64,000 nucleotides of DNA from positions 124,001 to 188,000 of the forward strand of contig NZ_CAAHFG010000001.1 of NCBI RefSeq assembly GCF_900890425.1. The letters run 5' to 3'. Under the pieces are notes generated by a model, which was not told the origin of the DNA, searched no databases, and worked only from the letters and a program-made list of their open reading frames with translations. Every line of letters starts with the position of its first letter. Within the stretch, counting starts at the first letter, position 1. This DNA is from Pontiella desulfatans (GTDB taxonomy: Bacteria > Verrucomicrobiota > Kiritimatiellia > Kiritimatiellales > Pontiellaceae). This document shows, one piece after another, positions 1 to 64,000 of this stretch. The position numbers were made by a program, and so were the translations under genes.

Positions 1-611
1 GCGCGCATCGAGTTGCAGTTGCCCACCATGTTGTCGATGCTGTAGCGCCCGCCTAGCTGGCGCCGCAGCATTTCATTTTCCGATTCGAGCGCATTGCGTT
101 CCTCGTTCTCCTCGCGGATGGTCGAAACGGCGGATGCCAGGATTTGGGCAACGTGCTCGAGAAACACGGAATAGCCCTGTAGCTCTTCTTCTGCAGAGGA
201 CGGAAGGTCGATGCTCATGGTTCCGATCACTTCCTTGTGGTGGATGATCGGTACGCAAATAAAGGCCGTTTTATGATCGCCGCGCGCCTTGGTGCGGTTG
301 AGGAAATCCGGCGACTTGCTGATGTCGGGGATGAGATCGGGCTGCCCGGTCTTGGCGACGCGTCCCGTGACGCCCTCGCCCAGCTCATATTGCCCGCGGC
401 GCATTTCGCTGGTGGAAAGCCCGCTGGAGGCTTCGATGTTCAGGATATCGGTGCCGGGTTTGCGCAGGGTCAGCGTTCCGCGCAAGACCCCCATGTCGGT
501 TTCCATGATTTCCAATACCTCGTTCAGCAACCCGGAAATATTGTGCTGGCGAGCCGAGATGGTCTGCGAGATTTTATACAGAACCTGCAGTTCTTTTTCA
601 CTTTGATTCAT
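1..611 (-). CDS. Sigma-54-dependent activator, N-terminal part (GAF, then start of AAA+)
   Basis: Only the first 203 codons lie in the window; the gene runs off the left edge. The start is the ATG at 611-609, preceded by a GAGGAT-like ribosome site. Residues of about 5-160 read as a GAF sensory domain of the NifA/FhlA type, including an Asp-Leu-Pro segment after a hydrophobic core. A short charged coiled linker follows (EENEERNALESENEMLRRQL), and then the sequence Val-Gly-Asn-Cys-Asn-Ser-Met-Arg, which is the usual entry into the sigma-54 interaction AAA+ domain. The protein is therefore probably an enhancer-binding activator gated by a small ligand or redox state. The target genes cannot be seen here. 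The family call is good; the ligand is unknown. Confidence 0.8.
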   Translation of the reverse strand, partial: MNQSEKELQVLYKISQTISARQHNISGLLNEVLEIMETDMGVLRGTLTLRKPGTDILNIEASSGLSTSEMRRGQYELGEGVTGRVAKTGQPDLIPDISKSPDFLNRTKARGDHKTAFICVPIIHHKEVIGTMSIDLPSSAEEELQGYSVFLEHVAQILASAVSTIREENEERNALESENEMLRRQLGGRYSIDNMVGNCNSMR

Positions 612-782
612 TTTTGCATCCTCATGCGGGGTGGGCTTGTTCATTGCCCAAACCTGAATACAAAAATGTATCTAAATAGGCAGGGTGCACACAAGTGTGT
701 TTTGGAAATATTTGTCCTACGGGCATGAAGCAGGCGGGGCGGGGGGCGATTCAAACCAAACGCTGAAAGAAAAAGCCAAGGT

Positions 783-805
783 CGGGGGAATGCACCGATC
801 CCCCG
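783..805 (-). terminator. Probable terminator of pcnB
   Basis: A CGGGGG/CCCCCG stem begins directly after the pcnB stop codon. On the minus strand it is followed by a T-rich stretch (CTTTTTCTTTC) after a short gap. The stem is strong but the T tract is imperfect. Confidence 0.5.
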
Positions 806-2023
806 CTACGATTTCTTTGGCTGGCGCATTTCGTTCCAGTATTCGAGTAGTTCCTGGTTGCGGTTGTGGGCCTTGGAGGAAATCTTGAAGTAGAGGAAGG
901 CATCGAGGAAGCCGCGGCTTTGCATGAAACGCTGCGGTCGGCGCCCTTTGGTGCGTTCGAAGCGCTGCTGGTTGCCCATGATGTCGGAAACCTGGTAAAT
1001 CACGTTTTTGGGCACGCGGACGTTTTCGCACATGCCCTTGAGGTGGCCGTGCACCGCGTTGCGGGCGGCGTCGAGGTGCGATTGGCCAGCCTCGACGAGC
1101 TGCTGGATCAAATATTCGTGATACTCGCCGAAGATCAACGCGAAGAGCAGGGCCGGGTGCACCTGCAGGCCGGCCTTGCGCCACCGGTCCATCTGGTCCA
1201 GCGCATGGATTACCCAGTCGTGGCGCGTCTTGTCCTCGTCGATCCAGTGCGAGAAATCGTGGAACATCGGGTGCAGGAGATCGGTTTTTTCCAGCCAGTG
1301 GAAAACCTCCTTGGCATGGCCGCAGAAAAAGAGCTTCTGGACTTCCTCATACATGCGCGAAGGGGCCGCGTGGCGGAGCAGGTCCTTGTTGCGGCAGATG
1401 GAGTCGTAGGCTCCCTGTTCGATCTCGAAACCGAGGGTGCCGGCAAAACGCGCCGCGCGAATCATGCGCACGGGATCTTCGGCAAACCGTTTGTCGGGAT
1501 CGCCGATGACGCGGATCATCTTTTGTTCCAGGTCTTCAAGGCCGCCCGCGTAGTCGATCACGGAAAAGTCGGCAATGTTGTAGAAGAGCGCATTGATGGT
1601 GAAATCGCGCCGGAGGGCATCCTCTTCCGGGGTGCCGAAAATATTGTCGCGCATCACCTGCCCGGAATCGGCGGTCCGAAAGGTGTTTTCGCAGTGGACG
1701 GTGTCATCGGCATCTTCAGGCACCGGGGCGCGGAAGGTGGAGGTTTCAATCACCTCGCCGCGGAACAGGATGTGGGCCAGCCGGAAACGGCGGCCAACCA
1801 GTCGGCAGTTGCGGAACAATTTGCGGATCTGTTCGGGGGTGGCATTGGTTGCCACGTCGAAATCCTTGGGGTTGCGGTTGAGCAACAGGTCGCGTACGCC
1901 GCCCCCGGCCAAATAGGCGGTATAGCCTTCGTCCTTCAGGTGATAGAGCACCTTTACGGCGGCGGAGCTGATATTTTTTCGGCTGACATTGTGGTCGGCT
2001 CTCTTAACTACGGTTGGTTCCAT
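806..2023 (-). CDS. pcnB: Poly(A) polymerase I (class II nucleotidyltransferase)
   Basis: 405 residues. The N-terminus carries the nucleotidyltransferase signature: the glycine-rich Gly-Gly-Gly-Val-Arg-Asp at about 40-45 and the metal-binding Asp-Phe-Asp at 54-56, followed by the very conserved block TPEQIRKLFRNCRLVGRRFR typical of PcnB rather than of CCA-adding enzymes. The RNA-binding and head domains follow to about residue 270, and the C-terminus is basic. Family knowledge: PcnB adds 3' poly(A) tails that mark RNA for decay. The length is slightly below that of the E. coli enzyme, mostly at the C-terminal tail. The gene is monocistronic, with a terminator hairpin directly behind it. Confidence 0.92.
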   Translation of the reverse strand: MEPTVVKRADHNVSRKNISSAAVKVLYHLKDEGYTAYLAGGGVRDLLLNRNPKDFDVATNATPEQIRKLFRNCRLVGRRFRLAHILFRGEVIETSTFRAPVPEDADDTVHCENTFRTADSGQVMRDNIFGTPEEDALRRDFTINALFYNIADFSVIDYAGGLEDLEQKMIRVIGDPDKRFAEDPVRMIRAARFAGTLGFEIEQGAYDSICRNKDLLRHAAPSRMYEEVQKLFFCGHAKEVFHWLEKTDLLHPMFHDFSHWIDEDKTRHDWVIHALDQMDRWRKAGLQVHPALLFALIFGEYHEYLIQQLVEAGQSHLDAARNAVHGHLKGMCENVRVPKNVIYQVSDIMGNQQRFERTKGRRPQRFMQSRGFLDAFLYFKISSKAHNRNQELLEYWNEMRQPKKS

Positions 2024-2062
2024 AAGTGGCGCAGGGTATTCGAAGGGGGGGTGGGAAAAAAG

Positions 2063-2090
2063 AAAAAATCCACCGCATGGTGGATTTTTA
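2063..2090 (-). terminator. Rho-independent terminator after the DUF4186 gene
   Basis: An 11-base-pair perfect stem (AAAAATCCACC with GGTGGATTTTT, loop GCAT) lies about 20 bases past the stop at 2110. On the minus strand it is followed by a run of T. It separates this gene from pcnB. Confidence 0.8.
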
Positions 2091-2109
2091 CAGCCCGTTG
2101 GGTCGGGCC

Positions 2110-2481
2110 TTAGGTGTCGAGGTGCTCGTCGATCCAGCGAAGGATGGTGTCGACGATGATGTCGACTTCGTCCTCCGTGAGTTCGCGGCCCTTTTCATAG
2201 CCGAAGAATTCCTCTACGGCCGAACGGTCGTTGCAGCCGCAGGCGTGCTGGGCAATGAAGACGGGGTGTCCCTTGGTCGGGGTTTGGCGTCCGTCGTTCT
2301 TGGGTTTGGCCGGGGCAAGGCGCTTGTTCACGAAGTCGGTCGCATGCAGTCGCAGGATTTCCATGCCACGGGATGTGACATATTCCTGCTCCGGTTCGCC
2401 CAGGATGAATTTTTCCAGGCGACCGTCGTCGGCCAGTTTTTTCTTCAGTGCGTCCCAGTCCTTGTCTGATATTTTTACCAC
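2110..2481 (-). CDS. DUF4186 family protein
   Basis: 123 residues. The core matches the small DUF4186 family as I know it: a His-Ala-x-Asp-Phe segment, the RLAPAKPKNDGRQTP block, then GHPVFIAQHA and a Cys-x-Cys pair, ending with an acidic helix and a Trp-Ile-Asp-Glu tail. The family has no established biochemical role; conserved Cys and His residues suggest metal binding, which is inference. The gene stands alone, with its own terminator and a repeat-rich 180-base upstream gap. No operon partner is evident. Confidence 0.75.
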   Translation of the reverse strand: MVKISDKDWDALKKKLADDGRLEKFILGEPEQEYVTSRGMEILRLHATDFVNKRLAPAKPKNDGRQTPTKGHPVFIAQHACGCNDRSAVEEFFGYEKGRELTEDEVDIIVDTILRWIDEHLDT

Positions 2482-2623
2482 AATCGTGTCCTCGATTAAT
2501 TTTCCGACCTAACTGCCAGAGCATAAACAGGCTCTAGCGGAAGAGCAAGCCTCCGCATACGGGAAAAATAGCAAAAAATACTAGAAGTGATTCATGAGGG
2601 TTGAAATGTGATGTTTTCAATTC

Positions 2624-2667
2624 CTCACGTTTCAATCGTCACGTCTCACACTTCACGCTTCACGTCA
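2624..2667. repeat. Degenerate TCACG/TTCACG intergenic repeat
   Basis: A run of 7-8 base units built on TCACG sits directly at the 3' end of the efflux permease and includes its stop codon. Its reverse complement contains GTGACGATTGAA-N-CGTGA, which recurs at 55231-55248; a related GACGATTGAAGCGT occurs near 56016. The rest of the 2482-2664 gap holds nothing else that I can identify. Confidence 0.55.
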
Positions 2668-5600
2668 GTCCTCACCAATCACGATATGCCGACGGAGGAA
2701 GGCGGCGAAGGAATCGGCGAGGCTATACATCAGCGGCACGAGCACCAGCGTGAGCAAGGTCGAAACGGCCAGGCCGAAGATCACCGCAATGGCCATGGGC
2801 GCCCACCAGGCCGATGTTGCGCCGCCGGCGGAGAAGCGGAACGTATGCACATCGAAGCTGAAGCCGATGGCCATCGGGATCAGGCCGAGAATGGTCGTCA
2901 CCGCCGTCAGCAGGACGGGGCGCAGCCGCAGGCGGCCCGCGTGCACGACCGCTTCGCGGGTGTCGAGCCCCTTGGCTTTCATCTGGTTGATGCAGTCGAC
3001 GAGCACGATCGCGTTGTTCACCACAATGCCGGCCAGGCTGATGATGCCCACACCGGTCATGACAATGCTGAAGTGCATGCGCGTGAGCAGCAGGCCCCAC
3101 ATCACGCCGATGATCGAAAGGATGATCGAGAGCAGGATCACGAACGGCAGCATGACGGAGTTGAACTGGAGCACCAGCACCACCACGATGCCGGCCAGCG
3201 CCAGCATGAACGCGCGCGACAGGAATTCCGACGACTCCTCCTGGTCTTCCCGGTCGCCGGTGTAAACGATGGTGTAGCCGGGCGGCATCTTGATTGAACT
3301 GACGATGGGGACAATGTCGGCCAGTAGCTCGTTCGATTCGCGGCCATCCTTGTTGCCCGAAATGGTGATGACACGTTTCTGGTTCTTGCGGCGGATGACG
3401 CCGCGCCCGGAGGTATATTCGAATTTGCCCAGCGAGGAGAGCGGAACGGGTTCGGCATCCTGCACCGGAATGTAGATTTCGTCCAACAGGTTGAACTGTT
3501 CGCGGGAAGGGCGGGGCAGGCGTACGGTGATATCGAACTCGTCCTCGCCCGCCCGGAACTTGCGTTGCGATTCCGTACCGTAGATCGAGGTGCGCAGGAA
3601 AAAGCCGATCGTTTCGGTGTCGAGCCCCAGCACGCCGGCCCGCTTGCGGTCGACGATGAACTGCAGCTCGGGCAATGCGCTCTCATAGTTCGAACGCAGG
3701 TCGACCAGCCCCGGCACCGGGCTGATGCGCCGCTTGATCTCCGTGGCAATGTCGTTGAGCTGTTCCAGGTTTTCCCCGGACACCTCGATGTTGACCGGAG
3801 GTTGTTGCGGCGGCCCCTCCTCGAAGGCATCGATCTTGATCTCCACGCCGGGGATCCGGCCAATGCGGTCGCGGAACTTCTGGATCAATTCGGAGGTCTT
3901 GCCCACGCGTTCCTTTTCGTCGACAAACTTGATGTAGCACGATCCCAGGTAGGTTCCGCCACTGCCTTCCGAAAATCCGCTGCCCATGCCTTGCCCCGTG
4001 GTGGCGAGGATGAACTCAATGTCGTCGAGATCGCTGATGGCGTTCTCGACGTGCTTCATGACGGCATCGGTTTTTTCAATGGCCGTGCCTTCCGGGTAGC
4101 GGACTTCGATCTGGGCGGCGCGCGGTTCCGTGTTGACGAACAGCGAGACGCCCTTGCCGAAGCGGCCGTAGAGCTGGGAACTCAGGATGAGGAACAGCAG
4201 GCTGATGATCAGCAGGGTGGCGCGGTGGTGCAACGCATGGCGCAGCAGGGCTTCGTAGCCGCGCACAAAGGGGTGGTGCTCGGTTCGGTTGTCGTCGAAG
4301 TTGCGTTTGCCGCGCTTGATCAGCACCGAGCAGATGGCCGGATTGATCACCAGCGCAACAAAGAGCGACGAGGCGAGGGTGATGATGAGGGTTTGTGGAA
4401 TGTAGCTCATGAACTCGCCCATGATGTCCGGCCAGAACAACAGCGGCGAAAAGGCGGCGAGCGTGGTGAGGGTCGAAGTGGTGACCGGCCAGGCTACCTC
4501 CGCCGCGCCCTGCCGCGCGGCCTCCATCCGCGACAACCCTTCGCAGTGCAGGCGGTAGATGTTTTCCACGATCACGATGCCGTTATCGACCAGCATGCCG
4601 ACGGCGAGGATCAGGGCGAACAGCACCACCATGTTCATCGTGATGCCCATCAGCGACATGATGGTGAACGAAAGCAGCATGGAGAAGGGGATGGCCAGCC
4701 CGACGAACAGGCTGTTGCGCCGCCCCATGAAAATCAGCAGCACGACGATGACGAGGAAAAAACCCGACGCCATGTTGTTTTCCAGTTCGGCGAGCATGTC
4801 GCGGATATCCTTGGAATCGTCCTGGACAATGGTGATGTGGATATCCTTCGAGATCCTGGTGGGGTCGATGTGCTGCTTCACCTCGTCGATCAGGTGGACG
4901 GAGTTTTCGCCGGCGCGCTTGAACACCTCGACCGTAACGGCGGTTTCGCCATTGATGCGGGAAATGCTTTCGAGGTCCTTGTAGGTATCCGAGACCGTGG
5001 CGATGTCGCGCAGGTAGATGGGGCGGTTCTCGCGCTGCACCACCACCAGGTCGCGCAGGTCGGAGGCCAGCACGAATTCGCCGGGCACGCGCACCTGCAC
5101 CTTGTTTTCGTCCACCTCCAGCATGCCGGCCGACATCGTAACGTTTTCCTTGCCGATCAGGCCAACCACATCGAACAGCGGAATGTTGTAGGCCACCAGG
5201 CGCGGCAGGTCGAACTCCAGCCGGATCTCGCGCTCGCGGGTGCCGACGATGCGCGCCTCCTTGACGCCGGAAATATTCTCGATCTCGTCCTGCAGGAATT
5301 CGGCGGTGCTCTTGAGCCGTTCCAGGTCGGGGTCGCCGGAGAGGGCGAAGCGCATGATCGGGATGTCGGTGCTGAAGTTGAGGCCTTCCACCACCGGTTC
5401 GTCGAGATCGTCGGGCAGGTCGGGGCGGGCGAGGTCGATCTTGTCCTTCACGCGCTGGATGGCGGTGTCGACATCGACGCCGGCCATGTATTCGATGGTG
5501 AAGACCACCACGCTGTCGGCCGCCATGGCCGAGATATCCTTCACGCTTCCGAGCTCGTTGAGCCTTTTTTCGATCGGGATGCAGACGAGGTTTTCCATGT

Positions 5601-5772
5601 CCTCCGGGGCGGTGCCCGGATGGATGGCGGTTACGAACACCTGCGGGATGGTGATGTCAGGCGAGCCCTCGCGCGGCAGGGTCTTGTAGGATTTGTAGCC
5701 CATCCAAACCAGCACGGCGATAAACACAAAAACCGCCGTGCGGAATTTGATGGCATAGTTGGTTACAATCAT
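2665..5772 (-). CDS. RND efflux permease (AcrB/HAE-like)
   Basis: 1035 residues, the usual length of a proton-driven RND pump. Visible features are an N-terminal membrane segment followed by the conserved Gly-Ser-Pro-Asp-Ile-Thr start of the first porter domain, two large periplasmic loops, and membrane bundles after about residues 330 and 845. The proton-relay segment reads LVDNGIVIVENIYR, so the usual Asp-Asp pair of TM4 is Asp-Asn, as in one large subgroup of these pumps. It is translationally coupled to the adaptor gene upstream through an ATGA overlap at 5769-5772. The operon order is marR-tolC, hlyD, RND. The substrate cannot be told from sequence; a linked MarR regulator points to small aromatic or toxic compounds. 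Confidence 0.9.
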   Translation of the reverse strand: MIVTNYAIKFRTAVFVFIAVLVWMGYKSYKTLPREGSPDITIPQVFVTAIHPGTAPEDMENLVCIPIEKRLNELGSVKDISAMAADSVVVFTIEYMAGVDVDTAIQRVKDKIDLARPDLPDDLDEPVVEGLNFSTDIPIMRFALSGDPDLERLKSTAEFLQDEIENISGVKEARIVGTREREIRLEFDLPRLVAYNIPLFDVVGLIGKENVTMSAGMLEVDENKVQVRVPGEFVLASDLRDLVVVQRENRPIYLRDIATVSDTYKDLESISRINGETAVTVEVFKRAGENSVHLIDEVKQHIDPTRISKDIHITIVQDDSKDIRDMLAELENNMASGFFLVIVVLLIFMGRRNSLFVGLAIPFSMLLSFTIMSLMGITMNMVVLFALILAVGMLVDNGIVIVENIYRLHCEGLSRMEAARQGAAEVAWPVTTSTLTTLAAFSPLLFWPDIMGEFMSYIPQTLIITLASSLFVALVINPAICSVLIKRGKRNFDDNRTEHHPFVRGYEALLRHALHHRATLLIISLLFLILSSQLYGRFGKGVSLFVNTEPRAAQIEVRYPEGTAIEKTDAVMKHVENAISDLDDIEFILATTGQGMGSGFSEGSGGTYLGSCYIKFVDEKERVGKTSELIQKFRDRIGRIPGVEIKIDAFEEGPPQQPPVNIEVSGENLEQLNDIATEIKRRISPVPGLVDLRSNYESALPELQFIVDRKRAGVLGLDTETIGFFLRTSIYGTESQRKFRAGEDEFDITVRLPRPSREQFNLLDEIYIPVQDAEPVPLSSLGKFEYTSGRGVIRRKNQKRVITISGNKDGRESNELLADIVPIVSSIKMPPGYTIVYTGDREDQEESSEFLSRAFMLALAGIVVVLVLQFNSVMLPFVILLSIILSIIGVMWGLLLTRMHFSIVMTGVGIISLAGIVVNNAIVLVDCINQMKAKGLDTREAVVHAGRLRLRPVLLTAVTTILGLIPMAIGFSFDVHTFRFSAGGATSAWWAPMAIAVIFGLAVSTLLTLVLVPLMYSLADSFAAFLRRHIVIGED

Positions 5773-6845
5773 TCGCCGCCACCTGCTTCAACGATTTCCA
5801 CGCGCTGGCCGTCGCTCAGCGTACGGTTGCCTTCGATGATGACCAGCTCGCCCTCTTCCAGCCCGTGCGAGACCATGGCGTTTTTGCGCGTGATCGTCTC
5901 GAGCGTCACCTTGCGCCGCACGGCCTGGCCGTCGGAGGCGAGGTAGACAATATGGTCGCCCTTCGAGGGCAGCACGGCGGACATCGGCAACGAGACCATG
6001 TTTTCGTTGATGCCCCGGTGGAACTCGACCAGCGCAATCATGCCCGGGCGAAGGATGCCGTCGGAGTTTTCAACCGTAATCTCGGCGCGGAAGGCATTGT
6101 TGCGGCCGTCGGCCCGCGCGGCGACGAAGGTCACCTTGCCTTCGAAGGTGCGGTCCTTCAGCGGTTGGACGCCGAACGAGACCGTGTCGCCGAGCTGGAT
6201 CGAATAGATGTCCTTTTCCGGGATCTGCACGACCACCTTCAGCGTGGCGGTATCCACCACCTGGAAAACCGGAGTGCCGGGCTGCACATATTCGCCTTCT
6301 TCGACAAAGCGGTCGTTCACCGTGCCGTTCACCGGCGATTCAACGCGGCACTGCTCGATGTTTATTTCGGCCTCGGTGGCCATGGCTTCCGCCCGGATGT
6401 GGGCGGTCTCGATACTATCGAACTCGCTGTCGGCAACGGCGCCGGATTCCTTCAGGGTCTTGAAGCGTCCGAAGTTTTTTTCTGCGTCCTTGGCGGCAAT
6501 GTTGGCCTGTTTGAGGTTGGTCTGCCAAATGCGGTCGTCGATCTGCAGCAGCAACTGCCCTTTTTCAACGCGGTCGCCGCGGTCGGCCTTGAGCGCCACG
6601 ATGCGCCCCGCCTTTTCGGCGGCCAGCATGGCGTCCACGTTGGCTTCGATGAGGGCCGGGAGAAAGACGATGTCCGCGGTGCTGGTCAGCCGCGCGGGCA
6701 TGGTGAGCACGGGCATGGCGGCCTCGGTGGCCTCCGGCATGGGCTTCGCGTGGCGTTTCATGAAATTGAACATGGCAATCAACAGCACGAGCCCCAGGAC
6801 GATGGCCAGCAAGACGATTTTAATGGCGTTTTTCCGCTCTTTCAT
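5769..6845 (-). CDS. Efflux periplasmic adaptor (HlyD/AcrA family)
   Basis: 358 residues with one N-terminal membrane anchor at about 9-26. The lipoyl half-motif Gly-Arg-Ile-Val-Ala-Leu with Gly-Asp-Arg-Val-Glu-Lys-Gly-Gln-Leu at about 82-100, a short alpha-helical hairpin (110-165), the returning lipoyl half VESPVNGTV, and a beta-barrel and membrane-proximal domain follow. This is the standard architecture of the protein that bridges an RND permease to an outer-membrane channel. It overlaps the upstream gene by one base (TAATG) and the downstream pump gene by four bases, so the three genes are translated as one unit. Confidence 0.9.
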   Translation of the reverse strand: MKERKNAIKIVLLAIVLGLVLLIAMFNFMKRHAKPMPEATEAAMPVLTMPARLTSTADIVFLPALIEANVDAMLAAEKAGRIVALKADRGDRVEKGQLLLQIDDRIWQTNLKQANIAAKDAEKNFGRFKTLKESGAVADSEFDSIETAHIRAEAMATEAEINIEQCRVESPVNGTVNDRFVEEGEYVQPGTPVFQVVDTATLKVVVQIPEKDIYSIQLGDTVSFGVQPLKDRTFEGKVTFVAARADGRNNAFRAEITVENSDGILRPGMIALVEFHRGINENMVSLPMSAVLPSKGDHIVYLASDGQAVRRKVTLETITRKNAMVSHGLEEGELVIIEGNRTLSDGQRVEIVEAGGGE

Positions 6846-8551
6846 TATTCATACTCCTCTAAAAGAATGCCTGCTGCATATTTCATCTGGGCGACGGCCA
6901 CCATGTATTCGTAAAGCGCCTGCGAGCGTGCGAGCCGGGCATCGCTCAGTTCAACGTTGGCCTGGGTGACCTCCAGGTTGGTGCCGAGGCCGGCATCGAA
7001 CCGCGAACGGGAAATCTGCAGTGCGCGGGTGGCGAGGCCAACGGTTTCCTGGGAGGCATCGATGATTTCCGCGGCATCGCGACCGCGGAGCCAGGCCGAG
7101 CGCACATCCAGCGAAACATAGCGCTCGAGGTCGCGGTATTCGTCCTCTTCGATGGCCAGGTTCAGCTTGCTCTCGGCCACGTTGGATTTCCGTGCACCGC
7201 CGTCGAACAGGTTCCAGCTGGCGCCGATGCCGGTGTACCAATGCCCCTGCCAACCGGATTCGCCCAGGAAGAAGCTGTAGGGATCGGGCTTCGTGTAGTC
7301 GTAGTTCGCGAATAGGTTCAGGCTGGGGTAATAGTCGCTCTTCTGCTGGTTGATGTCTTCCTTGCGCAGCTCGACCGAGCTGGCTTTCTCCATCAGCTCC
7401 GGGCGCTTCCGCAAGCCAAGGGCAATGGCCTGGTCGAGATTGACCTGCACCGGGACGTTGGTGAGTGGTTCGGTCAGCTCGAAAAATTCGTCGTCGATGA
7501 AGGTCAGGTTGCGGAACCCTTCAATGGCCAGGCTCAGGGAGTTTTCGGCAACGATCAGCCGCGGTTGTTCATTGGCCAGCGAAACCTTCGCACTCAGCCA
7601 GTCGAACTCCGAAACGGTTCCGGCATCGTACTTTTTCCGGGTTTCGTTTTCGAACCCCGCGAGTTGCTCCACCGATTGCTCCAGCGCGGAAACCTGTTCC
7701 TTGGCCAGCTGGACTTCGTAGTAGGCCAGCGTAATGTCGCGGGCCTGCGTGGCCCTCACGCGCCGCTCCTGGTAGGCGGTCAGCCTGCGGTAGGATTTCG
7801 ATGCGCGGATCGCCGAGAGCGTCCGGCCCCCGGAAAAGATTTCCCAGTTTGCCGAGGCGCCGACGCCCTTGCTTTCGGTGCCGCTGATGTTGTCCGGGTC
7901 GAAGGCGGTATAGTTGGCCGTGCCGGTCAGTTTCGGCATCGCCTGCGAGATGGCCCGCTTGCGCGTCATTTCGGCAATCTCGCGGTTGCGTGCCGCGTTC
8001 GCCACCGTTAGCGACCGCTTCAGTCCGATTTGGATGCTTGCTTCAAGCGAGTAGCGGTTGGTGGTTTGCGGGAAGGATAGGGAGGGGATCAGCAAGGCGA
8101 CCGCCAGGGCCGCCGTGCGGGCATGCTGGATGATTTTCCGCAGCATCAGCATGTGCTGGGTGCGCTCCTCTGCGGAGAGCGTGGCATAGGTTTCGCGTAT
8201 ACCCATCTTGCGGTTGGCGGCGAGTTGGTCAACCAGCTTCTTCCCCTTCGGAGTCAGCGAAACCTGGACAATGCGTTGGTCTTCGGCGCTGCGTCGGCGC
8301 TTCACCAGCCCGCTTTTTTCCAGACGTTGGAGCAAGGCCGATGTGGTCGATTTCCCGCGGTGCAATGCCGCCGCCAACGCGTTGACCGTGAGGTGCCCAT
8401 GCTGGTTGATGTAGTGCAATGCCCAGAACTGCGGCACCGAAATGGCCCCCTTCGATACGGCGCTCGTATCCTCTCGCATGACCGACGAAATCAGCTCGGG
8501 CAACACCTCCGACATAAAGTCGACAAATTCCTCTTTCGAAATAGTTTTCAT
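6845..8551 (-). CDS. MarR regulator and TolC outer-membrane channel in one reading frame
   Basis: One uninterrupted frame of 568 codons. Residues 1-133 form a complete MarR-family winged-helix repressor, with the recognition helix and wing at about 54-100 (LTVNALAAALHRGKSTTSAL, then the RRSAEDQR wing). From Met134 or Met136 the sequence becomes a signal peptide (MLRKIIQHARTAALAVALL, cleaved after about SLSFP) and then a full TolC/OEP protein of about 430 residues with two helical repeats. A repressor is cytoplasmic and TolC is outer-membrane, so the product is best read as two overlapping genes: marR continuing in frame, and tolC starting at 8152 or 8146. An AGAGGAG ribosome site at 8171-8165 supports an internal start. 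A lost stop codon, a sequencing error or a true fusion are the alternatives. Confidence 0.85.
   Translation of the reverse strand: MKTISKEEFVDFMSEVLPELISSVMREDTSAVSKGAISVPQFWALHYINQHGHLTVNALAAALHRGKSTTSALLQRLEKSGLVKRRRSAEDQRIVQVSLTPKGKKLVDQLAANRKMGIRETYATLSAEERTQHMLMLRKIIQHARTAALAVALLIPSLSFPQTTNRYSLEASIQIGLKRSLTVANAARNREIAEMTRKRAISQAMPKLTGTANYTAFDPDNISGTESKGVGASANWEIFSGGRTLSAIRASKSYRRLTAYQERRVRATQARDITLAYYEVQLAKEQVSALEQSVEQLAGFENETRKKYDAGTVSEFDWLSAKVSLANEQPRLIVAENSLSLAIEGFRNLTFIDDEFFELTEPLTNVPVQVNLDQAIALGLRKRPELMEKASSVELRKEDINQQKSDYYPSLNLFANYDYTKPDPYSFFLGESGWQGHWYTGIGASWNLFDGGARKSNVAESKLNLAIEEDEYRDLERYVSLDVRSAWLRGRDAAEIIDASQETVGLATRALQISRSRFDAGLGTNLEVTQANVELSDARLARSQALYEYMVAVAQMKYAAGILLEEYE
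8144..8171 (-). promoter_or_regulatory. Internal ribosome binding site and start codons for tolC
   Basis: AGAGGAG at 8171-8165 lies 12 bases before the ATG at 8152-8150; a second ATG follows at 8146-8144. The codons before the ATG also encode the normal C-terminal helix of a MarR protein, so the Shine-Dalgarno match could be a by-product of Glu-Glu codons. The strong signal peptide that starts exactly here argues for use. Confidence 0.5.
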
Positions 8552-8728
8552 GGCGGATAGTACGTAGCACGAACCATGCCTGTAGCCAATCCTCTTTTAA
8601 AGAAAGATTGCGCAAGGAAGCGCCCGGATGGGCTGTTGACGCGGCTGCTATGTGGCGGATCAACTGATGGGGATAACGATTTCCCTGGCGGCGGCACCGT
8701 TTCCGGCATTTCCATTCCCGGATCTAGG

Positions 8729-8952
8729 TTATGTGCTTGTCCTCAGCACATCCGCAAAGAAGTCGTGGCCTTTGTCGTCGGTGAGAATGACGGCGGGGAA
8801 GTCGACCACTTCGATCTTGCGGACGGCTTCCGTGCCGAGTTCTTCCATGTCGACGATCTCGACGGACTTGATGTTTTTTTCGGCGATCAGGGCCGCGGGG
8901 CCGCCGATGGAGCCGAGGTAGAAGCCGTTGTATTTGGTGCAGTCATCAGTGG
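8729..8952 (-). pseudogene. Fumarase class I 3' remnant, copy 1
   Basis: About 70 codons matching the C-terminal end of the intact fumarase at 10558-12180, from the Gly-Phe-Tyr-Leu-Gly-Ser-Ile-Gly-Gly block to the final Asp-Phe-Phe-Ala-Asp. By eye the nucleotide match to 10570-10773 is about 90 percent, so the copy is fairly recent. It has no start and lacks the first about 470 residues with the iron-sulfur and substrate sites. Its 5' edge abuts the dienelactone hydrolase gene, with a few bases of overlap at that gene's stop codon. It cannot encode a working enzyme. Confidence 0.85.
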
Positions 8953-9866
8953 GTTTCTGAAAGGAGGTGTTGCTTGAAGAAATCGATCGTTCTTTGCCAG
9001 GCCAGCTCTGCCATTTCCTCGTTGTAACGGCCGGTTGAGTCGTTGTGGAAACCATGGTTGCATTCCGGATATATGTGCAGGATATATTCAACGCCGCTCG
9101 CATTTAAGTCGGCTTCGTACTCGGGCCAGCTGGCGTTGACCCGTTTATCATGTTCGGCCAGCTGAATCATTAACGGAGCCTTGATGTTTTTGCGCAGCTC
9201 CTTGGCTGCCGGGGTTCCGTAGAAGGGAACGCCGGCATTCAGGGTGTCATGAGCGGCGGCAGCCAGCATGTTGACGATATAGCCTCCGAAACAGAATCCC
9301 ACGGCTCCGAGTTTTCCATTACCCGACTTATGCGACTTCAGGAACTGCGCCGCCGCGATAAAGTCCTGTTCGATTTTTGCCCGATCCAACGATTTTTGCA
9401 TGGCCCGGCCTTTGTCGTCGTTGCCCGGATAGCCGCCCAGTGGATGCAGCGCATCGGGAGCGAAGGCGATAAAACCCGCCTTAGCGAGCCGTCGGGCAAC
9501 GTCCTTGACGTATGGGTTGAGCCCTCGGTTTTCATGAATCACCAGGACTACCGGGATTTTTTCCGGCATATTGGATGGGGTCACAAGATAGCCCCGGCCT
9601 TCGCCATGTCCCTTGGGCGCTGGAAACGTTGCATAGATTGCTTTGATGTCCGGATCATTGAACGAGACTTGTTCGGCGGCGGCATAGTTTGGCATCAACA
9701 CGGGGAGCAGCATGCCCATTGTGAAGCCTGCGGTGGCCAGCGACGACAGCCGGGTCATGAACATTTCCCGCGTAATCAAGCCATGGGCATATTCATCGTA
9801 CCAGTCGAAGGCTTCCTGGGGAATGGGTTGGGTGACCGTGGTTTCCTGTTGCTGTGCTTCAGGCAT
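8946..9866 (-). CDS. Dienelactone hydrolase family protein, exported
   Basis: 306 residues from the ATG at 9866-9864, chosen because AAGGAG sits a few bases upstream; a longer frame to 9959 has no such site and would overlap remnant sequence. Residues 1-60 hold a helical segment with a hydrophobic stretch ([15 protein letters not shown]), a likely secretion or anchoring signal. An alpha/beta hydrolase of the COG0412 type follows, with the nucleophile Cys in Gly-Phe-Cys-Phe-Gly-Gly, the Asp in Ala-Glu-His-Asp and the His in Cys-Asn-His-Gly-Phe-His. Family enzymes open lactones or hydrolyse esters; the substrate here is unknown. The gene is flanked on both sides by fumarase remnants, which suggests insertion by recombination. 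Confidence 0.85.
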
Positions 9867-9918
9867 GGAGTATCTCCTTGATTTAGTTTTTGGTAAAGGA
9901 TCGGAACGCCTTGTTTCT

Positions 9919-10080
9919 TCATTTCCCTTTGAGTTTATCAGCAAAAAAGTCGGGGCCATTTTCGTCTACGATGATGACGGCGGGGTTGTCATGGTAGACG
10001 GGATGTGTGTTGAAGTATTTGGGAACCGGCTCTCCGTGGTTAACCATTTCCTCGATCTTGGTATGAGATAGCACTGGCAC
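9919..10080 (-). pseudogene. Fumarase class I remnant, copy 2, with an internal deletion
   Basis: 53 codons and a stop. The first half (HTKIEEMVNHGEPVPKYF, then Asn-Thr-His-Pro-Val-Tyr) matches the intact fumarase where that protein reads [18 protein letters not shown]. The second half (Pro-Ala-Val-Ile-Ile-Val-Asp to Asp-Phe-Phe-Ala-Asp-Lys) matches the last 25 residues. About 95 residues between them are missing, and the junction is in frame. A stop codon lies directly upstream of the GTG at 10080. It is more diverged than copy 1, so the two remnants come from separate copies or events. Confidence 0.8.
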
Positions 10081-10131
10081 TTATGCGGGTACCCTGCTTC
10101 TTCTTCGTGAGTTCGGTGAAGTCGTGCCGTT

Positions 10132-10524
10132 TCAGTTTAGTTTCTGGGGGCCTCTGCTGATCTTATGGACTTCGATCCATTTTTGTTTCTCGGGATCAAA
10201 CTTTTCCAGTATGAGTACAGTCCATTTGTCATCCGGACATTCTAGCTTTAATTCCTTCATGTCGTCTTTGATTTCAATGATTCTCGTTTGCCTTGTGGTG
10301 GTATCGACTAGCTTTGCTCTCAGTTGCTCTCCCTTGGTGCGGCTGAGAGGGTAGATCATGGTAGTTGCTGCTTTTTTACGTTCTTCAGTTTTTTCCGCTT
10401 GTTGAGTTTGAGACTCAGGTGCCTTTTTAACACAGGCTTTATCTGCCCCATTCGTACACGAGTCGGCCTTGGCTGGGCTGGCCAATAGTGCGATGCATGC
10501 GGTTGCGATTCTAATGTGCTTCAC
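10132..10524 (-). CDS. Small exported protein of unknown function
   Basis: 130 residues from a GTG start, with GGGAG eight bases upstream. The first 20 residues form a clean signal peptide ending in Ser-Pro-Ala-Lys-Ala. The mature part has two early Cys residues (Cys23, Cys31), a Gln/Glu/Lys-rich linker, and a beta-rich C-terminal half (LRAKLVDTTTRQTRIIEIKD and a Trp-Thr-Val-Leu-Ile-Leu-Glu strand). I do not recognise a family. It lies between the intact fumarase and fumarase remnant copy 2, so it is part of the rearranged segment; a periplasmic location is inferred. Confidence 0.6.
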   Translation of the reverse strand: MKHIRIATACIALLASPAKADSCTNGADKACVKKAPESQTQQAEKTEERKKAATTMIYPLSRTKGEQLRAKLVDTTTRQTRIIEIKDDMKELKLECPDDKWTVLILEKFDPEKQKWIEVHKISRGPQKLN

Positions 10525-10557
10525 TTGTTGCTCCCTGATTCGGGTTAGATGTTGTTG

Positions 10558-12180
10558 TTACGAGTTGCCCCTCAGCACATCCGCAAAAAAATCGTTCCCT
10601 TTGTCGTCGGTGAGAATGACGGCGGGGAAGTCGACCACTTCGATCTTGCGGACGGCTTCCATGCCGAGTTCTTCCATATCGACGATCTCGACGGATTTGA
10701 TGTTTTTTTCGGCGAGCAGGGCGGCGGGACCGCCGATGGAGCCGAGGTAGAAGCCGCCGTGCTTGGCGCAGGAGTCGACGACGGTCTGGGTGCGGTTGCC
10801 TTTGGCGAGCATGACCATGGAGCCGCGCTGGGCCTGGAAGGGCTCGACATAGGGGTCCATCCGCTGGGCGGTGGTGGGGCCGAAGGAGCCGGAGGGTTTG
10901 CCTTTGGGGCATTTGGCCGGGCCGGCATAGTAGACGGGGTGGTTCTTGAAGTAGTCGGGCATCGGTTCGCCGCGGTCGAGCATCTCTTTGATTTTTGCAT
11001 GGGCAATGTCGCGCGCGACAATGAGCGTGCCGTTGAGCCGCAGGCGGGTGCAGACGGGGTATTGCGAGAGGTCGGCGAGCACGTCCGCCATCGGGCGGTT
11101 GAGGTCGATTGCAGGTGCATTGTCTTCTTCCTGGCCGAGGTTGGCGGGGGCATACTTTGCGGGATCGTGTTCGAGCTGTTCGAGGAAGAGGCCATCGCGG
11201 GTGATGCGTGCCTTGATGTTGCGGTCGGCGGAGCAGGAGACGCCGAGGCCAACGGGGCAGGAGGCGGCGTGGCGCGGCATGCGGATGACGCGGACGTCGT
11301 GGCAAAAATATTTTCCGCCGAACTGGGCGCCGATCTTGGAGTCCTGCGCCATTTTGAGAATGCGGTCTTCCCATTCGAGGTCGCGGAAGGCGCGGCCGGA
11401 TGCGTCGCCGGTGGTGGGCAGGTCGTCGAGCGCGCCGGTGGAGGCGAGCTTGACCTGTTTCATGGTGGCTTCGGCGGAGGTGCCTCCAATGACGATGGCG
11501 AAATGGTAGGGCGGGCACGCGGCGGTGCCAATGTTGAACAGTTCGGCCTTGAGGAAGGCTTCGAGGTTTTCCTCGGTGAGCAACGACTTGGTTTTCTGGA
11601 AGAGGTAGCTCTTGTTGGCGGAGCCGCCGCCCTTGGCGATGAAGGTCAGGTTGTAGGCCAGGCCGGGCGCGGTGTAGAGGTCGATCTGGGCGGGCAGGTT
11701 GTTGCCGGTGTTCTTTTCGGCGAACATGGAGAGCGGGGCGATCTGGGAATAGCGCAGGTTGAATTCCTGGAAGCAGCGGAAGATGCCGTTGGAGAGGGCT
11801 TCCTTTTCGTCGAAGTCCGTCCAGACGTGCGCGCCTTTGGTGCCGGTTACGATGGCGGTGCCGGTGTCCTGGCAGGTGGGTAGCTCGCCGTAGGCGGCGA
11901 TGATGGAGTTTTCCAAAAAGGCCTTGGCCACGAAGCGATCGTTTTCGCTGGCTTCGGGGTCGTCGAGAATCTTGGCAACCTGCGCCATGTGGCCGGGGCG
12001 CAGGAAGAAGGAGACATCGTGGAAGGCTTCGTAGGCGAGCCGTTCGAGCGCTTCGGGTTCCACCACGAGAACATCCTGCCCGTTGAATTGTTCAACGCGG
12101 ACGCCTTCGGAGGTGAGGTGGCGGTAGGGGGTGTCGTCGCCGGAATGCTGGATGGTCGGGGTATAGATGTAGTCGCTCAT
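10558..12180 (-). CDS. Fumarate hydratase, class I (iron-sulfur)
   Basis: 540 residues, full length for the single-chain FumA/FumB type. The [4Fe-4S]-ligating cysteines fall in the expected blocks: Leu-Pro-Thr-Cys103-Gln-Asp-Thr-Gly, Val-Ser-Cys-Ser-Ala-Asp-Arg-Asn, and Asp-Ser-Cys-Ala-Lys-His-Gly-Gly near the C-terminal domain. The enzyme interconverts fumarate and malate in the citric acid cycle. The class is oxygen sensitive, fitting an anaerobic or microaerobic lifestyle. The 3' part of this gene has been copied twice downstream (8729-8952 and 9919-10080). No ribosome site stands out beyond GGAGATTTGCA just before the ATG. Confidence 0.93.
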
Positions 12181-12317
12181 TGCAAATCTCCATGGTGCAT
12201 GCTTCGTAATGAATTCGGATCATAGCGGTACTACATGAAACCGCCATTAAATATTCCGACTTTGTCCGCCGGAAGACGGGGTGGTCGTTCCTTGGGGAAA
12301 CAACAGGGGAATGGAAA

Positions 12318-14039
12318 ATGAAAAGACGCTCTTTTTTTCAGTCGCTGGGTTTCTGCGCGTCGATGGCCGCGGTTTCGGCCGTGGGTGAAGTGGGCCAGCG
12401 CCCGAATATCATCATCATGATGTCGGACGACATGGGCTATTCCGATATCGGCTGCTATGGCGGCGAAATCCAAACGCCGGTGCTCGATGGCCTCGCGAGG
12501 AAGGGACTCCGCTTTACCCAGTTCTACAACACGGCCCGCTGCTGCCCGACCCGGGCTTCGCTGCTGACCGGCCTCTATCCGCACCAGGCCGGCATCGGCC
12601 ACATGATGGCCGACAAAGGGCTCGACGGATATCGCGGCGACCTGAACCGCAAGTGCGTCACCATCGGCGAGGTGCTCCGCCCGGCGGGTTATTCAACCTA
12701 TATGGTCGGCAAGTGGCACGTCACCAAACATACGCATCCCGAAAAAGAATCCGACAAATTCAACTGGCCGCTCCAGCGTGGTTTCGATCGCTACTATGGC
12801 ATCATCAACGGGGCTTCCAGTCTTTGGGATCCCAACTCGCTGACGCGGGATAACCAGCCGATCACGATCAAGAACGACCCGGTCTACAAGCCGAAAGAGC
12901 CGTATCACTTCACCGATGCCATCAGCGACAACGCGGCAATGTTCATCGACGAGCACGATCCGGCGAAGCCCTTCTTCATGTATGTGGCCTACACGGCGGC
13001 CCATTGGCCGATGCACGCGCGCGAACGGGACATGGCCAAATACAAGGGGCAGTATGATGCCGGCTACGAGCCGATCCGCAAGGCGCGCCTGGCCAAGATG
13101 AAAAAACTCGGGGTGGTGGAGCCGAACGCATCCCTTTCGCCAACCGTAGGCAACTGGGATGCGGTCGAAGACAAGCCATGGGAAGCTGCCTGCATGGAAA
13201 CCTATGCCGCGATGGTCGACCAGATGGACCAGGGCATCGGGCGGATCGTCAAGGCGCTGGAAAGGAAAGGGGCTCTCGACAACACGCTGATCCTCTTTCT
13301 CCAGGATAACGGCGGTTGCGCCGAGAGCGGGGGGCGAAAGGAAAAGGGGCCGCTGGTGACCCGTGCCGACCAGCCCACCCTCGATCCGATTCCCGACGAT
13401 GTTGCGCACTACACCGGTTCCTGGCCGAAGCAGACGCGCGAGGGATGGCCCGTTTTGCGCGGGCACGTGATGCCGGGGCCGGCCGATACCTACATCGGCT
13501 ATGGCCGCGGGTGGGCGAATGTTTCGAACACGCCGCACCGCGAGTATAAGCACTGGGTGCACGAGGGCGGCATTTCCTCGCCGCTCATCGCCCATTGGCC
13601 CCAGGGTATTTCCGCCAGGAACGGGCTGCGAAAGGAGCCGGGCCATTTGATCGACCTGATGGCAACTTGCGTGGAGCTTTCCGGCGCCGCCTACCCGGCG
13701 GAGCGAAACAACGAAAAGATCCATCCCATGGAAGGCAGGAGCCTCGTTCCCGTGTTCGGTGGGGCATCCCTTGATCGCAAGGCGATCTATTGGGAGCACG
13801 AGGGCAACCGTGCCGTCCGCGTTGGCGATTGGAAGCTGGTGGCCAAGGGGCGCACTGGAAAATGGGAGCTATACAATCTGGCCGCGGACCGTAGTGAGCT
13901 GGATGATTTGGCGGCCAGCCATCCGGAGCGGGTTGGGGAGCTGGCCGCCATGTGGCAGGCCTATGCCGAGCGCGCGCAGGTCATCCCTTGGCCAAACGCC
14001 AAAAACAAGAATGTATCCTCCGGGAAAAAGAAACTCTAG
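12318..14039 (+). CDS. Sulfatase (formylglycine-dependent), TAT-exported
   Basis: 573 residues. The N-terminus Lys-Arg-Arg-Ser-Phe-Phe followed by a hydrophobic stretch is a twin-arginine signal, as expected for a sulfatase exported after folding. The metal site Asp-Asp appears in MMSDDMGYSD at about 35-44. The signature Cys75-Cys-Pro-Thr-Arg-Ala-Ser-Leu-Leu-Thr-Gly provides the Cys converted to formylglycine, and a Gly-Lys-Trp-His segment follows near 130. Residues Gln-Asp-Asn-Gly-Gly complete the metal site. The family removes sulfate esters from sugars or aromatic compounds. No maturase (anaerobic SME or FGE) is visible in the window. It is divergent from the fumarase gene across a 137-base gap. 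Confidence 0.9.
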   Translation: MKRRSFFQSLGFCASMAAVSAVGEVGQRPNIIIMMSDDMGYSDIGCYGGEIQTPVLDGLARKGLRFTQFYNTARCCPTRASLLTGLYPHQAGIGHMMADKGLDGYRGDLNRKCVTIGEVLRPAGYSTYMVGKWHVTKHTHPEKESDKFNWPLQRGFDRYYGIINGASSLWDPNSLTRDNQPITIKNDPVYKPKEPYHFTDAISDNAAMFIDEHDPAKPFFMYVAYTAAHWPMHARERDMAKYKGQYDAGYEPIRKARLAKMKKLGVVEPNASLSPTVGNWDAVEDKPWEAACMETYAAMVDQMDQGIGRIVKALERKGALDNTLILFLQDNGGCAESGGRKEKGPLVTRADQPTLDPIPDDVAHYTGSWPKQTREGWPVLRGHVMPGPADTYIGYGRGWANVSNTPHREYKHWVHEGGISSPLIAHWPQGISARNGLRKEPGHLIDLMATCVELSGAAYPAERNNEKIHPMEGRSLVPVFGGASLDRKAIYWEHEGNRAVRVGDWKLVAKGRTGKWELYNLAADRSELDDLAASHPERVGELAAMWQAYAERAQVIPWPNAKNKNVSSGKKKL

Positions 14040-14124
14040 CCTTTCATTGCCCTTCTTCAGGGTTGCCCGGGCATGCAGTATTCCCTAAGCTCTCCCCGTA
14101 AATTAAACATTAAGGAGATGAAGG

Positions 14125-14895
14125 ATGAAATTGATCAATGGAGTATTGTTGAGCGCGCTGGTTGCTTTCCCGTTTGCCGGCATGGCCCAAGACGACGCCG
14201 CGGAAGCGGGCGTTAAGTGGGAGCGCAACCTGTCCATGGGGGCCACCTACCGCAACGGCAACAGCGAAAAGTCGCTTTTCACGATGAACCTGAAGGGAGA
14301 TCGTTTCGGTGAGCATCATGATGTGCTGAGCTCGCTCTACGCGGAGTACGGCAAGACCGGAACGCCGACCCCCGCAGATCCGGATCCGGAAAAACAGCAA
14401 ACCGAAGGCCAGGTGCGCGCACAGGGCGAATATCGCCACAAGTTCGGCGATTCCAAGTTTTTCGCCGGTATATTTGCAGAAGGTCTGCACGATTCGATCA
14501 AGAGCATCCGTTTCCGGGGCAAGGTTGGTCCTAACATCGGTTACTACTTCATCGACACGGACAACATGAAGCTCGATGCCTCGTTTGGCTTGAACTATGT
14601 CTATGAGCGCACCGCGGCGGGCGAGCGGACTTTCGGGGAATATCGTGCGGCGGGCAACTACCTCTGGAACATCACCGAAAAGTCGTCCTACTACCTCAAC
14701 ATCGAGTACACCGCAAACATGGATGACACCGGCAACGACAATGGCGGCTTGCTGGTGACGGGCATCCGCAGCCAGGTCTACGAGGAGCTTTCCTTGTTCG
14801 CCGAGCTGCGCGATGAATATGACAACCTCATCGACGATCAGGTCGTGAAGCACAACGACATCACACTCATGGCCGGTCTTTCGTACGACTTCTAA
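14125..14895 (+). CDS. DUF481 family outer-membrane beta-barrel
   Basis: 256 residues with a signal peptide ending at about Gly-Met-Ala-Gln. The rest alternates beta strands rich in Tyr and Gly and ends in an aromatic residue (Ser-Tyr-Asp-Phe), the usual C-terminal signal for outer-membrane insertion. The strand pattern (MGATYRNGNSEKSLFTMNLK at about 40-59, then GPNIGYYFIDTDNMKLDASF) matches the DUF481 or salt-induced outer-membrane family. The role is not established. The start is supported by TTAAGGAGATGAAGG upstream. It is followed by a strong terminator. Confidence 0.85.
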   Translation: MKLINGVLLSALVAFPFAGMAQDDAAEAGVKWERNLSMGATYRNGNSEKSLFTMNLKGDRFGEHHDVLSSLYAEYGKTGTPTPADPDPEKQQTEGQVRAQGEYRHKFGDSKFFAGIFAEGLHDSIKSIRFRGKVGPNIGYYFIDTDNMKLDASFGLNYVYERTAAGERTFGEYRAAGNYLWNITEKSSYYLNIEYTANMDDTGNDNGGLLVTGIRSQVYEELSLFAELRDEYDNLIDDQVVKHNDITLMAGLSYDF

Positions 14896-14917
14896 ACCAT
14901 GGGCTTTGAGTTCCGAC

Positions 14918-14949
14918 AAAGCCGCCCGGTGGGCGGCTTTTTGTTTTTA
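14918..14949 (+). terminator. Rho-independent terminator after the DUF481 gene
   Basis: AAAGCCGCCC and GGGCGGCTTT form a ten-base-pair stem with a short loop, followed by TTGTTTTT. It begins about 23 bases past the stop codon. Confidence 0.9.
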
Positions 14950-14960
14950 AGGGAAATGAA

Positions 14961-15518
14961 ATGACAGAGAAAACAGACTATCCCATGGCGCTTCCGCCTC
15001 CCGACGGCCCATTGACGGCCATCGGCGAGGAACTGCTTGCAGGCGGCAAGGCCGCCTCCCGCAAGAGTCCGCGGGGCCGAATCATTCAGCCGTTGCATAA
15101 ACAGGGCGGCGATTTGCTGCAGCGCATGCTCAACACCCTCCAGCCGGGTAGCTACATCCGCCCGCATCGCCACGCCCCCGGAAGGGGGGAGAGCATTGTC
15201 GTGCTTTCCGGCACCTTGCTCTATCTGACGTTCACGGAGGAGGGGGCCGTTGATGTTGTGCTGCGGCTGAAAGCGGGGGCGCCGGAATTCGGCGTGGATA
15301 CCGAAGGTGGAATCTGGCACTGCTTCATGGCACTCGAACCCGATACCGTGCTCTTCGAGGTTAAGCCCGGCCCGTACGATGCCAAGGCGGATAAGGAATT
15401 CGCTCCGTGGGCTCCCGAGGAATACAGCCCGGAGTCGGCCGCATACCTTGGCGAACTGCTGGATTATGCTGCCAAACATCATACTTGCATAAGTATGAAA
15501 TGGCCGGATGAGCCCTAA
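14961..15518 (+). CDS. WbuC-like cupin-fold protein
   Basis: 185 residues. The central block Ile-Arg-Pro-His-Arg-His-Ala-Pro-Gly-Arg-Gly-Glu-Ser followed by a Val-Leu-Ser-Gly turn is the metal-binding cupin motif of the WbuC family, and Trp-His-Cys-Phe provides the later His. WbuC relatives sit in polysaccharide loci or next to household genes, and their reaction is unsettled. The C-terminal dozen residues after Asp-Tyr-Ala-Ala-Lys-His are encoded by one arm of an inverted repeat, and the TAA stop lies in the loop of a terminator-like hairpin, so the protein tail has probably been replaced by repeat sequence. The start is supported by AAGGGAAATGAA upstream. Confidence 0.75.
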   Translation: MTEKTDYPMALPPPDGPLTAIGEELLAGGKAASRKSPRGRIIQPLHKQGGDLLQRMLNTLQPGSYIRPHRHAPGRGESIVVLSGTLLYLTFTEEGAVDVVLRLKAGAPEFGVDTEGGIWHCFMALEPDTVLFEVKPGPYDAKADKEFAPWAPEEYSPESAAYLGELLDYAAKHHTCISMKWPDEP

Positions 15519-15559
15519 TACGGGCTCGAAAATGCATTTCCTACTTATGCAAGTATGAT
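15478..15559. repeat. Inverted pair of 24-base palindromic repeats around a hairpin
   Basis: The arms at 15478-15501 and 15536-15559 are reverse complements with one mismatch; each arm also folds on itself (CATACTT, loop GCAT, AAGTATG in the left arm). Between them GAGCCC (15510-15515) and GGGCTC (15522-15527) form a hairpin with the WbuC stop codon in its loop. The block separates two convergent genes and may act as a terminator for both. Confidence 0.75.
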
Positions 15560-15571
15560 CATTCGGTGTCG

Positions 15572-16327
15572 TCAGTTGCTTTTGCAGAACTCGACCACAT
15601 CCCGCAGGGGCATGGTGCCACCGAAGATGTCGAGCGCCGAACCGATGGTGACATCGATCTTGCCCCTCCCGGCTTGGGCCAGCTTTTCCATGTCGTCGAA
15701 GTTGCGGACTCCGCCGGCATAGACGCAGGGGATGGGGGCGTGTTCGGCCAATAGGGCGATCAATTCTTCGTCCATGCCCTGCTGCTTGCCTTCCACATCC
15801 ACGCCGTGTACGAGGAATTCGCAGCAACAGTCGGAAAGCTGCCGGAGCGATCGCTCATCCACGATCGTTTCGGTGAAGGTTTGCCAGCGGTCGGTCACAA
15901 CGTGGTATTGGCCGTCCTTCTTGCGGCAGCTCAGGTCGAGCACCAGCCGGTCGCGCCCCGTTTCGGCCACCAGCTTGTTCAGGCGTGTTTCATCAAGCTG
16001 TCCGTTCTGGAAGAGGTAGGAGGTCACAATCACCTGGGCGGCCCCGGCATCCAGCCACTCGAACGCGTTTTCGGCCGTAATGCCGCCGCCCACCTGCAAG
16101 CCGTTGGGCCAGGCGGCAAGCGCCTCGCGCGCGGCATCGTCGTTGCCGGTTCCGAGCTTGATCACGTGCCCGCCGGTCAGCCAGTCCTGCTTATAGAGCC
16201 TGGCATACCAGGCCGGCGGCTTTTCCGAGACAAAGTTGGTTTCGGGTTCGGCGCCATCGGCCAGCGAGCCGCCGACGATCTGTTTCACCTTGCCGTTGTG
16301 CAGGTCTATGCAGGGTCTGAATTTCAT
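15572..16327 (-). CDS. hisA: Eukaryote-type ProFAR isomerase (HisA)
   Basis: 251 residues from the ATG at 16327-16325 (MKFRPCIDLHNGKVKQIVGG), which is the conserved N-terminus; a longer frame upstream reads through repeat-like sequence. The protein is a TIM barrel with phosphate-binding segments Gly-Gly-Gly-Ile near 95-98 and Tyr-Ala-Gly-Gly-Val-Arg near 205. The overall pattern, including the CIDLHNGKVKQIVGGSL start, is that of the yeast HIS6 and plant type found in scattered bacteria, rather than ordinary bacterial HisA. It catalyses the Amadori isomerisation of ProFAR in histidine synthesis. No other his genes are adjacent. Confidence 0.88.
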   Translation of the reverse strand: MKFRPCIDLHNGKVKQIVGGSLADGAEPETNFVSEKPPAWYARLYKQDWLTGGHVIKLGTGNDDAAREALAAWPNGLQVGGGITAENAFEWLDAGAAQVIVTSYLFQNGQLDETRLNKLVAETGRDRLVLDLSCRKKDGQYHVVTDRWQTFTETIVDERSLRQLSDCCCEFLVHGVDVEGKQQGMDEELIALLAEHAPIPCVYAGGVRNFDDMEKLAQAGRGKIDVTIGSALDIFGGTMPLRDVVEFCKSN

Positions 16328-16569
16328 AAAGTATAACCACGAATGAACGCCAATAGGGCGCGAATTGTTAACCACGAAATACAGTAGATACACGAAATGG
16401 CAGATGGTGGCAGGTTTTGTTTTCAACTTTGGCATTGTCGTTTGGAGCTTGTTTCGGATTTGGGGGGTTCGGGATTCGGATTTCCCGCCGAAGGCGGTTA
16501 ACGCTTGTATCTTGCGGGGTTCCGCCTATCATGCCCGCTCGATTTTCAAAACCCCGGAAGAGAAGTGCC

Positions 16570-18525
16570 ATGAGCGAAAAACCATCTAAATATTATGTAA
16601 CCACGCCGATCTACTATGTGAACGACAAACCGCACATCGGCCACTCCTACACCACGATCCTGGCCGACGTGCTGGCGAACTACCACCGCCTGCTCGACGT
16701 GCCCACCCATTTTCTCACCGGCACCGACGAGCACGGGCAGAAAGTGCAGCAGGCCGCCGATGCCAACGGCATCACCCCGCAGGAGCAGTGCGACCAGACC
16801 GTGGTCCGCTTCCAGGAACTGTGGCAACGTCTCGAAATCAAGAACGACGACTTTATCCGCACCACGGAACCGCGTCACAAGACCGTGGTCCAGCAAACCC
16901 TGCAGGAGCTGTTTGATCGCGATGAAATCTACAAGGCCGAATACGAAGGCTGGTATTGCGTTGGATGCGAACGCTTCTTCACCGAAAAGGATCTCGTCGA
17001 AGGCAACTGCCCCGAGTGCAACCGCCCGGTCGACAAGATTATCGAGTCCAACTATTTCTTCCGCATGAGCAAGTACCAGGATTGGCTCATTCAATACATC
17101 GAGGAAAACCCCGGCTTCATCCAGCCGGCCTTCCGCGCCAACGAAACGCTCGGCTTCCTGAAAAACAAGGAGCTGCAGGACCTCTGCATTTCGCGGCCAA
17201 AGTCGCGCCTCGCGTGGGGGATCGAGCTCCCGTTCGATACCGACTTCGTTACCTACGTCTGGTTCGACGCGCTTATCAACTATATTTCCGCCGTCGGCTA
17301 CAAGTCGGACGAGGAGCAGTTCCGGAAGTGGTGGCCGTGCTCCTGCCATCTTATCGGCAAGGACATCCTCACCACGCACACCGTCTATTGGCCAACCATG
17401 CTCAAGGCGATGAATGTCGATATGCCGCAATCCATCTTCGCCCACGGCTGGTGGCTCACCGGACGCACCAAAATGAGCAAGTCGCTTGGCAACGTCGTCA
17501 ACCCCATGGACATGATCGACCGCTACGGCGTCGACGCCTTCCGCTATTTCCTCATTGCCGAAATGACGCTCGGGCAAGACGCCTCCTTCACCGAAGAGGC
17601 TTTCGTGAAGCGCTACAACTCCGACCTGGCCAACGACCTTGGCAATGTGGCCAACCGTGTGCTCAACATGATCAGTCGCTACTGCGACGGCAAGATCCCG
17701 GCCGTTTCCGCCGGTGGTTTCGACACCGCGCTTGAGGATGGACTCTGGAAAGAAACCGTTGCGGCCGCCGAGGAAATGGGCCCGATGATCAGCGATATGA
17801 AGCTCGATGCGTCGGTCGGGCTGGTCATGTCCGCTGTCCGCAAGATTAATGTCTACTTGCAGGAGCGCGCCCCGTGGAGCCTCGCCAAGCAGGAGGGCAA
17901 AGAAGCGGAAGTGGCCCACTGCCTCTACACCGCGGCGGAATGCCTGCGGGTCTGCGCGGCGCTGCTCTATCCGGTCATGCCCGAGAAAATGCTCGCCCTG
18001 CGCACCGCGCTCGGCATGGCCGACGCCAAGCCGCACCTCGGCAAGCTGACCGAATTCGGCGTACTCATACCCGGTTCCGGAATTGCTCCGTCCGGAGCCC
18101 TCTTCCCGCGCATCGAACTGGAAAAGATGGAAGAAAAGCCGGCTGAAAAACCGAAAAAACAGAAGCAACAGCCCAAGAAAAAGGAAGAGCCATCCGCCGA
18201 TGGCCTCATCACCTTCGACCAGGTCATGAACGTCAAGCTCAAGACGGCGGTTGTGCTGGAAGCCGAGAAGATCGAAGGGGCCGACAAGCTGCTCAAGCTT
18301 CAGATTGATCTTGGCGGGGAAACGCGGCAGCTCGTCGCCGGCATCGCACTGCACTACCAACCCGAGGAACTGGTTGGCAAAACCATCGTCGTCGTCGCCA
18401 ACCTCAAGCCGGCCAAACTGCGCGGCGTGAAGTCGGAAGGTATGTTGCTGGCCGCCTCGAAGGGCGATGATTTGAAGCTGGTCACCATCGATGGCGATCT
18501 CGGCTCTGGCGCAACGGTGAAGTAG
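16570..18525 (+). CDS. metG: Methionyl-tRNA synthetase
   Basis: 651 residues from the ATG at 16570, which follows GGAAGAGAAG. The class I HIGH motif appears as Pro-His-Ile-Gly-His-Ser at about 21-26 and the KMSKS loop as Thr-Lys-Met-Ser-Lys-Ser near residue 300. A single zinc knuckle (Cys-Val-Gly-Cys, then Cys-Pro-Glu-Cys) sits at about 131-157. After the anticodon-binding domain there is a Lys/Pro/Glu-rich linker, then a C-terminal OB-fold tRNA-binding domain (about 550-651). It charges tRNA-Met. The upstream 240 bases are low-information sequence with a CACGAAAT-type intergenic repeat. Confidence 0.95.
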   Translation: MSEKPSKYYVTTPIYYVNDKPHIGHSYTTILADVLANYHRLLDVPTHFLTGTDEHGQKVQQAADANGITPQEQCDQTVVRFQELWQRLEIKNDDFIRTTEPRHKTVVQQTLQELFDRDEIYKAEYEGWYCVGCERFFTEKDLVEGNCPECNRPVDKIIESNYFFRMSKYQDWLIQYIEENPGFIQPAFRANETLGFLKNKELQDLCISRPKSRLAWGIELPFDTDFVTYVWFDALINYISAVGYKSDEEQFRKWWPCSCHLIGKDILTTHTVYWPTMLKAMNVDMPQSIFAHGWWLTGRTKMSKSLGNVVNPMDMIDRYGVDAFRYFLIAEMTLGQDASFTEEAFVKRYNSDLANDLGNVANRVLNMISRYCDGKIPAVSAGGFDTALEDGLWKETVAAAEEMGPMISDMKLDASVGLVMSAVRKINVYLQERAPWSLAKQEGKEAEVAHCLYTAAECLRVCAALLYPVMPEKMLALRTALGMADAKPHLGKLTEFGVLIPGSGIAPSGALFPRIELEKMEEKPAEKPKKQKQQPKKKEEPSADGLITFDQVMNVKLKTAVVLEAEKIEGADKLLKLQIDLGGETRQLVAGIALHYQPEELVGKTIVVVANLKPAKLRGVKSEGMLLAASKGDDLKLVTIDGDLGSGATVK

Positions 18526-18530
18526 TTTTG

Positions 18531-18556
18531 AAAGGGCGTTAAACCCTTTGTTTTCC
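18531..18556 (+). terminator. Terminator after metG
   Basis: AAAGGG and CCCTTT form a six-base-pair stem with a seven-base loop, followed by GTTTTCC, a few bases after the metG stop. Confidence 0.65.
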
Positions 18557-18713
18557 TGCGTTTTATCGATCGTTCGGAGGCGCGGGAACATTGCCGGAGA
18601 ATTGGATTGCAACACCGTGGGGCAAGTGCAATCTTTAGCGCAAGTTTTCGCAAAATACCGCGATGGGCGCGGTGTGGATGTTTTTTTTGGCGGATCAACT
18701 GGAGGTATGCTTC

Positions 18714-19538
18714 GTGAATAAATTTATGACTATTGGTTTGGCGGCTGTTTTCGCTGCAGGTTTTGCAAATGCCCAGGATGGCAATCTCATGGTGAACCAA
18801 GGTGGGGGAAATGATATTGCCGATGCAGAAGCCTCGGTTGAGTTGGCACTCGTTTCCGCACAGGTTTGGCGTGGTCAGGTTCAGAACGAAGATTTCGTCC
18901 TCCAGCCGCAGTTCACGGTTGCCCAATACGGTGTGAGCTTCAATGTCTGGGCGAACTACAGCTTCAGCAAGAACTATCTTGATGTCGAAAACGACCTTTC
19001 GGAAGTCGATCTTTCGCTGGCCTACACCCTTCCGCTGGATCTCAACGATGTGTCCTTCACCATTGGCGCCATCAACTACCAGTTCCCGGCCAATGGGCCT
19101 ACTACACTTAACGGATTGGGAACAAACAGCAAATCCACCACCGAGCTGTTTGCCGCCGCCTACTGGCTCACCTTCAAGGAATTCGTGATTCCCTCCGCAA
19201 CCTACTATGGCGATATCGGCGAGATTGATGGTTCCTACATCTTGTTCGACATTGTTGCCCCCTACGAGGTCAGCGATGTCCTGAAGGTTGAAGTCGGTTT
19301 TGCCACCGGTTGGGGCGATGCCCGCTACAACTCCGGCTACTGGGGCACCAGCGACAAAGGATTCAACGATTACAATTTCTATGGCAACGCGAGCTACGAA
19401 ATCATGGAAAACCTCACCGCAAGCGTGAACCTGACCTACACCGGGCTCTATGGTGGCCAGATCGAAGACGCGGGTGGGCAGAGATACGAAGCCAAGGAAA
19501 AATTCTGGGGCGGAGTCAACATTGCATACGATTTTTAA
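18714..19538 (+). CDS. Exported porin-like outer-membrane protein
   Basis: 274 residues from a GTG start at 18714, chosen because GGAGG lies nine bases upstream and the reading then begins with a clean signal peptide (MNKFMTIGLAAVFAAGFANA). The mature protein has regular amphipathic strands, many Tyr and Trp residues, and ends in Ala-Tyr-Asp-Phe, a typical barrel terminus. Pattern and size resemble the TorF-like putative porins (the VSAQVWRGQVQNEDFVLQP segment near the N-terminus). The substrate is unknown. Its terminator is strong, so it is probably well expressed on its own. Confidence 0.75.
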   Translation: MNKFMTIGLAAVFAAGFANAQDGNLMVNQGGGNDIADAEASVELALVSAQVWRGQVQNEDFVLQPQFTVAQYGVSFNVWANYSFSKNYLDVENDLSEVDLSLAYTLPLDLNDVSFTIGAINYQFPANGPTTLNGLGTNSKSTTELFAAAYWLTFKEFVIPSATYYGDIGEIDGSYILFDIVAPYEVSDVLKVEVGFATGWGDARYNSGYWGTSDKGFNDYNFYGNASYEIMENLTASVNLTYTGLYGGQIEDAGGQRYEAKEKFWGGVNIAYDF

Positions 19539-19560
19539 TCGGTAAGCCAAACGCAATGCA

Positions 19561-19591
19561 AACGCCCCGAACGCCGGGGCGTTTTTTTTGG
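19561..19591 (+). terminator. Rho-independent terminator after the porin-like gene
   Basis: AACGCCCCG and CGGGGCGTT make a nine-base-pair stem with a five-base loop, followed directly by eight T residues. Confidence 0.95.
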
Positions 19592-19660
19592 TTTGGTCGC
19601 GGAGGGCCAAACCGGTAGCATCCAACATCTTTATATTTAATTAACCCAAGGGTGGAAGCC

Positions 19661-20140
19661 ATGAACGAACTGCTGAACCTGCTCAAACAAAATGCGCTCG
19701 AATCCCCGGAAAACCTTGCCAAAATGCTTGGGATTTCCGTTGAGGATGTGAAGCAACAGATTGCCGAATACGAAAAGGACGGGGTGATCCGCGCCTATCA
19801 AGCCGTCGTCAACGAAGAACGGCTCGATGCCTCGTTGGTGACCACCGTAATCGAAGTGAAGGTGACCCCTGAAAGCGAAGGGGGCTTCGACCGCATTGCC
19901 GACCGCATCAGCCGTTTCCCGGAAGTGGACTCGGTTTTCCTGATGTCCGGCGGCTTCGACCTGCTGCTCTTCATCAAGGGGCGCACCATGCATGAGGCAT
20001 TTGGCTTTGTTAGCGAAAAGCTGGCCACCATGCCGGGCATCACCTCGACCGCCACGCATTTCATGATGAAAACCTACAAGCAAAACGGCATTGTCATGCA
20101 CACGGGGGAGGACGATGAACGACTCAAAGTCTCTCCGTAG
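19661..20140 (+). CDS. Lrp/AsnC family transcriptional regulator
   Basis: 159 residues from the ATG at 19661 (AAGGGTGGA upstream; a GTG at 19652 is also possible). The first 50 residues form the winged helix-turn-helix (LAKMLGISVEDVKQQIAEYE), followed by a RAM ligand-binding domain with Val-Phe-Leu-Met-Ser-Gly-Gly-Phe-Asp near 95-103. Lrp proteins sense amino acids and regulate their metabolism. The gene overlaps the aminotransferase gene downstream by 26 bases, so the regulator probably controls or is co-regulated with that enzyme. Confidence 0.9.
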   Translation: MNELLNLLKQNALESPENLAKMLGISVEDVKQQIAEYEKDGVIRAYQAVVNEERLDASLVTTVIEVKVTPESEGGFDRIADRISRFPEVDSVFLMSGGFDLLLFIKGRTMHEAFGFVSEKLATMPGITSTATHFMMKTYKQNGIVMHTGEDDERLKVSP

Positions 20141-21290
20141 CAAGATCGCCAAAACCGTCCGCGACATCCCTCGCTCCGGCATCCGCGACTTTTTCGAAAT
20201 CGTCAGTTCGCGCGAGGACGTTATTTCGCTCGGTATTGGCGAACCGGATTTCGCGACGCCGTGGCACATTCGTGAGGCCGCGTCGTTGGCGCTGGATCGC
20301 GGCATGACGTCCTACACCTCCAACATGGGGCTGCTTTCCCTGCGGCGTGGCATTGCGCAATATGTCGAAAAGAAGACTGGCATCGGGTACCGTCCGGAAG
20401 ATGAAGTACTCGTCACCGTTGGGGTGTCCGAAGGACTCGACCTCGCCGTGCGCGCCTTGGTTGAACCGGGCGACGAGGTGCTCTACCACGAGCCGAGCTA
20501 TGTTTCCTACAATCCGCTCATCCAGTTTGCCTACGGAGTCCCCGTTGCCATCCAGACCAAGAAGGAAAACGGCTTCCGCCTGACCCGCCAGGACTTGGAG
20601 GAAAACGTTTCCGATAAGACCAAGGTGCTACTCCTCAACTATCCGAACAATCCGACCGGAGCCACCCTGTCGAAAGAGGATGTCGAGGATATCGCCGCAT
20701 TCGCCATCGAGCACGACCTGATTGTGCTGACCGATGAGATCTACGACGAGCTGACCTACGATAAAGAGCACTTCAGCATTATCTCCTTGCCCGGCATGCG
20801 CGAGCGCACCATCTACCTGCATGGCTTTTCCAAGGCCTGGGCCATGACCGGATTCCGCATGGGCTTCACCTGTGCGCCGCCCGAGCTGACCGAGGCCATG
20901 ATGAAGATTCATCAGTACACGATGCTTTGCGCCCCGATCCTTAGCCAGGAGGCTTCCGTGGAAGCGCTCAAGAACGCCGAGGCCGACATCGCCTACATGA
21001 AGGCGGAATACAAGAAGCGCAGGAACTACATCCACGCCTCCTTCGAGGAGATGGGCATCCCGTGCATCTATCCCGACGGCGCGTTCTACGCCTTCGCCGA
21101 TGTCTCGAAGTTCGGCATGACCTCCAAGGAGTTCGCCCTCAAGCTGCTCGACGAGCAAAACGTGGCCTGCGTTCCCGGCACCGCCTTCGGTGCCTGCGGC
21201 GAGGGCTTCATCCGCTGCTCCTACGCCACCTCGCTCGACGAGATCAAGGAAGCCATGGTACGCATCGCCCGCTTCATCGAAAAACTCTAA
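20115..21290 (+). CDS. PLP-dependent aminotransferase, class I/II
   Basis: 391 residues from the ATG at 20115, with GGGGAGGAC directly upstream inside the preceding gene. Features of fold-type I aminotransferases are present: LGIGEPDF near the N-terminus, Asn-Tyr-Pro-Asn-Asn-Pro-Thr-Gly for cofactor binding, Asp-Glu-Ile-Tyr-Asp-Glu, the PLP lysine in Gly-Phe-Ser-Lys-Ala-Trp, and the substrate carboxylate Arg in Phe-Ile-Arg-Cys-Ser-Tyr. It resembles the aromatic, branched-chain or alanine aminotransferases often encoded with an Lrp regulator; the exact substrate cannot be assigned. Confidence 0.9.
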   Translation: MNDSKSLRSKIAKTVRDIPRSGIRDFFEIVSSREDVISLGIGEPDFATPWHIREAASLALDRGMTSYTSNMGLLSLRRGIAQYVEKKTGIGYRPEDEVLVTVGVSEGLDLAVRALVEPGDEVLYHEPSYVSYNPLIQFAYGVPVAIQTKKENGFRLTRQDLEENVSDKTKVLLLNYPNNPTGATLSKEDVEDIAAFAIEHDLIVLTDEIYDELTYDKEHFSIISLPGMRERTIYLHGFSKAWAMTGFRMGFTCAPPELTEAMMKIHQYTMLCAPILSQEASVEALKNAEADIAYMKAEYKKRRNYIHASFEEMGIPCIYPDGAFYAFADVSKFGMTSKEFALKLLDEQNVACVPGTAFGACGEGFIRCSYATSLDEIKEAMVRIARFIEKL

Positions 21291-21312
21291 CCCGGTTCCT
21301 CTCATATGAACT

Positions 21313-21386
21313 GCCACGAAGAGGCACAAAAAGCACTAAGACAAACAGCGGTTCGGGTCTTCGTGCTTTTTGTGCCTTTTTGTGGC
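21313..21386. repeat. Long imperfect hairpin of the GCCAC-GGCACAAAAAGCAC type
   Basis: Arms at 21313-21336 and 21363-21386 match as reverse complements at 22 of 24 positions, with a 26-base loop. It fills the gap between the aminotransferase and nuclease genes. CACGAA-type sequence also occurs near 16350-16400. Stem length and A/T composition suggest a small palindromic element rather than a simple terminator. Confidence 0.75.
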
Positions 21387-21412
21387 CAAACCTCCCGGCA
21401 AGGAGCCGGTTG

Positions 21413-24400
21413 ATGAGTGGGGAACTGATTGTTTTCCCGACCGAGCTGGCACTTCGGCGTTTCCAGCAGGAACAGGCGATCGGGCAGGGGTGGGTCGATG
21501 CCTCGCGCCACACCACCTTTGCCCGTTTGCGGCGGCTCTGCCTTCCCTATGCAAACATCAAGGGGCGGCCCATGGATTCCGCCGGCCAATTGCTCATGCG
21601 ACGCCAGGTGGTGGATACCGCCATTGGCCATTTTCATGGACAGGGTGCCCTCGGTGAATTGTCGGCCAGCGCACTGGGCGATGTGCTCGACCAGCTCGTG
21701 ACCGAGCTGGCCGCTTTGCCCGGCGAAACCATGCGGATCATCGAGTGGTTGCTCGACCACCACCGCAAACACAAGCTCTACCAGTTGGGGACGTTGATTA
21801 GCGTCTGGCGCGCCTCCATCAAGCAGGAGGGGCTTGCCGATCCGCTGGATGTGAATCTGGCCATCGTGAAATTGCTGCGGGGCAATCGCCAAAACTGGCC
21901 GCCGCAACTGCGCAACTGCAACAAACTCACCTTCAGGTCGGTACGTTGGTTCAATCCGTTTGAGGAGTCGTGTGTTGCCGCATTGAACCAAAAGCTGAAG
22001 GTGGAGGTTGAATCCGCGTTGCCGCCCGCCCATGCCGAAGCGGCGGCGGATCGACTCGGCCAGCGGATCCGTTCTGAAATCATGGCCGCACCCTGGGCCA
22101 TCTGGGCCGAGGATCTTGGCGATGCCTTGGCGGTCGACAGTCCCGACATCCTCCAGCTGGCCGATTCTTGCCGCATCGATTTTTCACGCTCGGCCGGAAC
22201 TTATGGCGAGATCGAGGATCTTGCCCGACGCATTTGCTGGAACCTGCAAAACCAGGATGTTGCCCCCAATCGCATGGCCTTGGTGGTTCCCAATATCGGA
22301 GCCGTGCAGGACATTGTTCCACACGTCTTCGGCCGGTTCCGAATCCCTTACTATTTTCGCCGGGGCCGCCCGGTTCTTTCGTCGCCGGTGGTCAAGGCGT
22401 TCCTCTCCTGGCTCGCCTTCCCCCTGCGCCCCGAGCGCGACGCCCTCATCGATCTCGTTCGCAATCCGGCCATCAAGTTCGAAGGGCGGGAAGAGACCGT
22501 TGAAAAACTTCTCAAAATACCGCCCCTGCTGGACGCTGGGCAGACTGGAAAGTCTGCCCCACATGTGGAGCAGGCAAAGGGGTCGGCAAAGGGGTCGGTC
22601 TTATATTTTAATGTTTTTGGTGGAAAACATTATTTTATAGGACTGACCCCTAATGTGACAGGTCGGCAGGCGGTAGAGCTGCTTCGGGAGCGGATCGTTG
22701 AGCCGGAGGATCATTTTAATGCGGAGGCGCTGGAGGCGGTGGTCCATGCGCTTGAGGGTTTTGGCAACCAGTCCATGCCGTTGCATGTGCTGGTCGATCT
22801 TTTAGAGGAGCTGCTGGAAGATGCCACCATCCGGCCGCGCGACAGCCATGAGCAGGGTGTCTGGATCATCAATCCGCACGATGCGGTCGGGTTGGATTTT
22901 GACCTGGTTCTGTTTTCCGGGCTGAATGATGGGGAGTTTCCCGGGGTTCCCCGGCAGGACGCGCTGTTGAGCGATGCAGAACGCCATGGGCTGCGCACCC
23001 ATTTGGAAGAGCGGGGACGTCATTTGCCAAAGATGGCCTTGCCCAAGGCCGATGTCCTGTTCGAGCAACAGTCCGTCCTCTTCCTCACCGCGTTGGGCAT
23101 GGCGCGCCAGCAGCTGGTTTTCTCCTATCAGTCGGTCGACCAGGAGGGGAATGAAAAGGGGGCGGGTGAATACTATCGCAAGCTCTGGAACCTCGCGGGC
23201 TGGTGCGCGAAGGACCGTATTGAGTTGAGCCCCTATGACCACTGGCGCATGGGCCTGCTGGATTCGGGCAACGTTTTTGAAAACCATTTCAATGCCCAGC
23301 GGAACACCCCCGCCGAGGATCGCGAACCGATGCCCGGCGAGTCGTTCCTGCCCATCGTTCCGTTGCCGTTGTGCCGGGCAGGGGATGAAGCATTGCAGGC
23401 GGCGGTGAGTGGAGCGACGAGTTCCTCCTGCCCCCGCGCGGTCGGGGTGGAACCCGACCCTCCAATCGTTCTAAAGCACGTGGTTTCCATGCTCAAGATC
23501 GAAGCCGAACGTGAAGCTTTCCTGGAAACACCACTGGGTGAGCGGGAGCCTTCCGTCTACGCCGGCCATGTCGGAGCCCTGAAGGAGCAAGTGGCCGCCT
23601 GGTTCGAGCGCAAGGAGGAGATGGGCCCGACGGCGTTGGAAACGCTGGCGCAATGCCGCTATGTCTTCCTGCTGGAGAAGATCTTCGGCATCCGCGATCC
23701 GCGTGTGGCCGACGATATGCCCGATCCCATGGATCGCGGCGGTTTGATCCATTCCATCCTGCACACGATCTACAACGCCATTGCCCTCGGGCAGTCCGGC
23801 ATCGATGCGCCGCGCTATTGGGCGGTGAAGACCGACAAGGGCTGGATGAGGCGGGCGGAGGATGGCTTGGGTGCAATTCCGATGGCTGTGTTTGTTCCGG
23901 ATCGTCTGGTGGAGTATGAAGCCTTTGCGCGGAAGATTGCGAATCAGGAAATGGACGGGAAGGAGCTCGGGCATCCGGGCGTCTGGGCAGCGGAGCGCCA
24001 GAAGATTATGGAGATGGTGCTCAACTTCGTGCGCTACGATGTCGAGACCTGCTCCACCGAAAACCGTTTCCCTGCCTTGTTCGAGCAACGGTTCCATGGG
24101 GATACCGCCGTTGATCTGGGCGAGGTGAAGCTGAAGGGGGTAATCGATCGGGTGGATCTGCTCTTTTCCGAGACCGGGGAGCTGGCAAGAATCCGGGTGC
24201 TCGACTACAAGGGTTCCAGCCGGTCGCGCGGCAAGCAGGAGGAATACATCGACGAAATCCTGCGCAACCTCGATTGCCAGTTGCCGGTCTATGCCTTCGC
24301 CGCCCAGCAACACCTCTTCGGTGGATTCAACACGGAAGAGCTGAACGGATGGGTGGAGGCCGGCTATCTCTTCTACGAGCGCGAGGCGGCCAAGATTGCT

Positions 24401-24589
24401 GCTTCGCTGAAGAAAAGCCTGGTGCCGATGGATGAGGAGGGGTTGGTGCCCGGATTCCTCGCAACGCTATATGGAAACATCCAGAAGCTGAAAGAGGGCG
24501 ATTTCGCTGTCGATCCGCTGATCGCCGGCTATAATGACTATGTTTCGGTTTGCCGTACCGATGCGGTGGAGCGGGATGAGCTAGATTAA
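21413..24589 (+). CDS. AddB/RecB-like PD-(D/E)XK nuclease
   Basis: 1058 residues from the ATG at 21413, preceded by AAGGAG; a longer frame to 21062 would overlap the aminotransferase gene and is rejected. The N-terminal two thirds resemble an inactivated UvrD/AddB-type helicase without a clear Walker A. The C-terminal third holds the nuclease: a Gln-Cys-Arg-Tyr-Val-Phe-Leu-Leu-Glu-Lys segment of RecB/AddB type, then Gly-Val-Ile-Asp-Arg-Val-Asp and, about 17 residues later, Val-Leu-Asp-Tyr-Lys, which supply the Asp and Asp-x-Lys catalytic residues. Likely role: processing DNA ends in recombination repair. No AddA partner is adjacent. About residues 376-413 are encoded by inserted palindromic DNA. 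Confidence 0.8.
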   Translation: MSGELIVFPTELALRRFQQEQAIGQGWVDASRHTTFARLRRLCLPYANIKGRPMDSAGQLLMRRQVVDTAIGHFHGQGALGELSASALGDVLDQLVTELAALPGETMRIIEWLLDHHRKHKLYQLGTLISVWRASIKQEGLADPLDVNLAIVKLLRGNRQNWPPQLRNCNKLTFRSVRWFNPFEESCVAALNQKLKVEVESALPPAHAEAAADRLGQRIRSEIMAAPWAIWAEDLGDALAVDSPDILQLADSCRIDFSRSAGTYGEIEDLARRICWNLQNQDVAPNRMALVVPNIGAVQDIVPHVFGRFRIPYYFRRGRPVLSSPVVKAFLSWLAFPLRPERDALIDLVRNPAIKFEGREETVEKLLKIPPLLDAGQTGKSAPHVEQAKGSAKGSVLYFNVFGGKHYFIGLTPNVTGRQAVELLRERIVEPEDHFNAEALEAVVHALEGFGNQSMPLHVLVDLLEELLEDATIRPRDSHEQGVWIINPHDAVGLDFDLVLFSGLNDGEFPGVPRQDALLSDAERHGLRTHLEERGRHLPKMALPKADVLFEQQSVLFLTALGMARQQLVFSYQSVDQEGNEKGAGEYYRKLWNLAGWCAKDRIELSPYDHWRMGLLDSGNVFENHFNAQRNTPAEDREPMPGESFLPIVPLPLCRAGDEALQAAVSGATSSSCPRAVGVEPDPPIVLKHVVSMLKIEAEREAFLETPLGEREPSVYAGHVGALKEQVAAWFERKEEMGPTALETLAQCRYVFLLEKIFGIRDPRVADDMPDPMDRGGLIHSILHTIYNAIALGQSGIDAPRYWAVKTDKGWMRRAEDGLGAIPMAVFVPDRLVEYEAFARKIANQEMDGKELGHPGVWAAERQKIMEMVLNFVRYDVETCSTENRFPALFEQRFHGDTAVDLGEVKLKGVIDRVDLLFSETGELARIRVLDYKGSSRSRGKQEEYIDEILRNLDCQLPVYAFAAQQHLFGGFNTEELNGWVEAGYLFYEREAAKIAASLKKSLVPMDEEGLVPGFLATLYGNIQKLKEGDFAVDPLIAGYNDYVSVCRTDAVERDELD
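22538..22650. repeat. Two palindromic elements inserted in frame in the nuclease gene
   Basis: The first hairpin (22538-22559) pairs GGGCAGACT with AGTCTGCCC around a four-base loop. The second (22591-22650) is a 60-base imperfect palindrome with ends GGGGTC and GACCCC and an A/T-rich centre. A direct repeat of GCAAAGGGGTCG lies just before it. No stop codon is introduced, so about 38 residues of unrelated composition interrupt the protein. Confidence 0.8.
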
Positions 24590-24591
24590 CG

Positions 24592-24670
24592 AGTAATACG
24601 TAATTCGTAATTGATTGGACTGGGAGTTGGCTGGAACCTTTACGCATTACGCATTACGCATTACGCATTA
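24592..24670. repeat. TTACGCA tandem repeat with an inverted degenerate partner
   Basis: TTACGCA occurs four times in tandem at 24640-24669. The sequence at 24592-24616 (GTAATACGTAATTCGTAATT) is its approximate reverse complement, so the pair could fold into a stem of about 20 bases. It lies directly upstream of the ribosome site of the beta-CASP hydrolase gene. Confidence 0.75.
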
Positions 24671-24688
24671 AACCCAAGGAGCAAAGGC

Positions 24689-26095
24689 ATGGAGATTAAA
24701 CTCAACTTTTTCGGCGCGGCAAAAAACGTTACAGGTTCCTGCTACTTTCTTGAGGCCAATGGCTTCCGCCTGCTGGTCGATTGCGGTCTCTACCAGGAAC
24801 GCGATCTCAAGCCGCGCAACTGGGCCGACTTCCCCGTTCCGGCCAACACGATCGATGCCGTTTTGCTGACGCACGCCCACCTCGACCACTGCGGTCGATT
24901 GCCGAAGCTGGTGAAAGAAGGATTCAAGGGTACGGTCTACGCCACCTCCGCCACGGCCGAGATTGCAAACATTATCATGCTCGACTCCGCGCATATCCAG
25001 GAAGAAGACATCAAGCACAAGCAGCGCCGGCATGAAAAGTCCGGCAAGAAGAGTCCCTTCCCCTACGAGCCGCTCTACACCACGGAGGATTCCGAGAAAG
25101 CCTACACCCTGTTCAATAAGGTGAAATACAACGCCAAGGTGCCGATCGGCGAAGGCATTACGGCCGAGTTCCGTGAAGCCGGGCATGTGTTTGGTTCGTC
25201 TTCCATTCGTCTCGAGGTGGAGCAGGGGGGCGAAAAGCGAACCATCGTCTTCTCGGGGGATGTCGGTCGTTGGGATTTGCCGATCATGCGCGATCCGTTC
25301 CAGTTCGAGCATGCCGACTATGTCTTGATCGAATCCACCTATGGCGACCGGGTGCACGGCGAAGTGGCCGACATTCCCAGCGAGCTGGAGCGCATCATCA
25401 AGGAGACCCACGCGGCCGGCGGCAATATTGTGATTCCCAGCTTTGCGTTGGAGCGGACGCAGGAGCTGCTCTACCACCTCAACAACCTGCTCAAGGAAGA
25501 CCGCATTCCGCACCTGCTCGCCTTTGTCGATAGCCCGATGGCGATCAAGATCACCGAGGTGTTCAAGAAGCATCCGGAGCTGTTCGATGAAGAGACGCTT
25601 GCCCAGATGAAAGCCGGCGAGCAACCCTGCAATTTCCCCGGGCTCACCATGTCGCGCACCGTCGACCAGTCCAAATCGATCAACCACATCAAGGGTACGG
25701 CGATCATCATCGCCGGCTCCGGCATGTGCACCGGTGGGCGCATCAAGCACCACATCAAGAACAACATCGGTCGTCCAGAAAGCACCATCCTGTTCGTGGG
25801 CTACCAGGCCTTCGGCACCTTGGGGCGCCGTCTCCTGGAGAAGCCCGAAACCGTCCGCCTCTTCGGCGAGGAGCATTTGGTGAAGGCGCGCATCGAGCGT
25901 ATCTCCGGCTTCTCGGCGCATGCCGACCAGAACGAACTCTACCGATGGATCTCCTCCATCCAAGAAGCGCCCCGCAACGTGTTCATCACCCACGGCGAAG
26001 AGGAGCAGGCCGAGGCGTTCAAAACCTTCCTATCCGAAAAGACCGGTTGGAGCTGCTCCGTTCCCGGCTTCGAACAGGAAGTGATTCTGGATTAA
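24689..26095 (+). CDS. Metallo-beta-lactamase fold, beta-CASP hydrolase (Ysh1/COG1236 type)
   Basis: 468 residues from the ATG at 24689 (AAGGAG upstream). The metal-binding motif Thr-His62-Ala-His-Leu-Asp-His-Cys-Gly is complete. Later motifs are a His in Glu-Ala-Gly-His-Val-Phe-Gly-Ser, an Asp in Ser-Gly-Asp-Val-Gly-Arg, the beta-CASP segment with Gly-Ser-Gly-Met-Cys-Thr-Gly-Gly-Arg, and the final Ile-Ser-Gly-Phe-Ser-Ala-His-Ala-Asp. This order defines the CPSF73-like RNA endonucleases and related bacterial proteins, so RNA cleavage is the probable activity. There is no operon partner; the next gene runs convergently. Confidence 0.88.
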   Translation: MEIKLNFFGAAKNVTGSCYFLEANGFRLLVDCGLYQERDLKPRNWADFPVPANTIDAVLLTHAHLDHCGRLPKLVKEGFKGTVYATSATAEIANIIMLDSAHIQEEDIKHKQRRHEKSGKKSPFPYEPLYTTEDSEKAYTLFNKVKYNAKVPIGEGITAEFREAGHVFGSSSIRLEVEQGGEKRTIVFSGDVGRWDLPIMRDPFQFEHADYVLIESTYGDRVHGEVADIPSELERIIKETHAAGGNIVIPSFALERTQELLYHLNNLLKEDRIPHLLAFVDSPMAIKITEVFKKHPELFDEETLAQMKAGEQPCNFPGLTMSRTVDQSKSINHIKGTAIIIAGSGMCTGGRIKHHIKNNIGRPESTILFVGYQAFGTLGRRLLEKPETVRLFGEEHLVKARIERISGFSAHADQNELYRWISSIQEAPRNVFITHGEEEQAEAFKTFLSEKTGWSCSVPGFEQEVILD

Positions 26096-26109
26096 TCCTG
26101 GGAATAGCG

Positions 26110-26850
26110 TCATCCGCCGAAAATGATTCGGCGGAGTTTCCGAGCCCCTTTGACGAGGGGCAGGTGCCCCGTTCGTGAAAGTTCATGGACGCGGGCATCC
26201 GGCCACTGTTCCTGGATCTGCCTAACCGATTTCTTGACGGCTCCAAAGGTTTTTTCACCCAGGGCAATTTCCACATCGATCTCAAAACCCGAGAAGACCT
26301 GCCTCCCGTTCAGTGTTGCAAACAGCCTGAGGTAGTTTTGGATCAGCTCGTGGTCAGCCTCTACGAATGCTCCGGTAAAGTCGGCATCCGACGTCTGCAT
26401 CGAGGAAAGTATGCTGTCTGTGATTTTGCGGCCTGCGGGACTCATGAAGGTGGATGCATAGGCGCGTCTTCCGAACTCCCCTAACGTAAAAATCTTGAAG
26501 TACCAAGGCAGGAATGCGAAGGGGTCGATCATGACCATCCGTTTGATCGAATTCGGTCGTTTTCTTGCCAGTTCAATGCCGAGAACGACGCCGCTGCAAA
26601 ATCCCACGAGTGTAATGTCATCATGCTTATCCAGCAGATCCGAGAGTTCGAAGCTAAGCTGTTCGGTTATCGCTTCGATATTCCAGGCCGGCGGCGCGGG
26701 GGAGTCGCCGTAACCCGGTAGGTCTACGCTGACCCAGCAGGCATCATCCGGAAGTCGAGCCGCAATGGCTGCGAATTCACGGTGGTCGCCTGCCCATCCA
26801 TGGAACGCTAGATAGAGCCGTTGGCCTTTTCCATAGGTCTTATAGAACAT
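26110..26850 (-). CDS. Alpha/beta hydrolase of the carotenoid cluster
   Basis: 246 residues. The oxyanion segment Phe-His-Gly-Trp-Ala-Gly-Asp is at 16-22, the nucleophile elbow Gly-Phe-Cys-Ser-Gly-Val puts Ser at about 85, and Gly-His-Leu-Pro-Leu-Val near the C-terminus carries the catalytic His. It starts within the last codons of crtI (11-base overlap), so it is translated with the carotenoid genes. It may be an esterase, acyl-transfer or clean-up enzyme acting on carotenoid or isoprenoid esters; this is inference from position only. Confidence 0.8.
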   Translation of the reverse strand: MFYKTYGKGQRLYLAFHGWAGDHREFAAIAARLPDDACWVSVDLPGYGDSPAPPAWNIEAITEQLSFELSDLLDKHDDITLVGFCSGVVLGIELARKRPNSIKRMVMIDPFAFLPWYFKIFTLGEFGRRAYASTFMSPAGRKITDSILSSMQTSDADFTGAFVEADHELIQNYLRLFATLNGRQVFSGFEIDVEIALGEKTFGAVKKSVRQIQEQWPDARVHELSRTGHLPLVKGARKLRRIIFGG

Positions 26851-28327
26851 GGGAACAAACTCTTTCCGCGGTCATTTTTCCGCCGAGGATCACCATGGGC
26901 ATCCCGGTTCCGGGGGTTGTGCTGGCGCCGACATAATAGAGTCCCCTGATTTGTGTGTCATAGTTTTTGGCTCGAAAAGGGCCCACTTCAAACAGGTGGT
27001 GGGCAGCTCCAAAAGCCGATCCGTCGAAAAGCCCGAACTGATCTCGCCATTCGACTGGGGTCCAAACCCGTTCAACAAGGATATCTTCCTCCCCGAGATT
27101 TGTTCCGTGATGCTTTAGACGGTCAAACACACGTTCCTTGATCAGCTTCACGGCCGGTTCCCAATCCTCACCCCATTTGGAAATCAGAGGGACAGGTGCC
27201 AGGACAAAAGCACTGGTTTGTCCTTTGGGAGCCATCGAAGGTTCGGTTTCGGAAGCAAGGCATATATAGAAGGGTAGTTCATCGGGAATGGTTTCTTCGT
27301 CCATGAGCTGCCCGAAGCTCGTCCGGCTGTCGCTGGGAAGAAAGATGGAGTGATGCGGAAGCCCCGTATCCTTGTGCCGCAACCCCCAATAAAGCGTCAC
27401 CACGCCACACGTCATTCTGGGTGTTTTTTGTTTCTTATAGGCAGGCGCATCGAGCAGTTCGGCCTGTGTTTGCGGAACGTCGACATTGGAGACAACAATC
27501 GGACAGTCGATGGTGGTTCCGTCTTCGGTTACGACGCCGGTCACCTTTTTTCCATGGGTTGAAATGGATTGAACTGCGCATTCGGTTCGGAGTTGGACGC
27601 CAACGTCGGTCGCTAGTTTTTGCAGGGCTTCGACCATGCCGTAAATGCCGCCTTTGGGAAGCCAGAGTCCATAGGCGAGTTCCCCATATGGAAGAATGGA
27701 AAAAAGACCGGGCAGCGCCCATGGGGAACCGCCGAGATACATGGCATAGGAGCCGAAAGCCTCGCGCAGGTACGGGCTTTTAAAAAAGCGCCCGAGCTCT
27801 TTGTGGAGCGAATGCCACACTCCCATTTTTGCCAGTTCGCGGGGCTTTAGGCTGAGCACCCATTTCAAGGGGTTGTCTTCATTCGTTAAGACGAGCTTGT
27901 CGAAGGAAAAGCGGTACTTGCATTCGGCATCGCTAAGGAAGGCGAAAAGCTTGGCGGAAACACCCGTCTCAATTTTTTCGCATTCACTCACGAGCTTCGT
28001 GATCTGGGAGGAAAGAGTGAACGAAGTTTGATCCGGCCAGTGAAAGGTGATGGATGGATCCACGGGGATCAACTGCATGTAGTCGGTCATCTTTTTGCCG
28101 GCGGCTTCGAACAGTTCTTCGAAGACCCATGGGTAGTTCAATAGAGAGGGGCCCGTATCAAAACGGAATCCTTCTGCTTCAATCCGGTTGGCTCTTCCTC
28201 CAAGCGTCTTGTTTTTTTCCAGCAAGGTCACATGAAAGCCCTTGAGCTGTAGGTGTATGGCCGCACTCAGTCCGCCCAGCCCTCCGCCAACAACCAATGC
28301 CCGTTGCTCTGTGGTTGGTTTATTCAT
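26840..28327 (-). CDS. Phytoene desaturase family (CrtI/CrtN)
   Basis: 495 residues. The dinucleotide fold Val-Gly-Gly-Gly-Leu-Gly-Gly-Leu-Ser-Ala-Ala is at the N-terminus, followed by the family block Phe-Asp-Thr-Gly-Pro-Ser-Leu-Leu. The C-terminal motif Leu-Tyr-Tyr-Val-Gly-Ala-Ser-Thr-Thr-Pro-Gly-Thr-Gly-Met-Pro is the FAD-binding end of CrtI-type desaturases. It inserts conjugated double bases-pairs of the polyene into a colourless carotenoid precursor, i.e. it performs stepwise desaturation. It follows crtB with a two-base gap and is coupled to the hydrolase gene. The chain length (C40 or C30) cannot be judged from sequence alone. Confidence 0.88.
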   Translation of the reverse strand: MNKPTTEQRALVVGGGLGGLSAAIHLQLKGFHVTLLEKNKTLGGRANRIEAEGFRFDTGPSLLNYPWVFEELFEAAGKKMTDYMQLIPVDPSITFHWPDQTSFTLSSQITKLVSECEKIETGVSAKLFAFLSDAECKYRFSFDKLVLTNEDNPLKWVLSLKPRELAKMGVWHSLHKELGRFFKSPYLREAFGSYAMYLGGSPWALPGLFSILPYGELAYGLWLPKGGIYGMVEALQKLATDVGVQLRTECAVQSISTHGKKVTGVVTEDGTTIDCPIVVSNVDVPQTQAELLDAPAYKKQKTPRMTCGVVTLYWGLRHKDTGLPHHSIFLPSDSRTSFGQLMDEETIPDELPFYICLASETEPSMAPKGQTSAFVLAPVPLISKWGEDWEPAVKLIKERVFDRLKHHGTNLGEEDILVERVWTPVEWRDQFGLFDGSAFGAAHHLFEVGPFRAKNYDTQIRGLYYVGASTTPGTGMPMVILGGKMTAERVCSHVL

Positions 28328-28329
28328 GG

Positions 28330-29322
28330 TCAGGGGAGCAGATAGGCCAAGGGAATGCGCCAGAACTTACTGGTGGGAAGCGGCTTTAGTTTTTCCACCA
28401 GCGGTACGCTCTCTCGATGATGTATGCCCAATCCGCTGTCTGCAATGCGCGTGTTCAACATGCGGTAGACATCGATGCAGGCCTTGATGGCAATGCGGCT
28501 GTCGGGGTGGAATGCGTTGAGGGTTTGGAAGGATTTTTCATAATAGCCATCAGCCAATTGCGTCATTTCCTTCACCACAGGGCGCAGCTGTTCCTGCTGT
28601 TGTTCATCCGATGGGTTGAATGCGGAAATTCCGTGCGCCTCCAGAATGTCGGTCGGAAGATAGACCCTGCCTCGCCGGGCGTCATCCTGGATGTCCCTCA
28701 GAAAGTTGGTCAGTTGAAGGCCGATGCCCAGATCCCGGGCACTTTGCATGGCGTCATCGAATGCATCCGGGGCGCATGCGCCGTATACATGCGTCAGGAA
28801 ATAGCCCACCACAATGGCGCTGCCGTAAATATACCCCCCGATCAAATCCTCCAGGGAGTCGAATGGCCGGGGGGCAATATCGAACTCCATGGCGTCTAGG
28901 AATGATTCGTAATATTCGACGGGGATTTCGTGCCGTTGAACCAAATCGGAAAATGCCGCAACAAACGGGGGAACGTCTCCACCAAGTGCCGGGAGAATGC
29001 CCCCTGGTTTGAGGGCCGCCCTATATCCGTTCCGCCACTCGGCCAGCAGCTTCTTCTTATGGTCATCCGAAATCTTAAACGTGTCAACAACTTCATCCGG
29101 ATAGCGGACAGCGGCATAGATTAATTCTACGTCATCGCGTTTAACCTTGGGAAGGAAGCGGCTGACGATGAAAAACCCCGTAGTGTAATGCCGCATAACA
29201 TGTCGGGCATGTCGGGTTATCGGCAGTCTTGCTTCAGGGTTTGTGGCGCACTTTTTAGAATCTTCAACTACCTTTAGTTGAAGTGCCTCCCACTCATCCA
29301 AGGTCCATTCATGCCCAGCCAT
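28330..29322 (-). CDS. Phytoene/squalene synthase family (CrtB-like)
   Basis: 330 residues. Both prenyl-diphosphate motifs are present: Asp76-Glu-Val-Val-Asp80 in place of the usual first DxxxD, and Asn-Phe-Leu-Arg-Asp-Ile-Gln-Asp-Asp with the trailing Arg-Gly-Arg-Val-Tyr-Leu-Pro for the second. The enzyme condenses two prenyl diphosphates head to head to give phytoene or, in C30 pathways, a dehydrosqualene-type product. It is first in the crtB-crtI-hydrolase operon. A two-part regulatory motif shared with stress genes lies 63 bases upstream (29386-29411). Confidence 0.88.
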   Translation of the reverse strand: MAGHEWTLDEWEALQLKVVEDSKKCATNPEARLPITRHARHVMRHYTTGFFIVSRFLPKVKRDDVELIYAAVRYPDEVVDTFKISDDHKKKLLAEWRNGYRAALKPGGILPALGGDVPPFVAAFSDLVQRHEIPVEYYESFLDAMEFDIAPRPFDSLEDLIGGYIYGSAIVVGYFLTHVYGACAPDAFDDAMQSARDLGIGLQLTNFLRDIQDDARRGRVYLPTDILEAHGISAFNPSDEQQQEQLRPVVKEMTQLADGYYEKSFQTLNAFHPDSRIAIKACIDVYRMLNTRIADSGLGIHHRESVPLVEKLKPLPTSKFWRIPLAYLLP

Positions 29323-29385
29323 TCCATCTCCCGTTTGCTATTGCCCATCTTGATATTTATAAAATTCCGTATACACTACCGTTTT

Positions 29386-29411
29386 CTGTTCAATTAAGAA
29401 GGTAAAACCTT
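29386..29411 (-). promoter_or_regulatory. AAGGTTTT-N12-GAACAG motif upstream of crtB
   Basis: On the minus strand AAGGTTTT is followed after exactly 12 bases by GAACAG. The same parts with the same spacing occur upstream of the fasciclin and SDR genes. The geometry would suit a promoter recognised by an ECF sigma factor; that role is inferred. Confidence 0.6.
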
Positions 29412-29414
29412 ACG

Positions 29415-30032
29415 ATGATACTGCGATTTTGTTTATTTCTGATGCTTACACTTTTTTCCCTGCAAGCCGTATCCGGAGAGGAGCAGGCGGAACGTGTTTC
29501 AACGCATTCTTTCAAGGTGAACGATTTCGTGTTGAGCAACCAATATAAGAAGAACATGCCCCAGTCGTTTCCCAAGGAAATCATCAGCATTTTTGCGTTG
29601 GCCGATCGAAAAGGATCGGATCAGCTCGAAGATTGGATCACCCCGTTTTACAAGCGCTATGGGGAACGGGTGGATATCTGCGGGGTGGCCAACATGAAAG
29701 GCTTGCCGAAGATGCTTCGGCCGATGCTCCGGGGTATCTTCAAAAAATCCATTGAATATCCCGTTATGATGGATTGGACGGGGGCGACTTGCGAAGCATT
29801 TAAATACACGGCGGGCGTGGCCGATATTTTTATAGTCGATAGGAATGGTCTGGTGGTTCACCGGATCAGGGGCGAGGCCAACGAGCAAAAGCTGAAGGAC
29901 TGCTATGCCGTAATCGACCGGCTCATAAAGGAGAAAGATGCCGAAGCCGCTGCAGAAGAAAATGCCCAATCGCAAGGCAAAGACCCGCAAGCGCCGGAAT
30001 CCACATCTGATGCACCCATGCAAGAATCGTGA
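29415..30032 (+). CDS. Exported thioredoxin-fold-like protein
   Basis: 205 residues. A signal peptide (about 1-21, ending Val-Ser-Gly-Glu) is followed by a domain whose order of strands and helices fits a thioredoxin/AhpC-like fold (IISIFALADRKGSDQLEDW, then VADIFIVDRNGLVVHRIRGE), but no Cys-x-x-Cys is present, so redox exchange is unlikely. The last 35 residues are a low-complexity Glu/Ala/Ser tail that overlaps the end of cruF on the opposite strand by 110 bases. It is transcribed against the flanking carotenoid genes. The function is unknown. Confidence 0.6.
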   Translation: MILRFCLFLMLTLFSLQAVSGEEQAERVSTHSFKVNDFVLSNQYKKNMPQSFPKEIISIFALADRKGSDQLEDWITPFYKRYGERVDICGVANMKGLPKMLRPMLRGIFKKSIEYPVMMDWTGATCEAFKYTAGVADIFIVDRNGLVVHRIRGEANEQKLKDCYAVIDRLIKEKDAEAAAEENAQSQGKDPQAPESTSDAPMQES

Positions 30033-30654
30033 AGAACAGCACCGTACTCAGGCCAACCCGTAAAACCGGAGGGGCTTGCTTCTCCGGTGCAGGATAAAAC
30101 GCGAGTAGCATGAAGGCCGTGATCCACCACCCGCCAAAGTTACTCCATGGAACGCCATAGTATCCGTGCGGATGGTCCCACGTCCAATAGGCCAAGGGCC
30201 CCGCTGCCAGTGGGTCAATGACGAGGTCGATCAACACCATCCAGCAGGCGCCCACGGCAGCGGCGGCTATGCGGTTGAGGGGAAGCGCCGAACCCAGATG
30301 ACGGCAGTAGGCCAGCAGGATCACCCACGCGGCGCCCATCGCGACCGGCGTTCCCGCAACGAGTGGATAAAGCACATCCGTATAGGAATAGCCTCCGAAC
30401 GGGAAGCCGGTGTGCACGCCCGACACTTCAACCAGGAAGCCCCCGAGCGCGCATCCGGCCAGCACGATCCGCTCTTTTGCGGGAACCGCCATCAGCGCGA
30501 GCAGCGCGGCCAGCCAAAGGAATGCCGGAGCCGTCCAGGTTACGTTTTCCGGTGGGGCGCCCCAGATCACATAGCTGAACACGCCACCAATCCAAAGCAG
30601 GGCGTAGAATAAGGCAGGAAACCGTCGAATCGGAATGGTTAGTTTATTGTTCAT
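29923..30654 (-). CDS. cruF: Carotenoid 1,2-hydratase, CruF/DUF422 family
   Basis: 243 residues with about seven hydrophobic segments. The family hallmarks are visible: Val-Ser-Gly-Val-His-Thr-Gly-Phe-Pro-Phe-Gly-Gly-Tyr, the central Asp-Leu-Val-Ile-Asp-Pro segment, Trp-Asp-His-Pro-His-Gly-Tyr-Tyr-Gly-Val-Pro, and Asn-Phe-Gly-Gly-Trp. CruF-type membrane enzymes add water to the end double bond of an acyclic carotenoid, giving a tertiary 1-hydroxy group. It overlaps the end of the upstream desaturase gene by 11 bases and so is coupled to it. Its 3' end overlaps an opposite-strand gene. Confidence 0.85.
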   Translation of the reverse strand: MNNKLTIPIRRFPALFYALLWIGGVFSYVIWGAPPENVTWTAPAFLWLAALLALMAVPAKERIVLAGCALGGFLVEVSGVHTGFPFGGYSYTDVLYPLVAGTPVAMGAAWVILLAYCRHLGSALPLNRIAAAAVGACWMVLIDLVIDPLAAGPLAYWTWDHPHGYYGVPWSNFGGWWITAFMLLAFYPAPEKQAPPVLRVGLSTVLFFTILAWVHQMWIPALAGLCLAIGHFLLQRLRHLSPL

Positions 30655-32113
30655 GCTTTTTTATGAGGTTGGCGGTGATGCGGGCAGACATCAAAACGGT
30701 CGGGGTTCCCCCGCCCGGATGGGTGCTGCCACCAACATAGTAAAGGCCTTGGTAGCGAAGGTCTTTGTTGAAGGGGCGAACAAAGGCATTCTTTTTTCCG
30801 TGCGAATTCCGCCCGTAGATTGCTCCCCCGGGCATGTCGTAGGTGCATTGGAGCCGTTCCGGAGTCCAAGCATCCGAGGCCACGATCTCGTGTTCGAACT
30901 CCGGGAACCCGGATGATTTCAGGCGTTTCAAGACGCGTTGCTTTGCGGCCTCGGTTGCCGATGCATCCCATTTGAGCCGGTCGTTTGCCGGAGCATTGGC
31001 CATCACAAACATCACCTCTCCGTCGCCGGGGGTTAGGCTTCGGTCGGTAATGCTGGGCATGTTCACGTAGATCGTCGGGTCATCGGGAAAGACATGCTCG
31101 TCGAAGAGCTGTGCAAATTCGTGTTGGTAGTTTTTGGAAAAAAGGACCTGGTGGTGGTGCCAGTCCGGGTGTCTGTTCCTTAAGGCAAAAAGAAAGATCA
31201 ACCCGGAAAGGGAGCGCTGTTCCGGAGGACAGGAGCGGTAGCCTTCCGCTCCCAGCAATTTGCCCGCGTTCGCCGTGTCTCCATTCATGATGACGGTATC
31301 CGCCGTAATGCATTCCCCGCCTTCCAGACGGATGCCCTTCACGGTCTTTCCCTCATGCAGGATCTTTGCTACGGGGGCGTTCAAGTGAAGCTCAATGTCC
31401 ATCGATTCCATGAGGTTCAAAAAGGAGCGGATGATCTCGTAGAGTCCGCCGCGGACATGCCAGCCTCCCTGGGCATATTCCACATAGGGCACCACGCACA
31501 GGGTGCCCGGCGCTTGGTATGGAGAGGATCCGACATAGGTCATGTAGCGGTCGAATATCATTCTCAGGTAGGGGTTCTTGATAAAGTGGCACATCTCCTT
31601 GTGGTAGTTGCCCCATCCGCGCAGCAGGGGCATGTTCGACAGTACGCCTTTTGTTTCCTTGCCCGGGGGCTCGAGGGTGCTTCGCGCAAAGAAGGTGGCC
31701 TTGGATATTTCATGCAAGCGGGCTCCGAGCTCCATGTATTTCATGAAACCATCGGTCTGGCCTTCCAGTGCCCTCACCGTATCCAGCCATTCCGGCAGGG
31801 AGGCCGATTGGCAGCAGGTTGTCCCGTCGTCAAACGTGTAGTGCACCTGTCGCGTCAACGCCATCAGTTCCACATGGTCGCGCATGTCGGTTCCGATGGA
31901 ATGGTAAAGCTCCTGGAAGACCTCCGGCATGGTGATGAGCGATGGCCCCGTATCGAAGGTGTAGCCCTCGGTCGTCCATCGGTTCATTTTTCCGCCGGGC
32001 GTTCCGGAACGTTCCGCGATGACCACACGCCAGCCTTGGCTGGCCAGGCGAAGCGCCAGCGCCATTCCGCCCAAGCCTGCCCCGATCACAACCGCTGTCT
32101 TTTTTTTGCTCAT
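30644..32113 (-). CDS. Second carotenoid desaturase (CrtD-like)
   Basis: 489 residues of the CrtI superfamily: Val-Ile-Gly-Ala-Gly-Leu-Gly-Gly-Met-Ala-Leu at the start, Phe-Asp-Thr-Gly-Pro-Ser-Leu-Ile, and the C-terminal Leu-Tyr-Tyr-Val-Gly-Gly-Ser-Thr-His-Pro-Gly-Gly-Gly-Thr-Pro. It lies between a glycosyltransferase gene and cruF, the order expected for a 3,4-desaturase that acts on hydroxylated acyclic carotenoids. A CrtI- or CrtN-type role is the alternative. It overlaps the glycosyltransferase gene by four bases (ATGA). Confidence 0.82.
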   Translation of the reverse strand: MSKKKTAVVIGAGLGGMALALRLASQGWRVVIAERSGTPGGKMNRWTTEGYTFDTGPSLITMPEVFQELYHSIGTDMRDHVELMALTRQVHYTFDDGTTCCQSASLPEWLDTVRALEGQTDGFMKYMELGARLHEISKATFFARSTLEPPGKETKGVLSNMPLLRGWGNYHKEMCHFIKNPYLRMIFDRYMTYVGSSPYQAPGTLCVVPYVEYAQGGWHVRGGLYEIIRSFLNLMESMDIELHLNAPVAKILHEGKTVKGIRLEGGECITADTVIMNGDTANAGKLLGAEGYRSCPPEQRSLSGLIFLFALRNRHPDWHHHQVLFSKNYQHEFAQLFDEHVFPDDPTIYVNMPSITDRSLTPGDGEVMFVMANAPANDRLKWDASATEAAKQRVLKRLKSSGFPEFEHEIVASDAWTPERLQCTYDMPGGAIYGRNSHGKKNAFVRPFNKDLRYQGLYYVGGSTHPGGGTPTVLMSARITANLIKKHEQ

Positions 32114-33216
32114 GGTTTTCCTGCCGGATTATAGACGCGCCCCTTCCAGGAGACCCCCGAATCATGCCTGCATTTGTGCCGCGCATAAAGCCCCAGTCCA
32201 ATTAAACCCATTTCGGCAATGGGGTGGAACACTGCCGCCCAGGGCGGGAAACCGAATTGAATGCATTGAACCAACCGTGCCAGAAGGACTACTCCTGCCG
32301 CCGTTGCAAGCCATATGGATGATGTCGCAAAGGGAAGGAGAAGGAAGGGCAACAGCATGAAAAGAAAGTGGAAGCCCATGAAGAGCCAGAAGGAAAGCTC
32401 CCGCTCGAAGGCCGGGTAGGCGATCTTTGAAAACCCGGATATGATTTCGGGCAGGTTTTGATACATGCGCACCGACACGATTTTCCGGCCATCCAGGCAA
32501 AGGCCCACCTGTTTTTTTTGCCGCCACGTTCGGGCAAGCATGGTGTCCTCGAACAGTTCGCTCTTCACGCTGGCATGGCCGCCGGTCGCACGATAGGTTT
32601 TTCCGTGAATGAAGAGACAGGCGCCGTGGGCAAGCCCGAAAGAGGGGGAGGGGTTCTTCTCCTGCATGGGCGTGGGGAAAATGCTGTAGACCACAAAATT
32701 CAGCATGGGCATGAAAATATGCTCCCAGAAAGATCCCGTCAAAATACCCGGCCAGCAGGAAAGAAAGGTGGCTTCCCTGGTTTCTGCCGCCTGCAGCATC
32801 GCCTCTGCGGCTCCAGGATGAAGCCGGGTGTCGGCATCCAGGAAAAGCAACCATTCGCCGGTGGCCTTGGCTGACAACTGTTCACAGGCAAAGGGCTTGC
32901 CCATCCATCCGTCCGGAAGGGGTGCGGGTTCGATCAGCTGCAGGGTTGGGGTTTCTTTTTCCAGGGCGCATACAATCGGTTGGGTCTGGTCTTCCGAATG
33001 GTCATCATAAACCAGGATCTCCTGGACAATGGCTCCCTGTTCCAGCGCCGACTGGATCGCGCAAGCAATGTTCTTTTCTTCGTTTCGGGCAGGAATCAGT
33101 ACGGATACGCACGGCCCAGAAATGTGTGGGAGGGGAGATATGGGGCGCCATTTGATCCAGTTAATCAAAACGACCGATAGAACGATGAGGTTAACGGTCA
33201 CTAAAATATACATCAT
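32110..33216 (-). CDS. Family 2 glycosyltransferase (CruC/CrtQ-like)
   Basis: 368 residues. An N-terminal membrane segment is followed by the GT-A nucleotide-sugar site (Val-Leu-Ile-Pro-Ala-Arg-Asn-Glu-Glu, then Phe-Leu-Asp-Ala-Asp-Thr-Arg), the acceptor segment Glu-Asp-Thr-Met-Leu-Ala-Arg with the Gln-x-x-x-x-Trp-like turn, and three to four C-terminal membrane segments ending in Ser-Trp-Lys-Gly-Arg-Val-Tyr. This C-terminus is typical of glycosyltransferases that act on hydroxylated or carboxylated carotenoids. It is the first gene of the GT2-crtD-cruF operon and would glycosylate the hydroxyl made by CruF. Confidence 0.8.
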   Translation of the reverse strand: MMYILVTVNLIVLSVVLINWIKWRPISPLPHISGPCVSVLIPARNEEKNIACAIQSALEQGAIVQEILVYDDHSEDQTQPIVCALEKETPTLQLIEPAPLPDGWMGKPFACEQLSAKATGEWLLFLDADTRLHPGAAEAMLQAAETREATFLSCWPGILTGSFWEHIFMPMLNFVVYSIFPTPMQEKNPSPSFGLAHGACLFIHGKTYRATGGHASVKSELFEDTMLARTWRQKKQVGLCLDGRKIVSVRMYQNLPEIISGFSKIAYPAFERELSFWLFMGFHFLFMLLPFLLLPFATSSIWLATAAGVVLLARLVQCIQFGFPPWAAVFHPIAEMGLIGLGLYARHKCRHDSGVSWKGRVYNPAGKP

Positions 33217-33266
33217 AGGCTCACATCTCCCAACTCACCTATTGCAAGATTCTGATAAAAACATCG

Positions 33267-33292
33267 GACATCCCTAATCCGAAGTCAACCTT
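33267..33292 (-). promoter_or_regulatory. Weak AAGGTTGA-N12-GATGTC motif upstream of the GT2 operon
   Basis: This has the same spacing as the motif before crtB, with a matching AAGGTT half but a poor second half. It also contains TTGACT. It is listed as a candidate only. Confidence 0.3.
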
Positions 33293-33309
33293 CAGAATCT
33301 ATGATGATG

Positions 33310-33340
33310 AAAAAGGCGCCCCGCGAGGAGCGCCTTTCCT
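33310..33340 (-). terminator. Rho-independent terminator of hcp
   Basis: AAAGGCGC and GCGCCTTT pair around a ten-base loop; on the minus strand the stem is followed by TTTTTCATC. It begins about 33 bases past the hcp stop codon and also shields the divergent carotenoid promoter. Confidence 0.85.
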
Positions 33341-33372
33341 GTTAACCCATCGTCTTTAAAGGATAACTGCCG

Positions 33373-34971
33373 TTAGGCTCCGAGGCATTGCTTCATGTCT
33401 GCCTCGACGGTGGTGACGGGGGCAATGTTGAAGTTGTCCACCAGCACCTGCAGTACGGTCGGGGTGATGAAGGCCGGAAGGCTCGGGCCAACCTTGATGT
33501 CCTTGATGCCGAGGTGCAGCAGGGTCAGCAGGATGCAGATGGCCTTTTGCTCGTACCACGAAAGAATCATGGAAAGCGGCAGGTCGTTGACATCGCACTC
33601 GAACGCGCCAGCGAGGGCGACGGCCACCTGGATGGCGGAGTAGGCATCGTTGCACTGGCCCATGTCGAGCAGGCGCGGAATGCCGCCGATGTCGCCGAAC
33701 TCGAGCTTGTTGAAGCGGAACTTGCCGCAGGCCAGCGTGAGGATTGCGCAATCGTCCGGTACGGCTTCGGCGAAGTCGGTGTAGTAGTTGCGGCCCGGCT
33801 TGGCACCGTCGCAACCACCGATCAGGAAAAAGTGCTTGAGGGCACCGCTCTTGACGGCATCGATCACCTGCGGGGCAACGCCGAGCACGGCGTTGTGGCC
33901 GAAGCCGGTCAGGATGGTCTTTTCCTCTTCGGTTTCAGCGAAGCCTTCGGCGGCGAGGGCGGCGTCGATGACGGCGGAAAAATCGCCGTTGTCGATGTGC
34001 TCAACGCCCGGCCACTGGACTAGTCCGGAGGTGAAGATGCGGGCCTTGTAGTTTTCCTTCGGCTTCTGGATGCAGTTGGTGGTCATCAGGATGGCACCGG
34101 GGAAGGCTTCGAACTCGGAGCGCTGATCCTGCCAGGCGCCGCCATAGTTGCCGACGAGGTGGCTGTATTTCTTCAGCTCCGGATAGCCGTGGCACGGCAG
34201 CATTTCGCCGTGGGTATAGATGTTGATTCCTTTGCCTTCGGTCTGCTTTAGCAGCAGCTCGAGATCCTTGAGGTCGTGGCCGGAAACGAGGATGGCCTTG
34301 CCTTCCACCGGCGTGATGCGGACCGGGGTGGGGACGGGGTGGCCGTAGGTGCCGGTGTTGGCGGAGTCGAGTAGCGCCATGACGGTGAGGTTGACTTCGC
34401 CGGTCTTGAGGGCATAGCCCACGAGCTCGTCCACGGTGGGGGCCGGGTTGAGCAGGAAGGCGAGTGCTTCGTGGAAGAAGGCAAAGACGGAGTCGTCTTC
34501 CTTTTCGAGAACGAAGGCGTGGTCGGCATAGGCGGCGGTGCCTTTCAGGCCATAGATGATGAGTTCCTGCAGGCCGGTCACGTCCGGGCCGAGGGTGTTC
34601 ATGCGGCTTTCGATGCCGACTTGCTCGCCCATGGAAATCATTTCGTCGAGGGTCTGCGGGATTCCGTGGTCGCACTCCACGCCCATTTCAGTCCCGAGCT
34701 GGATGCCGCGGGAAATGATGCCGGCAAGGTCTTTGGGGTCGAAGTTGACGTTGGTGACGGTGGTGAAGAGGCCTTCCATGACATAGAGGTCGGCTTCGCG
34801 GGTGGTTTCGCCGGCCTGGCGCTTGGCGTGTGCCTTTTCGGAAATCTTTTTGCAGACTTCGACCAACAGGTCTTGCAGGGCTGCGGTTTCCGGGTCTTTG
34901 CCGCATACGCCGAAGGCGGTGCATCCGGTGGACTGGCTGGTTTGTTCGCATTGGTAACAGAACATACTCAT
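33373..34971 (-). CDS. hcp: Hydroxylamine reductase (hybrid-cluster protein)
   Basis: 532 residues. The N-terminal cluster ligands are Cys5-x2-Cys8-x8-Cys17-x5-Cys23, the spacing of class I Hcp. Hybrid-cluster ligands follow in the expected blocks: Asp-His-Gly-Ile-Pro, Cys-His-Gly-Tyr-Pro-Glu, Thr-Thr-Asn-Cys-Ile-Gln-Lys-Pro, Gly-Gly-Cys-Asp-Gly, and Ala-Cys-Gly-Lys-Phe-Arg. Hcp reduces nitric oxide or hydroxylamine and protects anaerobes from nitrosative stress. No Hcr reductase gene is next to it. The ribosome site AAGGAGAAG is strong, and an FNR-like box lies about 90 bases upstream. Confidence 0.95.
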   Translation of the reverse strand: MSMFCYQCEQTSQSTGCTAFGVCGKDPETAALQDLLVEVCKKISEKAHAKRQAGETTREADLYVMEGLFTTVTNVNFDPKDLAGIISRGIQLGTEMGVECDHGIPQTLDEMISMGEQVGIESRMNTLGPDVTGLQELIIYGLKGTAAYADHAFVLEKEDDSVFAFFHEALAFLLNPAPTVDELVGYALKTGEVNLTVMALLDSANTGTYGHPVPTPVRITPVEGKAILVSGHDLKDLELLLKQTEGKGINIYTHGEMLPCHGYPELKKYSHLVGNYGGAWQDQRSEFEAFPGAILMTTNCIQKPKENYKARIFTSGLVQWPGVEHIDNGDFSAVIDAALAAEGFAETEEEKTILTGFGHNAVLGVAPQVIDAVKSGALKHFFLIGGCDGAKPGRNYYTDFAEAVPDDCAILTLACGKFRFNKLEFGDIGGIPRLLDMGQCNDAYSAIQVAVALAGAFECDVNDLPLSMILSWYEQKAICILLTLLHLGIKDIKVGPSLPAFITPTVLQVLVDNFNIAPVTTVEADMKQCLGA

Positions 34972-35062
34972 TTTCTTCTCCTTGGTTGGTTTTCGGTTTT
35001 AAATACGACCATTTTTGTTCTAAATGATGCAAGCCATTATGCATATGGTTCCGGTTCAAACC

Positions 35063-35076
35063 TTGATGCGGGTCAA
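35063..35076 (-). promoter_or_regulatory. FNR/DNR-type box upstream of hcp
   Basis: On the minus strand the sequence TTGACCCGCATCAA fits the TTGAY-N4-ATCAA consensus of CRP/FNR-family regulators, inside a longer dyad CTTGA-N6-TCAAG. FNR- and DNR-type regulation of hcp is well known in other bacteria; use here is inferred from position. Confidence 0.6.
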
Positions 35077-35141
35077 GAAGCGGGGAAAAAGGGTTTTTTT
35101 TATAGATTGTTTTCCCCCTCCCGACCGTTATTGTTCCCCGC

Positions 35142-36434
35142 ATGAAGCTACTTTTCCTCATAGGAGCGTTGTTGCTCGCCATAACGACCCCGGCCGCCAC
35201 GCTGCGGATCGAGGGGGAGCATGCTTGGCTGGATGCCGAAGGAGCGCCGCTTTCGAAGGTGCTGCGGTTGTTCGAGCAGCGCGGCGCGGAGGTGCTGATC
35301 GACCCCGCGCTCGATCTGGGCCGGGTTTCGGGGGAATGGGAAAATACCAAGGTTGAGCGCTTGATCGGGCAATTGGCGAGCCCCAACAGCTACCTGGTGG
35401 AATGGAAGCGGGTGGCCAGCCCGCTGGGGGATCTCTACCAGGTTTCGCGCATCCGCATCTACGGCAAGAACCTTTCGGCGGCCCAACCCCTGAGCAAAAA
35501 AAGCCGGGTGCTCGATGTGGTCGAGGGCAAGGACGGCGTCAAATATATCCGCGGCGAAATCATGGTGGGCTTCGGGGAGGGGGCAACCATCCAGGATCTG
35601 AACCAGCTGTTGCGCAAAATCAACGGCACGGTGGTCGAGGTGATCGATCCGCCCGGCATCTACCGTATTAAGCTCAACGAGGGCATGTCGGTCGAGGAGG
35701 CCATGGCAATCGCCATGGAGCATCCGGGCGTCGAGACAACGGAGCCCAACCTGGCGTTTCCGAGCATGGGCAATGCGCCGTTGCCGGGAATGGGAACGGG
35801 CGCCGGCATGAACCTGAACCTCCAGCCCGGCGAAACCGCCGTGGCGGTGTTCGATTCCGGTCTCGATCCGCGCTATGCCGACCTGCCCATCATTCGCGGA
35901 ACCTACGATGCCGTCGATCCATCCGCCAGCATCAGCGATCCATTGGGCCACGGCACCCTGACCGCGCTCGTTGCCGCAGGCGTCATCACGCCCGAAGGGG
36001 CGCAGGCCGCCGAAACCGGAACTCCGGTGCTGGCCATCCGAACCTTCGATGAAAACGGCATGACCAGCTCCGACACCCTCATGCGCGCCTTGGAATTCGC
36101 CGCCAACTCCGGCGTGCAGATCGTCAATATGAGCTGGGGATCAGACGTGGACAGCGCGTTTATGAAGATGGCCATGGACTATGCCGCGCAAAACGGCATG
36201 ACTCTTTTTGCCGCCGCCGGCAACGAACCCACGGGCGAACCGATCTATCCCGCAGGCTACGATTCCGTCATCGCCGTCGGTGGCCTGAATGCCGATGGCA
36301 GCCAGTGGGAACAATCCAACTATGGCGACTTTGTCGATATCTACGCCCCGGCCAAGGCCACGTTCAATGGCAAGGGCTATGCCGGCACCTCGATCGCCAG
36401 CCCTTTCACCGCCGGCCGCGCCGCGCAGCAATGA
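35142..36434 (+). CDS. Subtilisin-like serine protease (S8), short C-terminus
   Basis: 430 residues with a signal peptide (1-19). The prodomain region has a secretin-like small domain (about 20-85) and an inhibitor-like segment (135-205). The catalytic triad is complete: Asp238 in Val-Phe-Asp-Ser-Gly, His270 in Gly-His-Gly-Thr, Ser417 in Gly-Thr-Ser-Ile-Ala-Ser-Pro, with oxyanion Asn361. The chain ends only 13 residues after the active Ser, in the helix that normally continues for at least 15 more residues, and its stop lies a few bases before a palindrome shared with the end of the next gene. The protein may be truncated and poorly active. Its partner or target is unknown. Confidence 0.85.
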   Translation: MKLLFLIGALLLAITTPAATLRIEGEHAWLDAEGAPLSKVLRLFEQRGAEVLIDPALDLGRVSGEWENTKVERLIGQLASPNSYLVEWKRVASPLGDLYQVSRIRIYGKNLSAAQPLSKKSRVLDVVEGKDGVKYIRGEIMVGFGEGATIQDLNQLLRKINGTVVEVIDPPGIYRIKLNEGMSVEEAMAIAMEHPGVETTEPNLAFPSMGNAPLPGMGTGAGMNLNLQPGETAVAVFDSGLDPRYADLPIIRGTYDAVDPSASISDPLGHGTLTALVAAGVITPEGAQAAETGTPVLAIRTFDENGMTSSDTLMRALEFAANSGVQIVNMSWGSDVDSAFMKMAMDYAAQNGMTLFAAAGNEPTGEPIYPAGYDSVIAVGGLNADGSQWEQSNYGDFVDIYAPAKATFNGKGYAGTSIASPFTAGRAAQQ

Positions 36435-36447
36435 TAGGGAGGGGAGC

Positions 36448-36463
36448 AGGGATGGCCGTCCCT
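36448..36463. repeat. AGGGA-TGGCCG-TCCCT hairpin between convergent genes
   Basis: A short palindrome sits 14 bases past the protease stop and includes the first bases of the stop codon of the convergent methyltransferase gene (36462-36464). The neighbouring GGGGAGCAGG resembles the GGAGCAGGC hairpin at 42521. Confidence 0.55.
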
Positions 36464-37652
36464 ACCCGACGCTCTCGCCGGGGCGGGCGAGGACGAGGTG
36501 GAGGTTGTTGGTGAAGCGGGTTTGGAAACCGGCCTCGCAATAGCAGAGATAATAGATCCACTTGCGCTGGAAGGTTTCGTCGTAGCCCATTTCCAGCAAC
36601 TGCTCCCGTTTTGCTTCGAAGGCCTTCCGCCAGCGGCGCAGGGTTTCCGCATAGTGGATGCCGATGTTGTCGAGGTGCTCGACGGTGAACGGCGTGTGTT
36701 TGAGCATGGCCTTTGATAGTTCGGTGAGCGAGGGCAGCATGCCGCCCGGGAAAATGTGCTTTTGGATCCAGTCGGGGTTTTTTCGGTAGGCGTCGTAGCG
36801 CTGGTCGGGGATGGTGATGACCTGCAGAACCACCAGCCCGCCCGGTTTTAGCAAGCGATCACAGGCGGAGAGGTAGGTGCCGTAGTATGGGTGGCCGACG
36901 GCTTCGAGCATTTCGATGGATACAATGCGGTCATACTCGCCCTGCACGTCGCGGTAGTCGCACATAAGGATTTCAACTTGCCCTTCCAACCCTTCTTCAG
37001 CCACGCGTTTCTTGGCGTATTTGAACTGTTCTTCCGAGATCGTGATTCCCGTGACCTTGCAACCGGTGGCCTTGGCCACTTCGATGGCGAAACCGCCCCA
37101 GCCACAGCCGATTTCGAGCACATGGTGTCTGGCCTTGATGTCTGCGAGTTCGATGAGCCGGTGGATCTTCCGCTTCTGCGCGGCAGGCAGGGATTCGTCC
37201 TTCGTCTCGAAGAGGGCGGAGGAATACATCATGGTTTCGTGGTCGAGGAAGAGGGAATAAAAGTCGTTGCCGAGGTCGTAGTGCTCGTGGATATTCCGCC
37301 GGCTGCCTTCCTTTGTATTCTTGTTGCGCGCATGCACGGCAACATTGACCGCGCGTTTGGCCAGGGCGGAGGTGAGGCCGCTTTTCTTGAGGGCGGAGAT
37401 GTTGTTGATGAAGAGTTGCAGGACACCGGTCAGGTTCTCGCTGTCCCAGTCGCCGTCTGTCCACGCTTCACCCATGCCTATGTTGCCCCCGAGCACCACC
37501 TTTTGGAAAAACGCAGGGTTGTTCACCTTGATGGTCACCGGGGCGGAGCCGTCGCCGTAATGTTTGGCCGTGCCGTCCGGAAGTTTCAACAGGAGGTGGC
37601 CTCTGGAAATGTTTTCGAGATGGGAGTCGATCAGCTTGAAGAAGGTGTTCAT
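36462..37652 (-). CDS. Cyclopropane-fatty-acid synthase family methyltransferase 1
   Basis: 396 residues from the ATG at 37652-37650 (ATGA overlap with the DUF1365 gene); a longer frame upstream is rejected because it would overlap that gene. The N-terminal lipid-binding region has Asn-Ile-Gly-Met-Gly-Glu-Ala-Trp, followed by His-Tyr-Asp-Leu-Gly-Asn-Asp-Phe-Tyr and the SAM-binding Val-Leu-Glu-Ile-Gly-Cys-Gly-Trp-Gly-Gly. The end Tyr-Cys-Glu-Ala-Gly-Phe-x-x-Arg is typical of Cfa proteins. The enzyme would transfer a carbon from SAM to unsaturated membrane lipids. It is last in a seven-gene operon with COG2907 and DUF1365, a set seen in sigmaE-ChrR regulons. Confidence 0.88.
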   Translation of the reverse strand: MNTFFKLIDSHLENISRGHLLLKLPDGTAKHYGDGSAPVTIKVNNPAFFQKVVLGGNIGMGEAWTDGDWDSENLTGVLQLFINNISALKKSGLTSALAKRAVNVAVHARNKNTKEGSRRNIHEHYDLGNDFYSLFLDHETMMYSSALFETKDESLPAAQKRKIHRLIELADIKARHHVLEIGCGWGGFAIEVAKATGCKVTGITISEEQFKYAKKRVAEEGLEGQVEILMCDYRDVQGEYDRIVSIEMLEAVGHPYYGTYLSACDRLLKPGGLVVLQVITIPDQRYDAYRKNPDWIQKHIFPGGMLPSLTELSKAMLKHTPFTVEHLDNIGIHYAETLRRWRKAFEAKREQLLEMGYDETFQRKWIYYLCYCEAGFQTRFTNNLHLVLARPGESVG

Positions 37653-38398
37653 GCCTTTGCCTTTATGGTCATCGGGTTGTCGGGTTGGGGATGTTTGAAG
37701 ACGGGCAGTTTCATTTTTAAATGCAATACCGCCGCCTGCCAGAGGATGCGCGGCATGGTGAGCGCGGCGGTGAACGGATGCCAGAGAACGGTCTTCCATA
37801 GGTTGGCAGTCGTCAGCTCGTCGCCGATGCCCCACATGGCCGCATCCATCACCACTTCGCCGTTGCGGATCAGTTTAATTCCAATCTTCAGGTCTTCACC
37901 GGGTTCCGAGAACGTAAACTCATAGTTCCCTTTCATGTCGTTGAACGGGGAGACGTGGAACTGCTTCATATGTTTGCATTCGAGAGGGAAGGTGCCCTCG
38001 GGCTCCATCACATAGAGGTGGCGTTCCCCGAAGGTGTTGTTGACCTCCGCCACCATGCAGGCGGGGGAGCCATCCTTGCGTAGGCCATAGTAGAAGCTCA
38101 CCGGGTTGAAAACTTTTCCAATGAAGCGGGCGACGGTCACCAACACGATTCGATCCAGCTCCGAGGTGTCGATGAATTTCGAAAGCCGTTCCCGGAAACC
38201 GCCGCTTTCCCGCAGGTAGTCGGAATCGCGCAGGCAGACGGGGTTCCAACGGTTGTAGCCGAAGCCCTTGACCTTGCGGTCCAGCTCCGGCAGCTCATCG
38301 ATATCAATCGCATAGAAATAGAACGGGAACGAAAAGCTGTGCCGGACCGGCGTTTGGCGGGCATGCATCATTTTTCCGTTGTAAATCCTGCTCTTCAT
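37649..38398 (-). CDS. DUF1365 family protein
   Basis: 249 residues. The N-terminal block Ser-Arg-Ile-Tyr-Asn-Gly-Lys-Met-Met-His-Ala-Arg and the later Pro-Val-Ser-Phe-Tyr-Tyr-Gly-Leu, Ala-Glu-Val-Asn-Asn-Thr-Phe-Gly-Glu-Arg and His-Val-Ser-Pro-Phe-Asn motifs are family hallmarks. The biochemical role is unsettled; the family is nearly always found with a COG2907 flavoprotein and a CFA-type methyltransferase, which is true here: it overlaps both neighbours by four bases. A role in making methylated or furan-type fatty acids is plausible by association. Confidence 0.85.
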   Translation of the reverse strand: MKSRIYNGKMMHARQTPVRHSFSFPFYFYAIDIDELPELDRKVKGFGYNRWNPVCLRDSDYLRESGGFRERLSKFIDTSELDRIVLVTVARFIGKVFNPVSFYYGLRKDGSPACMVAEVNNTFGERHLYVMEPEGTFPLECKHMKQFHVSPFNDMKGNYEFTFSEPGEDLKIGIKLIRNGEVVMDAAMWGIGDELTTANLWKTVLWHPFTAALTMPRILWQAAVLHLKMKLPVFKHPQPDNPMTIKAKA

Positions 38399-39645
38399 AG
38401 TTCCATCCCGAACCCTTGGGCGACTTCAACCGCCGACCGGACGGCATCTTCGTGGAAGCCGTTGCCATGGTAGCTTCCGGCAAACCAGGTGTTGTTCGAT
38501 CCATTCAGATCTTTCAACAACGGTCGTTTGGCCAGCGCCTCGCGGGTGTACATCGGATGGGTATAGTTGAATTCGCGGATGATGCCCTCGGGTTCGCGGT
38601 GGAGGTTGAGCGAAACAAAATACTGTTTTTCCGTCTCCAGCCCCTGCAACCGGTTCAAATGGTAGGTCAGGCAGGTTTGGTTCCCTTCGATGCGCTGGAA
38701 ATTCCACGAGCTCCAAACCTTGCGGATGGGGGGCATGACCGATTCATCGGTGTGCAGCAAGGTGCGGCTGGTGGTGTATTGCCAGCAGCCGAGGGCTTGC
38801 TGTTCCTGTTCCGATGGATCGAGGAGAAGCTTCAGCGCCTGGTCGCCATGGGTGGCGATCACCACCTGGTCGAAGTGTTCAAAGCGACCGTCAACAAGCG
38901 TGATTTCCACACCCTCGGCATCGCGCTTGATTCCCCGGATGGATGCGTTCAGCCGGACATCCACACGCTCCCAGCTTTTCTCCATGCGTTTGATGTAGTC
39001 GCAACTGCCGCCCACCACCGTCCGCCATTGCGGGCGGTCGTTGACCGTCAGCAGGCCATGGTTATGGAAAAACTGGAGGAAGCTCCGGGCTGGGAACTCC
39101 AGCATCTGCTCGCAGGGCGTCGACCAAATCGCGGAGCCCATCGGTAGTAGGTGGTGGTCGATGAATTCCTTGCCGAAACCGTTCCGTTTGAGGTAGTCGC
39201 CCAATGATTCATCAATCAGCTCGTCACTGCTGCGGTCGGCCTCCGCCGTTTTGAAGAAGCGCATCGTGTCGCGTACCAACCGATGGAACGAAGGTTTGAT
39301 CAGGTTCATGCGCTGGGCGAAAAGGCCGTCGAGGCCTGTGCCGCAATATTGCAGGCCGGAAGGAAGGTCGTGGTAGCCGAACGACATATCGGAGTCGCGC
39401 AACTGCACATCCAGCTGCTCGAAGAGTTGGGTGAGCAGGGGATAGTTGCGGTGGTTCATCACAATAAAGCCCGTGTCTATCGGGGTTCCGGCATCCGCTC
39501 CTTCGGAAAGCGTCACTGTATTCGTGTGTCCGCCTAACCGGTTACTCTTTTCAAACAGCGTCACCTGGTGTTTCCGCTGGAGAATGTGCGTTGCTGTAAG
39601 GCCGGCCACACCTGATCCGACCACGGTGACTTTTTTTTCCTTCAT
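38395..39645 (-). CDS. COG2907 FAD-dependent oxidoreductase
   Basis: 416 residues from the ATG at 39645-39643, chosen because GGAGGTGG is upstream. The N-terminus has the FAD fold Val-Val-Gly-Ser-Gly-Val-Ala-Gly-Leu-Thr-Ala and the Gly-Gly-His-Thr-Asn-Thr segment typical of COG2907. The C-terminus closes the fold with Trp-Phe-Ala-Gly-Ser-Tyr-His-Gly-Asn-Gly-Phe-His-Glu-Asp. Relatives in alphaproteobacteria have been linked to desaturation of methylated fatty acids on the way to furan fatty acids. It is preceded by the lipocalin gene with a 51-base gap and overlaps DUF1365. Confidence 0.88.
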   Translation of the reverse strand: MKEKKVTVVGSGVAGLTATHILQRKHQVTLFEKSNRLGGHTNTVTLSEGADAGTPIDTGFIVMNHRNYPLLTQLFEQLDVQLRDSDMSFGYHDLPSGLQYCGTGLDGLFAQRMNLIKPSFHRLVRDTMRFFKTAEADRSSDELIDESLGDYLKRNGFGKEFIDHHLLPMGSAIWSTPCEQMLEFPARSFLQFFHNHGLLTVNDRPQWRTVVGGSCDYIKRMEKSWERVDVRLNASIRGIKRDAEGVEITLVDGRFEHFDQVVIATHGDQALKLLLDPSEQEQQALGCWQYTTSRTLLHTDESVMPPIRKVWSSWNFQRIEGNQTCLTYHLNRLQGLETEKQYFVSLNLHREPEGIIREFNYTHPMYTREALAKRPLLKDLNGSNNTWFAGSYHGNGFHEDAVRSAVEVAQGFGMEL

Positions 39646-39696
39646 CCCTTGCCACCTCCGCACACGGCTTTTTTCATGATGCGACTGCTCGGTTGT

Positions 39697-40230
39697 TCAC
39701 GGGGTCGATTGAATATACTTGGATTGGTCAACGATGATGATTTCCGACCTCTCGAAACCGAACCCTTCCGCGAGTTCGAGCAAGCGGTCGAGGTTTTCCT
39801 GAGGTACGTCCGGCTTGCGAGTGAGAATCCAGAGGTAGCCGTAGCTGGGCCCCGTCACGATCGCCTCGGTGTAGGCCTCGTTGAGGTGGATGATCTTGTA
39901 GGAGGCGTAGAAGGGTTTGAAGAAACTAACTTTGAGCCAGCCTTGGTCGTCATCGCCTTTCAGTTTAGCGACGCCTTCGATGTCGTCCCACTCCTGCTTG
40001 TCGTCCTTGAATCCCCGGTTGAGGACGCGCACGGTGCCGTTGTCGTTGCGTGAATAGGTTGCCGAAACATTGCTCATGTTTCTTTCGAAGCGATGATCGT
40101 ATCGGGCAACCTCATGCCAGGTTCCAAGATAACGGTCCAATTCGAAACCGGTCACCACGTCGAGGTTGGAGGTCGATTTGCAACCAGACAAAACCAGCAT
40201 CAGAGCCACTAGGGCGAAATGGTTTTTCAT
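39697..40230 (-). CDS. blc: Lipocalin lipoprotein (Blc-like)
   Basis: 177 residues. The lipobox Leu-Ser-Gly-Cys17 predicts a lipoprotein. The lipocalin signature Gly-Thr-Trp-His-Glu-Val-Ala-Arg-Tyr-Asp is followed by regular barrel strands and the closing Tyr-Leu-Trp-Ile-Leu-Thr-Arg-Lys-Pro. Bacterial lipocalins bind lipids or fatty acids in the periplasm and help repair or transport membranes under stress. It overlaps the glutathione peroxidase gene upstream by four bases, and this group also occurs in sigmaE-ChrR regulons. Confidence 0.9.
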   Translation of the reverse strand: MKNHFALVALMLVLSGCKSTSNLDVVTGFELDRYLGTWHEVARYDHRFERNMSNVSATYSRNDNGTVRVLNRGFKDDKQEWDDIEGVAKLKGDDDQGWLKVSFFKPFYASYKIIHLNEAYTEAIVTGPSYGYLWILTRKPDVPQENLDRLLELAEGFGFERSEIIIVDQSKYIQSTP

Positions 40231-40793
40231 TTGCTGATGGCTCCTTTAATGGCCTCGACCATCTTTTTGTCGTCCGGTTTTGTACGGCTGCCGAAACGGT
40301 TGATGATCCGCCCATCTTTTGAAATGAGGAACTTGTTGAAGTTCCAACTGATTTTTCCCCCGAAATCCGGGTTGGTTACCTTTGAGGTCAGAAATTGGTA
40401 GAGCGGATGTTGATCGTCGCCCTTGACCGAAATCTTTTCGAACATGGGGAAGGTTACACCATAGTTCAGCTTGCAGAACGAGGCGATCTCCTCGTTGGAA
40501 CCCGGTTCCTGTTTGAGGAAGTCGTTCGAGGGGAAGCCCAGGATAACGAACCCTTTGTCCCTGTAGGTATCGTAGAGTTCCTGCAATCCGTCGTATTGAC
40601 CGGTGAAGCCGCACTTGCTCGCCGTGTTGACGACCAGCAGCAACTTGCCTTTGTATTGCTCCATCTTGACGGTTTCGCCAGTGATGGTTTTGGCTTCGAT
40701 CTCATAGAAGTTTTTCACGGCAACCTCCTTGGGTGCGGATGTGCATGACGTTGTAAGTACGGCTAAAGCGCCGAGTAGTATAGCTGTTTTCAT
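40227..40793 (-). CDS. Glutathione peroxidase family lipoprotein
   Basis: 188 residues. The lipobox Thr-Thr-Ser-Cys17 makes it a lipoprotein, unlike most cytoplasmic homologues. The peroxidatic site Asn-Thr-Ala-Ser-Lys-Cys61-Gly-Phe-Thr is Cys-type, and Gly-Phe-Pro-Ser-Asn-Asp-Phe and Trp-Asn-Phe-Asn-Lys-Phe supply the Gln/Trp/Asn environment. It probably reduces lipid hydroperoxides in the envelope using thioredoxin-like partners. It is coupled to both neighbours through ATGA overlaps. Confidence 0.92.
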   Translation of the reverse strand: MKTAILLGALAVLTTSCTSAPKEVAVKNFYEIEAKTITGETVKMEQYKGKLLLVVNTASKCGFTGQYDGLQELYDTYRDKGFVILGFPSNDFLKQEPGSNEEIASFCKLNYGVTFPMFEKISVKGDDQHPLYQFLTSKVTNPDFGGKISWNFNKFLISKDGRIINRFGSRTKPDDKKMVEAIKGAISK

Positions 40794-41404
40794 TTTTCCA
40801 GTCCTTTTTCTATGCGCCCCTTCACGAGGCGCGTCCAGTAGCCGACGATCGGCAGGCGGTCGAGCATGGCGCTTGAATCCCAGTAGTCCTGCTGGAATAC
40901 GATCTTGCCTTCGCTGTTGAAGCGCACGTGCGAGATGCCAATGGTGCGGATCAACTCGCCCTTGGCCGCTTTCGATTCTAGCTCCATCGTCCAGCGGGCA
41001 AAATATTCCTGGCCACTGCGGTCAACCGAATCGACCGTGAAGGTGCAGGATTCCACCGGCTCGGCCATCACCAGGAAATAGTGCTCGATGTCGTCGATGC
41101 CCTCGACAATGTGGAAGGGGTCGCCGAACCAGGCATCGTCCGCATAGAGTCGGCGGACGCCTTCCTGGATCGCTTGCGTCGAATATTGCTCGTAGAACGC
41201 GCGGAACTCTTCGAGCGCCTTCATTTCGGTTTCCGATCCCGGCAGCATTGGCTCGATGGTCGCCGTGCCTTCAACGGCTTCCGTGTTGCGCGTCCAGTCC
41301 GGAGACAGGTCTTTCGATTTGGTAGAGCATCCAGTCATTGCAATAAGTCCAATTAGCGCCATGGGGATCAACGCTTTTTCAATAAGTAATGTGCCACGTA
41401 CCAT
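40790..41404 (-). CDS. SnoaL/NTF2-like lipoprotein
   Basis: 204 residues from the ATG at 41404-41402 (GGAGGCGAGGA upstream, inside the preceding gene); a longer reading to 41596 is rejected because it overlaps the methyltransferase fully. The lipobox Ala-Met-Thr-Gly-Cys26 predicts a lipoprotein. The remainder (Leu-Tyr-Ala-Asp-Asp-Ala-Trp-Phe-Gly-Asp-Pro-Phe, Tyr-Phe-Ala-Arg-Trp-Thr-Met-Glu) has the cone-shaped NTF2/SnoaL pattern. These proteins bind or isomerise small hydrophobic ligands. It overlaps the upstream gene by 37 bases, so it is part of the operon. Confidence 0.78.
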   Translation of the reverse strand: MVRGTLLIEKALIPMALIGLIAMTGCSTKSKDLSPDWTRNTEAVEGTATIEPMLPGSETEMKALEEFRAFYEQYSTQAIQEGVRRLYADDAWFGDPFHIVEGIDDIEHYFLVMAEPVESCTFTVDSVDRSGQEYFARWTMELESKAAKGELIRTIGISHVRFNSEGKIVFQQDYWDSSAMLDRLPIVGYWTRLVKGRIEKGLEK

Positions 41405-42387
41405 TCCTCGCCTCCCTTGTATCCAAAGAGTTCTTCGCAAGCCATAAAGAAAATGCGCCACCGGCCAAACTGGAGCCGAGCCTCCTCGCGCCCGTGATGC
41501 CGCTCCAGGATGGTGGTGGCAAGGCCTTCGTTCGCGTCGATATTGTCGAGCCAGGCGCGCAGCGTCTTTGCATAATGCCGCCCATTCACCCGCCACAACC
41601 GGTCGACGACCATGTCGTTGTTGACCAACGTGAGGAGATTTTCCGAAGGCATCATGCCTTCCTTAAAAAAGTGTTCCGCCATCCAATTGACTTCACCCGA
41701 ATCGTTGAAGAGGTAAGCCAGCTCGCGGTGCACAAAAATATGGATGAACAGTTTGCCGTCTGCCTTCAGCCAATGGTTGATCCTTGCAAGCAGCTCGTGC
41801 CAGTTGCGCATGTGCTCGAACATCTCCACCGACACCACGCGGTCGAACCGCCGCGCAATCCGGAAGTCGTTCATGTCGGCCGTGATGACTTCCAGGTTGT
41901 TGAAGCCGCGCGCGTCGATATATTTCTTCTGCGTCTGCGAATTGGAAACCGCCACGATGTTGGAATTGGGGTAGTGCTGCGCCATCCAAAGCGAAAGCGA
42001 ACCCCAGCCGCAACCGAGTTCCAGGATGTCCATGCCGTCCACGATCCCCGCGCGCTTGCAGGTGAGCTCCAGCATGGCTTCCTCCGCTTCGTTCAAGGTG
42101 GTGTCGGCCACCGGCCAATAGCCGCAACTGTATTTGAGGTGGGCCCCCATAAACGTTTGGAAGAGCTCCGAAGGCACTTCATAGTGCTGCTCGTTGGCGG
42201 TGTCGGTGGCCACGGCCACAGGCGACTCTTCCATCATGCCGATAAATTTGTAGAGCGACTCCATCTGATCCTCCCGGGACCCCTTCGCTTCCAGCTTGAT
42301 CCGATCCCTCAGCAGTTTACGGATGCCGGCGCGGATCGCGGTGTCGGGCATCTTTCCTTTTTCAGCAAGTTCCATTAAATCGATCAT
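41368..42387 (-). CDS. CFA-family methyltransferase 2 (divergent short type)
   Basis: 339 residues from the ATG at 42387-42385 with GGAG upstream. The N-terminus is unlike the other two methyltransferases and helical (MIDLMELAEKGKMPDTAIRA). The core is Gln-His-Tyr-Glu-Val-Pro, then Leu-Lys-Tyr-Ser-Cys-Gly-Tyr-Trp, and the SAM site Ile-Leu-Glu-Leu-Gly-Cys-Gly-Trp-Gly-Ser. This variant is usually found in ChrR-linked clusters and may act on a different lipid. It is the first gene of the operon continuing through the lipoproteins to methyltransferase 1. A candidate regulatory motif lies at 42404-42429. Confidence 0.85.
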   Translation of the reverse strand: MIDLMELAEKGKMPDTAIRAGIRKLLRDRIKLEAKGSREDQMESLYKFIGMMEESPVAVATDTANEQHYEVPSELFQTFMGAHLKYSCGYWPVADTTLNEAEEAMLELTCKRAGIVDGMDILELGCGWGSLSLWMAQHYPNSNIVAVSNSQTQKKYIDARGFNNLEVITADMNDFRIARRFDRVVSVEMFEHMRNWHELLARINHWLKADGKLFIHIFVHRELAYLFNDSGEVNWMAEHFFKEGMMPSENLLTLVNNDMVVDRLWRVNGRHYAKTLRAWLDNIDANEGLATTILERHHGREEARLQFGRWRIFFMACEELFGYKGGEEWYVAHYLLKKR

Positions 42388-42403
42388 ATTCAATCTCCGT
42401 TGC

Positions 42404-42429
42404 TGGTTCGCCCCCACTAGGATTTCCTT
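42404..42429 (-). promoter_or_regulatory. AAGGAAAT-N12-GAACCA motif upstream of the methyltransferase operon
   Basis: On the minus strand AAGGAAAT is followed after 12 bases by GAACCA, 17 bases before the start codon. It matches the motif at fasciclin, SDR and crtB at AAGG, a T and GAAC with the same spacing, so it is a weaker member of the same set. Confidence 0.45.
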
Positions 42430-42792
42430 ACAGTAAATTTAGTAAGCTTTTCGTTCAGCTCCCGAATGACACTTCCTTAAGGGTGATCTGCATGGGTTTC
42501 CGAAGAACTGGACTTGGCGTGGAGCAGGCGTCCCGCCTGCTCCTTGCATGGGAGGCAGTCGCGCTTACGGCAATCATTCGGGACATACACCTCTCTCTGC
42601 GGCAACGGAACCATGCTCCAGCCCTTTAAGCTTGGGTTTGGAATGAATCTCCTTTCGTTTGCCCATGGAATCCCCGCTTTGCTCCTTGTTAAAAAACCTT
42701 GTAAAGCTTAGTGGGTTTGGCCTAACTATGGAAAGTCGTTTTTCCGTTCAAACTCATTGATCGGGGTGTCTGACCATCGAGGAGGTCAACCT
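42430..42792. other. Gene-poor gap between methyltransferase 2 and the BRCT gene
   Basis: No coding signal was found. The gap holds a perfect ten-base-pair hairpin at 42521-42543, a ten-base inverted repeat (TCCCGAATGA at 42460 with TCATTCGGGA at 42574), and the GAGGAGGT ribosome site of the BRCT gene at its right end. Confidence 0.5.
42521..42543. repeat. GGAGCAGGCG hairpin
   Basis: GGAGCAGGCG and CGCCTGCTCC form a perfect ten-base-pair stem with a three-base loop. GTGGAGCAGGC also occurs beside the palindromes inside the nuclease gene (22565-22575), so it may be a shared repeat unit. Confidence 0.65.
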
Positions 42793-43128
42793 TTGAAACC
42801 AGATCTTTTATACACAACGAACCCTGAAATCTCATTTGAGGGGAAGAGCTTTTGTTTAACGGGGGTGTTTGATGGCTATAAACGAACCGACCTTGAGCAT
42901 TGTGTGGAAGGCAACGGCGGGACATTCACTCCCAATGTAAGTGAAGGGACGGACTACCTGGTCATCGGCAGTAAAGGCACTCGTTGTTGTTCCTTTGCCT
43001 GCTGCACGCGGGTGGTTGAAAAAGCCGTTGAGTTGAAAAAGCACGGTGCGTCGCTGGAGTTTATCAAGGAGTCCGATTTTTTACGGGTTCTCGGTGCGAG
43101 CGGTTCGTTGCCGGAGCAGATTCTGTAA
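42793..43128 (+). CDS. Stand-alone BRCT domain protein
   Basis: 111 residues from a TTG start at 42793 with GAGGAGGT six bases upstream; no ATG is available in frame. The sequence Gly-Lys-Ser-Phe-Cys-Leu-Thr-Gly-Val-Phe, a helix, a Gly-Gly-Thr turn and Thr-Asp-Tyr-Leu-Val-Ile-Gly is a BRCT domain of the DNA-ligase type. Four cysteines (Gly-Thr-Arg-Cys-Cys-Ser-Phe-Ala-Cys-Cys) sit where the domain usually has few. It may bind phosphorylated or broken DNA; no partner is adjacent. It is convergent with the DUF1295 gene. Confidence 0.72.
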   Translation: MKPDLLYTTNPEISFEGKSFCLTGVFDGYKRTDLEHCVEGNGGTFTPNVSEGTDYLVIGSKGTRCCSFACCTRVVEKAVELKKHGASLEFIKESDFLRVLGASGSLPEQIL

Positions 43129-43142
43129 ATCTGGTTCCGTTT

Positions 43143-43931
43143 CTATTTTGGCCAGGGGATGAAGATGGGGGTGGATTCCTGGTACTGCCGGTAGGCCTCG
43201 CCTCGCTTGGCGAGCGATTCGCGCTCGACGTGGGGTATGCCGGTCAGTTTAACGAGGAAGACATACATGGCCACGATGCCGACCGGCGCCAGCCAGAAGC
43301 CGGTTGCGCCAATCGCGACGAAGGCATAGGCGAACCAGTGTAGCCATTCGAAGAAATAGTTGGGGTGGCGCGAATGGTTCCACAGGCCGTCGCGGCACAC
43401 CTTGCCGGCGTTGGCGGGGTTGTTGCGGAAGCGGGCGAGCTGGTAGTCGGCCAGCCATTCGCCGCCCATGGCCAGCAGCCAGGTGGCCACTGCCAAAACA
43501 TCGAAGATGGAAAGCGATTCCTGCGCCTTGTTGGCTCCCGGTAGGAAGGGCAGGGCGAACAGGACGACCAGCAGGGATTGCGAGGTGAAGAAAATGAAGA
43601 ACCAGCTGTTGGCCTTGTCGCCCCAGTAGGCGCGCAGGCGTTGGTAGCGCGAGTCCTCTTTCTCGCAGAGTATTCGATCTTTCAGGATATAGACCACCAG
43701 CCGCAGAGACCATATTCCGCCCATGCCACCGATCAGGATCCGGCGGGGCAGCCAGCCTTCGCCGATGATGGCCGCATAGATGGCCATGGCGCCGACCCCG
43801 GCCGTCCAGCCAATATCGACCACTCCGGCATCCTTGCGTATCACTTGAACAGTCCACAGCAGGGTGAAAAATAAAAAGGAACCGATCAGGCCATTCAAAA
43901 GCATGGGGGAAAAATGCGTTAGAATCTCCAT
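43143..43931 (-). CDS. DUF1295 family membrane protein (steroid 5-alpha-reductase-like)
   Basis: 262 residues from the ATG at 43931-43929, which overlaps the desaturase stop by one base (TGATG). Six to seven membrane segments and the end block Trp-Asn-x-Ser-Arg-His-Pro-Asn-Tyr-Phe-x-Glu-x-x-x-Trp mark the DUF1295 family. Members resemble enzymes reducing a double bond next to a carbonyl with NADPH, and they occur in sigmaE-ChrR regulons. The lipid substrate is unknown. Confidence 0.88.
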   Translation of the reverse strand: MEILTHFSPMLLNGLIGSFLFFTLLWTVQVIRKDAGVVDIGWTAGVGAMAIYAAIIGEGWLPRRILIGGMGGIWSLRLVVYILKDRILCEKEDSRYQRLRAYWGDKANSWFFIFFTSQSLLVVLFALPFLPGANKAQESLSIFDVLAVATWLLAMGGEWLADYQLARFRNNPANAGKVCRDGLWNHSRHPNYFFEWLHWFAYAFVAIGATGFWLAPVGIVAMYVFLVKLTGIPHVERESLAKRGEAYRQYQESTPIFIPWPK

Positions 43932-44869
43932 CAGGTCCTCTGTTCGACCAATATGCTTTTGGGTGGTTCGCGGATGTCCCAAACGATATGGAACCACTGG
44001 AGAACACGAAGCAACAAATAGCTAAGGTCAATCTCCCACCAGCGGAATCCCTGGCGCGTGCAGACGGAATAGCGATGGTGGTTGTTGTGCCAGCCCTCGC
44101 CCATGGCCAGCAGGCCGAGTAGCCAGTTGTTGCGGCTTTCGTCTTCCACGTCATAGCGCCGCTTGCCAACCATGTGGGCGACCGAGTTGATGCAGAAGGT
44201 GACGTGGTAGACCGCCACGGTGCTGAGGAAAAAACCGTAGAAAACAAACTGCCATCCCGTGATGCCCAAGGCCGGTTTGAGCCAGTGGATCAATGAGCCG
44301 ATACCGAGCAACAGCCAAGCCAGAATAAAGGCGGGCGCGTACGGGTGTTTGTTGAGCCAAACCAGCTCAGGGTATTTGGCGAAATCCTTTACGCGGCTCA
44401 TATCCGTTTGTGCCAGTTCGCGTTTCATGACCCACCCGATATGCGCCCACCAGAAACCGTGGTGGCGCGGCGAGTGCACGTCCTCCTCGGTGTCGGAATT
44501 CTGGTGGTGCAATCGGTGGTGGCTCGCCCACCATAAGGGATCGCGCTGTGCAGCAGTGGTTCCCAGCAGGGCCAGTATAAACTGGAAGGCCCGACTGGTC
44601 TTGAAGCTCTTGTGCGAAAAATAACGATGATAGCCGGCCGTGAGGGCAAACACATGCAACACATACATGAGGGCAAAGATGCCGAAAGCCGGCCATCCGC
44701 CGGGAACAAAAAAGACTCCAGCGCAGCTGATGTGCATGAATAGCAGGGGAAGGCTGAATGAATTAAGAATGGACGATTTAGAACCAAGAATATTCCCATC
44801 AACCACACCCGTATTTCTCCCCGAATCAGCGGCATCAAAGCTATTCATTCTGAAATCTACAATCTTCAT
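43931..44869 (-). CDS. Acyl-CoA/acyl-lipid desaturase
   Basis: 312 residues if it starts at 44869, eight bases after the anti-sigma stop. All three histidine boxes of the membrane-bound delta-9 type are present: His81-Arg-Tyr-Phe-Ser-His, His-Arg-Leu-His-His at about 118 and His-Asn-Asn-His-His near 272. Four membrane segments fit the family. The first about 38 residues are encoded by an inverted repeat and do not resemble a desaturase, so the start is uncertain. It would provide unsaturated acyl chains, the substrate of CFA-type methyltransferases. Cotranscribed with sigma, anti-sigma and DUF1295. Confidence 0.85.
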   Translation of the reverse strand: MKIVDFRMNSFDAADSGRNTGVVDGNILGSKSSILNSFSLPLLFMHISCAGVFFVPGGWPAFGIFALMYVLHVFALTAGYHRYFSHKSFKTSRAFQFILALLGTTAAQRDPLWWASHHRLHHQNSDTEEDVHSPRHHGFWWAHIGWVMKRELAQTDMSRVKDFAKYPELVWLNKHPYAPAFILAWLLLGIGSLIHWLKPALGITGWQFVFYGFFLSTVAVYHVTFCINSVAHMVGKRRYDVEDESRNNWLLGLLAMGEGWHNNHHRYSVCTRQGFRWWEIDLSYLLLRVLQWFHIVWDIREPPKSILVEQRT

Positions 44870-44880
44870 TCTTAATTTCA
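44760..44880. repeat. Inverted AATTAAGAATG repeat at the start of the desaturase gene
   Basis: 44760-44784 and the reverse complement of 44852-44880 share AATTAAGAATG followed by a similar GATT-TAGA stretch, separated by about 67 bases. The repeat forms most of the first 40 codons of the desaturase gene. Confidence 0.6.
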
Positions 44881-45132
44881 ATCCTGTTTCAAGGCGGCCT
44901 CGATTCGCTTTCTGGCCGCATCTGAAAGATGCACCTGTGGTTCCACATCGCCGACATCTTCGTGTACGAGATAGTCGTGAACCCCTTTTTGCATATCCAC
45001 GACTTGCTGGTGGTATTTGCCGCACATGACGCAGAGTTTTATGTGGGCAAACATCGGAATCCTGCGCCACCAGGGCAGTTCATAGTATCTGCTATGCGCC
45101 AAGGCTTTGGCTACTTGTTTACATGCAATCAT
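44878..45132 (-). CDS. Zinc-binding anti-sigma factor, soluble
   Basis: 84 residues. Cys4 and the His30-x3-Cys34-x2-Cys37 motif form the ZAS zinc-binding anti-sigma fold; there is no membrane segment, so it is cytoplasmic like ChrR or RsrA rather than a membrane-anchored factor. The remaining C-terminus is short and has no cupin domain, which distinguishes it from ChrR. It begins 13 bases after the sigma factor gene and most likely inhibits that factor until an oxidative signal removes or alters the zinc site. Confidence 0.8.
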   Translation of the reverse strand: MIACKQVAKALAHSRYYELPWWRRIPMFAHIKLCVMCGKYHQQVVDMQKGVHDYLVHEDVGDVEPQVHLSDAARKRIEAALKQD

Positions 45133-45145
45133 TTCAAATTCTCCG

Positions 45146-45712
45146 TCAGGGCGTAGTCCAGTTGGCCTCCAGGCACGATTTCAATTGCGTGCGGGCTCGA
45201 TGGAGCACGACCCACAGATTGTTCGGCTTGAGGTTGAGTTCCTTACATATTTCTTCCGTGGACAGGCCTTCCAGCTCGCGGAGAGTGAAAGCCATTCCGG
45301 TTTTTTCCTTCAATTTCGACATGCAGCCGTAGAAGACCTCCCAGAATTCCTTCTGCTCATAGGCATGCTTGGGATCGAATTTCCACGGGGGCGGGTGCTG
45401 GGTTGGGATGCCGAAGGCCTTGAACTTCAGGCTGTCGAGAATTTCCTGCCCTTCTGAATCATCCACCGCGATCTCGCGCGAGGCCGTGCGGATGTAGTCG
45501 ACCACCTTGTGCCGAAGGATGCCCCTCAGCCAATAGCGAACAGGGGTTTTGCCATCGTAGCGGTCAAGGGCCTTGATGCCGGCCAGGAAGGTTTCCTGCA
45601 CCGCGTCCTCGGCGGCGGCGCGGTTGCGCAGGCGCACGAAGGCGAACTGGAAAAGATAGTCGCCATGCTCTTCCAGCCAGGTTTCCGGATTGGTTAATTC
45701 TTTATCGTTCAT
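45146..45712 (-). CDS. ECF RNA polymerase sigma factor
   Basis: 188 residues. Region 2 is visible as Leu-Phe-Gln-Phe-Ala-Phe, Ala-Glu-Asp-Ala-Val-Gln-Glu-Thr-Phe-Leu and Trp-Leu-Arg-Gly-Ile-Leu-Arg-His-Lys, and region 4 as Phe-Thr-Leu-Arg-Glu-Leu-Glu-Gly-Leu-Ser-Thr-Glu-Glu-Ile-Cys-Lys-Glu-Leu followed by a recognition helix. A long linker of about 45 residues separates the two. The gene is followed by the anti-sigma factor, a desaturase and a DUF1295 protein. A 7-5-7 dyad lies just before the start. The regulon proposed here includes carotenoid and lipid genes. Confidence 0.9.
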   Translation of the reverse strand: MNDKELTNPETWLEEHGDYLFQFAFVRLRNRAAAEDAVQETFLAGIKALDRYDGKTPVRYWLRGILRHKVVDYIRTASREIAVDDSEGQEILDSLKFKAFGIPTQHPPPWKFDPKHAYEQKEFWEVFYGCMSKLKEKTGMAFTLRELEGLSTEEICKELNLKPNNLWVVLHRARTQLKSCLEANWTTP

Positions 45713-45723
45713 CGGAATAGTAT

Positions 45724-45742
45724 ATTTCCAACGTCTGGAAAT
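45724..45742 (-). promoter_or_regulatory. ATTTCCA-N5-TGGAAAT dyad upstream of the sigma gene
   Basis: A perfect seven-base-pair inverted repeat with a five-base spacer ends 11 bases before the start codon and overlaps any promoter there. It could be an operator or part of an autoregulated promoter; no family match is claimed. Confidence 0.45.
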
Positions 45743-45757
45743 GGCAAATCGTCCCTT

Positions 45758-45788
45758 TTAAAAAGGCGCCCCGACGAATCGGGGCGCC
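45758..45788 (-). terminator. Rho-independent terminator of the fasciclin gene
   Basis: GGCGCCCCGA and TCGGGGCGCC form a ten-base-pair stem with loop CGAA; on the minus strand it is followed by TTTTTAAAAG. It lies about 47 bases past the fasciclin stop and isolates the sigma operon. Confidence 0.9.
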
Positions 45789-45834
45789 AGTCGCATGCCA
45801 GGGAGGAAGCATGCTCATGATGTTGGCAGGGGAA

Positions 45835-47466
45835 TTAGTGGCTGAACCAGGGAATCAACACGCTGTCGATCACATGGATTGTACCGTTGCTGGCCTCAAT
45901 GTTGGCCTCAATGACCTTGGAACGGTTGATGAATACCTCATCTTTCTTCAATGTTGCCTTCACGCTGCGTCCTTGGGCGGTTCTGAGGAAGCCCTGTTCG
46001 AGAACTTCCGAGGCGTCCAGATCGCCGGGTACCACGTGGTAGAGCAACACTTGCTGGAGGTATTCCGGATTCTTAACGAGGAAGTTCAACAGCCAGCTGG
46101 GAAGCTTTTCGAAAGCTTCGTCGGACGGGGCAAACACCGTGTAGGGCCCGTCGCCTTTGAGAACGTCGTCCAGCCCTGTGGCCTCGAGTGCGGCAACCAG
46201 TGTTTTAAACGCGCCTGCACCGTCTGCGATTTCAAAAACATTCGGCATGGCTTCCGGAATCAGCACCATATCAATCACATGGATTATGCCGTTCTCTGCC
46301 TTGATGTTTTGAATGATCACCTTCGAGTCGTTAATAAACACGCCTTCCGCAGTAACATTGACCTTCAGATCTTTGCCGATTTTCGTGGTGATGCGTTCCA
46401 TCAGCACTACATCTTCCGCTTTCAAACGTCCATCAACCACATGGTAGAGAAGGATGTTGGCTAGATCAGGGATCGCAAGCAGGTCATCCCCCGTGGCTCC
46501 CAATGCATCGAATGCGTCATCGGTTGGCGCGAACACGGTGAACGGGCCAGAATGGGCCAACGTATCCGCCAAGCCTTCCTGCACGACTGCGGCCACCAGG
46601 TTGGTGAAACGACCGTCGGCCACGGCAATATCCACGATGGAGGGAAGCGTGGGCTGGAGCAGAACCGCGTCAATCACATGGATGATACCATTCGATGCCT
46701 TGATGTTGGCAAGAATCACCTCTGAGGAATTGATGAAGAGCCGGCTACCGTCGAGCGTGACCTCCACATCTTTGCCCAGCAGGGTTTCCAGATGCGTTTC
46801 GGCTGCAACTGCGTCGCCATCCAATGCGGCCGGCAGAACATGATAGAGTAGGACTTCCTTCAGGCTTTCAACCGCCAGCAGGTCGGATCCCGTAAGGCCC
46901 AGTGCTTCGAACGCATCGTCGGTCGGGGCGAAAACGGTGAAAGGTCCGTCATTTGCCAGTGTATCCGCCAACCCCTCTTGCACCACGGCAGCGACCAGAT
47001 TGGTGAACCGCCCATCATTCACGGCAATGTCGACAATGCTCGGCAATGTTTCATAGGAAACGTATACTGGGGCATAGGTCAGCCAAGACCAACGTTTGTA
47101 AGGCATCAGCGAATCGAGAAATTCACCCGCAGTGGTTTCGACAAGGGTGTCAACGGGTTGTCCGTTCTCTCCTCTGTTAAATGATGCCACCAGCTTGACC
47201 ATGGCATCTTTCGGCGCATGGTTCAGTGCGTAGACTTTCGCAACAGCACGCCCGTGCCGGTCGAAGCGGAAGCTGGAGATCTGCCTGTAGGAGTCTCCGC
47301 CATCGGTGGATAATTTCAACATGCCTTGTCCGCCATAGGTGAACACTTCCATGGTGTCCTCTTCCAACGCGTGGAAGATCGTGTAATACACCGGTGAGGC
47401 AACCGCTCCGACCGTTGTGGCAACAAACGCCGCCATTGCTACGAGCATCTTACGATACTTTTTCAT
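45835..47466 (-). CDS. Exported fasciclin-domain protein with three FAS1 repeats
   Basis: 543 residues. A signal peptide (1-23) is followed by an unassigned domain (about 25-135) and three FAS1 domains (about 141-272, 273-405, 406-543), each with the H1 block (TVFAPTDDAFEALG-type) and the H2 block Asn-Gly-Ile-Ile-His-Val-Ile-Asp. Domains 1 and 2 start almost identically (LPSIVDIAV-DGRFTNLVAAV), so one arose by recent duplication. FAS1 proteins mediate adhesion or lipid contact at the cell surface. The gene carries the shared AAGGTTTC-N12-GAACAC motif and is set apart from the sigma operon by a terminator. Confidence 0.9.
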   Translation of the reverse strand: MKKYRKMLVAMAAFVATTVGAVASPVYYTIFHALEEDTMEVFTYGGQGMLKLSTDGGDSYRQISSFRFDRHGRAVAKVYALNHAPKDAMVKLVASFNRGENGQPVDTLVETTAGEFLDSLMPYKRWSWLTYAPVYVSYETLPSIVDIAVNDGRFTNLVAAVVQEGLADTLANDGPFTVFAPTDDAFEALGLTGSDLLAVESLKEVLLYHVLPAALDGDAVAAETHLETLLGKDVEVTLDGSRLFINSSEVILANIKASNGIIHVIDAVLLQPTLPSIVDIAVADGRFTNLVAAVVQEGLADTLAHSGPFTVFAPTDDAFDALGATGDDLLAIPDLANILLYHVVDGRLKAEDVVLMERITTKIGKDLKVNVTAEGVFINDSKVIIQNIKAENGIIHVIDMVLIPEAMPNVFEIADGAGAFKTLVAALEATGLDDVLKGDGPYTVFAPSDEAFEKLPSWLLNFLVKNPEYLQQVLLYHVVPGDLDASEVLEQGFLRTAQGRSVKATLKKDEVFINRSKVIEANIEASNGTIHVIDSVLIPWFSH

Positions 47467-47524
47467 GATGCAACTCCTTTAGTTTACTCGGTGCCGTCAG
47501 CCCCATGCTTCCGGCGAACATGGG

Positions 47525-47550
47525 GTGTTCGCATATCCATCGGAAACCTT
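47525..47550 (-). promoter_or_regulatory. AAGGTTTC-N12-GAACAC motif upstream of fasciclin
   Basis: AAGGTTTC and GAACAC on the minus strand are separated by 12 bases and end 58 bases before the start codon. Both halves match the motif of the SDR gene exactly, including three further bases before AAGG (TGA). Confidence 0.65.
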
Positions 47551-47701
47551 TCAGCGGAGTTGTTTTTTTTTTGAATGGTTAGGGACGGAGGACAGGGCAG
47601 TGTGCCAAAGGCTTTTTTACAATACTTTATGACGTTCAGGATCATAGCCCATGGACCCATGGCAGGGGTGTGCTTCGCTACGGATTATGTCGGCAACAAC
47701 A

Positions 47702-47742
47702 AAAAAATATCAACACCCGGATGAGACCGCGTGTTGATTTTA
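47702..47742 (-). terminator. Terminator of the SDR-SRPBCC operon
   Basis: ATCAACAC with GTGTTGAT, plus an inner CGG/CCG pair, is followed on the minus strand by ATATTTTTTTG. It lies about 95 bases past the SRPBCC stop codon. Confidence 0.8.
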
Positions 47743-47835
47743 AGTTTAAGGTTCGGTGTGCCAATGGTCTTTCTTTGGTGGCCGGACGGATCCGGGTATG
47801 CTCCACCGTCTGGAAGGGATGGCACGGGTTGTATG

Positions 47836-48297
47836 CTACTGAAAAACCGACAGGAACTGCTTTTCGCGGTAATCAAAAATCCGTTCGAGGGTTTTTCGGA
47901 TGAACAACGCATGGGCAATCTTGCCTGCCAGTCCAAAGGGCACCTCGTAGGTGATTTGATCGATAAAGTTCACTCCCCCGTCGCAGGGTTCGAGCCGGTG
48001 GAGATGATACCAAAGCTTGTAGGGTCCGATCTTCTGTTCATCTACGAACGAACGGCCTTCAACAATGTGCTTCAGTTCGCTCAGCCACGGTTGCATTCCC
48101 ATGCCCGGAATCTTGACGCGGTATTCCACCAGCATACCTTCATGCATGGTTTCAGGCAGGGCGGAGCGTATCTCGAACCGCATGTCGTCCGGGGTGATGA
48201 GGTTTAGGTTGGCCGGATTCCGTATGAAATCCCAGGCTTTCTCCATCGTTGTTTCAACGACCGTTTCCCTAAGCAGCTTGTACATGAGCGGATACAT
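47836..48297 (-). CDS. SRPBCC (START-like) ligand-binding protein
   Basis: 153 residues from the ATG at 48297-48295 (a TTG at 48306 is the alternative). The opening Glu-Thr-Thr-Met-Glu-Lys-Ala-Trp-Asp-Phe-Ile-Arg-Asn-Pro-Ala-Asn-Leu and later strands match the polyketide-cyclase/SRPBCC fold, which holds hydrophobic ligands in a deep pocket. It overlaps the SDR gene by 29 bases, so the two are translated together. It is probably a partner in lipid or pigment chemistry; the ligand is unknown. Confidence 0.8.
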   Translation of the reverse strand: MYPLMYKLLRETVVETTMEKAWDFIRNPANLNLITPDDMRFEIRSALPETMHEGMLVEYRVKIPGMGMQPWLSELKHIVEGRSFVDEQKIGPYKLWYHLHRLEPCDGGVNFIDQITYEVPFGLAGKIAHALFIRKTLERIFDYREKQFLSVFQ

Positions 48298-49234
48298 CCT
48301 GTTCAAATAGTGTCACAGTTTCGGGTTTGGAGATCGTTTCACCGATCACGGCTTCGCTCATGGCGACCTTTGCGGATACGGGTTCAATGGAAAAAAGGGT
48401 GGAGGCCCTTCGGCTTTCAACCACCGTCGGATTCCGTATGCCTTCGATCAGTTTTCTGGCCACTGTCAGGTCGACCTTTGAGAAGAAGGAAATCCAGTGG
48501 CTACTGAGCCAAGGGGTGAGTACGGGGACAGGGATCATGAAGCGTATCAAACCTCGTTGGCGGGCAAACTCCCTCATCAGCTCACCATAGGACATCCGGT
48601 CGGCTCCGCCGATCTCGACGATTTCGGCATGTTCGATTGGAACATCCAACGACTGAACCAAATAGTCCAGTAGATCCCGTATGCCGATCGGTTGTGCTTT
48701 GGTGGTAACCCATCTGGGAAAGACCATGATGGGTAGATGTTCCGTCAGGTCGCGGATGAGATCGAACGAAAGGCTCCCTTGCCCCAAAACAATCGACGCC
48801 CTCAGCTCTATGGTTGGAATGCCCGATTCTCGAAGCACATAGCCAACATCCTGCCGGCTCTTCAAATGCGGCGACAGGGTGTCGTGCTGGTTACCCAGTG
48901 CTCCCAGGTAAACGATGCGTTTCACTCCGGCTCCCTTGGCCATGTAGGCGAAGTTTTTTGCGGCCAGGATCTCCTTGGCTTCGAAATCCTGTTTCTCATC
49001 AAGGAAATGAATGAGGAAATACGCGGTGTCCACCCCCTGGAACGCTTTCCACATCGTGGAACGTTCCAGCACATCACCTTGGAAAATCTTCGTGTGAACC
49101 CCTTTCGTTTTCATCTTGGTCGCATCACGAACGAGGCAATGGACCTCATGCCCTTGATTTTCCAGTTGTTCGAGCAGCTTTCCGCCAACATATCCAGTCG
49201 CTCCCGTCAGAAGTATTTTCTTCTTTTCCGTCAT
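48269..49234 (-). CDS. Atypical SDR (NmrA/DUF2867-type NAD(P)-binding protein)
   Basis: 321 residues from the ATG at 49234-49232 (TGGAGAT upstream). The Rossmann start Leu-Leu-Thr-Gly-Ala-Thr-Gly-Tyr-Val-Gly-Gly is followed by His-Cys-Leu-Val-Arg-Asp and a Gly-Asp-Val-Leu segment; the catalytic Tyr-x3-Lys is replaced, as in the NmrA-like group. Such proteins act as redox sensors or as reductases of quinone-like substrates. It is expressed with the SRPBCC gene and preceded by the shared two-part motif. Confidence 0.82.
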   Translation of the reverse strand: MTEKKKILLTGATGYVGGKLLEQLENQGHEVHCLVRDATKMKTKGVHTKIFQGDVLERSTMWKAFQGVDTAYFLIHFLDEKQDFEAKEILAAKNFAYMAKGAGVKRIVYLGALGNQHDTLSPHLKSRQDVGYVLRESGIPTIELRASIVLGQGSLSFDLIRDLTEHLPIMVFPRWVTTKAQPIGIRDLLDYLVQSLDVPIEHAEIVEIGGADRMSYGELMREFARQRGLIRFMIPVPVLTPWLSSHWISFFSKVDLTVARKLIEGIRNPTVVESRRASTLFSIEPVSAKVAMSEAVIGETISKPETVTLFEQDVSAHVQAA

Positions 49235-49254
49235 AATGATCTCCAGGTTACATA

Positions 49255-49280
49255 GTGTTCGGGAAAGGGAGCGAAACCTT
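49255..49280 (-). promoter_or_regulatory. AAGGTTTC-N12-GAACAC motif upstream of the SDR gene
   Basis: The same 14 defined bases and the same 12-base spacer as upstream of fasciclin; the motif ends 20 bases before the start codon, leaving room for the ribosome site TGGAGAT. Confidence 0.65.
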
Positions 49281-49336
49281 TCACCCCTAAATGAAAAAAC
49301 GCAGGCGCCATGCCGGCCGGCCGACAAGGTCTAGTT

Positions 49337-50542
49337 CTACCCGATGTTCTCGCCGGGGCGGGCGAGGACGAGGTGGAGGGTGTTGGTGAAGCGGGTTTGG
49401 AACCCGGCCTCGCAGTAGCAGAGATAATAAATCCACTTACGCTGGAACTCGCCGTCGTAGCCCAGCTTCATCAGCTTCCTGCGGTTGGCTTCGAAGGCGC
49501 GCCGCCAGCGGCGCAGGGTTTCGGCATAGTGGAGGCCGATGTTTTCTTGGCTTTCCACGGCCAAGGTTGAATGCCGTTCCATGGCGCCGGTCAGCTCGGA
49601 CTGGGAGGGCAGCATGCCGCCGTGGTATATGTATTTCTGCACCCAGTCGGGGCTGCGGTGGTAGAGGTCGTGGTATTCGTCGGGGATGCAGCTGACCTGC
49701 AGCACTGCCCGTCCACTGGGCTTGAGCAGGCGGTCGCACCGGGCGAAGAAGGTTCCAAGGTGGGCATGGCCGAGGACTTCAAGCAACTCGATGGAAACGA
49801 TGCGGTCGAACTTGCCTTCCATTTCGCGGTAGTCGCACACCAGGATTTCAACCTGGTCTTCGAGGCCTTCGGCCGCAATCCGCTGTTGTGCAAAATTGGA
49901 ATGCTCCTCGGATAGGGTGATGCCGGTCACCCTGCATCCCGTCAGCCGTGCCGCCGCGATGGCGAAGCCGCCCCAGCCGCAACCGATATCAAGCAGGTGG
50001 TGTTCGGGCTGGATGTCGGCCCGTTCGATCAGGCATCGGATCTTGCGGCGCTGGGCATCGGGCAGGGGTTCTTCCTGGTTCAGGAATATGGCCGATGAAA
50101 ACATCATGGTTTCGTCATCGAGGAAGAGTTGGTAGAACTCGTTGCCGAGATCATAGTGGGCATGGATGTTGCACCGGTTGCTCGTGATGGTGCTGCGGTT
50201 GAGCGAGTGCTGCACCATGTGGTGGAACCGTTTTGCAACACGGGCCGTCACGCCGTTTCCCGAGAGTTCGCCCATATTGCCGATGAACAGCTCAAGCACA
50301 CCGGTCAGGTCTTCGCTCTCCCAGTCGTTGGCCATCCAGGCCTCACCCATCCCAATGTTCCCCGCCGTGACCAAGCGGCTAAAGAAACTGTAGCGGTTGA
50401 CCTTGATGTGCCGGGGCGGGGAGTCGTCGCCATAGTGAACTTGGATACCATTTGGGAGCTCGATGATCAGATGGCCGGTTTTAATGTTTTTCAGCCGCTG
50501 GTCAACCAGGCGTTCGCATCGCTCTTCAAAAAGGGTTTGCAT
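49337..50542 (-). CDS. Cyclopropane-fatty-acid synthase family methyltransferase 3
   Basis: 401 residues from an ATG with AAGGAG upstream. The architecture is that of methyltransferase 1: Asn-Ile-Gly-Met-Gly-Glu-Ala-Trp, His-Tyr-Asp-Leu-Gly-Asn-Glu-Phe-Tyr, Leu-Asp-Ile-Gly-Cys-Gly-Trp-Gly-Gly, and an almost identical C-terminus (Thr-Asn-x-Leu-His-Leu-Val-Leu-Ala-Arg-Pro-Gly-Glu). The two are clearly paralogues. It stands alone between the SDR gene and divergent nadK. A 7-3-7 palindrome lies upstream (50583-50599). Confidence 0.88.
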   Translation of the reverse strand: MQTLFEERCERLVDQRLKNIKTGHLIIELPNGIQVHYGDDSPPRHIKVNRYSFFSRLVTAGNIGMGEAWMANDWESEDLTGVLELFIGNMGELSGNGVTARVAKRFHHMVQHSLNRSTITSNRCNIHAHYDLGNEFYQLFLDDETMMFSSAIFLNQEEPLPDAQRRKIRCLIERADIQPEHHLLDIGCGWGGFAIAAARLTGCRVTGITLSEEHSNFAQQRIAAEGLEDQVEILVCDYREMEGKFDRIVSIELLEVLGHAHLGTFFARCDRLLKPSGRAVLQVSCIPDEYHDLYHRSPDWVQKYIYHGGMLPSQSELTGAMERHSTLAVESQENIGLHYAETLRRWRRAFEANRRKLMKLGYDGEFQRKWIYYLCYCEAGFQTRFTNTLHLVLARPGENIG

Positions 50543-50582
50543 CTCATCAACTCCTTCTTTGGCGACATGTTACTGTCTTATT

Positions 50583-50599
50583 CAGGTTTTGCAAACCTG
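50583..50599 (-). promoter_or_regulatory. CAGGTTT-TGC-AAACCTG palindrome upstream of methyltransferase 3
   Basis: A perfect seven-base-pair inverted repeat with a three-base centre, 41 bases before the start codon. It resembles an operator for a dimeric regulator; no family is assigned. Its AGGTTT resembles the first half of the regulon motif. Confidence 0.4.
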
Positions 50600-50681
50600 C
50601 ATCGATGTTTTTTCCTGGGGCGGAGGAAGGTGGCGCCTTGGTTCGGCTTGCGGAACATAGCAAAATGAATGGGCCTAATTC

Positions 50682-50710
50682 TTGGAATGGCCGACGGCGG
50701 CATCTATACT
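50682..50710 (+). promoter_or_regulatory. Sigma-70 type promoter of nadK
   Basis: TTGGAA (50682-50687) and TATACT (50705-50710) are separated by 17 bases. The start codon follows the -10 box after only six bases and no ribosome site is visible, so the transcript may be leaderless. Confidence 0.6.
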
Positions 50711-50716
50711 GCCGCA

Positions 50717-51577
50717 ATGAAAAAGATCGGAATCATCGTGAATACCAAGCGCCCGCGGGCCGCACACATCCTGGGCGAATTGCGGAGGATGGCCGAAAGC
50801 CATGGGTTCCAGCTCTATGCCGAGGATGCCGCCATGGCCAAAACGTTGGGTGCGGAGCTGCTTCCGGCCAGTGCCTTCGGCGGCAAGGTGGATGTTGCGC
50901 TGGCGCTCGGCGGAGATGGTACGGTGCTCTACACCGCCCGGGCAATGCATGGTTCCGAGGTGCCGATCATGGGGATCAACCTCGGCAGCCTTGGCTTTCT
51001 GACCAGCGTAGGCGATACGGACATTCCCTCCGCCCTCGATGCCATCGCAAACAAAACCTTCAAGGTTTCCGGCCGCGACGTCGCCGAATGCCGCATCTTC
51101 CAGAATGGCGCACCGGTTGGCGAGGAGCGCGCACTGAACGATGTGGTGCTGGGGTGGGGGGCGTCTTCGCGGATTGTTACCCTCAAGCTATCCATCAACG
51201 GCGAGGCGGTGGGGTCGTTCATGTGCGATGGCATGATGGTTTCCACCCCCACCGGCAGTACCGGCCATTCGCTCTCGGCCGGAGGCCCCATCCTGCATCC
51301 CGGCGTCGGGGGGTTCGGCATCAATGTCATCTGTCCGCACACGCTGAGTTCGCGGCCGCTGGTGGTGCCGAACTCTTCCTTGATCGAAGTCGAGGTGGTC
51401 AGCGCCGCCAAGGAGCTGATCCTTTCCATCGATGGACAGGACGAGTTCAAGGTGGAGCAGGGCGGGCGGCTCGAAATCCGCCGCAGCCCGCACCAGGTCC
51501 GGTTCCTCCAGCTCGAAGGCCATAGCTATTTTTCCGTCCTTGCCCAAAAGCTCCACTGGCGCGGATCGTCGCTCTAG
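50717..51577 (+). CDS. nadK: NAD kinase
   Basis: 286 residues from the ATG at 50717. The phosphate-binding Gly-Gly-Asp-Gly-Thr-Val at 65-70, Asn-Leu-Gly-Ser-Leu-Gly-Phe-Leu, Asn-Asp-Val-Val-Leu and Asp-Gly-Met-Met-Val-Ser-Thr-Pro-Thr-Gly-Ser-Thr are all present. It phosphorylates NAD to NADP. No Shine-Dalgarno is seen; the promoter ends six bases before the start. It is convergent with queA. Confidence 0.95.
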   Translation: MKKIGIIVNTKRPRAAHILGELRRMAESHGFQLYAEDAAMAKTLGAELLPASAFGGKVDVALALGGDGTVLYTARAMHGSEVPIMGINLGSLGFLTSVGDTDIPSALDAIANKTFKVSGRDVAECRIFQNGAPVGEERALNDVVLGWGASSRIVTLKLSINGEAVGSFMCDGMMVSTPTGSTGHSLSAGGPILHPGVGGFGINVICPHTLSSRPLVVPNSSLIEVEVVSAAKELILSIDGQDEFKVEQGGRLEIRRSPHQVRFLQLEGHSYFSVLAQKLHWRGSSL

Positions 51578-51600
51578 GCGCAGGGCTTTCCCGAACGAAG

Positions 51601-52635
51601 CTACAGAATCAGCATGCAGTCGCCATAGCTGAAGAAACGGTAGTGGTTCTGCACGGCGGTTTCGTAGGCGTTCATCATCAATTCGCGACCGGCGAAGGCC
51701 GACATCATCATCAGCAGGGTCGACTTCGGCAGGTGGAAGTTGGTCAGGATGGCATCGACGTTCTGGAATTCGTAGGGCGGGTAGATGAAAATATTGGTGG
51801 AACCTTCGGCGGCCCGGATCGGGGAAACGGATTCCAACGTGCGGACACTGGTGGAGCCGACCGCCACAATCCGGCCGCCGTTTTTCCGGGCGGAGGCAAT
51901 GGTTGCCGCCGCTTTTTCGGAAATCTGGTAGCGTTCGTGGTGCATTTCGTGGTCGGTGATGATTTCCGCCGAAACGGGGCGGAAGGTGCCGAGGCCAACG
52001 TGCAGGGTGAGCTCGGCTTTGGAGACGCCCTTTTTGTCCAAAGCGTCAAAGAGCTCCGGCGTAAAGTGCAGACCGGCGGTGGGCGCGGCGGCCGCGCCGG
52101 GCTCGGAGGCATAGACGGTCTGGTAGCGGTTTTTATCTTCCTCGATCTGCTCCCTGGTTTGCTCCTTGCGGGCAATGTACGGAGGCAGGGGGGGGATGCC
52201 CTCTTCGTCGAGGATTTCCATCAGCGGCCGGGCGGATTCGATCTTCAGCACCGCTTCGCCCTGTTCGCCGTCGTAAAGCATGGTGGCCGTGGCTTTCCCG
52301 GAGCAGAGCGAGAGTTCGTCCCCAACCTTTGGGCGGCGCGAGGTTTTCATGAGGACTTTCCATTCCCCAGGGGAGCTTTCTTCCAGCAGCAGCAGTTCAA
52401 CTTTTCCGCCGGAGGCCGCCTTGTGGCCAAAGACCCGGGCGGGGATCACCTTGGTATTGTTGACGACCAGCACATCGGGCGCCGCAAGGTAATCCACGAT
52501 GTCGGTGATCTGCCGGTGCTCGACCCGCCCCGTGCCGCGATGCAGCACCATCATGCGGGCCAGCTCGCGCCGTTCGGGCGGGTGCTGGGCGATGAGCTCA
52601 GGCGGTAGATCATAGTTGAATAGGTCGGTTTTCAT
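51601..52635 (-). CDS. queA: tRNA preQ1(34) S-adenosylmethionine ribosyltransferase-isomerase
   Basis: 344 residues from the ATG at 52635-52633 (the conserved MKTDLFNYDLPPELIAQ-type start); the frame upstream of it is not coding. Conserved blocks are Val-Val-Asn-Asn-Thr-Lys-Val-Ile-Pro-Ala-Arg, Tyr-Gln-Thr-Val-Tyr-Ala, Pro-Thr-Ala-Gly-Leu-His-Phe-Thr and the C-terminal Asn-Phe-His-Leu-Pro-Lys-Ser-Thr. The enzyme builds epoxyqueuosine on tRNA. No tgt or queC-F genes are nearby. Confidence 0.95.
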   Translation of the reverse strand: MKTDLFNYDLPPELIAQHPPERRELARMMVLHRGTGRVEHRQITDIVDYLAAPDVLVVNNTKVIPARVFGHKAASGGKVELLLLEESSPGEWKVLMKTSRRPKVGDELSLCSGKATATMLYDGEQGEAVLKIESARPLMEILDEEGIPPLPPYIARKEQTREQIEEDKNRYQTVYASEPGAAAAPTAGLHFTPELFDALDKKGVSKAELTLHVGLGTFRPVSAEIITDHEMHHERYQISEKAAATIASARKNGGRIVAVGSTSVRTLESVSPIRAAEGSTNIFIYPPYEFQNVDAILTNFHLPKSTLLMMMSAFAGRELMMNAYETAVQNHYRFFSYGDCMLIL

Positions 52636-52687
52636 CTGATAGCTTTCAAAACCGCAGAAGGATACGTAACCGCGGAGGGGAAACAAG

Positions 52688-53320
52688 ATGAAATCGAATA
52701 AGACATGCACCCGGAAGCAGGCTTTCACGCTCATCGAGCTGTTGGCCGTCATTGCCATCATCGGCATCCTCTTCACCCTGGTCTCCCCGCAGATCGGCAA
52801 GGCGCGCATGCGGGCCAAGCTCACGGAACAGGCCGCCAAGGCGCGCTACATCGTGGAAGCCATCACCGCCTACGAGTCCGGCAGCCGCTTTTCAACCGGT
52901 TGGCCAAAGTCGGGCGAAACCAACACGGCCACCTCCACCGAGTTCCTGGTCAGCTTGGTCGAGGGCGGTTATCTGGACGTCGATTATTCCTTCTTTGCCG
53001 GCCCCGGTATGCGCCCGGCGATCGACCAAACCGATTTCGAGCAAAATGGCGCCGAATGCAACGGATGGTCGATCCTCTGCGATTTGAACGATGCCACGCC
53101 CGGCAACCTGCCGGTGGTTTTCATGGCGAGTTACAACATCACCGGCGGAGGATTCTCCAGCGCCGTTATCCCCATCGGGGAAAAGGGCTTTGTTTTCGCC
53201 ACCAAGAACGGCGAAGCCATCGTGCTGGAGGAGCGTGATATGTCGGGCGAAAATTTCGACAGCATCTTCAACAAGAATCTGATCGACGACCTCGGGACGA
53301 TCAGCGTCATGGAGCCATGA
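52688..53320 (+). CDS. Type II pseudopilin-like protein
   Basis: 210 residues. The prepilin leader Lys-Gln-Ala12 is followed by Phe13-Thr-Leu-Ile-Glu17-Leu-Leu-Ala-Val-Ile-Ala-Ile-Ile-Gly-Ile-Leu, with the critical Glu at +5 and Ala instead of Gly at -1. The body is large and acidic, with two Cys in Glu-Cys-Asn-Gly-Trp-Ser-Ile-Leu-Cys that may pair. Related PVC bacteria carry many such single genes. It probably serves type II secretion or a pilus-like fibre; no other secretion gene is adjacent. Confidence 0.85.
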   Translation: MKSNKTCTRKQAFTLIELLAVIAIIGILFTLVSPQIGKARMRAKLTEQAAKARYIVEAITAYESGSRFSTGWPKSGETNTATSTEFLVSLVEGGYLDVDYSFFAGPGMRPAIDQTDFEQNGAECNGWSILCDLNDATPGNLPVVFMASYNITGGGFSSAVIPIGEKGFVFATKNGEAIVLEERDMSGENFDSIFNKNLIDDLGTISVMEP

Positions 53321-53398
53321 TGCGAAAAATGTTTTCAATGAAACCTTCGTTGGGTATGTTCCGCGGCGGTTTTTGATTTTTAAGAAGGAGAGAGTTGA

Positions 53399-54694
53399 AT
53401 GAAGATATTGGTGGTAGGCAACGGCGGGCGCGAGCATACGCTGGCATGGAAACTGGCGAACGACAGCGCCAAACCGGAAATTTTCTGCACGCCCGGCAAC
53501 GCCGGAACGGCCGGGTTGGGAACCAACCTCGGGTTCGGGGCAACCGACCTCGACGGCATCCAGGGCTGGTGTGCCGAAAACAAACCCGACCTCGTCGTGA
53601 TTGGCCCGGAAGCGCCGCTCTGCGCCGGATTGACCGACGTACTCGAAGCCGATGGCATCCGCGTATTCGGCCCCAGCAAAGCGGCCGCCGAGATGGAAGG
53701 CTCCAAGCAGTTTGCCAAGGAAATCATGAAAGCGGGTGGCGTGCCCACTTCGGCCTACGAAACCTTCACCGACCCCGACGAAGCCTGCGTCTATGTCCGC
53801 GAACGCGGCGCGCCGATCGTCATCAAGGCCGACGGCCTCGCGGCGGGCAAGGGCGTAACCGTGGCCGAAACCGTCGAGCAGGCCGAAGCCGCCATCCGCG
53901 ATGCGCTCGAAGGCAACGCCTTCGGCGATGCCGGGAGCCGCGTCGTGATCGAAGACTTCCTCGTTGGCGAAGAGGCCTCCATCCTCGCGCTGATCGACGG
54001 CGAAAACGTGGTGATGCTCGCCTCCTCGCAGGATCACAAACGCATCTTCGAAAAGGACGAAGGCCCGAACACCGGCGGCATGGGCGCCTATTCCCCGGCC
54101 TCCATCGTCAACGAAACCGTTTTGAAAAAGGTGAAGGAAGAGGTCTACGACCGTACGCTGGCCGAGCTGAAAAAGCGCGGCATCACCTACAAAGGCGTGC
54201 TCTACGCCGGCCTGATGATCGAAAACGACCAGCCGAGCGTGGTTGAGTTCAACTGCCGCTTCGGCGATCCCGAAACGCAGTGCGTGCTGGCCCGCTGGGA
54301 CGGCGACATGCTCCCGGCCATCAACGGCGTCATCGACGGCAACCTTTCCGAAGAGATGATCCGGTGGAAGGACGAGCACAGCGTCTGTGTCGTCATGGTG
54401 GCCGGTGGCTATCCGGGCGACTATGCGAAAGGCGAAGAGATTGAAAACCTAGGGAAGGCCAACGCGGTCGACGACACCGTCGTCTTCCATGCCGGAACCG
54501 CGCTCGACGGCGACAAAGTGGTCACGGCCGGTGGCCGTGTGCTGGGCATCACCTCGCTCGGCAAGGATTTGCCGGACGCGCTTTCCAAGGCCTACATCGC
54601 CGTCGAAACCATCAGCTTCAAGGACGCCTTCTACCGCAACGACATCGCCCACCGCGAACTGAAGCGGTTGGGCATCGACCTTAACAACGAATAG
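53399..54694 (+). CDS. purD: Phosphoribosylamine-glycine ligase
   Basis: 431 residues, AAGGAGAGAG upstream. The start Val-Val-Gly-Asn-Gly-Gly-Arg-Glu-His is conserved, followed by the ATP-grasp domain (Val-Ile-Lys-Ala-Asp-Gly-Leu-Ala-Ala-Gly-Lys-Gly-Val; Arg-Phe-Gly-Asp-Pro-Glu-Thr-Gln; Asn-Thr-Gly-Gly-Met-Gly-Ala-Tyr). It catalyses the second step of purine synthesis. It is followed 11 bases later by purE. Confidence 0.96.
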   Translation: MKILVVGNGGREHTLAWKLANDSAKPEIFCTPGNAGTAGLGTNLGFGATDLDGIQGWCAENKPDLVVIGPEAPLCAGLTDVLEADGIRVFGPSKAAAEMEGSKQFAKEIMKAGGVPTSAYETFTDPDEACVYVRERGAPIVIKADGLAAGKGVTVAETVEQAEAAIRDALEGNAFGDAGSRVVIEDFLVGEEASILALIDGENVVMLASSQDHKRIFEKDEGPNTGGMGAYSPASIVNETVLKKVKEEVYDRTLAELKKRGITYKGVLYAGLMIENDQPSVVEFNCRFGDPETQCVLARWDGDMLPAINGVIDGNLSEEMIRWKDEHSVCVVMVAGGYPGDYAKGEEIENLGKANAVDDTVVFHAGTALDGDKVVTAGGRVLGITSLGKDLPDALSKAYIAVETISFKDAFYRNDIAHRELKRLGIDLNNE

Positions 54695-54705
54695 GAGAGG
54701 TAATC

Positions 54706-55221
54706 ATGGCAACAAAGAAAAAACCTACCGTGGCCATCGTGATGGGTAGCAAAACCGACTGGCCCACGCTTGAGTTCACGGTCAAGACGCTGAAGGAGTT
54801 CGGCATCGAAAGCACCGTCAAGGTGATGTCCGCGCACCGCACGCCGCATGAAGCGGCCGACTTTGCGGAAAACGCGGCGAAGAATGGATATAAAGTGATC
54901 ATCGGCGCCGCCGGTGGCGCGGCCCACCTCTGCGGTGTACTGGCCGGGCACACCATCCTTCCGGTCATCGGAATTCCGGTGAAGGGCTGGGCGCTCGACG
55001 GCATGGATTCGCTGCTTTCCACCGTGCAGATGCCCAAGGGCGTTCCGGTCGCCACCGTCGCCATCGGCAAGGCCGGCGCCATCAATGCCGCCATCCTGGC
55101 CGTTCAGATGATGGCCATCGGCGATGCAGCGCTGAAGCGCAAACTCACCGCCTACAAGAAAACGATGGCCGCCGAAGTGCTGAAATCCGATGCCGAGCTC
55201 CAGGCCGAGCTCAATGCGTAG
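54706..55221 (+). CDS. purE: N5-carboxyaminoimidazole ribonucleotide mutase
   Basis: 171 residues, AGGAGAGG upstream. The class I PurE pattern is clear: Met-Gly-Ser-Lys-Thr-Asp-Trp, Ser-Ala-His-Arg-Thr-Pro, Ala-Ala-Gly-Gly-Ala-Ala-His-Leu and the Gln-Met-Pro-Lys-Gly-Val-Pro-Val-Ala-Thr block. It forms CAIR in purine synthesis; class I implies a PurK partner, which is not in the window. Cotranscribed with purD. Confidence 0.95.
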   Translation: MATKKKPTVAIVMGSKTDWPTLEFTVKTLKEFGIESTVKVMSAHRTPHEAADFAENAAKNGYKVIIGAAGGAAHLCGVLAGHTILPVIGIPVKGWALDGMDSLLSTVQMPKGVPVATVAIGKAGAINAAILAVQMMAIGDAALKRKLTAYKKTMAAEVLKSDAELQAELNA

Positions 55222-55222
55222 T

Positions 55223-55250
55223 TCGTGACGAGTGACGATTGAATCGTGAA
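55223..55250. repeat. TCGTGACGAGTGACGATTGAATCGTGA intergenic repeat copy
   Basis: Two bases after purE stops, this unit shares GTGACGATTGAA-N-CGTGA with the repeat after the efflux permease (2624-2667) and a related unit near 56016. Confidence 0.5.
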
Positions 55251-55286
55251 AACAGCGGTTGACTTCGGTTGGCCGCTGTTTTTGTT
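55249..55286 (+). terminator. Terminator of purD-purE
   Basis: AAAACAGCGG and CCGCTGTTTT pair with a 14-base loop, followed by TTTGTTT. It starts 28 bases past the purE stop. Confidence 0.85.
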
Positions 55287-55383
55287 TCCGCCTCGCGCCT
55301 CCGCATCTTCCAATGGCTGGATTTTCCGGTCATTGGTTTTTTGCTTTGACCGCCTGAATTATGAGCTTGTCAAATTGAATGTT

Positions 55384-55397
55384 ATAACTGGAGTTAT
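55384..55397 (+). promoter_or_regulatory. ATAACT-GG-AGTTAT dyad over the mazE ribosome site
   Basis: A perfect six-base-pair dyad contains the Shine-Dalgarno GGAG and ends three bases before the antitoxin start codon. It could be an operator for the AbrB-fold antitoxin or a small hairpin that limits translation. Confidence 0.5.
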
Positions 55398-55400
55398 TAC

Positions 55401-55631
55401 ATGGCTTATAAAACTAAAATCAGAAAAATTGGTAACTCCCTCGGGATCGTTCTTCCGAAGGAAGCGCTTCTGGCAATGAAAGTGGAGGAGGGCGCTACGC
55501 TGTACATTACTGAAGCACCGAAAGGTGCATTGCTGGTAACCCCGGAGGAAGAAGATTTCATCGATATGATGGAACTTGCGGAGAAGGGGATGCAGAAATA
55601 CCGCAATGCTCTTCGGGAACTTGCCAAATGA
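55401..55631 (+). CDS. AbrB/MazE-type antitoxin
   Basis: 76 residues. The swapped-hairpin motif Lys-Ile-Gly-Asn-Ser-Leu-Gly-Ile-Val-Leu-Pro-Lys-Glu and Val-Glu-Glu-Gly-Ala-Thr-Leu-Tyr-Ile define the AbrB DNA-binding fold; the acidic C-terminus would wrap the toxin. It overlaps the toxin gene by four bases (ATGA). The usual partner of a Doc toxin is a Phd antitoxin; an AbrB-fold partner is the less common combination. Confidence 0.85.
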   Translation: MAYKTKIRKIGNSLGIVLPKEALLAMKVEEGATLYITEAPKGALLVTPEEEDFIDMMELAEKGMQKYRNALRELAK

Positions 55632-56008
55632 AGGAACCACGCTGGATAACACCGGCGGTTATTCATGCGATGCATGAAGAGTTGCTTGCCCGTTTTGGTG
55701 GTTTGTCCGGGGTGCGTGATGAAGGCATGTTGGCTTCTGCTTTGGGGAGTCCGAAAAAATCATTCGCCTACAAGGGTTCATCCCTTTACGAACAGGCGGC
55801 AGACTATGCCGTTGGAATCGTGAAAAACCATCCGTTTGTGGATGGGAATAAGCGCACAGGATTTATGGCGGCTTATGTTTTCCTTCTGGCAAATGGGAAA
55901 AATTTCAGCACGACGGAGGAAGCGGTCGTACTTCAAACCTTATCCCTCGCCGCCGGCGAAATCAGCGGCGCAGAGTATGCCCTATGGCTTGAGGACTCGT
56001 GTGAATGA
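55628..56008 (+). CDS. doc: Doc/Fic-type toxin
   Basis: 126 residues. The Fic motif reads His68-Pro-Phe-Val-Asp-Gly-Asn-Lys-Arg-Thr-Gly, the Doc version that phosphorylates EF-Tu. The preceding Asp-Glu-Gly-Met-Leu-Ala-Ser-Ala-Leu is also typical of Doc. It would stop translation unless neutralised by the upstream antitoxin. The hairpin after the stop (56013-56045, TTGAAGC/GCTTCA) may end transcription. Confidence 0.88.
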   Translation: MKEPRWITPAVIHAMHEELLARFGGLSGVRDEGMLASALGSPKKSFAYKGSSLYEQAADYAVGIVKNHPFVDGNKRTGFMAAYVFLLANGKNFSTTEEAVVLQTLSLAAGEISGAEYALWLEDSCE

Positions 56009-56070
56009 CCAAGTTGACGATTGAAGCGTAATGCTTCAGTTGTCATGTAGTACCGGTCTCGAGTCAGGAA

Positions 56071-56259
56071 TCACTTTTCCACGCCGAACTTGGCGAGGAT
56101 TTTTTCCATCAGGCACCATTTGGTGATGCCGGACTGCAGCAGGTTGGCCCCGACGAATACGGTGAACCACATCCAGTTGGGGTGGACATAGTGGGTGAGG
56201 GCCACTGAGGCAAGAATCATTATTCCTGCGATGACACGAATCCAGTTTTCCATTTTCAT
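56071..56259 (-). CDS. DUF2892 small inner-membrane protein
   Basis: 62 residues with two membrane segments (about 8-22 and 28-45) and the family end Cys-Leu-Met-Glu-Lys-Ile-Leu-Ala-Lys-Phe-Gly-Val. The pattern is that of the YgaP-type DUF2892 membrane module, here without a rhodanese. GGAGAGGTAGTGAA gives a ribosome site. The function is unknown. Confidence 0.82.
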   Translation of the reverse strand: MKMENWIRVIAGIMILASVALTHYVHPNWMWFTVFVGANLLQSGITKWCLMEKILAKFGVEK

Positions 56260-56517
56260 TTCACTACCTCTCCTTGAATATTAATAATTTCTAATATAGA
56301 TGCTTCGAGGTGGATTTCGTTCAAATTATTTTGAGTTAATGTCTCCTCCGCAACGGACAGGAAAGTAGCTCGCATATCCGATGCGAGTGCCCCGGTGGTC
56401 GGGTGTGCTTCTCCCATACGAAACCGTGAATCGGATAAACGCGCTTCAGCCTGGTAACAGTGGTTTCCACAAGTCCCATTCGAATTTTACTGCCTCGTTT
56501 GCTTCGGTTCGAATGTT
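56260..56517. other. Gap without a convincing gene
   Basis: The gap holds the DUF2892 leader, a seven-base-pair hairpin (CTCGCAT/ATGCGAG at 56369-56387) and a 61-codon open frame at 56336-56521 that has an unusual composition and no clear ribosome site. No gene or RNA could be supported. Confidence 0.4.
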
Positions 56518-56549
56518 GCATCTAAATTGACGGCCGTCAATTTAGATGC
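56518..56549. repeat. Perfect 32-base palindrome with core TGACGGCCGTCA
   Basis: The two 16-base halves are exact reverse complements. The core TGACGGCCGTCA is the same as in the palindrome at 57776-57815, while the outer arms differ. A stop codon of the GH18 remnant lies inside it. Confidence 0.85.
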
Positions 56550-56596
56550 GACATCTTAGTCCAGAATCCGTCGGGTTCCTGGCCGATGCTCCGCCA
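56537..56596 (-). pseudogene. GH18 3'-end remnant
   Basis: Twenty codons read Trp-Arg-Ser-Ile-Gly-Gln-Glu-Pro-Asp-Gly-Phe-Trp and run into a stop inside the palindrome. The intact GH18 gene ends with Trp-Arg-Ile-Gly-Gln-Glu-Pro-Glu-Gly-Phe-Trp followed by its own palindrome. The remnant lies 14 bases after the stop of the unknown exported gene. Confidence 0.7.
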
Positions 56597-56609
56597 CATT
56601 GAAAAGCGT

Positions 56610-57746
56610 TTACTTAATAATCACTAGCTGTTTGCTGGAAACGTTATAGTAAATCGACGTGTATTCCCGTCCGGAACTTTCTACTACCAAATAGGCCCAT
56701 TTTTCCAGTGGTGTGGCTCGAAGATCTACTCCGGCTTCAGGGAGATCGCGCTCGGCTTTGTAGCGCATCATATGGAGGCTGTTCCCTGAAATTTTCATCT
56801 CGATACCAACGATTGATGCTTCAGAAAAACGCTTTTTGAATTCCGGATGGGCGATTGTTTCCTTGAATGCCATGTCAATATCTTCGGCCATGATTTCGGT
56901 ATGAACAACATCCGGCTCCAAGATGGGGAAAATCGTTTTGATTTTGCAGGGGTGCCCATATTCTTCAATAGGTATGAACGTAGCGCGCCATTCGGGTTCC
57001 TCGAAGTCGATTCCATATGTGCTTCGTCCTCTGAAGTCGGAAGCTTCCTCCAGCTTGAAGTACTTCTGGAATCGCTTATTCAGGGCGCTCTTTTCGTAGG
57101 CTTCCAAACCCTTGCTAGCGGCTTCCGTTTCCCTTTCTTCACATACTTCGGTAAAGCTTCTCGCGTAGGAATCGTGTTGAGTTTCAATTATATCTCCGGT
57201 TTCAACGTCGAACAGATATCTGGTTTTATCGATCATTGTCAGACAGAAATTATGGTTTGAAATCCGGTCGGAAAAGGACTGCTTGAATGGTCGCCACTGG
57301 TAGTAAATGACGGAATCACTCAAGGAGGCAGGGTCTTTTATTAGATCGCACACGCGATACTGTTTTAGCAATGTGCCCCGGTCGTAGAATGCCACAGCAA
57401 TGTCGGTATGTTTCTCTTGGTCACATGAATGCGGATCAAGGCTGACGAAATAGCGCCCGTCATCGGAGATGAATCCTTCGTAGGCATACCACCCGGAAGT
57501 TTCCCACTGTTTCGTGAGCTTGCCGTCCGAGTCCATTGTGTAGGCAATTCCCTGCGGTCTCTTGGCCGGGTTGAGTTCGTTGCCGCTGGAATTCCATTCG
57601 GGTGAGATCATTTTGAAAAGGGCGGTTCCTCCTGCGGAGGATTTCATCCAAGGGTTTTGCGTTAGTTCATCGTCAGCAGTGGATGACAACACCGATGCAA
57701 TTAGAATGGCTGGAGCAAGACGGCGCAACTGGATCATATGTCCCAT
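56610..57746 (-). CDS. Exported protein of unknown function between two palindromes
   Basis: 378 residues from the ATG at 57746-57744 (GGAGG 13 bases upstream; a second ATG at 57737 is possible). The first about 22 residues form a signal peptide (Leu-Arg-Arg-Leu-Ala-Pro-Ala-Ile-Leu-Ile-Ala). The body has many aromatic and acidic residues, a beta-rich first half (YEGFISDDGRYFVSLDPHSC), and a C-terminal Tyr-Thr-Ser-Ile-Tyr-Tyr-Asn-Val strand region. I do not recognise a family. The base composition is lower in G+C than the neighbours. It is bounded on both sides by palindrome plus GH18 3'-end sequence, suggesting it arrived as a unit. Confidence 0.7.
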   Translation of the reverse strand: MGHMIQLRRLAPAILIASVLSSTADDELTQNPWMKSSAGGTALFKMISPEWNSSGNELNPAKRPQGIAYTMDSDGKLTKQWETSGWYAYEGFISDDGRYFVSLDPHSCDQEKHTDIAVAFYDRGTLLKQYRVCDLIKDPASLSDSVIYYQWRPFKQSFSDRISNHNFCLTMIDKTRYLFDVETGDIIETQHDSYARSFTEVCEERETEAASKGLEAYEKSALNKRFQKYFKLEEASDFRGRSTYGIDFEEPEWRATFIPIEEYGHPCKIKTIFPILEPDVVHTEIMAEDIDMAFKETIAHPEFKKRFSEASIVGIEMKISGNSLHMMRYKAERDLPEAGVDLRATPLEKWAYLVVESSGREYTSIYYNVSSKQLVIIK

Positions 57747-57775
57747 TTTTAAATCTGATCCTCCATGACTAGGTC

Positions 57776-57815
57776 TGTTGCAGTTATGGTGACGGCCGTC
57801 ACTATAACTGCAACA
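57776..57815. repeat. 40-base palindrome with core TGACGGCCGTCA at the end of GH18
   Basis: The halves match as reverse complements at 19 of 20 positions. It shares the 12-base core with the palindrome at 56518-56549, but the arms are unrelated in sequence. The GH18 stop codon (57804-57802) lies within it. Confidence 0.85.
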
Positions 57816-58761
57816 AATAGTTCCAGAATCCTTCGGGCTCCTGGCCGATGCGCCAGCAGGCGATGCCGCGGATGGGGCGCTGGGCATAGAGGTCGTATTT
57901 GGCCTTGAGCGACTGCTGGGTTTCGTAGTGGACGTTGATGGTGACGGTTTGCTGAAAGCTGTAGTGGCCGCAATCTTCCGTCCAGGTGGATTTGATGCCC
58001 TTTTTTGAAAGCTCATCGACGATCTCGCGGTTCTTATAGGCCTTGGCGAGGGAGGGGGTTTGCCAGCCCCGGCCGTAGAGCGGGACGCCCATGACGAGCT
58101 TGTCGGCGGGAATGGTTTTGAGGGCGTAGGCATAGATGTCGCGGCACCAGGGCAGGGAGGCGATGGGCCCGTGGGAGCCGCCGCGGTAGTGCTCGTCGTA
58201 GGCCATGACCACGACGCGGTCGGCGATCATGCCGATGAAGGGATAGTCGAACGCATCGGTGGGGTTCTTGCGCTTGTGCTCCTCCCAGCGCGCCATGACG
58301 GCCACGCTGAACAGCTTGCCTTTGGGCAGGGCTTTTTTTACGGCGGCGAGAAAGTTGAGGTAGTTGGTGCCATCGGTTGAGCTCACGCTTTCGATGTCGA
58401 TCTGAACGCCGTCGAAGGGGCCGCAGCGCTCGACGATGCCGTCGATGATCCGCTGGCGGAAGGGGAGCTTGGGGTCGAGATAGATGTGGGCGAGGGTGGT
58501 GCTCCAGGGAATGGTGACGACGAGGTGGTAGCGGGTGCCGCGATTCGCGCCGGGCAGGGCGGGGGGCGAGGTGTGGCCGCCGGAGAGGTTGCCGTCGCCA
58601 TCGACCGCGGCGCTGAAGCAGCCGACATCGGTGATGGGCGATTGGGCCGGGAAATATTTTTCCTCGCCCTTCATGAGATAGGCCCAGGTTTCGGGGAAGG
58701 GTTTTGCCTGCCCGGCGATCGCGGACAGGCAGAGTAAAACGGCGATGATCTGCTTATTCAT
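57802..58761 (-). CDS. GH18 glycoside hydrolase, exported
   Basis: 319 residues with a signal peptide (1-19). The catalytic stretch Phe-Asp117-Gly-Val-Gln-Ile-Asp122-Ile-Glu124 gives the Asp and the acid Glu of family 18, with Gln at the middle Asp position, as in many YaaH-like members. Later blocks are Met-Ala-Tyr-Asp-Glu-His and Met-Gly-Val-Pro-Leu-Tyr-Gly-Arg-Gly-Trp, ending Cys-Trp-Arg-Ile-Gly-Gln-Glu. It probably cleaves N-acetylglucosamine polymers (chitin or peptidoglycan). It follows the PAS protein gene by 50 bases; the start codon is in a hairpin stem. Confidence 0.85.
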   Translation of the reverse strand: MNKQIIAVLLCLSAIAGQAKPFPETWAYLMKGEEKYFPAQSPITDVGCFSAAVDGDGNLSGGHTSPPALPGANRGTRYHLVVTIPWSTTLAHIYLDPKLPFRQRIIDGIVERCGPFDGVQIDIESVSSTDGTNYLNFLAAVKKALPKGKLFSVAVMARWEEHKRKNPTDAFDYPFIGMIADRVVVMAYDEHYRGGSHGPIASLPWCRDIYAYALKTIPADKLVMGVPLYGRGWQTPSLAKAYKNREIVDELSKKGIKSTWTEDCGHYSFQQTVTINVHYETQQSLKAKYDLYAQRPIRGIACWRIGQEPEGFWNYLLQL

Positions 58762-58785
58762 GCACCCACGGTAGGTGGGTGCATG
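58759..58785 (-). promoter_or_regulatory. Eleven-base-pair hairpin that includes the GH18 start codon
   Basis: CATGCACCCAC and GTGGGTGCATG form a perfect stem with a five-base loop. On the transcript the start codon ATG of GH18 is the 3' end of the stem, and no separate ribosome site is visible, so translation should be limited when the stem is closed. Confidence 0.6.
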
Positions 58786-58811
58786 GATTGTGTCAAGGAC
58801 AGGGCGGTTGC

Positions 58812-61800
58812 CTATGCGGCGCCGGCCTGCTCCTCGTTTTCCTTCGAGGGCATGACGATGTTGGAGCCGGAGCGCTCGAACGGGAAGACGACCGAGAGGG
58901 CCGTGATTCCGGCATCGCGGTATTCCAGTTTGGCTTCGCCCCCGAGCATGCCGATGTATCGACGGGCAAGGGTGAGGCCATATTTCATGTCGATCACGCC
59001 TTCGGCTTCCGATTCGAAGATGTCCGAGAGCAGGTCGTCGCGCGCTTCGGTTGGCGTGTAGGTCAGTTCGAAGGCAATGTTCATGCCGTTGCTATCGGCC
59101 GACTTGCGCGTGGCGTGGAGGCCAATGCGGCCCTTTTTCGTCTGTTCCAGGGCATAGCCCAGCAGGATTGACATCACCTTGCGCAGTTTCTGCCCGTCGG
59201 TGGTCACATATTTCGGCACGTTGTTGGCCGCCTGGTATTGGGCAAAACTTACCGCAAAGAACAGTTTCTTGGTTTCCACGCGGTGGCAGAACTGCCGGTC
59301 AACCTCGGCCATCAGGCCGTGCAGGTCGCACGGGGTGGGGTTCACATCGTCGCTTCCATCGGCAAGGTGGGTGAGTTCGGCGCGGTAGTTCATCATATCG
59401 ATCAACGAGCGGCAGCTATGGTTGGCGTTTGCCAGGTTGCCCTTTTGCTCGTGGGTCAGGTTGTCGGCCTGTTCCAGGATGACGGTCGATTTGACCACCG
59501 GGTTGAGGGCGGTCTGCACGGTATCGTTGAGTTCATCGACCAGCGTGCTGTTCCTGCGGCTGATTTCCTGGACTTCGGCCAGCGACTTCTTGAGTTCCGC
59601 CTGGTGTTCCAGCTTGATGCTTGCGAGTTTTTTCTCGATCTCCGTCATCTGCTCCGCTGCCTGCTCCCGCTCTTCCTTCAGGGAGGCGAGTGCCTGGTCG
59701 CGTTGCCCGATGGTTTGTTCGGCATCCTCGAGCTGCTGCATGATCGTGGTCTCGTTCTGGCGATATTCCTCGACCTGCTTGGTCAGGTTCCGGGTTTGCT
59801 CAAGCACCAGTCCATCGGCGTTTTCCTGGCTGGCTTCGAAAGCCACCTGCAGCTCCCGGAGTGCGTTCTCGGCATCCTGGCGGAATCCGGTTTCCGCCTT
59901 GAGGTCTTCGATCAACTTATTGACTTCCTCTTGCTGGGTGGCCACGCGGCGCTCAAGCTGCTGTTCCTTGGCGGAACGTTCCTTCTCCGATTTGCGCAAC
60001 TGTTCAAGCTCCTTTTTCAGGGTCTCGGTTTTCTTGGCAACAAAGGCATCCTGCCCTTCCGACTGCTGCTTGAATTTGTCTTGAGCCGCCTTGTAGGCAT
60101 CGACCACCTTGCGGTATTCACGCGCCGCCTTGGTCAGGTCTTCGTTGCGTAGTTCGAGGTTCTTTTCAACGTCGTTCTTCTCGTCGTTCACCTCGGCCAG
60201 TTGGGTCTTCAGTTCCTCTTTCGCCTTTTCCATGAACATGAGCTGGCGCTGGAGCTCCTCGGTTTCCTTCGCAATCACTTTCGATTGGTCGGTCGAGAGC
60301 TGCTTGAGGCTCGCCTGTGTTTCGGTAAGCGTGGCTTCGACCGTCTGTATGTGCCGGCGCATTTGTTCGAGTTCGGCATCGCGCTGCTGCAGGGTTTCCT
60401 CCAGGGCTTCCTTTTGTTGTTCGAGATCGCCGGCGCGTTTGCGCAGTTTGACTTCGTCCAGGCGGATTTCGGCAATATTGAGGTGGAGTTTCTGGGTTTG
60501 CCGGTCCACCAGGCTCTGTTGCCGTTTGGTCAACTGTTCCATCTTCTGTTCGATCTGCTGCTTCTCGACTTCCGCCCCTTCGCGCGCCTGAATCTGTTCG
60601 GCATATTCCCGCGCTTTCAGGTTCAGGGAATCCTCGAGTTCCTTAATGCGCCCTTCGAGATCCTTTTCATGCTGGCGCAGGGCCTTTTCGCGAATCTGCT
60701 TCTTGGCCAGCTCCTGCTTGATCGATTTGGTTTCCTGTTCGAGCCTTTGGCTGAACTGCTGACGTAGCGCGTCGAGTTCTTCCATGCTCTGGATCAGCTT
60801 TTCGGCGGCGGCCTTGCGTTCGCCCACTTCGAGCTCAAGCTCTTCCGCATGCTGTTCCGTCATGCGTTTAACCTGTTCCTGCGTGCTTTCCAGGAATTCC
60901 TTGGTTTTGGCGAGTTGTTTCTCGGCTTTGGTGCGGGCCGTGTGTTCGGCATCGAATTCGGTTTTGTTCGTTTCGGTCAGCTGTTCGATTTCCTGTTCGC
61001 GGGCCGATGAAAGCTCGTTGAGCTCCCTGCGCACCTTTTCCAGCGCATTCTGGCTGGCGCCAAGGCGGGCCTCGGCCTGTTCGCGCAGATTGGTTTCGTG
61101 TTCGTAGTGCTCGCAGATCTGCTTATGGTTGTCTTCGGCCTTGCGCAGTTCGTCTTCCTTGATGGAAAGCAGTTCCTCCCATTTCTTGCGCTTGTCGGTC
61201 TCGGCATCGAGTTCCGCCAGGCGCTTGGCCAGCTGCTCCTCGAGCTGTTCCTGGCGGGCAAGCAAAACCTGCTCGCTGCGACGCAGGGCTTCTTCGGCTC
61301 GTTTTCGTTCGGAAAGGTGTTGCTTGAACTCGTGTTCGCGGTTGCTCTTTTCGGCTTCGGCCACCTTGAGTTTCTGAATGGTTTCGGAAAGGGAGGTGGT
61401 GCTCTTGCCATAGTCGATGCGCGACTGGGCCAGCTCGCCTTTCGCATGTTTGAGCTGTTTTTCGAGCTCGCCGCGGTAGTGGTGGTATTCCTCTTCCTTT
61501 TTCTTGCGCTCGGAGACATCGAGCGAAAGCCCGACGACGCCTTCCACCAAGCCTTCCGTAGAGACCAACGGGATTTGGACCGTTTCCATCCAGCCGGATT
61601 TCGCGCGGGCTTCGTAGGGACGCTCCGAGCGGAAGAGTTTGCCGGACTTCATGGTGTCGATGGCGGATTGATCGTGGTCGCGCGGGGTGGCCGGCATCAC
61701 TTCGAAAATGGTTTTTCCAATCCACTCTTCCTGCGGGATGCCGGTGCGGTCGGCCAGTTTTTTGCTGGCATAGAGGTAGCGGCAGCGGGTGTCCTTGACG

Positions 61801-62972
61801 TGCACATCCGCCGGCAGGGAGTTGAGGATGCGGTGCATGAACTCGACTCTGCTCGAAAGCTCCGCTTTTTCGCGCTTCTGCATGCTGATGTTGCGGTGCG
61901 AACCCCAGATGCCAACGAGTTTTTTATCCTCGATGATCCCAACGATATTGTTGGTGAGATTGATTCGGTTCCCGCTCAAGTCCTGGCGAATGGATTCGAG
62001 ATCGATGGACTTGTAGCCGTCCTCGACGAAGGCCCTGATGGTCTCGTTGTTCCTGAATGCCCCCACGCCATCTTTGAGTTCGTTGATCGATTTTCCAAGC
62101 AGATCCTTGGGTTTGGCTCCATACATTGCGGCAAACGTATCGTTGCAGTCGGCCAGGACAACGTTTTCCATGATGGCTTCGGCCATCTTGTCGGGGGAGG
62201 ATGATAGGGCGATGGGCGTTTTCGGGGCCAGCTGGTAGAACCCCTCGATGGTCTCGGCCACAAAGTGTTCATAGCGGGCGGTGGCCGCCTGTTCCGCCAG
62301 TTGGGCTTCATGGAACTGGGTCACGTCCGTTACCCAGCCGATGAAGCTTTCCACTTCCTTCTTTTCGTTGAAGATCTTGTTGGCCCGGCAGGAAACATGG
62401 ACATCGCGTTCCTTGGCCTGGCGGAAGCGAAACACCTCGTTGAAGGTTCCGTTGTTTTCCACGAATGAATTCCATGCGGTTTGGAATGCCTCGCGGTCGT
62501 CGGGGTGGATGGCGCTGGCAAGCCCTTCCTTCAGTGCCTTTTTCGGGTAGAGGCCCGACATTTCCTGGAGGGAGGTGTTGATGTAGGTGCATTTCCCGAA
62601 AACATCCATCTGGAACATGCCGACATGGGCGTCGAAAAGAATGTTCTGGTAACGGTCGGCCGTCGATTTTAATTCGTGTTTGGAAAGCTCCAGCTGCTGA
62701 TTGCTTTCCACCAGTCGCTTCCGGGTGCTTCCCAACTCGCTCGTGACATCCTTCAGCTGCAGGCTGGCGGTGTGGAAGCGCCGCTGGAACAGGAAAAACA
62801 TGACGATGGAGATAATCAGCATGAAGCCAATGATGAGGTAGCTCGTCAGGCTCATTTCCACGGGCAGCATGTTTGCCAACGTGGTTTGGGCAAACGCGGC
62901 CGTCGGTAGGGCAACCAGCCCGAACAACAGTGATTTTCTTTTCCACGACATCGCTTCGCTTTTCATTTTCAT
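58812..62972 (-). CDS. Giant PAS/coiled-coil protein with degenerate histidine-kinase C-terminus
   Basis: 1386 residues from the ATG at 62972-62970 (GGCAGGAAAT upstream). Order: signal-like segment (about 9-28), one membrane segment (about 40-62), three PAS-type domains (about 100-235, 250-390, 395-520), a very long coiled coil (about 525-1130), then a region aligned with HisKA and HATPase. The phosphoacceptor position reads Glu-Leu-Asn-Asp instead of Ser-His-Glu, the N-box Asn is Tyr (Leu-Leu-Gly-Tyr-Ala-Leu-Glu-Gln-Thr), and no Asp-x-Gly-x-Gly is present. It is probably a sensor or scaffold rather than an active kinase. Confidence 0.82.
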   Translation of the reverse strand: MKMKSEAMSWKRKSLLFGLVALPTAAFAQTTLANMLPVEMSLTSYLIIGFMLIISIVMFFLFQRRFHTASLQLKDVTSELGSTRKRLVESNQQLELSKHELKSTADRYQNILFDAHVGMFQMDVFGKCTYINTSLQEMSGLYPKKALKEGLASAIHPDDREAFQTAWNSFVENNGTFNEVFRFRQAKERDVHVSCRANKIFNEKKEVESFIGWVTDVTQFHEAQLAEQAATARYEHFVAETIEGFYQLAPKTPIALSSSPDKMAEAIMENVVLADCNDTFAAMYGAKPKDLLGKSINELKDGVGAFRNNETIRAFVEDGYKSIDLESIRQDLSGNRINLTNNIVGIIEDKKLVGIWGSHRNISMQKREKAELSSRVEFMHRILNSLPADVHVKDTRCRYLYASKKLADRTGIPQEEWIGKTIFEVMPATPRDHDQSAIDTMKSGKLFRSERPYEARAKSGWMETVQIPLVSTEGLVEGVVGLSLDVSERKKKEEEYHHYRGELEKQLKHAKGELAQSRIDYGKSTTSLSETIQKLKVAEAEKSNREHEFKQHLSERKRAEEALRRSEQVLLARQEQLEEQLAKRLAELDAETDKRKKWEELLSIKEDELRKAEDNHKQICEHYEHETNLREQAEARLGASQNALEKVRRELNELSSAREQEIEQLTETNKTEFDAEHTARTKAEKQLAKTKEFLESTQEQVKRMTEQHAEELELEVGERKAAAEKLIQSMEELDALRQQFSQRLEQETKSIKQELAKKQIREKALRQHEKDLEGRIKELEDSLNLKAREYAEQIQAREGAEVEKQQIEQKMEQLTKRQQSLVDRQTQKLHLNIAEIRLDEVKLRKRAGDLEQQKEALEETLQQRDAELEQMRRHIQTVEATLTETQASLKQLSTDQSKVIAKETEELQRQLMFMEKAKEELKTQLAEVNDEKNDVEKNLELRNEDLTKAAREYRKVVDAYKAAQDKFKQQSEGQDAFVAKKTETLKKELEQLRKSEKERSAKEQQLERRVATQQEEVNKLIEDLKAETGFRQDAENALRELQVAFEASQENADGLVLEQTRNLTKQVEEYRQNETTIMQQLEDAEQTIGQRDQALASLKEEREQAAEQMTEIEKKLASIKLEHQAELKKSLAEVQEISRRNSTLVDELNDTVQTALNPVVKSTVILEQADNLTHEQKGNLANANHSCRSLIDMMNYRAELTHLADGSDDVNPTPCDLHGLMAEVDRQFCHRVETKKLFFAVSFAQYQAANNVPKYVTTDGQKLRKVMSILLGYALEQTKKGRIGLHATRKSADSNGMNIAFELTYTPTEARDDLLSDIFESEAEGVIDMKYGLTLARRYIGMLGGEAKLEYRDAGITALSVVFPFERSGSNIVMPSKENEEQAGAA

Positions 62973-63077
62973 ATTTCCTGCCTTACCATTTTGGACGCTA
63001 ATCAATCCCCATTCCAAAAGCACTTTACATGCCAAGGACGGCGCCGTGTGAAGCTGGCTGAGGTGGGTGGTTGAGTC

Positions 63078-63105
63078 ATTATCACACCTCACAAGGTGTG
63101 ATAAT
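63078..63105. repeat. Twelve-base-pair ATTATCACACCT hairpin
   Basis: ATTATCACACCT and AGGTGTGATAAT form a perfect stem with loop CACA. It begins seven bases after the stop of the small anchored protein and precedes the PAS gene. No T run follows, so it is a palindrome rather than a classical terminator. Confidence 0.7.
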
Positions 63106-63111
63106 CACCGC

Positions 63112-63411
63112 CTAGCGGTTCTTTTGGAAAAGCAAGAGGAGTCCGGCCATGAAAACCGTGTAGCCGGATAGTTTGGCTGAGGGAGTTGAAGCCGTTTGCG
63201 GAGTTTTCCCATCGGGACCGGGAGGCGGTTGCGCCATGTTGGGCCGGTCCATGGGAGGCGGTTCGGGGGCCTCGAATGGAGGCCGCGTGGTGGGGGGATG
63301 CGGTTGCCGGTTTGCCGGGGCCAAGTTGGCAAAGGCCGGTGGAATTGTTGCTGCGCCGATGGCGAGCATCAATTGCATTGCATTCTTGCGGTTGTACCTT
63401 GTCGGGGCCAT
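63112..63411 (-). CDS. Small proline-rich exported protein with a C-terminal membrane anchor
   Basis: 99 residues from the ATG at 63411-63409 (a second ATG at 63378 is possible). The N-terminus is a signal peptide (Met-Leu-Ala-Ile-Gly-Ala-Ala-Thr to Ala-Phe-Ala-Asn). A Pro/Gln/Asn-rich middle is followed by Leu-Ser-Gly-Tyr-Thr-Val-Phe-Met-Ala-Gly-Leu-Leu-Leu-Leu-Phe, a membrane segment, and a basic tail. The Ser-Gly-Tyr-x-Val-Phe entry is repeated in the next gene. A sorting signal is possible but no sortase was found. Confidence 0.6.
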   Translation of the reverse strand: MAPTRYNRKNAMQLMLAIGAATIPPAFANLAPANRQPHPPTTRPPFEAPEPPPMDRPNMAQPPPGPDGKTPQTASTPSAKLSGYTVFMAGLLLLFQKNR

Positions 63412-63490
63412 GTTGTTCTTGGCATGGATGCGGCGTGCCGCGCGGTTCCACTTGGGGAACCGGGAGACGGGCTCCCGATTCCCGGTGTGC

Positions 63491-64000
63491 CTAGCCTTCT
63501 TTGTCCAGATCCTTGGGGGAGCGGCGCAGCACAAGCAGTACGGTGCCGAAAAACACGATGTAGCCCGCCACCCTGGGGCCCTGCGGGGCTGCGTCCGCCA
63601 TGGCGGGTGCTGCCGGTTGGGCCGGGGCTGTTGCAACCGGGGCCTGCGACGGTTGGGTGGTCTGCATCGTCTTTAACAGCGACTCGAGTTTGGGCTTGGC
63701 GGACGACGAGGCTACCGAACCCGTGGAGTTGACCTCGATACGGTCGATGGCCGCAAGCAGGGCTTTCTGGGTTTTGATCGAGTTGTCGTTGCGCTCGTCT
63801 TCGGCGCGGATGATCATCATGTTGTCTTGGATGACCGGGGGGAGGAGCCGGCAACCGGGGGCGGCCACCAGTCGTTTCTCCACAATCATCTTTTTGATGG
63901 CATCCTTTTTCTTTGCCGGATGCAGGTTGTGTTCTATCCGCACGGTGCCCGTATCCCCGACGATCAGTTTGCGACTGGTGTCGGCCAGGAAAACGTCGAA
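63491..64000 (-). CDS. Membrane-anchored protein, C-terminal part
   Basis: The gene starts beyond the right edge; 169 codons are visible. The N-terminal part in the window is Lys/Ile-rich and holds Asp-Thr-Gly-Thr-Val-Arg and Arg-Leu-Val-Ala-Ala-Pro-Gly-Cys. A Pro/Ala/Gln-rich linker leads to Val-Ala-Gly-Tyr-Ile-Val-Phe-Phe-Gly-Thr-Val-Leu-Leu-Val-Leu and a charged tail. No family recognised. It lies upstream of the small anchored protein and shares its anchor type, so a common envelope role is likely. Confidence 0.6.
   Translation of the reverse strand, partial: FDVFLADTSRKLIVGDTGTVRIEHNLHPAKKKDAIKKMIVEKRLVAAPGCRLLPPVIQDNMMIIRAEDERNDNSIKTQKALLAAIDRIEVNSTGSVASSSAKPKLESLLKTMQTTQPSQAPVATAPAQPAAPAMADAAPQGPRVAGYIVFFGTVLLVLRRSPKDLDKEG

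Follow-up and report, generated by a model that had tools for sequence, protein, structure and literature searches.

The genome of Pontiella desulfatans carries a large set of palindromic insertions of about 42 bases which apparently has not been described before. We propose, and regard as probable, that these palindromes are a mobile element of about 42 bp in a system that resembles REP/RAYT but is run by a PaaX/Cas2-like protein, with no HUH transposase. The palindromes form families, and the arms of each family are those of both palindromes that surround one PaaX-like gene in the same genome.

Two of these palindromes, here called A and C, lie in the window, that is, the whole stretch of 64,000 nucleotides of P. 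desulfatans DNA that was analysed, and are the top two by strength across it. The features of this locus are the following:

57802-58761, minus strand: GH18 chitinase-like gene (Pfam Glyco_hydro_18, E=1.2e-25).
57776-57815, no strand: palindrome A, 40 bp, near-perfect and loop-free, TGTTGCAGTTATGG-TGACGGCCGTCA-CTATAACTGCAACA.
57715-57775, minus strand: spacer and start of gene X, a probable remnant of a first allele.
56610-57746, minus strand: gene X, 378 aa, with a likely signal peptide and of no known family.
56537-56592, minus strand: copy of the GH18 3' end, about 20 codons, W-R-S-IGQEPDGFWTKMSHLN.
56513-56554, no strand: palindrome C, ATGTTGCATCTAAAT-TGACGGCCGTCA-ATTTAGATGCGACAT.
56071-56259, minus strand: small intact gene, which we take to be DUF2892-like from reading its sequence; the presumed second allele, found directly 3' of GH18 in several relatives.

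Read along the minus strand, the order is GH18, palindrome A, gene X, the GH18-end copy, palindrome C and the DUF2892-like gene. Palindromes A and C have the 12-bp core TGACGGCCGTCA in common and differ in their arms, and each of them gives the GH18 frame that enters it its last codons and stop: the last GH18 codons and the TAG stop fall within palindrome A, and the TGA stop of the copied 3' end comes from the core of palindrome C. Palindrome C and the GH18-end copy are contained in a 79-nt direct repeat (56514-56592 versus 57776-57854, 77% identical), which bears out the sequence-only reading of this DNA, according to which GH18 ends in a palindrome with this core and a 20-codon copy of its end, followed by a second palindrome with the same core, recurs past an unknown gene. 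The lower G+C content that had been described between the palindromes was also recovered, with about 45-50% compared with about 58-65% for GH18 and the DNA beyond. Gene X had no significant match in Pfam or NCBIfam, and an Rfam RNA search of window positions 54.5-59.5 kb gave no match.

A search for other palindromes centred on this core, which had been suggested together with that reading, returned 24 copies of TGACGGCCGTCA in the 8.66-Mb genome versus 1 for the reversed control, and all the copies are centres of near-perfect palindromes of 30-52 bp with a few arm types. The two tightest palindrome pairs besides that of the window enclose one gene each, and both genes are PaaX-like (a PaaX_M Cas2-like domain plus PaaX_C). 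The host genome has nine PaaX-like genes, nearly all located between palindromes of their own arm type, and in the genus the core also occurs as variants such as GACGGCCGTC, CACGATCGTG, GACGATCGTC and CCCGATCGGG. A covariance model trained on 47 palindromes (A3, R1) detected at least about 60 sites in the host genome; it scores no more than 150 candidates in each genome, so its counts are lower bounds. Sorting of about 70 palindromes (model sites plus PaaX flanks) by their arms produced families of 13, 13, 10, 10, 6, 6, 6, 4 and 3 members that match the nine PaaX-like genes. Palindrome A was placed in the family of the palindromes around the PaaX-like gene G000 C2:~93990-94805 (L024) and palindrome C in that of the palindromes around G000 C2:776240-777046 (L111). 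As a separate observation, palindromes of different families often lie 0.2-1.6 kb apart (L234:1486/3083, L219:1307/1485, L222:1497/2434 and, in the window, 56513/57776), a spacing closer than even scatter over 8.66 Mb.

A GH18 ortholog is present in 25 of 28 genomes of the genus, as a single gene per genome in most of these. Where the downstream order could be read in the relatives, GH18 is followed, often after the DUF2892-like gene, by convergent purE and purD, and gene X never occurs at the locus; this comparison of related genomes had been put forward as a check by the sequence-only reading. Relatives pass from GH18 directly into the DUF2892-like gene with no X, so new DNA has been gained at this place in the window. 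The earlier suggestion of a cassette gained beside a gene end thus stands as regards the gain of DNA, but a cassette with paired palindromic borders was rejected, because A and C belong to different families that are cognate to different PaaX-like genes. The locus is probably the scar of two tandem GH18-end/DUF2892 alleles with different palindrome families at one site, a moderately supported reading that agrees with the other suggestion made earlier, the scar of a GH18 tandem copy, which we favour. Between palindrome A and gene X the sequence is similar to the GH18-DUF2892 spacer of relatives and to the beginning of their DUF2892 (0/500 shuffles, three relatives), and in a scan of the 64 kb for resemblance to the DUF2892 start the X-start site ranks third, after the real DUF2892 gene and a place near 1.5 kb; the same bases show no resemblance to the window's own DUF2892 start (261/500 shuffles as good). 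Of 28 conserved bases, 2 are different in the GH18-tail copy and the resident GH18 end, a divergence equal to that of G008, so the copy is not a fresh duplicate. In the tandem alleles, the breaks would lie within DUF2892 of the first and within GH18 of the second, and X would stand between them. In G009, a palindrome of yet another family is located at the same place of the GH18 end. The location of A and C at a homologous GH18 position fits with family turnover at fixed sites, or alternatively may come from repeated insertion into a favoured site.

Seen from the window only, X could instead be a cassette that arrived by site-specific recombination between palindromes, with the 79-nt repeat as a target duplication or att sites, in keeping with the direct repeats of GH18 end plus palindrome on both sides of X and with the lack of X at this place in relatives. 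We consider this doubtful, given that A and C are of different families and neither is a hybrid, that the DUF2892 remnants beside palindrome A point to two tandem alleles, and that the relatives of X elsewhere (33-34% identity; 96 other genomes were searched and two, including Pontiella sulfatireligans, had such a gene) were not seen between palindromes of this kind, the P. sulfatireligans relative having only an unrelated looped hairpin nearby. Integron attC sites have ends of the type GTTRRRY/RYYYAAC; this identity was rejected by the arm sequences, as the palindromes end in GTTGCAG/CTGCAAC and in many other arms. The scar of two tandem alleles is the reading that we retain for the locus. 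An AbrB-like and a Fic/Doc gene, a toxin-antitoxin-like pair located at 55400-56008 between the DUF2892-like gene and purE, are apparently missing at that place in the relatives read and would represent a second insertion at the GH18 locus.

We next turn to the protein encoded between the palindromes. Pfam profiles matched PaaX_M and PaaX_C above cut-off together with a weak Cas2 or winged helix, and no Y1 transposase domain was found by Pfam at E<=1. The element proteins are far below the cut-off of the NCBIfam PaaX equivalog (64.3 and 49.7 versus 264.55 bits) and also below those of the Cas2 profiles (Pfam, 20.2 and 17.4 versus 23.8 bits; TIGR01573, 19-20 versus 24.5). The AlphaFold model used was obtained from a 68-sequence input (pLDDT 84), a 20-sequence input giving a poor one (pLDDT 59). 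This model has the overall fold and domain order of the E. coli PaaX repressor (PDB 8a39; Z 16.3 over its length), and residues 105-184 match Cas2 with Z of about 7-8, where a Z below 8 would be weak alone but Pfam points the same way. The Foldseek and VIA lists say little on residues 1-100, where the model is of low confidence in parts. Like the Cas2 and VapD nucleases (PMC10491678, PDB Cas2 entries), the element proteins have a central Cas2 ferredoxin fold with a conserved Asp, but unlike Cas2 they have it fused to a winged helix and PaaX_C. This residue, Asp113, corresponds to the catalytic position of Cas2 (the Asp of the motif [YF]D[VI]PE) and is invariant in 68 element proteins, whereas the position is occupied by Ser, Tyr or Gln in the seven ordinary PaaX regulators that served as control, and no Asp of E. 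coli PaaX aligns with it. The invariant Asp113 is the main hint of a putative catalytic activity.

In GTDB contigs we detected 64 PaaX-like loci, which belong to Kiritimatiellota, Lentisphaerota and other Verrucomicrobiota, with one Patescibacteria record besides. The palindromes around the gene are a feature of Kiritimatiellota, Lentisphaerota and Verrucomicrobiota alike: of 72 distinct PaaX-like loci, 60 have a palindrome no more than 150 nt away on one side or both, and 37 have one on each side, compared with 1 of 293 control windows taken in the same loci at the same score; the 12 loci with no palindrome at threshold are mostly distant. Ordinary PaaX regulators differ in this respect, since none of the seven (actinobacterial, plasmid-borne) had palindromes, their maximum score being 7 versus a threshold of 9, and GH18 loci, used as a gene control, showed nothing comparable at the threshold used, the window excepted. 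Plasmids yielded only actinobacterial PaaX-type proteins with 25-33% identity, of which those with an annotated PaaX gene formed the control, and the one pattern used on viral contigs found no relative. The palindrome pair of locus L255 is of the usual type. At L256 and L257, from two genomes of the same class, the palindromes near the PaaX-like genes have a two-base GG centre (TCTCAGGTGAGA type), a core unlike all others. At L258 (G164 C7:36157) the PaaX_M profile also takes an apparent true Cas2 beside a Cas1-like gene, so matches to PF20803 need care.

The relationship between each gene and its palindromes proved to be specific. With the central 10 bp left out, the arm distance was 0.17 within the pair of one gene versus 0.64 between genes, and the own partner was the nearest palindrome in 25 of 37 pairs. 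Protein distance was correlated with arm distance (Mantel r=0.42, with 0 of 2000 permutations as good), showing that the palindrome arms evolve with the PaaX-like protein. Across 28 genomes of the genus, PaaX-like genes and palindromes occur together in 13 and are both absent from another 13; G002 has only PaaX, with no covariance-model match, and G027, a draft 85% complete with no PaaX match, has only palindromes. The test of this co-occurrence is partly circular and incompletely independent because the palindrome model was trained on PaaX-flanking palindromes, in an alignment selected for palindromicity. In the A3 alignment, pairing is good in the outer half-sites (columns 2-11) and in the core and fails most often in columns 12-14; its sequences were picked as palindromes, and the difference along the arm is outside this selection. 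Such a pairing pattern is more in keeping with a dimer that recognises two half-sites on duplex DNA than with the mere requirement for a hairpin.

Four solo palindromes are inside open reading frames, which from their translations we take to encode Mfd, SRAP, a GH2 enzyme and a B12-binding radical SAM protein. The Mfd site is empty in most relatives, and in five species it is occupied in-frame by palindromes whose arms belong to three or more unrelated families, with inserts that, counted on the sequences, are exactly 42 nt in four species and 33 in the fifth; the palindrome in G013 Mfd is decayed. In SRAP, palindromes of at least three families are found at one position in seven species. The palindromes at these two sites match a PaaX-like gene of the genome in which they lie better than is the case with shuffled labels (0/5000), with the exceptions of G009, G028 and G024, in which the cognate gene may have decayed or be missing from the draft. 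These results show that the palindromes are insertions and that unrelated families occupy the same site in different species.

We propose a mechanism in which a dimer of the PaaX-like protein would bind its own palindrome, placing the winged helix on the half-sites of about 10 bp and the Cas2-like domain over the conserved core. The bound protein would then cut or nick its palindrome, and repair of the break would copy the palindrome elsewhere, either to a site not occupied before or in place of a palindrome from another family; the palindrome-PaaX-palindrome arrangement would be the autonomous unit and the solo palindromes its non-autonomous copies. We infer that catalysis resides in the PaaX-like protein. 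No recent second copy of the whole unit was seen in the host genome, where the L025 protein and its nearest paralogue are 68% identical; the case for mobility is therefore weaker for the unit with the gene than for the solo palindromes. We would give about even chances to the further proposal of a class of minimal mobile element, a palindrome-PaaX-palindrome of about 0.9 kb in which a Cas2-type nuclease with a winged helix spreads its own palindrome of about 42 bp and overwrites rivals at fixed sites. If true, a Cas2 fold would mobilise DNA without Cas1 and without HUH transposases.

Another host or IS enzyme could also move the palindromes, the PaaX-like proteins being passengers or domesticated controllers, for example nucleases that restrain or resolve palindromes. 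In favour of this are the six type-A palindromes inside a MITE-like repeat of about 390 bp (L016, L017, L019, L029, L032 and L035, with about 350-390 bp around the core), which has the terminal inverted repeats CTCTTCACGGAAGAG / CTTCCGTGAAGAA; two copies of the repeat are truncated at or near the palindrome, and no copy without palindrome, as an empty site, was found. Since type-A copies ride in this repeat, part of the spread follows another route. It also weighs on this side that movement by PaaX is a step we infer and that, to our knowledge, Cas2-like proteins without Cas1 include no transposases. Mobilisation by another enzyme is nevertheless unlikely in our view, as the one-to-one cognacy of the arms with the bracketed PaaX gene, the co-evolution of arms and protein and the co-occurrence of PaaX and palindromes across the genus all argue against it.

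Still less probable is a regulon, with the PaaX-like proteins as transcription factors, the flanking palindromes as autoregulatory operators and the solo palindromes as target operators. PaaX is a known repressor fold, and symmetry of the outer half-sites and core with loose columns 12-14 is what would be expected of a dimeric double-stranded DNA-binding protein, but the positions of the palindromes and their in-frame insertion argue against operators: solo palindromes have a median distance of 41 nt to gene 3' ends versus 168 nt to 5' ends, 13 of them are flanked by convergent genes and 4 are intragenic, in many loci the PaaX gene itself ends within its 3' palindrome, and the insertions, mostly of 42 nt where measured, lie within the coding frames of Mfd and SRAP. 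Nine parallel families in one host genome and ordinary PaaX genes without palindromes are likewise against it. That the palindromes are merely intrinsic terminators under selection is hardly credible, since, although many are found just past 3' ends, they are loop-free palindromes of 40 bp without a constant T-run, have in-frame copies inside genes and copies 5' of genes, and show a family structure that matches the PaaX genes.

The mobile palindrome with its PaaX/Cas2-like protein, which we prefer, finds its closest parallel in REP-RAYT systems, including REPtrons and REPINs (PMC2817692, PMC3116915, PMC3733652). A RAYT gene is flanked by two REPs, co-evolves with them and correlates with their copy number (PMC2817692), and both systems have a gene between two palindromes with many cognate solo copies, several families side by side in one genome, palindromes that co-evolve with their protein, gene presence that tracks the palindromes and a mostly extragenic location near 3' ends. 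They differ in that the protein here is PaaX/Cas2-like and not an IS200/IS605 HUH Y1 transposase, and in that the palindromes are about 42 bp, loop-free and nearly perfect. On inspection, no constant GTAG or GTGG was present beside the approximately 70 palindromes; with both the HUH transposase and the GT(A/G)G head missing, the PaaX palindrome system is not a REP-RAYT, though it works alike. The unpaired CGTC at one end of CGTC-tagged REPs was not encountered either, CGTC being in the paired core where present. CGTC-type REPs have no dedicated mobiliser (PMC3733652), and the only dedicated REP mobiliser described in the cited papers is the RAYT HUH transposase. Nothing that we found in the open-access literature connects PaaX with palindromic repeats or with mobility. 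Rickettsia palindromic elements are palindromic DNA located in-frame inside protein-coding genes, and we know of no gene that mobilises them; the likeness to the in-frame insertions found here is one of behaviour only.

Many bacteria have palindromes of the REP type. A further protein family, unrelated to the first and likewise linked one-to-one with palindromes of its own, would represent a case of convergence. It would give a function to the palindrome-bracketed 'PaaX regulator' genes of the Kiritimatiellota-Verrucomicrobiota lineage and would place the Cas2 fold in DNA mobility without Cas1. The unrelated families at one Mfd or SRAP site make the rivalry between palindrome families readable from sequence.

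Two further observations were made on palindromes that lack a partner gene and on genes that seem to be decaying. A small orphan family (ATTAAATCCAGATTGACGATCG; L235:1512, L218:1511, L243:1484 and L246:1486) has no cognate PaaX in the host genome and matches the PaaX-flanking palindromes of relatives at L104 and L105, as if the mobiliser had been lost. Some PaaX-like genes are apparently decaying (G000 C1:4199217-4200035 and C5:27155-27976, G028 C2:1457381-1458192 and G024 C70:6568-7156), with an in-frame TAG in the matched stretch, a split in two or a missing middle part, and some of them keep their palindromes.
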